A stretch of 28,885 nucleotides of DNA from Saccoglossus kowalevskii (Eukaryota; Hemichordata; Enteropneusta; Harrimaniidae): NCBI RefSeq assembly GCF_000003605.2, contig NW_003120928.1:341877-370761 (forward strand), written 5' to 3'. The position numbers and the translations under genes were made by a program. Below the pieces are notes generated by a model. It was not told where the DNA came from and ran no database searches. It was given only the letters and a program-made list of their open reading frames with translations. This document shows, piece by piece, positions 1 through 28,885 of this stretch; the stretch's first letter is position 1; each line of letters opens with the position of its first letter.

Positions 1-760
1 AAAACAATGATTTTAAGCGCAATTCTAGCGGGCGAATCGCCAATATTTAATATTTCATTTTTGTTAGTGTATCTTTAATTTTATTTATTAAAATATGTAC
101 ACATTATATCTAATTGGGGTGGGAATAGCCAAGCCAATTTATAAAATTATAAACAAATATTTTCCTAAATAATACTGACCATGAAATACACCCTTGAGAA
201 GTGTTACTGACGGAATATTTTATATTGTAATTTCTTTCAATTTAATTAGTTGTATTGCAATGCATTAGTAATATATATATATATACATTACTTTATTTCA
301 TTGTTGAGATTGAGTTATATATTTGTTACGTACTATAATTTATCTATATTGGAAAACGATTATGGGGATTATTAATTTTAATAAACAATATTTAATTATC
401 CTTTGCAACACCAATAGGATAATAATGGTAATGTTTCTGGGTTTTTGAAACTTTGAGCATTATCAGAGCATGGGTTTTATTTTGGAACTCCTGCCAGAGC
501 AAATGCACAAATCATTAGAGCAAATTAATAGGTTCTAAGGATGGTATTCCCCGAATAGCGCAAGTTGTTAAAGAAACATAAAACTTCAATTCTCAACAAC
601 GATGAAAGGACCAGTTAATGCGACAAAGCCCTACTCCCCGCGAGACCCACACAATACGAAACCCACTTACCACGAAAGCCACTTATCGCGAAGCTATTTG
701 ATATTTTGAAACAAATTTGGATAACTATTTGAATTGAGAGTTTGATGAACTAATACTTAC
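1..760 (-). other. First intron of copy 0 (no exon seen)
   Basis: This stretch lies downstream of the PAN exon of copy 0 on the minus strand, so by comparison with copy A it is the first intron. I looked for the EGF exon (six cysteines, phase 0 start) and did not find it; it should lie beyond the left edge. The stretch is AT-rich and includes a short TA dinucleotide run at about 269-286. Bases next to the donor (about 720-760) resemble the same place in copy A (about 19105-19145). Confidence 0.5.
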
Positions 761-1084
761 TTTTGCTTCGTCTTTTATGCCCCCTTGTAACTTATCAATG
801 TCAATCCAACTTTTCCTTGATGTATATGTTGACAGTGGAATATTTTCGGCTGTAACATTGTACATATCGCACCGTTGTTCCATGAAATGGTATCGTACTG
901 ACTTACACATGTCTTCAGCGTCATCACATGCAAACACACATAAGAGTGAATTCAGAGCATATATAACTTTCTTTGGTGAAATACTTATTGACTCCCCGGA
1001 GATTTCGCTTGCGGTTCCAATCCAAATTTTACTCATCAAGATAAGACTGCATATGCACAAGCGGTGAAATATTGTATACGCCAT
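761..1084 (-). CDS. Copy 0, exon with signal peptide and PAN/apple-like domain (5' end of gene)
   Basis: This is the first coding exon of another member of the family, which continues past the left edge. It starts with MAYTIFHRL and a hydrophobic signal peptide of about 25 residues. A small Cys-containing domain follows, with LLCVFACDD near residue 50, then MCKSVRYHF and RCDMYNV, a pattern I read as PAN/apple-like. It is 324 bases long (108 codons, phase 0) and ends at a good donor (GCAAAA/GTAAGT). No stop or frameshift is present. It is closely similar to the copy A exon at 19146-19472 but one codon shorter. PAN/apple domains bind proteins or carbohydrates in secreted proteins; the ligand here is unknown. 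The PAN call is from cysteine and aromatic spacing only. Confidence 0.7.
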
Positions 1085-1089
1085 GCTGC

Positions 1090-1134
1090 CTGCAGTAAAA
1101 ATGATTCTCTTTAAATGATCAACTTACTGCTTAC
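1090..1134 (-). other. Possible 45-base intron in the 5' leader of copy 0
   Basis: A donor (ACATG/GTAAGC) and an acceptor (TTTTTACTGCAG/GC) sit 45 bases apart just before the start codon. The same pair occurs at 19478-19524 in copy A, 47 bases apart. If spliced, the leader would place an out-of-frame ATG eight bases before the main start. It could equally be chance in a conserved promoter-proximal block. Confidence 0.3.
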
Positions 1135-1605
1135 CATGTTCCAGCTGGTTAACGGCATTTATCATTTGTCGTCTTGTGTTCGTTGGAGAATTAGTGTGTC
1201 ATCTCCCTTCACTAATTAGATGCATTAGACTAATTAATAACATATCCACCCCGCACAGGTTTCTAAAACAACAAAGACACTATTGATATTCCAATCACCC
1301 ACTTTAGGTTGAGTTAATACAGTACCCAAATTAATTTTCGAAACACGGCGAAACTTCTAAAATATGTTTTTGATGTAATTCCGTAAATGTGTGTGCGTTT
1401 ATGTAGTATTAAGTTTAAAAAAAATATTCTTGACGTGCCTGAACAACTGTTTGTTGTAGAAAAATATGCAAATATGTTATTGTCAAAGAATTACTACTAA
1501 AGACTGATATAACACTTACGTCGTTTCACTACAATTGTCAACGTTGCATTTCCTCATTTAATTATATTTTATGATAATATGGTTCAATACACATCGTAAT
1601 TAATT
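1135..1605. repeat. Fused flank between copy 0 and copy C
   Basis: Bases from about 1135 to 1460 match the upstream flank of copy A (about 19525-19900). From about 1510 to 1605 the match switches to the 3' flank of copies A and B (about 11925-12020 and 22285-22360). The A-to-B equivalent of this stretch is several kilobases, so a large deletion has collapsed the gap between two family members here. No gene is seen in it. Confidence 0.6.
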
Positions 1606-1928
1606 TTACAAAACTACAAAAATTTCTGAAATATATGTGAAAGCTTGACCAGCGTAATTAATAATTGCGTTACCAGCTGTTCCAAAATAGCTCCCCAAAT
1701 GCAAGACGTAGTTATGGGCTTCGTCTTCAATCCAGAATGAATCATACTCGGCGAATGCTGTATCACCATCAAACTTTTTCAAGTCGATTCTCATTTTATA
1801 GCTAGTTTGTGACGTCATATTATGGATTGCATCGTTACCCATCCAGTAATCTCCATCCACATTGCCAAATCCTTCTTTATAATCAACCCAGCTCCTGTTA
1901 AAATCTCCATAAACGTTATGCTGTATTA
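1606..1928 (-). pseudogene. Copy C, truncated fibrinogen-like (FReD) exon
   Basis: The reading frame from the acceptor at 1928 matches the fibrinogen-like exons of copies A and B, with landmarks FNRSW, GDYWMGNDAIH, YKMRIDL, DSFWIEDE and GTAGN. Homology stops near 1640, right after GQAFT, where A and B continue into the DRDND calcium site. The remaining codons come from flank sequence and end in a stop. So the last 60 or so residues, including the calcium site, the second disulfide and the ligand pocket, are deleted. The junction joins sequence equal to A positions near 14995 with flank equal to about 13060 and 12015. This copy cannot make a working fibrinogen domain. Confidence 0.85.
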
Positions 1929-2068
1929 CTGCAATGAATATTAGAAAGTACATGTAAATGGACAGCTCATTAACATTTATAGAGACATTGAATACTGTAG
2001 ACAGAAAACTTCTGTTCTGAATATAACAAAGATAAATCTTAGAATATTGACACATTGTTAATAGGATG

Positions 2069-3584
2069 TGTTACACTCCAGACTGTGCACACAAAAAAGA
2101 TTTAAATAAACAATAAGCTTTAACGTTGGACTTGAGAATAGTTGCGACCGTGGAGGGCGCTGTAATCCTAATGATAATTATAAAAATATAGTATGCACGG
2201 ACACATCAAATACATTAACCAAAAGGCCCTGAGAAGCCAGGACGTGTCGTTTATTTGTTATTTGACACTGCCATCAATGAGCACATAGCAAATCACTCAA
2301 TGCAATAATTCCTATAGCAGCTGATATGTCTCAGATATTCAATGATATCATCACTATAGCAACAGTCGAATGGAGTTTACATCCACTGAACAATATTGGA
2401 ACAACGGAGTACATAAAATGGAATAGTTCAGGGCTAGTTCTGTTACTATCGACTCGTAATATCATGGACACACGGTAAAACTGACTTCACCTAATTTGCT
2501 TAGTTACCGTATCCAAGGTGTCACTGACCTCTACAGGACTAAATGATCTACTGCATGGAAATACAACACAATTCAACAGTATTCATGTAATTCGTATAAA
2601 AGCAAAATACTGAATAAATGTGAGTAAAATGTATCACTGAAAGGATAACTATTTATCAGTATACTAGATCAATCGAACACAAACACTCCAATTATAACGG
2701 CGCGGGGAATTGTCAGTTTTCTGGAATTCAAAAATAACCAAACAACTAAATTGCAATACAATTCCTGATGCAACGTTATAAATTCACACTCATGCTAAAC
2801 TCATCCAATGTGATAGTGTAGCACAAGGGGAAATCATATAATTCAATATAAGTAACCCACGCTCATCGGTTGCGAATGTTTACAGTTATCGTTAATTCAA
2901 ACTACATGGAGCGGGCATTAACACGATTTTAGTTATAGTTAGTTTGTACAAATCTTCTACGTTAATCAATGATGAGCCACAGTTCCTGGAATACACTCTT
3001 CACAATTTCTTCGAAACGCTAGCTGGCGCTGTTGTTACGCAAAAACACGATGGTTAGCAGTTCGTCTCGGCAAATGTCGGTGAGACCTGAAGCTTGACGA
3101 CGATTTCCATGGAAGGCGGTAGAAAGTTCATCAGCGACATCACCTCCGGGTGCACTTTAGCTGTTCAATCGGGTTACTTGCAGTCGCTCTGGTGTTCGGC
3201 GCTTCATGCAGTACGGTCTGACACTGATTTGATCGTTAATTCAGGCAGAAATTGAGATGTTTCTTAAACGCCCGGGTAAGAAAGTTTCTACCAATGGCGG
3301 TCTCGTGGCTTCCAAATGCGCGTGCGCAGCACAAAGTCTCAACAACTTGAAATTCCGCGGTGTATCGTGATGCCGCATTGGGTACATCTATGTTATTATG
3401 AAATATTAAATAAAATTCGCAATCATCCAAACCTCGCATACATATCGAGTGACCTAATAAACTCTGTACTAAAACCCTGTGACCATGGGACAAAATACAT
3501 TGTTCCAGGATAAAACAAAGAAACAAATCTCCTAATCTGTAAAATATTAGCTAATTAAATTGGGCGTGAACACAAGGTGTGACA
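2069..3584. mobile_element. 1516-base TG...CA element (candidate solo LTR) in copy C
   Basis: Copies A and B are continuous across this site (ataggatgcattc). In copy C that same site is split by 1516 bases and GATG appears on both sides (2065-2068 and 3585-3588), as a target-site duplication. The insert begins TGTTACAC and ends GTGTGACA, so its termini are short inverted repeats of the TG...CA type. That fits a solo LTR, or a short terminal-inverted-repeat element. Inner ORFs (for example 3236-3526 minus, 96 codons) resemble nothing I know. A block at about 3000-3240 is richer in GC than its surroundings. Confidence 0.7.
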
Positions 3585-3916
3585 GATGCATTCATTTTTG
3601 GAACTCACAAGTAAATCAGATACATTGAGTGGTAATATCTTCAGTATTTTGTATTCAATTTATTAGACATGCACTATATAATATCTAACAACTATTAAAT
3701 CAATACGGTTAATAATCATATATTTTTGGTACAAGCATTCCTTCATTAAAACAGGCTACTTGAAGGAAATGTGTGGAATTGGCGTTGTTTACATGTTCAA
3801 TGATCGAATATATATAGTATAGTAAGTATATTTAAAGGCCATGTGTTTTGACTGATTTACTAGTGAGAATTATCAAACCATACATCCTAATTTAATACAA
3901 ACAGGACCGAGAGTGT
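3585..3916 (-). other. Copy C remnant of the intron between TSP1-2 and FReD
   Basis: This stretch aligns with the copy A intron at about 15410-15830 and the copy B intron at about 25690-26130, with scattered gaps. It shows that copy C once had the same exon order. It holds no exon. Confidence 0.7.
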
Positions 3917-3981
3917 TGGTCGTGCACGCCTTTCATTACCGCAATGTTGAGTCCAAGGGGTCCCTGAATCCCAGTCATCCT
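3917..3981 (-). pseudogene. Copy C, remnant of second TSP1 exon
   Basis: The bases after the acceptor at 3982-3984 match the first half of the second TSP1 exon of copies A (15910-16056) and B (26222-26368). Intron sequence ending in gagagtgtt is joined directly to the middle of the exon, so the second half and its splice donor are gone (a deletion of roughly 150 bases). Homology on the 5' side ends near 4020, and no SRCR or EGF exons of this copy remain. Confidence 0.75.
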
Positions 3982-4020
3982 CTGTATTGAACAATACAAT
4001 GGTTGTTCAATTTAGGTCAG

Positions 4021-5111
4021 TACTGAAGAAACGAACTTTGATAGAACCCGATTTGAACGTTCATATATAACCGAATGTGGATGTTCGATATTGTAGTTAC
4101 CACAGTAACCATTAAATAATATTGCATCATGGGATGTGTGATCTATTCTTGAGGACGTCGTTTCGCCGTAGCTGGCAGACTGCAATCATACTAACTTTCA
4201 CGTGTCCACTAACCACGCGTTTGCCAGTAACGTTAGAACAACGCACTGTGTTTTGTCATACAAATTAATGTATTGTGATCTACGGGATGTGCATCATATT
4301 TTGACTGCGTACTATAATTACCGTCGTTGCCACCGTTAAAATACACATTCATCATGCAAAGACTAGTTTTCATTTAGTTTGAAGAAACTGTATGTAGGTA
4401 GGGCCGTGTGTGATCGCCAGTATATTATTTGTGTCCGTTGTCTGTTATGTATGTTTCATGCATGCATGCAAGCTTCTATGCTGGACATTATTTACATTTT
4501 CGATTCAGCGTTTCCTTATAATCTAATGTAACCCACTACTCCTTTGGCATTTCTTGTGCACTCCTTGCCCGTATGGAAATATTACAATATTATGCGTAAG
4601 TGATTTCATGCGTCTGGTCTAGCCGTACACGTAGTCAGTTTCGGCGTCTGAACTTAGTTGGCGCTGTACACGCGAACCTTAAAAAAGAAAGCATATATCT
4701 GTATGTCGCTGAGGGCGCCACTACACTGTGATTTGACGACAATCAGCGTGCACGATCCCGTAAAATATTGCCAACTTTTGCTGCCTTTGGTAAGTATATA
4801 TGACAAATTACAATGAAACCAGTATATTTTTGAATATAAAACTTACCTATTGTTTTTTTTCTGCATAAAAACCTAGTATTTTATGTACTCCTGAATTTGT
4901 ATTACTTGAAATGTTGTTAACAAACGTACGTTTTATAAAGCTATTTATTAAATCCACGATTTTAATTCTTATTTTTTAATGAGAATGAATAACAACTGGC
5001 TGTGGACTATTCATACTTTTGCATTGCCTAATGCAACAAAAATTGAATTTCAACTACATGTACAAATTGTATTTACAAATATAATTAAAATAAAAATATT
5101 TAATACTGTAT
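4021..5111. other. No gene seen; left flank and leader of the Harbinger element
   Basis: No family homology and no coding signal was seen. A good splice donor (TTTGGTAAGTAT) near 4787-4798 and the acceptor just before 5129 suggest that a leader exon of the Harbinger transposase lies around 4660-4790. I could not identify the terminal inverted repeat. A short CATG run (catgcatgcatgc) lies near 4458. Confidence 0.4.
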
Positions 5112-5128
5112 TTGTATATTATTTTCAG

Positions 5129-5822
5129 TGATAATGAATATCATTGTCTGTTGACAACCTCTATTTCTCCATCTACAGTTCCCACTCCAGATGGTGCTAG
5201 AATTGATGTTCTTTCACTGACCAATAATCAATGTCTTTCTATGTTCAGATTTGGGAAAGATGAACTCTTTTGTTTGAAGTCTGCTATGAAAATTCCGCAT
5301 AAAATTGTAGGTGCAAACAAGACTGTGGCAACTGGAGCGGCAGATTTATGCATCCTACTGAGAAGGCTGGTTTATCCAAATCGCCTGGATGATTTGATCC
5401 CCATATTTGACCGTTGAAGAAGTGAAGTCAGCATAATATTCAACACTGTTCTTAATCATATTTACGATAATTTTGGACATTTGCTGCAGTCCCTGGACAA
5501 GTACTGGTTACAACCTGAATCTTGGCAGTTATTTTGCAATGCGATTCATGAACGTGATTCTCCACTCACCAACTGTTGGGGATTCATAGATGGTACAGTA
5601 CAACCTATATCAAGACCAATACATTACCAGAAACAGGTCTTCAGTAGACATAAACGAATACATGCTATTAAATTTCAATCCATAATTGCTCCTAATGGGT
5701 TGATAGCTCACATGTTTGGGCCTTCTAAAGGTAGACGACATGATGCTGCCATGTTGGCAGAAAGTGGTTTATTGGAACTTCAATAGCTGAATGCCCCAAA
5801 TGGTGAATGCTGTGTTAAATAA
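5129..5822 (+). pseudogene. Harbinger (PIF/HARBI1-like) transposase, broken and C-terminally truncated
   Basis: This is a DDE-type transposase of the PIF/Harbinger superfamily, which cuts and rejoins element ends in the nucleus. After an intron acceptor at 5128 the frame shows the usual landmarks: FGKDELFCLK, LCILLRRLVYPNRLDDL, NCWGFIDGT with the first catalytic Asp, HKRIHAIKFQS, APNGLIAHMFGP and GRRHDAAM with the second Asp. An in-frame TGA at 5415-5417 interrupts the RSRSE-type stretch, where a Ser codon would differ by one base. A second stop (5784-5786) follows LELQ. The frame then reads LNAPNGECCV and ends. The YGDPAYP segment, the third catalytic acidic residue and the C-terminus are missing, so it is inactive. 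Its neighbour on the opposite strand is the Myb-like partner gene. Confidence 0.9.
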
Positions 5823-6068
5823 ACCACTATAATATTTGTGTCAAAGGTTATTTAGTTTGTATGTGATTCTTTATATCTACATTTGTTTTTTTTAATTATA
5901 TTCAGTGAGATCAATTGAAACATTCCTGAGGTAAAATCGAGACAAAAACATTTTTTTTAATTATCGGTAAATTTTACAATTTAAACTATTTGAAATGAAA
6001 ATACATAAAACATAGACTACCAACATGAAAATGTATCTCAACTGCACAAAGTAAACACAACAATTAAT
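5823..6068. other. Spacer between the two convergent Harbinger genes
   Basis: This is AT-rich sequence between the truncated transposase and the stop of the Myb-like gene. The missing C-terminal third of the transposase should be here or nearby and is not recognisable, so it was deleted or has decayed. Confidence 0.5.
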
Positions 6069-8187
6069 CTAAGAGTTTTTTTTAAGTAATTCAAAAATAA
6101 TATTTCTTTCTCTATTTTCAATTTTAGCACGTTCTTCTCTTTCTTTTCGATCATTTTCTAGGTGTTCCTTATCGAGTTTAAGTCGCTGTCGTTCTAACTC
6201 CAACTCTTCTTAAATCAATCTCCTCTCGCCGGAAACTATCCTCATCATCTTGTCTTTTTTGAACGAAAGACAAAACATCAACCATAGAAGCATAACGACG
6301 TGTTTGTTTTGGTGTTAATGGCATAGATGTTATCTCATTATTATTTTCAATGTTGCCAGCTAAAGGAACAACTAAGTCTGGGTTACTGAATGTGAATATT
6401 AAACAAAAACAAAAACCTCTTAATTAAAGTTTGAGTCACTAAACACAATTACAAACATTGAATAATTTTAGCTGATTATTTAGTTTAACATGATACAAGG
6501 AAATCTAAAAAAATACATAAAAACGTGGCACCTACACTTTGAGACGAGAAGTTATGGTATTCAAAATCAAATCAAACTTATATCTGAGAAATGGTAAAAC
6601 CAACGTGGCCTCCATTTAAGTTATGAATAAAATAAGTATTCCAAATCTTCTCGTATTTGTACTAAATAATCATTCAAGATATAGTTGAGGACTGATAAAA
6701 GTAATGTAAACACATATACCCTTGTGTAATTAAATAAAAACAATAAAGGATTGTGCTGTTCATTTTAAAGTCCACTCATGACAAAACATTAACATGATGT
6801 TTTTATATTTTAACATTAGACGCAATCCATTTCTAATTATATAGCCAGACTTTGTTATTCATTGTTTCTCGAGTTTCTATAAGTAAATTTTGTGAGGGTG
6901 GAAACAAATAAAATTAATTCTTTTTTTTCCATTAGATTTGTGTGATTCTCAAAGAATTGTAAGTGAGATAATTGATCGGCGAGAAGAAATGAAATAACAT
7001 TTTATTCCATGTAAAACCTGGTTGGCAGTTTTCAGCATTAATGAAAGATTTCTCGGTTTTTGACGACATAGTTTCAAGGCGTATCACCACAAACCACGCT
7101 GCCGCAATGTTCGCCTAGTATTCGCAAGCAGCACATAGATAGGTCAATACCCGAGATTCACTGTCAACCAACGCGCATAAAGTATAGATCTGCGCGATAC
7201 TTCGGTATCGATCATGATACTCCCACAACAATGCAACTTGGATTTGTTAGGCGGCGGGCGGAAAAAAATGATTTTTTTGCACTCACAAGTCGCCGGGCGC
7301 GAGAAATTACACTGAAATAAAATTTTATTTTTATTTAATTTTTGGCTCCTGTTCATTCGGCGGGTTCGCTAAACAAGGGATAATACAAGTCTGGCCTAAT
7401 AAACCACAGTACTAATATACTTACTCGCTGGTCTTAACGTTTCCATGGCTCCTTTTCTTATCATTAATGCCTTTCGTTTTTCACCATTCTTCTCTTGAAA
7501 CACTTTTAATTCTCTCTTTGTATTTTTTCTAAAAGCTGTTCCTTTTCCCTATACTGTTCTTCAGTTCCAATTCTGCAACAACAAATACAGGATTATAGTA
7601 ATATTTTTTTTACCAATATTTCTGGTCAATTTGCTTTTATTTTTTTATCGGTTTGTATTTAAATTTATGATTTTTATTTGAATTTTGTTATATGTTTTTA
7701 ACAATGACAAAAAGGTGTGATGCATACGTTTTTGACTGATGATTATAGCCAATACATAAAACAAACAATATGTGTTTCTATATTATTGTTTAAGAGCTTT
7801 AGGCGATTAAGAAATTCAAAAAAATCGAAAATGTAAAAAAATTTTGTTGGATGAATGTTGTATCAAAACAGTTTGAAAAAAGATTTAAAACGCTAACAAA
7901 CCTTTTCAGGCTCGCAATATCCTGTTGTTTATAGTATTCTAAAAGTAAATAAGTCCTCTCTCTGCATCGACGACCATCCACAACAAACGACTCGTCAACA
8001 TCGACAAGTTTTTTTTGGCGATAGCAGACCAGACTTTCCCCGATTCTTTCAGGGTAGCAGTGAAAGGATTTTCCGCTACTACCTCCCTCAGTAACATTAC
8101 ATCCTGCCATGCGGCAAATCTCATAATTTTTTTCCGAATGTTAGGTGCAGGGTTGTGCGGAGCCAACTGAGATGGTCCAGCTGCCAT
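6069..8187 (-). pseudogene. Harbinger partner gene (Myb/SANT-like DNA-binding protein), three exons with frameshifts
   Basis: PIF/Harbinger elements carry a second gene whose Myb/SANT-like protein binds element ends and helps bring in the transposase. Here it runs convergent to the transposase. Exon 1 (8187-7902) opens MAAGPSQLA and has the SANT-like stretch QDVMLLREVVAENPF. It shifts frame at a poly-A run near 8010 and resumes as RRCRERTYLLLEYYK and DIASLKR, ending at donor AAAAG/GTTTGT. Exon 2 (7572-7425) reads IGTEEQYREKEQLLEK; another shift lies before FQEKNGEKRKALMIRKG. Exon 3 (6385-6069) has PLTPKQTRRYASMVDVL, a shift near 6210, then a charged helical tail (RERAKIENRERNIIFELL). A leader exon with donor GG/GTAAGT lies above 8341. 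At least three frameshifts make it a pseudogene. Confidence 0.85.
6386..7424 (-). other. Long intron 2 of the Myb-like gene, with a GC-richer block
   Basis: This fills the gap between exons 2 and 3. Most is AT-rich, but about 7060-7300 is richer in GC and CpG (for example tctgcgcgatac, ggcggcgggcgg, cgccgggcgcgag). That looks foreign to the intron and may be a small nested insertion. I see no gene in it. Confidence 0.45.
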
Positions 8188-8494
8188 GACGAAATTCTAT
8201 CATAAAAAAACACAAATATTCATCAATGATGTATTAAGTCTATATTAACTATCAATATTGCAATATTATATTATAATATATTGCATATAAGATGAATGCA
8301 AAATGCGAGCACAATTGTAGAGAATTGTTTTTGAACTTACCCGTAATGATAATAACGTCTAGAACTGGACCTACACGTTCCGAACGCGACTTCCAGCCGT
8401 TCTTCCTGCGTATGTGTAAATTTGAATGATAACGCGTAACTAAACCTCTCTAATACCTGCCTACTTCTTACGTGTGTGGAATAAAGTACGTTGT

Positions 8495-8737
8495 TTAAAT
8501 CTTAGATAGACCTCGTTTGGTTTCGCCAATGTACAACATTTTACACTGAGTACACCTAATACAATAAACCACTTTAGATGAAGTGCAAGTAAATAACTCT
8601 TTGATATTTACATATCCACCACTAGGGCCCTCAGTTTTGTCAGTAGTAAACACAAATGTACATGTATTACACCGCCGCCGATTACAGAGAATAGTTCCTG
8701 CAATACAGTCGGCATTACAGACTATTGAGTGGACCAA
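8495..8737 (-). pseudogene. Penelope-like element: Cys-rich linker and N-terminal half of GIY-YIG endonuclease
   Basis: The frame reads CNRRRCNTC, then FTCTSSKVVYCIRCTQC, then LYIGET. The V-V-Y and Y-I-G segments are the two halves of the GIY-YIG signature, and the preceding paired cysteines are the zinc-binding linker seen in many Penelope-like elements. The frame ends in a stop at KRGLSKI. The conserved Arg/His helix and metal-binding Glu that normally follow are not visible, so the nuclease would be inactive. Confidence 0.85.
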
Positions 8738-8759
8738 ACCATCTGCTTGAATCTCTAAA

Positions 8760-9162
8760 TCATAATAGGTAATGATTTAAATAGAGCTTTAGTATTAGGT
8801 GTATTTTGTAATAAAGAAATATTTTCAAAATGAATTTTAATGATTTTATTTTATTGGGGTGATAAGTAAGGACTAAATGAATACGATAACTATCCAGAGC
8901 TTTACTGGTCAACAAAGCCTGGTCCTGGGGTAAAGACTGCACATGCGCAACCGCAGCATCCATAATAGGGACAGGATAATTACGAGATATGAAAAATTGA
9001 CGCATAAATGTTGACTTGATTAAAGACATCTGTATTGTCTGAACAGCTACTGCGTAACCTGCGAAACTGTGTATAAAGAATCGAAACATCACACATTTTG
9101 GAATGGGAAGAGTTATAAAATACATATGAATGGGAATCTGTAGATTTGTAATAAATTGATGT
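8760..9162 (-). pseudogene. Penelope-like element: reverse-transcriptase thumb region
   Basis: Just after the LTR insertion the frame resumes as TSIYYKSTDSHSYVFYNSSH and ILYTQFRRLRSSCSDN, a stretch typical of Penelope-like RTs after the palm. A frameshift near 9015 moves the homology to another frame, with FFISRNYPVPIMDAA and LVLTYHPNKIKSLKFILK. The tail toward 8760 is degraded. Confidence 0.85.
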
Positions 9163-9435
9163 TGTCACACGCAACGTAATATTACCGTAATTGGTATAAT
9201 ACAGGTGTGATGGTTCAAATAACAAAATGGCAACAGTAACAGAAAGACTGGCGGCGATGATAAAATACGAACACGGAGACAAACAATGATGTTTCATCTG
9301 GTACTGGTATTATTATACTCTGCAAACATCAAGTACAATAACGCGGCAAAACTCCACTGCTCCAATGACTAGATACTTAAACTAAAATACAACTCAACGA
9401 GATCTCCGATCTGAACTCAGTGCTGAACAACTCCC

Positions 9436-9446
9436 CTATATATACC
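9436..9446 (-). promoter_or_regulatory. TATA box of the solo LTR
   Basis: On the minus strand the sequence is GGGTATATATAGGGG, placed about 220 bases into the LTR, as expected at the U3/R boundary. The same box is kept in the second LTR (about 18806-18818). Confidence 0.6.
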
Positions 9447-9508
9447 CCCACTGTCTATAAATAGACCATTACATCAGCATACATAATGAGTCTGGAACTT
9501 ACTACAAA

Positions 9509-9626
9509 TTTCTAGAATGTTGCATTACCTTCTATTGCCTCCTGCAGTGTTCTATTACCTATTCAACCAGTTTCTACAAAAAATCTAGAATATTCCACCC
9601 AGACACAGTACGGTTCTAGAACATTC
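9509..9626 (-). promoter_or_regulatory. Cluster of heat-shock-element-like motifs in the LTR
   Basis: Three blocks follow the inverted-pentamer pattern bound by heat-shock factor: TTCTAGAACATTC at 9614-9626 (three perfect units), ATCTAGAATATTC at 9583-9595 and TTCTAGAATGTTG at 9510-9522. All lie upstream of the TATA box in the LTR's own orientation. HSF control is inferred from the motif only. Confidence 0.5.
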
Positions 9627-9669
9627 TCAGTGACACGGAAGTGATAAATAAGTCGTATGCGACAGATGT

Positions 9670-10070
9670 ACGCAATGAGTTATGATTTATGAATAGGCTG
9701 ATATCAAGAAATGGTATTGACACGCTGGAAACTGTAGATGTAAACTGAATGGCTGGATTGAAATTTGACACAAAATTGATAAACTCATTAAGGCCTTCCC
9801 ATGAACAAGAGGCTACACAATCATCAATATAACGTTTAAATAAATCGGGGCGTGGACCTCTAAAAATGGCTTGTTCGAGATATCCCATAAAGAGACATGC
9901 ATAGGACAGACCCATACGGGTACCCATGGCAACGCCGCGCACCTTGGTATAGAAATTATCATGGAAAGTTAAAGCAATTAAGGTTTAAAACTAATTCGGA
10001 TATCCGAATGAGAGCATTGGTAGGTGGGTCCAGGACATCACGTTTGCTAACAACCCTTCATTATGGCGAC
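9670..10070 (-). pseudogene. Penelope-like element: RT palm with YIDD box
   Basis: The frame contains VRGVAMGTRMGLSYACLFMG, then FKRYIDDCV carrying the catalytic Asp pair, then VSIPFLDISLFI. These are core RT motifs in the Penelope-like spacing. Upstream, past a one-base shift near 9975, the homology continues as DPPTNALIRISELVLNLN and, further, HNEGLLA. Palm residues look intact, but the frame is broken by shifts and by the two insertions. Confidence 0.88.
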
Positions 10071-10071
10071 T

Positions 10072-11180
10072 AGACTAGACAGTCGCCAGTCGGTTGTACC
10101 TAAAATTAATCTGTTATTAATAATAATAATTGTCTATATACGTAATAGGCGTGAATAAATTACGAATGGAGTATGGAGTGCCGTTAGGCACGACCGACTG
10201 TCCGGTGCTGCAATTCACTGGTAAGAATTTTTACCAGATCCGGGTACTTTGATATGCAAATAAATAGTCATGCAGAGTCTATTATTTTATCGTGGTCAAT
10301 CGTGAAAAGGTTCAGAGGTTCCTGGCTACTAGGATCGCCCACGATTTACGCGAACTTTGTTTCGGCTGTACTATACGTGATCGCGACACTTTCCACAACC
10401 GTTTTTGATATTATGACACAAACAAATCCTGACGAATGCAATATAAAAGTGCTGGATCATTTAGACTACCATGATATTTCCATGAGATTATCGCAAACTA
10501 CACAGAGGCGAGACATGTTTTCGTCAGCGTGGCGTGTTGACATTCGTCTTGTCAAAAAGTACTCGTTTCGAAACCAGGGATCCCCCACTTTCAGTTGCCA
10601 TTCTCTTAGAGGAAAATGACCTTTCCAATAACTTTCGCTTAGATTGTTGAAATTTCTCATCCATGTTTTTATGCAGAGGCTACGCTCTCAGTCCAAATTT
10701 TCTGCACGCATACGAACTTACAAGATGTAGATCGATTGTCTCTGCCACAGCAAATTCGATTTCTTCGCATGTCGTAGTTCTGCTGATCTCGCGAATCCAT
10801 CTCTTCCGGTTTTCTATATTTTCTATTTGACTGCCACAAACAGTGCATGTTGTTTTCTAAGTTCGAGGCGATTTAATAGTTTTCTTTGCTATTCTGGTTG
10901 GAGTGACTGCATTCATTGTGTTCATAACGTGAACAACCAACTCATTCGGGGGGTCATTCAGAATAAATTTGCATACATTAAGTTAATATAATTTATTTCG
11001 TGACGTCAGCATCGACTATGAATTATTCATATCTCGAAACCTGCAGACGGGGAAGTCTCTACGGACTAAAGACGGACGGACGGACTAAAGTCCCACGGGC
11101 ATTTCCCATCAAACGCATTCTGCGTTCAAATGTCTGGGGAACACAATTACATTAGGCCCGATGACTGTTGACAATCTAGG
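10072..11180. mobile_element. About 1.1-kb insertion splitting the Penelope-like RT between motif A and HNEGL
   Basis: The RT frame breaks right after LYTSIP (near 11180) and resumes with HNEGLL (near 10070), which are normally adjacent. About 1.1 kb of unrelated sequence lies between. Both ends carry CTAGA followed by a similar CAGTC...GG stretch when read inward, so they may be imperfect inverted ends, but I could not fix them exactly. The insert holds a degraded zinc-binding reading frame on the minus strand. The superfamily is unknown. Confidence 0.6.
10519..10858 (-). pseudogene. Broken zinc-binding protein gene inside the 1.1-kb insert
   Basis: One reading frame holds about 112 codons with a single internal TAG (near 10680). 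It opens with TTCTVCGSQIENIENRKRW, passes through a helical stretch with EEIEFAVAE, and reaches SYACRKFG. Thus a CxxC pair is followed some 40 residues later by another Cys, where a second pair would be expected. Past the stop it continues as KRKLLERSFSSKRMATES and SKRVLFDKTNVNTP. The layout resembles N-terminal zinc-binding modules of invertebrate transposon-associated proteins, but I cannot name the family. A plus-strand ORF over the same bases is treated as its shadow. Confidence 0.5.
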
Positions 11181-11255
11181 AATAGACGTGTACAAGGCTT
11201 TAGCATCGAGAGTAAACACAAAGCGATGTTGACCAGTAAACTGGCCTCTAAATAG
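11180..11255 (-). pseudogene. Penelope-like element: RT motif A fragment
   Basis: The short frame GQHRFVFTLDAKALYTSIP matches RT motif A of Penelope-like elements, where the first catalytic Asp sits in LDxKxLYTxIP. Everything N-terminal to it is missing and replaced by a TAA microsatellite. Confidence 0.8.
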
Positions 11256-11256
11256 A

Positions 11257-11278
11257 AAATAATAATAATAATAATAAA
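11257..11278. repeat. TAA/TTA microsatellite at the Penelope-like 5' truncation
   Basis: About seven tandem aat/taa units directly adjoin the point where the Penelope-like coding sequence starts. Confidence 0.8.
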
Positions 11279-11525
11279 CATTCGATAGACATGAAGTCAT
11301 CACTGTGTAACCCAATCAGCCTAAAAGCTTTAATTAGTACAAATATCAACCCAAATACACTAAAAACACACTTCACTCAAATACACACCCCCCGCCTGTA
11401 GCTGAGGTCATATGGTGTTAAAGAAATTGTAACACTCGTTAATTGATGAATTCGATAATGTGTACATTATTTAGATCGTGTACACTGTATAGTTCAAAAT
11501 ATTCAGCCATTAAGAAACAACCATC

Positions 11526-11584
11526 GTATTCACATATGTACTTGTAAAAGACCATTGGCCCAAAGAGCAAATACAATGATAACG
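11526..11584 (-). other. Conserved signal-peptide-like mini frame in the 3' flank of copy A
   Basis: On the minus strand an ATG is followed by a short hydrophobic run (MYFTVIIVFALWANGLLQ) that ends at a possible donor (TTACAA/GTACAT). The copy in unit B (about 21416-21474) keeps the ATG and the hydrophobic run but has gc in place of gt at the donor. It may be the first exon of a lost neighbour, or chance. No partner exon was found. Confidence 0.25.
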
Positions 11585-11924
11585 GTGAAATACATTTCAG
11601 CTCTGTTTTTACCTAAATAGTAGAAACAAGCAAGGCTATATTGACATTGGTGGACGTGCCTTCCTTGTCAATTTCATAAACCAGTACTAGTGAGTATAAA
11701 ACTCTTAGCTACTCTTTAACTGAACAAAGTAGACTGACGTTTATAAAACATTTGTAGATAGCATGCCGATATATAACTTGCTTTGTTTATATTCAACACA
11801 ATCACTACATTGATTAAGATTTATTGAATCTAGTGACTATATTACTGGACAATATATATTTTAAAACTACTACTGTAAGACTGATTAATACATATGACAT
11901 GTACTTCCATGGTAACACCTACGT

Positions 11925-12600
11925 CGTTTCACCACAATCGTCAACGTTGCATTTTCTCAGTTAATTATATTTTATAATGATATTATGGTTCAATACATAT
12001 AGTAATTAATTTTACAAAAATAGTATTTTATTGATTGCCCACATATGCTTGCATTGTCAGAGCGATAACCTGCGTCATAGAATATATTTCAAGGCCAGTA
12101 CAAAGTATTGATCAATATAACACTACAAACAATCGACAAGCAACATATATTGAATCAAATTCACCAGTACCTGCTCTCAGATATAAGTGTTAAAGAAGAG
12201 CTACTAAAAATAATGATCAACTGGGACCAGATGTTGCGTATTAATAGGTATTGGTTTTTCAATAAACAAACTTATGAAAGAAACAACAACGTATACTTTG
12301 TTTTATAATGATATAGGTTTTGACAACACGACATGCGAGGTTTCACCATAATCGTTAACGTTTCATTTTCTCATTTAATTATATTTTGTAATGACAATAT
12401 GGTTCAATACATATAGTAATTAATTTGACAAAAACATTATTTTACTGATTGCCCACATATTCTTGCATTGCCAGAGCGATAACCTGCGTCATCTGATGTT
12501 GTAAAGAAGTACACCAGAATTTTACGCATCAATAAAATAGGATTTAGAATATATTTCAAGGCCAGTACAGAGTATTGATCAGTCAACACGACATACGAAG
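11925..12600. repeat. Internal tandem duplication in the 3' flank of copy A
   Basis: About 11925-12130 and 12333-12600 are two copies of the same block (for example gattgcccacatat...ttgcattg, agcgataacctgcgtcat and ttcaaggccagtaca). Unit B has the block once (about 22287-22530), and copy C keeps a trace (about 1515-1605). The duplication is private to unit A. Confidence 0.8.
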
Positions 12601-13460
12601 TTGGAACAGTAGAATTACCGGTTCAAATAAATTCTTTCTTCAGTTCTACGACCTCAATATTGAAACTTGTTTCACTTGCCAGTTTAGTGTTATTAACACT
12701 GGCTTTGTGTTCGGTGAACTTGACTCACTTAACTGATAACACTAAAACGTAGAGATACCAGATTCGACCCAAAGGAATACACATTAGTTTATTACAGATA
12801 GTCAGCTTTATTCTTCCAAACAGTCAGCTCAGGTAACCCCTCGCTGCCCAGTTCTCTCGTTATCTTCTTACAAATAGGTTACAAACTTTCTATCTTAAAA
12901 GTCAAGTATCTAAGGCGCGGCAGAGTAAACATGCGATCAGCCAATCTCTGCGGTCGCCGACATGGACACGTGATTACCAGGGATGTGTATCATTGTTAAA
13001 GCCTTGCAAAGTCGCCACTAGTAAATACAATAAGTGAAAGATCTATTTATCAAATTCCTGAAATATATGTTTATAATCTACACCAACCATGCAAGTTGTT
13101 GATTCTAAACAATAGTGCAACGACGTGTGAACCTAACGTGCGAACGTGAAGTCGCTATGGTAAAATTAGGATATGTCTGATAGTTTTCTCTAATTCAGCC
13201 ATTAGAAGGTTTCTACTTATGCTAAGTTATGTACAATATAAGTTATGTTTTTAGAATTTAAGCATGTAGCTCTACGTGTGGATTGATCTATGGTGATTAT
13301 TTCCCTATTTTCCTGGAAATCAAGACCCATAGTACATTGCGTGGTGTTCCACAAACACTGAAATATTTGTTTCTATCTATGTATTTGATAAATTCCGGTA
13401 AATTATTATTGAAAGTCTAACACAAGTGATCAACATTATCATATAAATATATGAAACTCA

Positions 13461-14300
13461 AAATAGACAGGGATGCAAGTTTTTTTTCATTGAATCTACA
13501 AAACATAATATTAGTATGTTTCTGCTCAGCGCGAGAACCACCAAAAAAGTGTGAACTGATCTTTTCCCACTAATTTTGCCAAGATAAAGCGATCTCCATT
13601 GACGAATTGATTTTTGCAAAAATATTGCCTTACTGCTTTATTCTTGAAAACAGTCTTTAGTTACAGCTGGCCGTAATGTGTGTGTGTGATTTTTCAGTGT
13701 CTTCACGTATACATTTTTCTGTGACTTTTCTTGGCTTGGCCTATTTCGTTCGCTGAAACTTGGCAGTCAGGCAGGTCTACAGCCAAAAAACTGAATTGCT
13801 TCGTGCCAAATGTATCTCCTTCTACAACCATAAAAACATAAATTAGTTATCACGAGCTCTGTAAGCAGAGAATTTACAGAATTTATTTCGTGGTTCTGAT
13901 GTTTATAAACATGCTGCAAACTACGTCTACGCATTCGATACAAGTCACGTTGAGAGATGCAACATTCCAAACATTTTTCACGACAAGCGAATCGTGTTTT
14001 AGTCTATGTATTACGAGATAAGAACATATTTAGCTGTGTTACACTGGGGCTAAACCAATCGTCCGAGACAAGTATTTTGAATCCGACAAATGACGGCTAA
14101 AATAAAATTATGTGGGACTTAATACAACTGTCTACAGAGTGCCTGGGGCAGGATAGTGTAACAGACGCGGTACGTAGATAATTATTATAAAAAAACACAA
14201 CGCAACATACTGGGAACGGTAACTAACTTTTAGTAACCGTGTCAAGATAAGAAAAAAAGAAAATCATTTCAAATTTCACAATGCAAACTGAATATTGCGG
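13461..14300. other. Unit A-specific block with no counterpart in unit B
   Basis: Homology between the units breaks at about 13461 (unit B 23436) and resumes at about 14300 (unit B 24575). The 840 bases here and the 1140 bases in B look unrelated. ORFs such as 13767-13970 minus are short and unrecognised. Confidence 0.55.
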
Positions 14301-14653
14301 CGAAAAAAATGTTTGTCATCTTATCGAAATCTCGGTCAAAGTGTCAACTTGTGTGAATATAACACAGTAACATCAAAAGATGTGGAAGTAATAAAGTCAT
14401 GTGACTACTGAAGATTGAAATTGCTTTGCGAACTTCCGGTTTTAATAATAAACCAACGCTGGCTTCACGTTCATGTCCTCCGTGTTTTGTTTTTCAGTTG
14501 AGCGTATCGCCAATGAGTCTACTGGCTTGTTTTAAACATAGTATGTAGGTTTTACGTGGGGAAATGGAATCATTTACATGGTAAATAACGGAAATCTTTA
14601 AAAACGCCATGAATGTTTATACCAGGTCTTACTGACAATGAACCTTGTTCTGT

Positions 14654-14659
14654 TTTATT
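14654..14659 (-). terminator. Possible polyadenylation signal of copy A
   Basis: AATAAA on the minus strand lies about 130 bases past the copy A stop codon. The matching place in copy B has one base changed. In such AT-rich DNA this hexamer is common, so support is weak. Confidence 0.3.
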
Positions 14660-14787
14660 CATATAGAATTATAAGAATTAGTTTTTAGAATTAATTTTAC
14701 CGATAAAATAAAGAAAACAATGAAAATGGATGAAAATGGATGAACACAGTTCAGTAAAAAACACAGTTATTTTTCATAAAAAGTGTG

Positions 14788-15284
14788 TTATGTGTTATAT
14801 AATTTGATAGAAGCCGATTTTAAGGTGTATCGATTATTCCACTCATACCAGATCAAGCCAGCCTTATTATATACCTGGCCTTTTGAGTGTTGTCCATTTA
14901 AGTTGGAAAGGCCACATTTTTTATACCACCATCCACCAAATCTTGATTTGGCACAATTCCGTGGCGACAGATCATTGTCTCTGTCAATTGTCGTGAAAGG
15001 ATGACCAGCGAATCTAATCAATCCATTACCAGCTGTTCCAGAATAGTTCCCCAAATGCAAGACGTAGTTATGGGCTTCGTCTTCAATCCAGAATGAATCA
15101 TACTCGGCGAATGCTGTATCACCATCAAACTTTTCCAAGTCGATTCTCATTTTGTAGCTAGCTTGTGACGTCAAATTATGGATTGCATCGTTGCCCATCC
15201 AGTAATCTCCATTAATATAGCCAAATCCTTCCTTAAAATCGACCCAACTCCTGTTAAAATCCCCATAAACATTACGCTGTATTA
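14788..15284 (-). CDS. Copy A, terminal fibrinogen-like (FReD) exon
   Basis: This exon has 497 bases, starting in phase 1 after acceptor ATTGCAG and ending in TAA. It begins at the VIQR point of the fibrinogen fold and shows FNRSWVDFKEGFG, GDYWMGNDAIH, YKMRIDLEKFDG, YSGTAGN, the calcium-site core DRDND, the disulfide pair around NCAKS...GWWYKKCG, and LNGQH. At about 164 residues it covers the C-terminal two thirds of a usual FReD (about 220). The N-terminal part with its own disulfide was not found in the intron upstream. FReDs of this type bind acetylated sugars in lectins such as ficolins and tachylectins. Confidence 0.93.
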
Positions 15285-18200
15285 CTGCAATGAATATTAG
15301 AAAGTAAATGGTCAGCTCATTAACCTTTATAGAGATAGTGAAAACAGAAAACTTTCTTTCTAAATATAACAAAAATAAATCTTAGAATATTGACACATTG
15401 TTGATAGGATGCATTCATTTTTGGAACTCACAAAAAAATCAGATACATGAGTGGTAATGTCTTCAGTATTTTGTATTCAATCTATTGGACATGCTCCATA
15501 TTACATCTAACAACTATTAAATCAATACGATTCATAGTCACAGTTTTTTTGTACAAGCATTCTTTCATTAAAACAAGCTACTTGAAAGAATGTGGGTGAA
15601 ATTGGCGTTGTTTACATGTTCAATGATCGAATATATTTAGTATAGTAAGTATATTGATTCCATGTGAGTTACGCACTGTTTCTGTTTTTGGAATAACTTG
15701 TTCTTAACGACAAACAATTATTAAGATGTAAGGCAATATTAGGCAATGAAACGGAGCGGTTTTGACTGATTTAGTGCGAATTATCAAACTATACATACTA
15801 TTTTAATACAAACAAGACCGAGAGTGTTTGTGTTCCAAAAGTAACAAACGTGAGACTAAGTGAGATCTACAATCGGGTTAGTATTGAAAGATAAAAGAGC
15901 AATACACACCATTACAGGATTGGTTCCTTACTAGGTGATGAACTAATCGATACTCTTCAGATATTCCAGGGCAGTTATTGCCACCAAGACATGATCGTGT
16001 ACGCCTTTCATTGCAGCAGTGTTGTGTCCAAGAGGTCCATGAACCCCATTCATTCTCTGTAATGAACAATACAATGGTAGTTCAATTTAAGCAACAACGA
16101 AAAACAAATAATCAAGACATTTTCTTGTTTTATCGTAATTTGTGAATAAACCATCTTGTTATGACCATCTTATTATATGTCATTAAACGCATTCCCATTA
16201 AATGTGGTAGAACATTCTTTAAAATGAAAGATATGTACTTACGACTGAGGCATGCGACACCTGCATACACGTCATGTAAGCGAGATGTCAAGGTGATTTC
16301 ACATTGGTCAAGAGACAATTCTGTGCCGTTACACTTCACTGAACAGACAGATTCACGTTGGGAGGTAATGACATTAGTTGTCCACCCTGAAATGAGATAA
16401 ACCACAAAATACATACAGATAAAGAGGGCATGCGAATAATTCAACACATTTAATTGGGGAATGACAAGAGCCCACCGTTGATGAATTATCGTCGAATTAT
16501 ACAATAATCAATCACAATCAGGTGCGATATTACGTGAGCGGGAACAATAATAAAGAAAATAAACAATCAATTTACTGAGATATTACAATGTATCGTCAAA
16601 TCGATGACAGCAATAAAGATGGAGAGCAAATACATATCCCAAAATTAATGCAATCACACCAAATAACACAATGAGGAAGTTCGGCAAATCATTAATGGAG
16701 GTTCATATTTAATCTGAGGTTGTTTTATTGAGTAGGTGGATGTTAATTTATAATATGGCACAATAACAATGCGTACCTGAAATGGCACCAGGAAATCCAA
16801 GATGTTTACATGCGATGTTGGCATCATTAAAATTCCAAGCCAAGCCATTTACACCAATCCATCCACCAAACCATTCGATGAATAACTGTAGAGTGCCATT
16901 ACCACTCATGCCTCCGTTTCCATGTAACCTTGGTACTGCTATAGTTGTCGTTGATTCTAAATCAAAGGATGGTAAATGACAACTATCTTTTAATTTATAT
17001 TCGTTTGTAAAATGTTGTGTTCGGATATAAAAATCAGTCTAAGAACATATGAATTGAAAAATACCTTTTGTCCGACTATTTAAAATATTACCTGAAAAAC
17101 AAATTAAAATAAATATTCAATTTATCAAGTATATTTCTTAATAAGCCATGTCAGTCTGGGAGAGCATGGAAAGGGTAGCATTTATTTGAAGTGAATGTTA
17201 TCGACGGTTAAGAACTCTGGTTCAAGGACTCAACGACGACCAGTAAAATTAGGTTGGAGTACACTTTGTACCTTTTTTCTCGTTAAAGTAACATTTCTTA
17301 AATTCAACTGGGTGTCCAAGACCTGAACCCTCTTCTAATATTAAACCTTTGTGTTTCAGAATGTAGTGCCTTTTTCTTTCCTGGTACCCGATGCCAATGG
17401 TAGTGCTGCAGTCGCTCCAAAGTTCCCATGTGCTCCAAATGTTGATGATAGGTGTTACTATAGAAGATATAAATGATAGATGTTACTATATACGATATAA
17501 ATATAAACACACGTGAATATATATCACTACACTATATTGGAAGCTGCAATATAATACTTTTAGAATGGCAATATTTTTCAAATCAAGTTTGACAGGAATA
17601 CGTACCTGGAATCTCGCAATTTTTCCCGGTGAATCCGCCACTGAATCGGCAGGTACAACTGTACGTTTCTCGTGAAACCGCAACACACCAACCATTGTTG
17701 TTACAGGGATCGTTGGCACATGGATTCTGAAAAAAATATGGCACAATAATTGCGTAATAATGAATGAAACACTGATGGAGACAACAATAATAAATAAAAA
17801 CCGCATATTTAATCAAAACACACATACATTTTATTACACTTTTTTTATTTTTGTTTTAGGAATCATTAACTGTTTTGAAAGATCATCATTGTGGGGCACA
17901 GCTACCGAAAACGCTAAATAGATATTTATTTAGTAAAAAGCTGTGTGATTCAACACAAACATTAATCTGTAAAATGTCGAAAATGTTTTTCCTAGTCAAA
18001 AAATGACACTACAATTAAACATAATTGCGCACATAAAGTGATAAAATGCATGTAAATAAACTTAGTAGCTTGACAATGTTTATAATGACACAACTAAATG
18101 GACGATTAAAATAAATACTTGGAAATGTATTATGGTTAGTACAGTATACTCTATTTCAGACCACGAATTTACGCTCACACATCCCATATAATACATGGAA

Positions 18201-19472
18201 TGGCAATTCTATGGAATGGAAATGGAATAGGCCAATGGAGAACTTAACCGTACAAGATCTCCTTGATCCTGGAATTAAACCTGTAAGTCTTATACCATTT
18301 TTGACAGACAGAAGTCCATTTCGTACAAACATTCAATATATGAAGAAAAAAACATTTACATTTCATTTGTTTAGCGACATGTGTGTAGTGCCATGAAGTA
18401 CATGAATACATAATATGACTCGCAGCAAAGTCAAATTGGTTGAAAAAGTTTTAGAATACATAGAATCGATCACAATAGAACATATAACACTGATATTGGT
18501 TCACATGAGGTTTGGAGGTATGTAGAGGCAAATTATTAACGTAGATGACAAGTCAATAAAATTCATTGCACAATTCATTCCTCACACGCAACGTAATATT
18601 ACCGTAATTGATATAGTACAGGTGTGATGGTTCAAATACCAAAATGGCAACAGTAACAGAAAGACTTCCCTGGCGGCGATGATAAAACACGAACACGGAA
18701 CCNNNNNNNNNNNNNNNNNNNNNNNNNNNNNNNNNNNNNNNNNNNNNNNNNNACTCCAATACAACTCAACGAGATCTCCGATCTGATCTCAGTGCTGAAC
18801 AACTCCCCTATATATACCCACACTATCTATAAATAGACCATTACATCAGCACACATAATGAGTCTGGAACTTACTACAAATTTCTAGAATGCTCCATTAC
18901 CTTCTATTGCCTCCTACAGTGTTCTATTACCTATTCAACCAGTTTCTAAACACAATCTAGAATATTCCACCCAGACACAGTACGGTTCTAGAACATTCTC
19001 AGTGACACGGAAGTGGTAAATAAGTCGTATGCGACAACTCCGTACAGCAGCAATTCAACACACAATATCGTTTAGTCTAATGATAATTATTTTGAAAAAA
19101 TATGAATAAATATTTCAATTGAGAGTTTGATGAATAAATGCTTACCTTTGCTTCGTCTTTTATGTCCCCTTGTAACCCGATGTCAATCCAACTTTTCCTT
19201 GATGCATATGTATATGTAGACAGTGGAATATTGTCGACTGTAACGTTGTACATATCGCACCGTTGATCCATGAAATGGTATCGTACTGACTTACACATGT
19301 CTCCAGTGTCACCACATGCAGACTCACATAAGAGAGAATTCGGAGCATGTATAACTTTCTTTGGTGAAATACTTATTGACTCTCCAGAGATTTCGCTTGC
19401 GGCTCCAAACCGAATCTTACTAATCAAGATAAGACTACATATGCTCAATCGGTAAAATATTGTATACGCCAT
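14788..19472 (-). CDS. Copy A, mosaic secreted protein PAN-EGF-TSP1-linker-SRCR-TSP1-FReD
   Basis: Seven exons can be joined: 19472-19146, 17726-17606, 17457-17272, 17091-16777, 16386-16243, 16056-15910 and 15284-14788. The phases are 0, then 1-1 throughout, and the total is an exact multiple of three (about 578 residues). Order: signal peptide and PAN-like domain, EGF, TSP1, linker, SRCR over two exons, TSP1, fibrinogen-like end. No membrane segment follows the signal peptide, so a secreted protein is expected. FReD, SRCR and PAN are all recognition domains, which suggests a lectin-like or defence role (inference). One in-frame TAG at 17039-17041, from a 12-base insertion relative to copy B, interrupts the linker. 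Either this copy is a recent pseudogene, or that part is spliced differently. Intron 1 holds a solo LTR. Confidence 0.8.
15910..16056 (-). CDS. Copy A, second TSP1 exon
   Basis: This exon has 147 bases, phase 1-1, with acceptor ATTACAG and donor AATG/GTGTGT. It reads EWGSWTSWTQHC, RRTRSCLGG and NNCPG, the W-x-x-W and R-x-R-x-C pattern of a thrombospondin type 1 repeat. Two cysteines (the second of HCC and the one in QSCNG) are both glycine in copy B. Confidence 0.85.
16243..16386 (-). CDS. Copy A, SRCR domain second half
   Basis: This exon has 144 bases, phase 1-1, with acceptor TTTCAG and donor CAGTC/GTAAGT. It reads GWTTNVITS, then CNGTELSLDQCE and YAGVACLS, matching the C-terminal half of a scavenger-receptor Cys-rich domain (CxGxExxLxxC then VxC). 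Confidence 0.88.
16777..17091 (-). CDS. Copy A, fused linker and SRCR first-half exon, with in-frame stop
   Basis: This exon has 315 bases, phase 1-1. The SRCR part reads VPRLHGNGG, LQLFIEWFGGWIGVNGLAWN and ACKHLGFPGAIS. The usual Cys of the WGTVC stretch is absent. The first third is a linker (KDSCHLPSFDLE) equal to a separate exon in copy B; here the 65-base intron and 18 exon bases are missing, in frame. TAG at 17039-17041 lies in frame within a 12-base insertion absent from B. Confidence 0.8.
17272..17457 (-). CDS. Copy A, first TSP1 exon
   Basis: This exon has 186 bases, phase 1-1, with acceptor CTATAG/TAACACC and donor AAAAAAG/GTACAA. It reads INIWSTWELWSDCSTTIGIG, then ERKRHYI and EFKKCYF. 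The three spaced tryptophans and the following Cys and basic residues fit a thrombospondin type 1 repeat, though the R-x-R-x-C cysteine is replaced by a Tyr. The frame is covered by no long ATG-initiated ORF but matches copy B base by base. Confidence 0.75.
17606..17726 (-). CDS. Copy A, EGF-like exon
   Basis: This exon has 121 bases, phase 0 to 1, with acceptor TTTTTTTCAG and donor TTCCAG/GTACGT. It reads NPCANDPCNNNGWC, YSCTCRFSGGFTG and NCEIP, which are the six cysteines of an EGF domain. No calcium-binding D-x-D/N-E start is present. Its phase 0 start matches the phase 0 end of the PAN exon. Confidence 0.92.
17827..18580 (-). other. Intron 1 of copy A, proximal part, with a block absent from copy B
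   Basis: This aligns with 28160-28735 in unit B, apart from about 155 bases at roughly 18170-18325 (the block with ggaatggaaatggaatagg). The block is missing in B, where cacgaattt runs directly into the shared cattcaatatatg stretch. No exon is seen; the plus-strand ORF at 18211-18396 falls mostly in this private block. Confidence 0.5.
18580..19036 (-). mobile_element. Second solo LTR, in intron 1 of copy A, with assembly gap
   Basis: This matches the LTR at 9163-9664 almost throughout, including the TATA box and the HSE-like blocks (18986-18998, 18955-18967 and a weaker one at 18882-18894). The left end has lost the terminal bases (cctcacacg in place of tgtcacacg). Flanks attcc and actcc may be a five-base target repeat with one change. 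Fifty Ns replace about 100 bases present in the other copy. Confidence 0.8.
18703..18752. other. Assembly gap of 50 Ns
   Basis: The run is exactly 50 Ns. The equivalent part of the other LTR (about 9281-9380) is near 100 bases, so the gap size is a placeholder and the true length is probably longer. Confidence 0.95.
19146..19472 (-). CDS. Copy A, exon with signal peptide and PAN/apple-like domain
   Basis: This exon has 327 bases (109 codons, phase 0), with donor GCAAAG/GTAAGC. It starts MAYTIFYRLSICSLILISK, a clear signal peptide, followed by SLLCESACGD, MCKSVRYHFMDQRCDMYNV and an end rich in charged residues. The start was chosen because it is shared with copy 0 and opens a signal peptide. 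Confidence 0.75.
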
Positions 19473-19477
19473 GCTGC

Positions 19478-19524
19478 CTGCAGTAAAAATGATTCTCTCG
19501 AACAGATCAACGGCAACCGCTTAC
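19478..19524 (-). other. Possible 47-base intron in the 5' leader of copy A
   Basis: Donor ACATG/GTAAGC and acceptor TTTTTACTGCAG are conserved with copy 0 (1090-1134), while the bases between them differ in length. Splicing is unproven. Confidence 0.3.
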
Positions 19525-21182
19525 CATGTTCCAGCTGGTTAACTTTTTATAATTAGTTATTCAGAGACTTCATCAACTACATTACAGTAAATTACTATTT
19601 TTTTTTATCTTCAAATAACCAATTAATGGTTTTTATTGCCTTGTGTTTTACTAATATTACTAATTTCCCCCTAATGTATTTTCTTGATGCATTAGACTAA
19701 TTAAAAACGTAGCCATACCGCATATGTTTCTAAAAGAACATAGACAATATCGATATTTCAATCACCCACGTTAAGTTGAGTAAATACAGTACCCAAATTA
19801 AACTTGTTAAACTAAAATATGTTTTTGATATAAATGTAGTATTCAGTTTTAAAATGATGTTCTTGACGTGCCTGAACAGCTGTTTGTTTTATACGAATAT
19901 GCAAATATTCAATGACCGATTTACGATTTGCGTAGTGTGAATACTTTGGACGCTGGTCTTTGACACAATTAAATGCAATTTTACTATTTGATATCGAAGT
20001 TAAATTATATTTACAGATATTCTCGGTGACTTTCGTATATCCAAATACTGACAGAACTCCTTGACATTTGCCTTGGCGTTTATAAGTGCGTAATTTTCAC
20101 TGTATATAAATATATTATAATATAAATATATTAAAGTTAGTTGTTTGGGGGAATGTGTATTAGTAGTTGTTACTCAGCGTTAGTAAACATTTTAATAATA
20201 TTACACATACAATATATTAATTTACAATATATATATCTGTTCTATTTTTATAGAAGAACCTTTCCAAATAAAAAAAAATTCTAAAATTTAAAAATATAAG
20301 AGGTAGTCACTAAACCATGTACTTTCACACTCAAGCAAGAGAATAGACATGTTGGTGAACTAGCTTTGCACTGTGAGTGTTTTATTGTTTACACTCTGTA
20401 AAATACCAGTTTTTTCACAAATAAAAAAACTTAAAAAAAAACTTCTTTATATTTTTTGAGTGGGCAAGCCATGTTTCCACATACACAAATACACATAATA
20501 TTTCTATTTAATTTATTTTATTTAAAAAAAATATTTTAGAAGCATAACAATACAACGACTAGATTTGGTGTCACAGTTTGCTCCCAATTCATACTGGAAT
20601 ATTGCCAGCAATAATTAATAAAGCTTGTTCAGAAAACCATTTATTCCCGACATCATATTCAATGGCTAGTTCTCAGGATCTACAACAGTAAATAAATAAA
20701 CAAAAATCATTTTGATGCGTGGTTTTTAGACGACACTGCCATATCGCACAGATATTCAACACCGCCATATCGAATTTGGATTTGGACCATACCATTTCAA
20801 GCTGCAGGGTGTCTAAACAATGACTCAACAAACAATAAACACATCTTGCACCCACCACACAAATTTTAGCCACAATTGAACAACCAAGAAAGCAACAATT
20901 ATCAGGCTGCATCTTGAAAACAACGAGATACCAGTCATTACAAACATGAAATCCTCCACCCCTCCCAGTACACCCCACAGCATTAATGGTTCCTATACTC
21001 ATTTGCATCTATGTACAACAAGCTTAGCCAATAGATGCACCGGATTCATCAAACTTTTGACCAACCACTCATTCTAAATATTGTTGAGTGAGGGCGCTAT
21101 TCACTAATGAGAGGAATCTTTTAAACGAATTAAACATATATATATATATATATATCAATTCCTAAAATAAAATAAATGGAGT
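19525..21182. other. Intergenic stretch between copy A and unit B; no gene supported
   Basis: About 19680-19890 matches the upstream flank of copy 0 (about 1215-1450) and so may hold shared promoter sequence. The rest is AT-rich. A plus-strand view of 20570-21110 is less AT-rich and may be an old repeat; the minus-strand ORF there (20673-21008, Cys-rich) has no domain I know and no splice or repeat support. Confidence 0.5.
21135..21156. repeat. TA dinucleotide microsatellite
   Basis: A pure TA run of about 11 units lies just before unit B begins. Shorter TA runs are at about 269-286 and 22520-22536. Confidence 0.85.
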
Positions 21183-21484
21183 TGTAATTAGTACAACTAT
21201 CAACCCAAATACACTAAAATCAAACATGATTTAATTACACACCCCCCGCCTGTAGCTGAGGTCATATGTTGTTAAAGAAATTAAATTGTAACACATGTTA
21301 CAGTATTTAAACTTATTAATTCGGTAATGTTTACATTATTTAGAGTGTGTACACTGGTGAGTTCAAAATATTTATCAGCCATTAAGAAATAGACCATCAT
21401 ATTCACAGATGTGCTTGTAAAAGGCCATTGACCCAAATAGCAAATACCATGGTAACGGTGAAATACATTCTAGCTCTGTTTTTC

Positions 21485-21974
21485 ATGGCAAAATAAACAT
21501 AAGTAGCTAACTTTTTTAAATTGCTATCATTTCTTGAAATCATACGCAAGATAAAATTGTTGTTATTGATTGTTCTCAACACTATATTCACAAAATCTAA
21601 TATCAAGGGGGATTATGTCTTTCATTTTCAATACGCAAATTGTGAGAAGAACAACGTAACCTACATTTTCTTGATCAAGTGACCATTTAAAATTGTGATA
21701 GGGACGGAGTTTGAGGGAAGGAGCAGTGTCGTCGTGCCAGAATTGTAGCACACAATCTTTAATTCTCTGCGTGTACTGTGAAAGAAACACACTTTTTGAC
21801 CCTCACTTTGTTCAGCCATACATGGCCGAATCAAAGCCGGAAAAGCAACATTTTTATATTAAACGCCCAATTTACCGACATTACATTAACATTAAATAAC
21901 ATTTATTGGGATATATATTAGCTTCCATTTGTAATATTCTACTTGTGCCATTGTTATTGTCGAAGAATTGCTTT
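21485..21974. other. About 490-base block in unit B missing from unit A
   Basis: In unit A ctctgttttt is joined directly to acctaaatag. In B about 490 bases separate them. A trace of the block's end (ttattgtcgaagaattg) is also seen in copy C (near 1478), so the block may be ancestral and deleted in A. The ORF 21563-21790 minus is not recognised. Confidence 0.5.
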
Positions 21975-23435
21975 TACCTAAATAGTAGAAACAAGCGAGG
22001 CTATATTGACTCTGATGGTCATGCCTTCCTTGTCAATTTCATAAACCAGTACTAGTGAGTATAGAAGTCTTAGCTACTCTTTAACTGAACAAAGTAGACT
22101 GACGTTTAAATAAAAACATTTGTAGATAGCATGCCGATGTACACAATAACTTCATTTTCAACGTTGACTATGTCATTGATAAGGATTTATTAAATCCAGT
22201 AACTATATTACTGAACAATATATATTTTAAAACTACTACTGTAAGGCTGATTAATACATATGGCATGTACTTCCATGGTAATATTTACGTCGTTTCACCA
22301 CAATCGTCGACATTGCATTTTCTCGTTTAATTATATTTTGTAATGACAATATAGTAATTAATTTTACAAAAAGAGTATTTTATTGATTGCCCACATATTC
22401 TTGCATTGCCAGAGCAATAACCTACGTCATCTGATGTTGTAAAGAAATTCGCCAGAAATGTATGCATCAATAAAATAGGATTTGGAATATATTTCAAGGC
22501 CAGTGCAAAGTATTGATCAGTTATATATATATATAACAACAAACAATCGACAACAAATAATTGCGTATTATTAGGTATAGGTTTGTCAAGTAAACACGCT
22601 TATGAAATAAACAACAATGTAGACTTTGTTCTGTAATGATATAGGTTCCAACAACACGACATACGAGGTTGGAACAGTAGAATTACCGGTTCAAGTAAAT
22701 TCTTCTTTCAATTCGACTACCTCAATATAGAAACTTGTCAGTTTAGTGTTATTAACACTGGTTTTGTGTTCGGGGGACTTCACTCACTCAGCTGACAACA
22801 CTTACACGTAGAGATACCAGATTGGTCTCAAATGAAAACACATTATTTCATTACAGATAGTCAAGCTTTATTCTTCCAAACAGTCAGCTGAGGAAACCCC
22901 TCGGGATCCATTTTTCTCGTTATCCTCTTACAAAAAGGTTACAAACTTTCTACTAATATCTTAAAAGTCAAGTCTCTAAGGCGTGGCAGAGTAAACATGC
23001 TATCAGCCAATCGCTGCGGTAGTTGGCTTGGTCACATGATCACTAGGTATGTGTCTCACTGTTAAAGCCTTGCAAAGTCGTCACTAGTAAATACAATAAG
23101 TATAAAATTCCTGTAATATATGTTTATAATCTCTACCCCAAACATGCAAATTGTTAATTCTAAACAATAGTGCAACGGCGTGTGAACCGACGTCGCTATG
23201 GTAACATTAGGATATGTCTGATAGTTTTCTCTATTTCGGCCATTAGAAGGTTTTTACTTGTGCTAAGTTATGTACAATATAAGTTATGTTGAAGGATTTG
23301 AAAATGTAGCTTAACGCGTGGATTGCTCTATGGTGATTATTTCTCTATTTTCCTGGAAATCAAGACTAATAGTACTTGCATTTTGCAAAGTCTCACTCAA
23401 GCGATCAACATTATTAGATAGATATATGAAACTCA

Positions 23436-24575
23436 CTATGTACACGAACGAATAATAATTACAAACTGAAATGATGCAATACTTGACAAGTAATGGAATG
23501 AACAACCTAAATATGTACAAGTGTAATCATAAATCTCACAATGATACGAAGTGACGACAACTATGACCTATACACGTTTCCAATATATTACGGACGACAA
23601 CACAATACCGTAATGCAAGTGTTTCGTCGCAATCATTATTGATAAGTAGGTTATCATACTAGTATATACTAACATGTTATACTCGACACTCCGCCAGTAA
23701 AACGTATTCAATTCTTCGGTCCCTCCGAATATCATTAGGTTCATTTAAAATTGGCAATCATCTCTACACTTGACATCAGTCTACCAGTGAATCGTTCAAC
23801 TCGCACACGCGTTTTTCGTACATGTGTTATGAATTGTTTGCGCACAAGTTGTATCGGATAATCAACATGTCTGCTTGTATGAATAACACAAATAAGCGCC
23901 GTTTCTATCAAACAAAAAGTTAGTCACATTGAAAGCTCACTTACAACGGTTGGCTAGAATACAAAGAGCACTAGCATTATTGCTTTGGTGTGATTTGACA
24001 ATGAATGTATTTGACAATAAAATCGTTTTATTCAAAAATGTTAAGTGTTTTTGTGTAAGATGTATAAAGTCGTCGACGGGACATACATATCAAATTTAAT
24101 TTACGTGAATTCTATTTACTGTGATAATTTATAGCTGTGGTATAACTGACAGCGAATGGCTTTATAAATATAAACAAACCTTACATCATATACATTGATA
24201 CACTAAATACTTGACAATCCAACCAAAAATGCACTGTAGTATCGCGTGGTTTCGTCTCATAGTTTTCATAATATACATAGTTATGTTTATGGGCTTATGA
24301 ACTATATGTCAAAATTGTGGTGCAAAACGTGTTATATTAGTAGAAACAAGTCCACATCGACTGTACTTTTCATTTTTCAAATTCTATTCATGGTCTTTTA
24401 TTAATTAACATTGTTAATATTCCAAAACATAGTTAAATTATAGTGGCCCATGGATGCTGTTTCTTTAATGCAAAAATATATTCTTTATTGTCGTCAAATG
24501 AATCATAATTTTTAGGGATGATGTAACTATTTCAAATTTGAGTGTCGATAAATTCAACGATATCCATAATATATC
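23436..24575. other. Unit B-specific block with no counterpart in unit A
   Basis: This takes the place of the A-specific block 13461-14300. It is AT-rich with short ORFs only; no repeat family was recognised. Confidence 0.5.
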
Positions 24576-25058
24576 AAAAAATGTTTGTCATCTCATCGAA
24601 ATCTATTTCAAAGTGTCAACTTGTGTGAATATAAAATAATAACAGCAAAAGATGTGGTAGTAATAAAGTCAAGTGACTTCTGAAGATTGAAAGCTCTTTA
24701 CAAACTTCGTATATGGAGGTCCAGTTTTAAAAATAAATCAACGTTAGCTTCACGTACATGTCCTACGTGTGTTTGTTTTAGTGATGCGTATCGCCAATGA
24801 GCCTACTGGCTTGATTTAAACATTGTTTGTAGGTTTTACGTAGGGAAATAGAATCATTTACATGAATAACGGAAATCTTAGGATATGTTGCAAACGTCAT
24901 GAATGTTTATACCATGTCTTACTGAAAATCAACCTTGTTCTGTTTTGTTCATATAGAATTATAAGAATTAGTAATTTTTCGATAAAATAAAGAAAACAAT
25001 TAAGACAGATAAGCACAGTTCAGTAAAGAACACGATTATTATTCATAAAGATTTGGGG

Positions 25059-25555
25059 TTATGTGTTGAATAATTTTATAGAGGCCGATTTTAAGGTGTA
25101 TCGATCATTCCACGTATCCCAGATCAAGCCATCCTTATTATATACCTGGCTCTTTGAGTGTTGCCCATTTAGATTGCAAGGGCCACATTTAGTAAACCAC
25201 CATCCAGCAGACTTCCTTTGAGCACAATTAAATGTTGCCTTGTCGTTATCTCTGTCAATTGTCGAGAAAGGTTGATCGGCGTTATCAATCATTGAATTAC
25301 CAGCTGTTCCAGAATAGTTTCCCAAATGCACAATGTAGTTATTGGCTTCGTCTTCAATCCAGAATGAATCATACTCGGCGAATGCTGTATCACCATCAAA
25401 CTTTTCCAAGTCGATTCTCATTTTATAGCTAGCTTGTGACGTCAAATAATGGATTGCATCGTTACCCATCCAGTAATCTCCATTGATATTGCCAAATCCT
25501 TCTTTATAATCAACCCAGCTCCTGTTAAAATCCCCACAAACGTTACGCTGTATTA
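25059..25555 (-). CDS. Copy B, terminal fibrinogen-like (FReD) exon
   Basis: This has the same length (497 bases) and boundaries as copy A. It keeps FNRSWVDYKEGFG, GDYWMGNDAIH, YSGTAGN and DRDND. After the calcium site it differs: KATFNCAQRKSAGWWFTKCG, then PCNLNGQH, with an added Cys where A has Ser. The N-terminal FReD part is also absent here. Confidence 0.93.
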
Positions 25556-28109
25556 CTGCAATGAATATTGGAAAGTAAATGGAAAGCTCATTAACATTTA
25601 TAGAGACATGGAATACTGTAAACAGAAAAACTTCTGTTCTGAATATAACAAAAATAAATCTTAGAATATTGACACATTGTTGATAGGATGCATTCATTTT
25701 TTGAACTCACAAAAGCAATCAGACACATTGAGTGGTAATGTCTTCAGTATTTTGTATTCAATTTATTGGACATGCACTGTATTATATCTAACAACTACTA
25801 AATCAATACCATCCATAATCACATATCTTTGATACAAGCTTTCCTTCATTTAATCAAACTCTGGTTAGGCTACAAGACGGAAATGGGTGCAATTGTTTAC
25901 ATGTTCAATGACCGAATATATATAGTGTAGTAATTATATTGAAAGGAAATGTGAGTTACGCACTGTTATTGTTTTGGAAACACCAATTAAACACTAATTA
26001 GTAAAGAAAAACAATTATTAAGAAGTAGGGCAATACCAGGAAATAAAACGGAGCGGTTTTGACTGATTTACTGGTGAGAATTATCAAGCCATACATCCTA
26101 ATTTAATACAATCAGGACCGAGAGTGTGTATTTCCCAAAAGTAACAAACGCGAGACTAAGTGAGATCTACTATCGGGTTAGTACTAACAGAATTATTTTA
26201 AAAAAATAGAGTAGTACACACCAATACCAGATTCGTTCCTTACTAAGTGATGAACTAATCGATGCTCTTCAGATGTTCCAGGGCAATTATTTCCACCAAC
26301 ACATGGTCGTATACGCCTTTCATTGCCGCAGTGTTGAGTCCAAGAGGTCCATGAACCCCATTCATCCCCTGTAATGAACAATACAATGATAATTCAATTC
26401 AAGCCACAGTGATTAACATATAATCAAGACATTTCCTTGTTTTATTGTAAGTGGTGAATAAAGCATCTTGTTATATATTATTATATGTCATTACACGTAT
26501 TCTCAATCAATGTAGCAAAACATTCTTTAAAATGAAGGATATGTACTTACGACTGAGACATGTGACACCTGCATACACGTCATGAATGCGAGATGTCAAG
26601 GTGATTTCACATTGATCAAGAGACAATTCTGTGCCGTTACACTTCACTGAACATGCAGCTTCACTCTGGGAGGTGATGACATTAGTTGCCCACCCTGAAA
26701 TAAGATAAACCTCATAATACATCACGTGATTCTGCGTAGTACAGATAAATAGGACATAAGTATGCCGAGTATTTCGACACATTGAATTGGTGAATATTAG
26801 TAAATTGTCAAGATCCCACTGTGATAAATTAAAGAGTCGAATTATACAATAATTAATCACAATCAGGTACCATTACAAGAGAGAGTACTTAGAGCAATAA
26901 TGAAGAAGATAAACAGTGAATTTTCTAAGATATTACAATACATCGTCAAATTGATGGGAGAAATAAAGATGCAAATCAAATCGCACATCCTAAAATAAAC
27001 CCAATCACACCAAATAACAAAATGAGCTAGTATGGAAAACTCATGATTGAGGTTCATATTTAATCTAAGGTTGTTTTATTGAGTAGGTGGATGTTAATTT
27101 ATAATATGCCATAATAACAATGCGTACCCGAAATGGCACCAGGAAATCCAAGATGTTTACATGCGATGTTTGCATCATTAAAATTCCAAGCCAAGCCATT
27201 TACACCAATCCATCTACCAAGCCATTCAATGAATAACTGTAGAGTGCCATTACCAATTATGCCTCCGTTCCCATGTAACCTTGGTACTGCTATAGAAACT
27301 GTTGAACGCCAATGAAAATGACTTACAAAGTAACATAATTTGAAGATGACACATTTTACTTACTGACAATGTTGAAAGTTGTCGTTAATTCTAAATCAAA
27401 TGATGGTAAATAACAACTATCCTTCAATTCATAATCGTTCGTAAAATATTGTGTTCGGATATAAAAACATATAAATTGAAAAATACCTTTTTTCCGAATA
27501 TATAAAATATCATCTGAAAAACAAATTAAAATAAATATTATTCAATTTAACAAGTATATTTCTTAATAAGCCATGTCATTCTAGGAGAGCATGGAAAAGA
27601 AGCATTTATTTGAAGTGAATGTAGATGCATGTTATCGACGCTTAAAAACTCTGGTTCAAGGATTCAACGACCATTAAAATTAAAATTAGGTTGGAGTACA
27701 CTTTGTACCTTTTTTCTCGTTAAAGTAACATTTCTTAAATTCAACTGGGTGCCCAAGATCTGAACTCTCTTCTAATGTTAAACTTTCGTGTTTCAGAATA
27801 TAGTGTCTTTTTCTTTCCTGATACCCAATGCCAATTGTAGTGCTACAGTCGCTCCAATGTTCCCATGTGCTCCAAATGTTGATGATAGGTGTTACTATAA
27901 ACGATATAAATTAACACATTTAAATACTATAATATAATATTTTCAGAATGGCAATGTTTTTCAAATCAAGTTTGATAGGAATACTTACCAGGAATCTCAC
28001 AATTTTCCCCCGTGAATCCGCTACTAAATCGGCAAGTGCAACTGTACGTTTTTCGTGAAAGCGCAACACACCAGCCATTGTTGTTACAGAGATCGTTGGC
28101 ACATGGATT
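25059..28109 (-). CDS. Copy B, mosaic secreted protein (5' end outside window)
   Basis: Exons 28109-27989 (EGF), 27894-27709 (TSP1), 27513-27364 (linker), 27298-27128 and 26694-26551 (SRCR), 26368-26222 (TSP1) and 25555-25059 (FReD, with stop) join in phase to 1416 bases, with no internal stop. The signal peptide/PAN exon is expected beyond 28885. This looks like an intact gene, unlike copies A and C. Function is inferred as a secreted lectin-like recognition protein from its FReD and SRCR domains. Confidence 0.85.
26222..26368 (-). CDS. Copy B, second TSP1 exon
   Basis: This exon has 147 bases, phase 1-1. It reads EWGSWTSWTQHC, RRIRPCVGG and NNCPG, ending NESGIG. It lacks the two extra cysteines of copy A. 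Confidence 0.85.
26551..26694 (-). CDS. Copy B, SRCR domain second half
   Basis: This exon has 144 bases, phase 1-1. It reads GWATNVITS, CNGTELSLDQCE and YAGVTCLS; the splice sites are the same as in copy A. Confidence 0.88.
27128..27298 (-). CDS. Copy B, SRCR domain first half
   Basis: This exon has 171 bases, phase 1-1, with acceptor TTCAACAG and donor TTTCGG/GTACGC. It reads IAVPRLHGNGG, LQLFIEWLGRWIGVNGLAWN and ACKHLGFPGAIS. The first conserved SRCR cysteine is missing, as in A. Confidence 0.85.
27364..27513 (-). CDS. Copy B, linker exon
   Basis: This exon has 150 bases, phase 1-1, with acceptor TTTTTCAG and a consensus donor GTCA/GTAAGT. It is open throughout (for example FYIRTQYFTNDYELKDSC, then YLPSFDLELTTTFNIV) and is followed by a 65-base intron. 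No domain was recognised. Copy A keeps most of it, but with a TAG. Confidence 0.65.
27709..27894 (-). CDS. Copy B, first TSP1 exon
   Basis: This exon has 186 bases, phase 1-1. It reads INIWSTWEHWSDCSTTIGIG, ERKRHYI and EFKKCYF. It is nearly the same as in copy A, and its differences keep the frame open. Confidence 0.75.
27989..28109 (-). CDS. Copy B, EGF-like exon
   Basis: This exon has 121 bases, phase 0 to 1, with acceptor TTTTTTCAG and donor TCCTG/GTAAGT. Six cysteines are present: NPCANDLCNNNGWC, YSCTCRFSSGFTG and NCEIP. Confidence 0.92.
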
Positions 28110-28885
28110 CTGAAAAAATATGGCACGATTTGGCGTAATAAAACCGGTATATTTAAACAAACATACTTTTTATTACAGTTGTCGATTTCAGGATGCCGAT
28201 GAATGGATTTTCTTATTTTGGTTTTAGGAATCAATAACTGTTTTGACAGATCATCAATGTGGCAACAACTACCGAACTCGCTAAATAGATATTTATTTAG
28301 AAAAAGGCTGCGTGATGTAACACAATAAACATTAAATGTAAAATGTTTAAAATGTTTTTACCCAGGCAAAAAAAGACACTATAATTAAACACAAGTGCGG
28401 ACATGAATGAATGTGATATAAGAATGCATGTAAATAAACTTAGAAGTTTTTTATAATGACACAGCTAAATGGACGAGTAAAATAAATACTTGGAAGTGTA
28501 TTATGGTTAGTACCGTACATTTCTCTATTTCAGATCACGAATTTCTTACAAAAATACATTCAATATATGAAGAAAAAGACATTTCATTTGGTTTGGGGCA
28601 TTTGTGTAGTGTCATGAACGTGAATACATATTATGACGCACAGTAAACTTAAAATGGTTAATACAAAATTCTAGAATACATAGAGTCTCATACATAGAAC
28701 CGATCACATTAAAACTTATAACACTGATATTAAGGTAGCGAGACTATTATTTGTGTTGAAAATTACGATGTTCACATTTATTTATTAATTGATGAAATGC
28801 ACTATAAACTTTCATGTGATAAAGTCAACATTTTATAGAATGTCATGTAAGTTGGTTAAAATGTAGATTTTCTGAAAGGAAGCAA
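28110..28885 (-). other. First intron of copy B (to window edge)
   Basis: This aligns with unit A to about 28735 and then diverges. No PAN exon is seen before the right edge. There is no LTR at the position that holds one in copy A, so that insertion came after the duplication, or was lost here. Confidence 0.5.

Follow-up and report, generated by a model that had tools for sequence, protein, structure and literature searches.

A tandem array in Saccoglossus kowalevskii likely encodes a secreted PAN-EGF-TSP1-SRCR-TSP1-FReD mosaic protein, one branch of a family with differing tail modules

A tandem array in the genome of Saccoglossus kowalevskii probably encodes a secreted mosaic protein with the domain order PAN-EGF-TSP1-SRCR-TSP1-FReD (FReD, fibrinogen-like domain), as one branch of a family in which a common PAN-EGF-TSP1-SRCR front, with or without the second TSP1, is followed by differing tail modules. 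The array lies in a stretch of 28,885 nucleotides of contig NW_003120928.1, referred to as the window. The mitochondrial contig of the assembly (C4830) reads TGA as Trp, and by our reading its conserved positions point to Ile for ATA, Lys for AAA and Ser for AGR, a hemichordate-like code; the strands of its genes do not match the acorn worm pattern. The scaffold exons, those of the front, recur in the same order elsewhere in the genome, and different modules follow them on that strand; the array would represent one branch of this wider family, which is beyond what the window alone could show. Judged from the genomic sequence, the exons would be joined in transcripts and the predicted protein would be secreted. 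The observation made in the initial annotation largely holds and is partly confirmed, and its interpretation is partly supported.

Copies A and B of the array both lie on the minus strand, where the initial annotation had placed them. Copy A extends from 19472 to 14788 and consists of seven exons with an open frame of 527 codons (1584 nt joined, giving 527 amino acids and a stop):
19146..19472, minus strand: exon 1, hydrophobic N-terminus (likely signal peptide) and PAN/apple-like part; ATG, GT donor, phase 0 end
17606..17726, minus strand: exon 2, EGF, phases 0-1; Pfam EGF 5.2e-5, splice borders
17272..17457, minus strand: exon 3, TSP1 with only two cysteines, phases 1-1; TSP_1 23.6 bits, splice borders
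16777..16938, minus strand: exon 4, SRCR half one, phases 1-1; Pfam SRCR 1.6e-10 with the halves joined
16243..16386, minus strand: exon 5, SRCR half two, phases 1-1; Pfam SRCR on the joined halves, splice borders
15910..16056, minus strand: exon 6, short TSP1-like, phases 1-1; splice borders, no Pfam match of its own
14788..15284, minus strand: exon 7, FReD without its first ~44 residues, phase 1 to stop; Fibrinogen_C 1.4e-45

The domain order is therefore a hydrophobic N-terminus with a PAN-like part, EGF, TSP1, SRCR (two exons), TSP1-like and FReD. All six introns have GT-AG borders. The exon phases run 0-0, 0-1, four times 1-1 and 1-stop, bearing out the initial reading of phase 0 followed by 1-1 inner exons as an exon-shuffling layout. 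The hydrophobic N-terminus reaches a best 15-residue mean of 1.72 at residues 4-18. An AATAAA lies 128 nt 3' of the stop and is not conserved at that position in copy B.

Copy B joins in frame from the EGF exon to the FReD exon, over 1407 nt with an optional linker exon and 1257 nt without it. The in-frame join places the following exons:
27989..28109, minus strand: EGF
27709..27894, minus strand: TSP1
27364..27513, minus strand: optional linker, phases 1-1
27128..27289, minus strand: SRCR half one
26551..26694, minus strand: SRCR half two
26222..26368, minus strand: second TSP1-like exon
25059..25555, minus strand: truncated FReD

The window holds no PAN exon for copy B; its end meets a run of N, where the exon would lie. 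The right flank was rejected as a source of this exon: it is N from 370762 to ~385920, and the matches listed in the rest of the contig were just two weak ones to EGF (E 0.077 and 0.28). The initial annotation had placed the linker between the first TSP1 and the SRCR domain. Entered from the CAG acceptor, the linker of copies A and C runs into a TAG in frame, which a 12-nt gap difference removes in copy B. The linker is thus usable only in copy B and was rejected as a constant part of the protein. The remaining order stands in copy A, in copy B from EGF on and in the damaged copy C. The proposed independence from a single gene model holds from EGF to FReD, whereas the PAN-EGF join rests on copy A and the damaged copy C.

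Copy C has a stop in EGF, lacks 19 nt and has a further stop in TSP1. Copies D and E are incomplete:
761..1084, minus strand: copy D, PAN exon with GT donor; later exons would fall in the N run left of the window
1630..1929, minus strand: copy E relic, FReD exon that breaks off after ~100 codons
3911..3982, minus strand: copy E relic, a 24-codon piece of the second TSP1-like exon with 58% identity to copy A
The left N run spans about 331145-341876 of the contig, and a FReD tail was seen past it, at 331143-330991.

A Pfam search of the joined copy A protein, proposed with the initial annotation, found six Pfam families. Three were above the cut-off, namely Fibrinogen_C (1.4e-45, 156.3 bits vs. 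a cut-off of 22), SRCR (1.6e-10, 41.6 bits vs. 26.1) and EGF (5.2e-5), whereas PAN_1 (20.6 bits, just under 21.4) and TSP_1 in the whole protein (17.5 bits) were not. The first TSP1 exon taken alone gave 23.6 bits vs. a cut-off of 21.6. Pfam gave no match for the second TSP1-like exon, and the exon matching it at the locus C1728 had a TSP_1 score of 16.8 bits (E 0.0077), below the cut-off. The structure model of the PAN exon has modest confidence (mean pLDDT 62), and its PDB matches are weak (E 0.015 or worse), among them SML-2, plasminogen, HGF NK1 and an Eimeria PAN module. In the SRCR domain of copy A, VNGLAW stands in place of VCDDGW, with the cysteine replaced; the HxC cysteine is absent, and so is the six-cysteine group A pattern. 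By the group A numbering, we take these two cysteines to be partners in one disulfide. A six-frame genome search with the SRCR family listed 51 matches at E ≤ 0.001, and the exons of the window were not among them. No Ig domain was present among the six families of the joined protein, nor in the three minus-strand frames of either copy; FNIII and collagen parts were likewise absent among the six families.

The fibrinogen-like exon at the end of the gene is confirmed by the Fibrinogen_C match, but the domain is partial. The match covers profile positions 45-218 of 221, and the N-terminal subdomain A is missing. A profile built from 11 FReD N-termini of the same genome found no exon for FReD residues 1-45 in the window. 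Two controls were recovered at 6.3e-22 and 2.5e-17; the best other matches (E 0.027 in copy C and 0.23 in the window) are both off frame, at the PAN exon start. Three FReD genes of the same genome (L017, L019 and L021) are split at this place, with one exon ending in WT and the next starting with VIQRR, and the first ~45 residues could in principle come from an unrecognised exon or an unsequenced stretch. However, given these profile results and a TSP1-FReD intron free of N in copies A and B, a whole FReD is very improbable. The truncated start, with an identical acceptor, is common to copies A, B, C and E and to the locus C253, and therefore predates these duplications. At C253 the FReD is frameshifted and its Pfam match begins at profile position 15; this was not taken as a longer domain, since the acceptor there agrees with that of the array and the match continues beyond it on the upstream side. 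In the tree of FReDs, the array groups with C4443, C2724 and C1728 (support 0.99). C1728 has a full FReD; C4443 and C2724, two of these three nearest FReDs, have no scaffold exon upstream within the sequence read. Upstream of the C2724 FReD, Pfam found only trypsin, whose exons we assigned to a neighbouring gene. A splice acceptor inside or at the old FReD exon probably came into use, by which subdomain A would have been lost. The frame would be kept because both starts are phase 1, the new one and the older one visible in the C1728 relative.

Comparisons of the copies showed dN/dS of 0.31 for A-B (413 codons, bootstrap 0.22-0.45), 0.36 for A-C (512 codons, 0.25-0.52) and 0.41 for B-C (406 codons, 0.28-0.62). 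Silent sites diverge faster among the copies, and the array is under purifying selection. The splice dinucleotides of copy A are the same at 11 of 11 comparable sites in copy B and 12 of 12 in copy C. These results bear on the alternative that the array is mostly non-functional, consisting of tandem duplicates of a dying gene with the FReD as a broken remnant in frame by accident. The damage in copy C, the relic state of copy E, the loss of subdomain A and the few cysteines in TSP1 and SRCR agree with such decay. However, copy A is open across its 527 codons with every splice site present, the A-B ratio has a bootstrap upper bound of 0.45, and the shared truncated start is older than the duplications, which make decay of the array unlikely.

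Both the DRDND calcium-site motif and the Cys loop of the binding subdomain are retained in the FReD. Tachylectin-5A has an acetyl pocket, which we take to be formed by Y210, H220, Y236 and Y248; it is mostly not conserved in copy A, where none of the four residues is identical in the alignment. A FReD without subdomain A may fail to fold; for the FReD exon the predicted structure was too poor to use (mean pLDDT 36.8, three rows). Variable FReD columns are concentrated in columns 81-141 (29 of 61, vs. 10 of 80 before and 6 of 24 after), and their densest 40-column window was matched in 5e-5 of shuffles. In this variable part dS is high as well (0.39-0.55), and thus the divergence there need not reflect selection; dN is still below dS.

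The predicted protein most likely serves innate immunity, as a lectin-like pattern-recognition protein or an opsonin. In this view the front would be a mount with an adhesive or oligomerising role, and the exchanged C-terminal module would be the recognition part. A matrix or adhesive component, tenascin-like or of skeleton or mucus, is a less probable role, though it has some weight: the closest solved FReD by sequence is that of tenascin-R, and TSP1, EGF, PAN and SRCR also occur as matrix modules. Tenascins combine EGF with a C-terminal FReD, as does the array protein, but Pfam found no FNIII repeats in copy A, which has PAN, TSP1 and SRCR instead, nor a collagen part. Tandem turnover, relic copies and divergence centred on the binding part of the FReD resemble recognition genes more than matrix genes, and we favor the immune role.

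The scaffold exons were found with unchanged order on nine other contigs. The identity of the EGF, TSP1 and first SRCR exons between copy A and six other loci compared is 43-59%. Several scaffold loci have other modules downstream on the same strand, including a full FReD, a kringle, a second SRCR, EGF repeats and WSC-like exons. The kringle of C2745 (1.6e-22) has a phase-1 acceptor and a stop. The second SRCR of C4175 lies in two exons (4.1e-11 and 6.4e-7). EGF repeats follow at C1345 (Pfam 1.3e-9 and 1.4e-8), where the exon for SRCR half one contains a stop, and at C3169 (tblastn). The WSC-like exon of C2731 (phases 1-1) was judged by eye from its motif and had no Pfam match. At C1728, the exon for SRCR half two is a tblastn match of just 32 residues with no clear acceptor, and the place of the expected upstream exons is N from 613207 to at least 627200. 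Pfam found no tail in 4.1 kb at C4725. Acceptors at the tail exons were chosen by judgement, with the other AGs listed too.

Alternatively, what looks like one gene at the loci with a kringle, SRCR, EGF or WSC-like tail may be unrelated genes lying side by side. The WSC exon of C1210 fits this reading, being 1.6 kb off with a best-placed acceptor of phase 0; a phase-1 AG lies 59 nt further upstream in poor context. However, a well-placed phase-1 acceptor precedes each of the kringle, EGF, second SRCR and C2731 WSC-like exons, all of which share the strand of the preceding scaffold exon and lie 0.3-1.1 kb past it, and chance adjacency is improbable. Because the inner borders are phase-1 introns, adding or dropping the C-terminal module leaves the frame intact.

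The literature search found no described family with the order PAN-EGF-TSP1-SRCR-TSP1-FReD. In the parts of the account consulted, the VIgLs of Biomphalaria (FREP, CREP and GREP) are secreted multigene proteins with an IgSF front and an exchanged C-terminal fibrinogen, C-type lectin or galectin domain, and one FREP with a partial fibrinogen domain is on record (PMC10875847). The arrangement proposed here would resemble them as a multigene set of probably secreted proteins that pair a common N-terminal part with differing, lectin-like C-terminal domains, as judged from exons in the genome. However, VIgLs as described there are defined by IgSF domains, whereas the array front is PAN-EGF-TSP1-SRCR-TSP1 with no Ig domain found, and the modules behind such a front are FReD, kringle, SRCR, EGF and WSC-like. 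Tachylectin-5A, ficolins and FIBCD1 (1jc9, 2d39 and 4m7f) share the calcium-site motif and the cysteine loop with the array FReD, but copy A has no subdomain A, acetyl-pocket aromatics or, by Pfam, collagen stalk. SRCR proteins of amphioxus, sponges, sea urchin and ctenophores combine SRCR with EGF and other modules in tandem clusters and lineage-specific architectures (PMC2575513, PMC10855680, PMC11797021), as in the array; the portions of these reports consulted describe neither SRCR-FReD nor the order PAN-EGF-TSP1-SRCR.

The family may have arrived independently at a plan like that of the snail VIgLs, a tentative view with rather less than even standing. On this view, FReD, kringle, SRCR, EGF and WSC-like tails would be exchanged via phase-1 introns behind a constant PAN-EGF-TSP1-SRCR-TSP1 mount, and one branch would have a working FReD without subdomain A, its ligand loops diversified copy by copy. 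Since one genome appears to hold the common front before several tails with matching intron phases, its sequence could reveal the order of module gain and loss. Should the truncated FReD prove able to fold and bind, subdomain A would be dispensable.

Contig C1350, of which the window spans bases 341877-370761, belongs to a 572 Mb genome, and runs of N adjoin the window at both ends. The gene model of copy A, a member of the tandem array, was built on the minus strand with exon borders that obey the GT-AG rule. The joined exons total 1584 nt (527 codons and a stop), with phases of 0, then 0-1, 1-1 (four times) and 1-stop.

Copies of the array
19472-19146, minus: copy A exon 1, with ATG, hydrophobic start and PAN-like region
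17726-17606, minus: copy A EGF exon
17457-17272, minus: copy A TSP1 exon
16938-16777 and 16386-16243, minus: copy A SRCR, two exons
16056-15910, minus: copy A TSP1-like exon
15284-14788, minus: copy A exon of the fibrinogen-like domain (FReD), with stop
28109-25059, minus: copy B, EGF to FReD, open frame with or without the linker
27513-27364, minus: copy B linker exon
contig 95254-99943, opposite strand, about 257 kb off: copy C, all seven exons, damaged
1084-761, minus: copy D, PAN exon, then a run of N with an FReD tail past it
Copy E: relic with FReD and a TSP1 fragment

Copy C is disrupted by two stops, one in EGF and one in TSP1, and by a 19-nt deletion. Coding constraint is visible between the copies, with dN/dS values of 0.31 for A-B (413 codons; bootstrap 0.22-0.45), 0.36 for A-C (512 codons; 0.25-0.52) and 0.41 for B-C (406 codons; 0.28-0.62). 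The comparable splice dinucleotides are conserved in copy B (11/11) and copy C (12/12).

Repeats also occur in the window. Two copies of a 284-nt repeat (9381-9664 and 18753-19036) are 95% identical; the second lies inside copy A intron 1, adjoined by a run of N, and is absent from copy C. A DDE transposase fragment at 5418-5783 on the plus strand (Pfam DDE_Tnp_4, 4.9e-11) is presumably Harbinger-like. The terminal motif LYIGETKRG of an open stretch at 8498-8776 (minus), which has no Pfam match at 0.01, is taken to be the GIY-YIG of Penelope-like elements. Elsewhere in the assembly, contig C4830 (locus L026) is mitochondrial, with TGA read as Trp; conserved positions point to ATA coding for Ile, AAA for Lys and AGR for Ser, and nad1 and cox2 lie on one strand with cox1 opposite.

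The order PAN-EGF-TSP1-linker-SRCR-TSP1-FReD given by the initial annotation stands in part. In the joined copy A protein, Fibrinogen_C, SRCR and EGF exceeded the Pfam cut-offs, as did TSP_1 in the first TSP1 exon tested alone. However, PAN_1 fell slightly below its cut-off, the second TSP1-like exon had no Pfam match, the linker is stopped in copy A and the FReD is incomplete. Cysteines are few in the TSP1 and SRCR of the array. The structure model of exon 1 has a mean pLDDT of 62 (43 of 109 residues at 70-90), and its PDB matches are weak: 133 have E values of 10 or below, but none reaches 0.001. The best 50 of the 133 include proteins with PAN/apple domains, namely SML-2, plasminogen, HGF NK1 and a PAN module from Eimeria. 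The linker, placed between TSP1 and SRCR, is open in copy B owing to a 12-nt gap but contains TAG in copies A and C. The short linker-SRCR intron of copies B and C is lost in copy A (16930-16950), where the SRCR acceptor TATAG is still there.

The proposed FReD ending is borne out by the Fibrinogen_C match, but that match starts at profile position 45, and subdomain A is thus missing. A profile built from 11 FReD N-termini of the same genome recovered two positive controls (6.3e-22 and 2.5e-17) and no credible subdomain A. Its best non-control matches, with E values of 0.027 (copy C) and 0.23 (window), sit in an off frame where the PAN exon begins; they are taken to be chance hits. The FReD acceptor is identical in copies A, B, C and E and the C253 copy. 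The closest FReDs, on contigs C4443, C2724 and C1728 (tree support 0.99), each have the domain within one exon, which begins in phase 1 at C1728. A new acceptor at the V codon of W-T-V would retain phase 1, so that a single change could drop 44 codons without a frameshift. Alternatively, the truncated start may be an old intron site rather than a new acceptor, since FReD genes at L017, L019 and L021 (contigs C1731, C298 and C2107) interrupt WTVIQRR with a phase-0 intron after its T, at the same codon where the truncated exon starts.

Genome searches, whose counts are lower bounds, yielded at least 87 exon matches at E <= 0.01 with the joined protein (82 of 201 candidates scored) and at least 48 at E <= 1e-4 with the scaffold, the PAN-EGF-TSP1-SRCR(-TSP1) exons, of contig C1210 (116 of 171 scored). 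Nine contigs beyond C1350, each read in part and with several loci interrupted by N, have scaffold exons that follow the order of the array and share one strand.

Scaffold loci on other contigs
C1210: PAN-EGF-TSP1-SRCR-TSP1
C4175: PAN-EGF-TSP1-SRCR-TSP1, followed by another SRCR, this one canonical (Pfam 4.1e-11 and 6.4e-7)
C1345: PAN about 3.4 kb upstream, EGF-TSP1-SRCR, then EGF repeats; SRCR-a holds a stop
C3169: EGF-TSP1-SRCR, then EGF repeats
C4725: EGF-TSP1-SRCR; no tail by Pfam within 4.1 kb
C2731: EGF-TSP1-SRCR-a, WSC-like (motif only), TSP1; more PAN, EGF and TSP1 matches at two other places
C2745: SRCR-b-TSP1, followed by a kringle exon (1.6e-22) with a stop; N upstream
C1728: SRCR-b-TSP1-full FReD; N upstream
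C253: SRCR-TSP1-truncated FReD, frameshifted; N upstream

Over EGF, TSP1 and SRCR-a, copy A is 43-59% identical to the six non-C1350 loci compared. A well-placed phase-1 acceptor, chosen among several AGs, is on offer at the kringle, EGF, second SRCR, C2731 WSC-like and C1728 FReD exons. WSC-like exons with GCFA...NGGWCASS lie near two scaffold loci. The one on C1210 (L037 4645-4930; Pfam WSC 2.8e-4, below cut-off) was not counted as a joined tail because its best-placed acceptor is phase 0 and the phase-1 AG, 59 nt further upstream, has poor context; the one on C2731 (L041 4183-4479) has no Pfam WSC match. L041 also contains a weak reverse-transcriptase RNase H match (frame 1, residues 2533-2562; 6.9e-5, under the Pfam cut-off). 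No scaffold exon was found upstream of the FReDs at C4443 and C2724 in the sequence read, and the window's own SRCR exons were not among the 51 matches listed in the SRCR family search, indicating that family-level counts overlook such degenerate copies. Both observations tell against a simple family story.

The copy A protein has seven N-glycosylation sequons and, past its N-terminus, no second stretch equally hydrophobic, which fits a putative secreted product. The array FReD retains DRDND and the NCA...C loop. The aromatic acetyl pocket, compared using the residue numbers that we assume for tachylectin-5A (1jc9), is mostly not retained, and an acetyl-sugar ligand is therefore not predicted. 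Among three copies, 45 of 165 FReD columns vary (10/80, 29/61 and 6/24 along the domain), and the densest 40-column window was reached in 5e-5 of shuffles. Silent changes are likewise high there, which makes gene conversion or mutation bias as good an explanation of the variation as selection.

Excerpts of published work describe SRCR and FReD genes as expanded, and SRCR genes as often reshuffled, in invertebrates, and do not name the order PAN-EGF-TSP1-SRCR-TSP1-FReD (PMC6321704, PMC11797021, PMC13228809, PMC2575513, PMC6208332, PMC3927612, PMC10875847, PMC10855680). The VIgLs of Biomphalaria have a comparable plan, in which the lectin-like domain at the C-terminus is exchanged behind a constant front, but their defining feature is the IgSF domain (PMC10875847, in excerpt). 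Since IgSF domains were not found in the array protein, it is VIgL-like in plan and not a VIgL. With a matrix role as the main rival, the best reading is that the array encodes a putative secreted lectin-like recognition protein whose adhesive front would be fixed.
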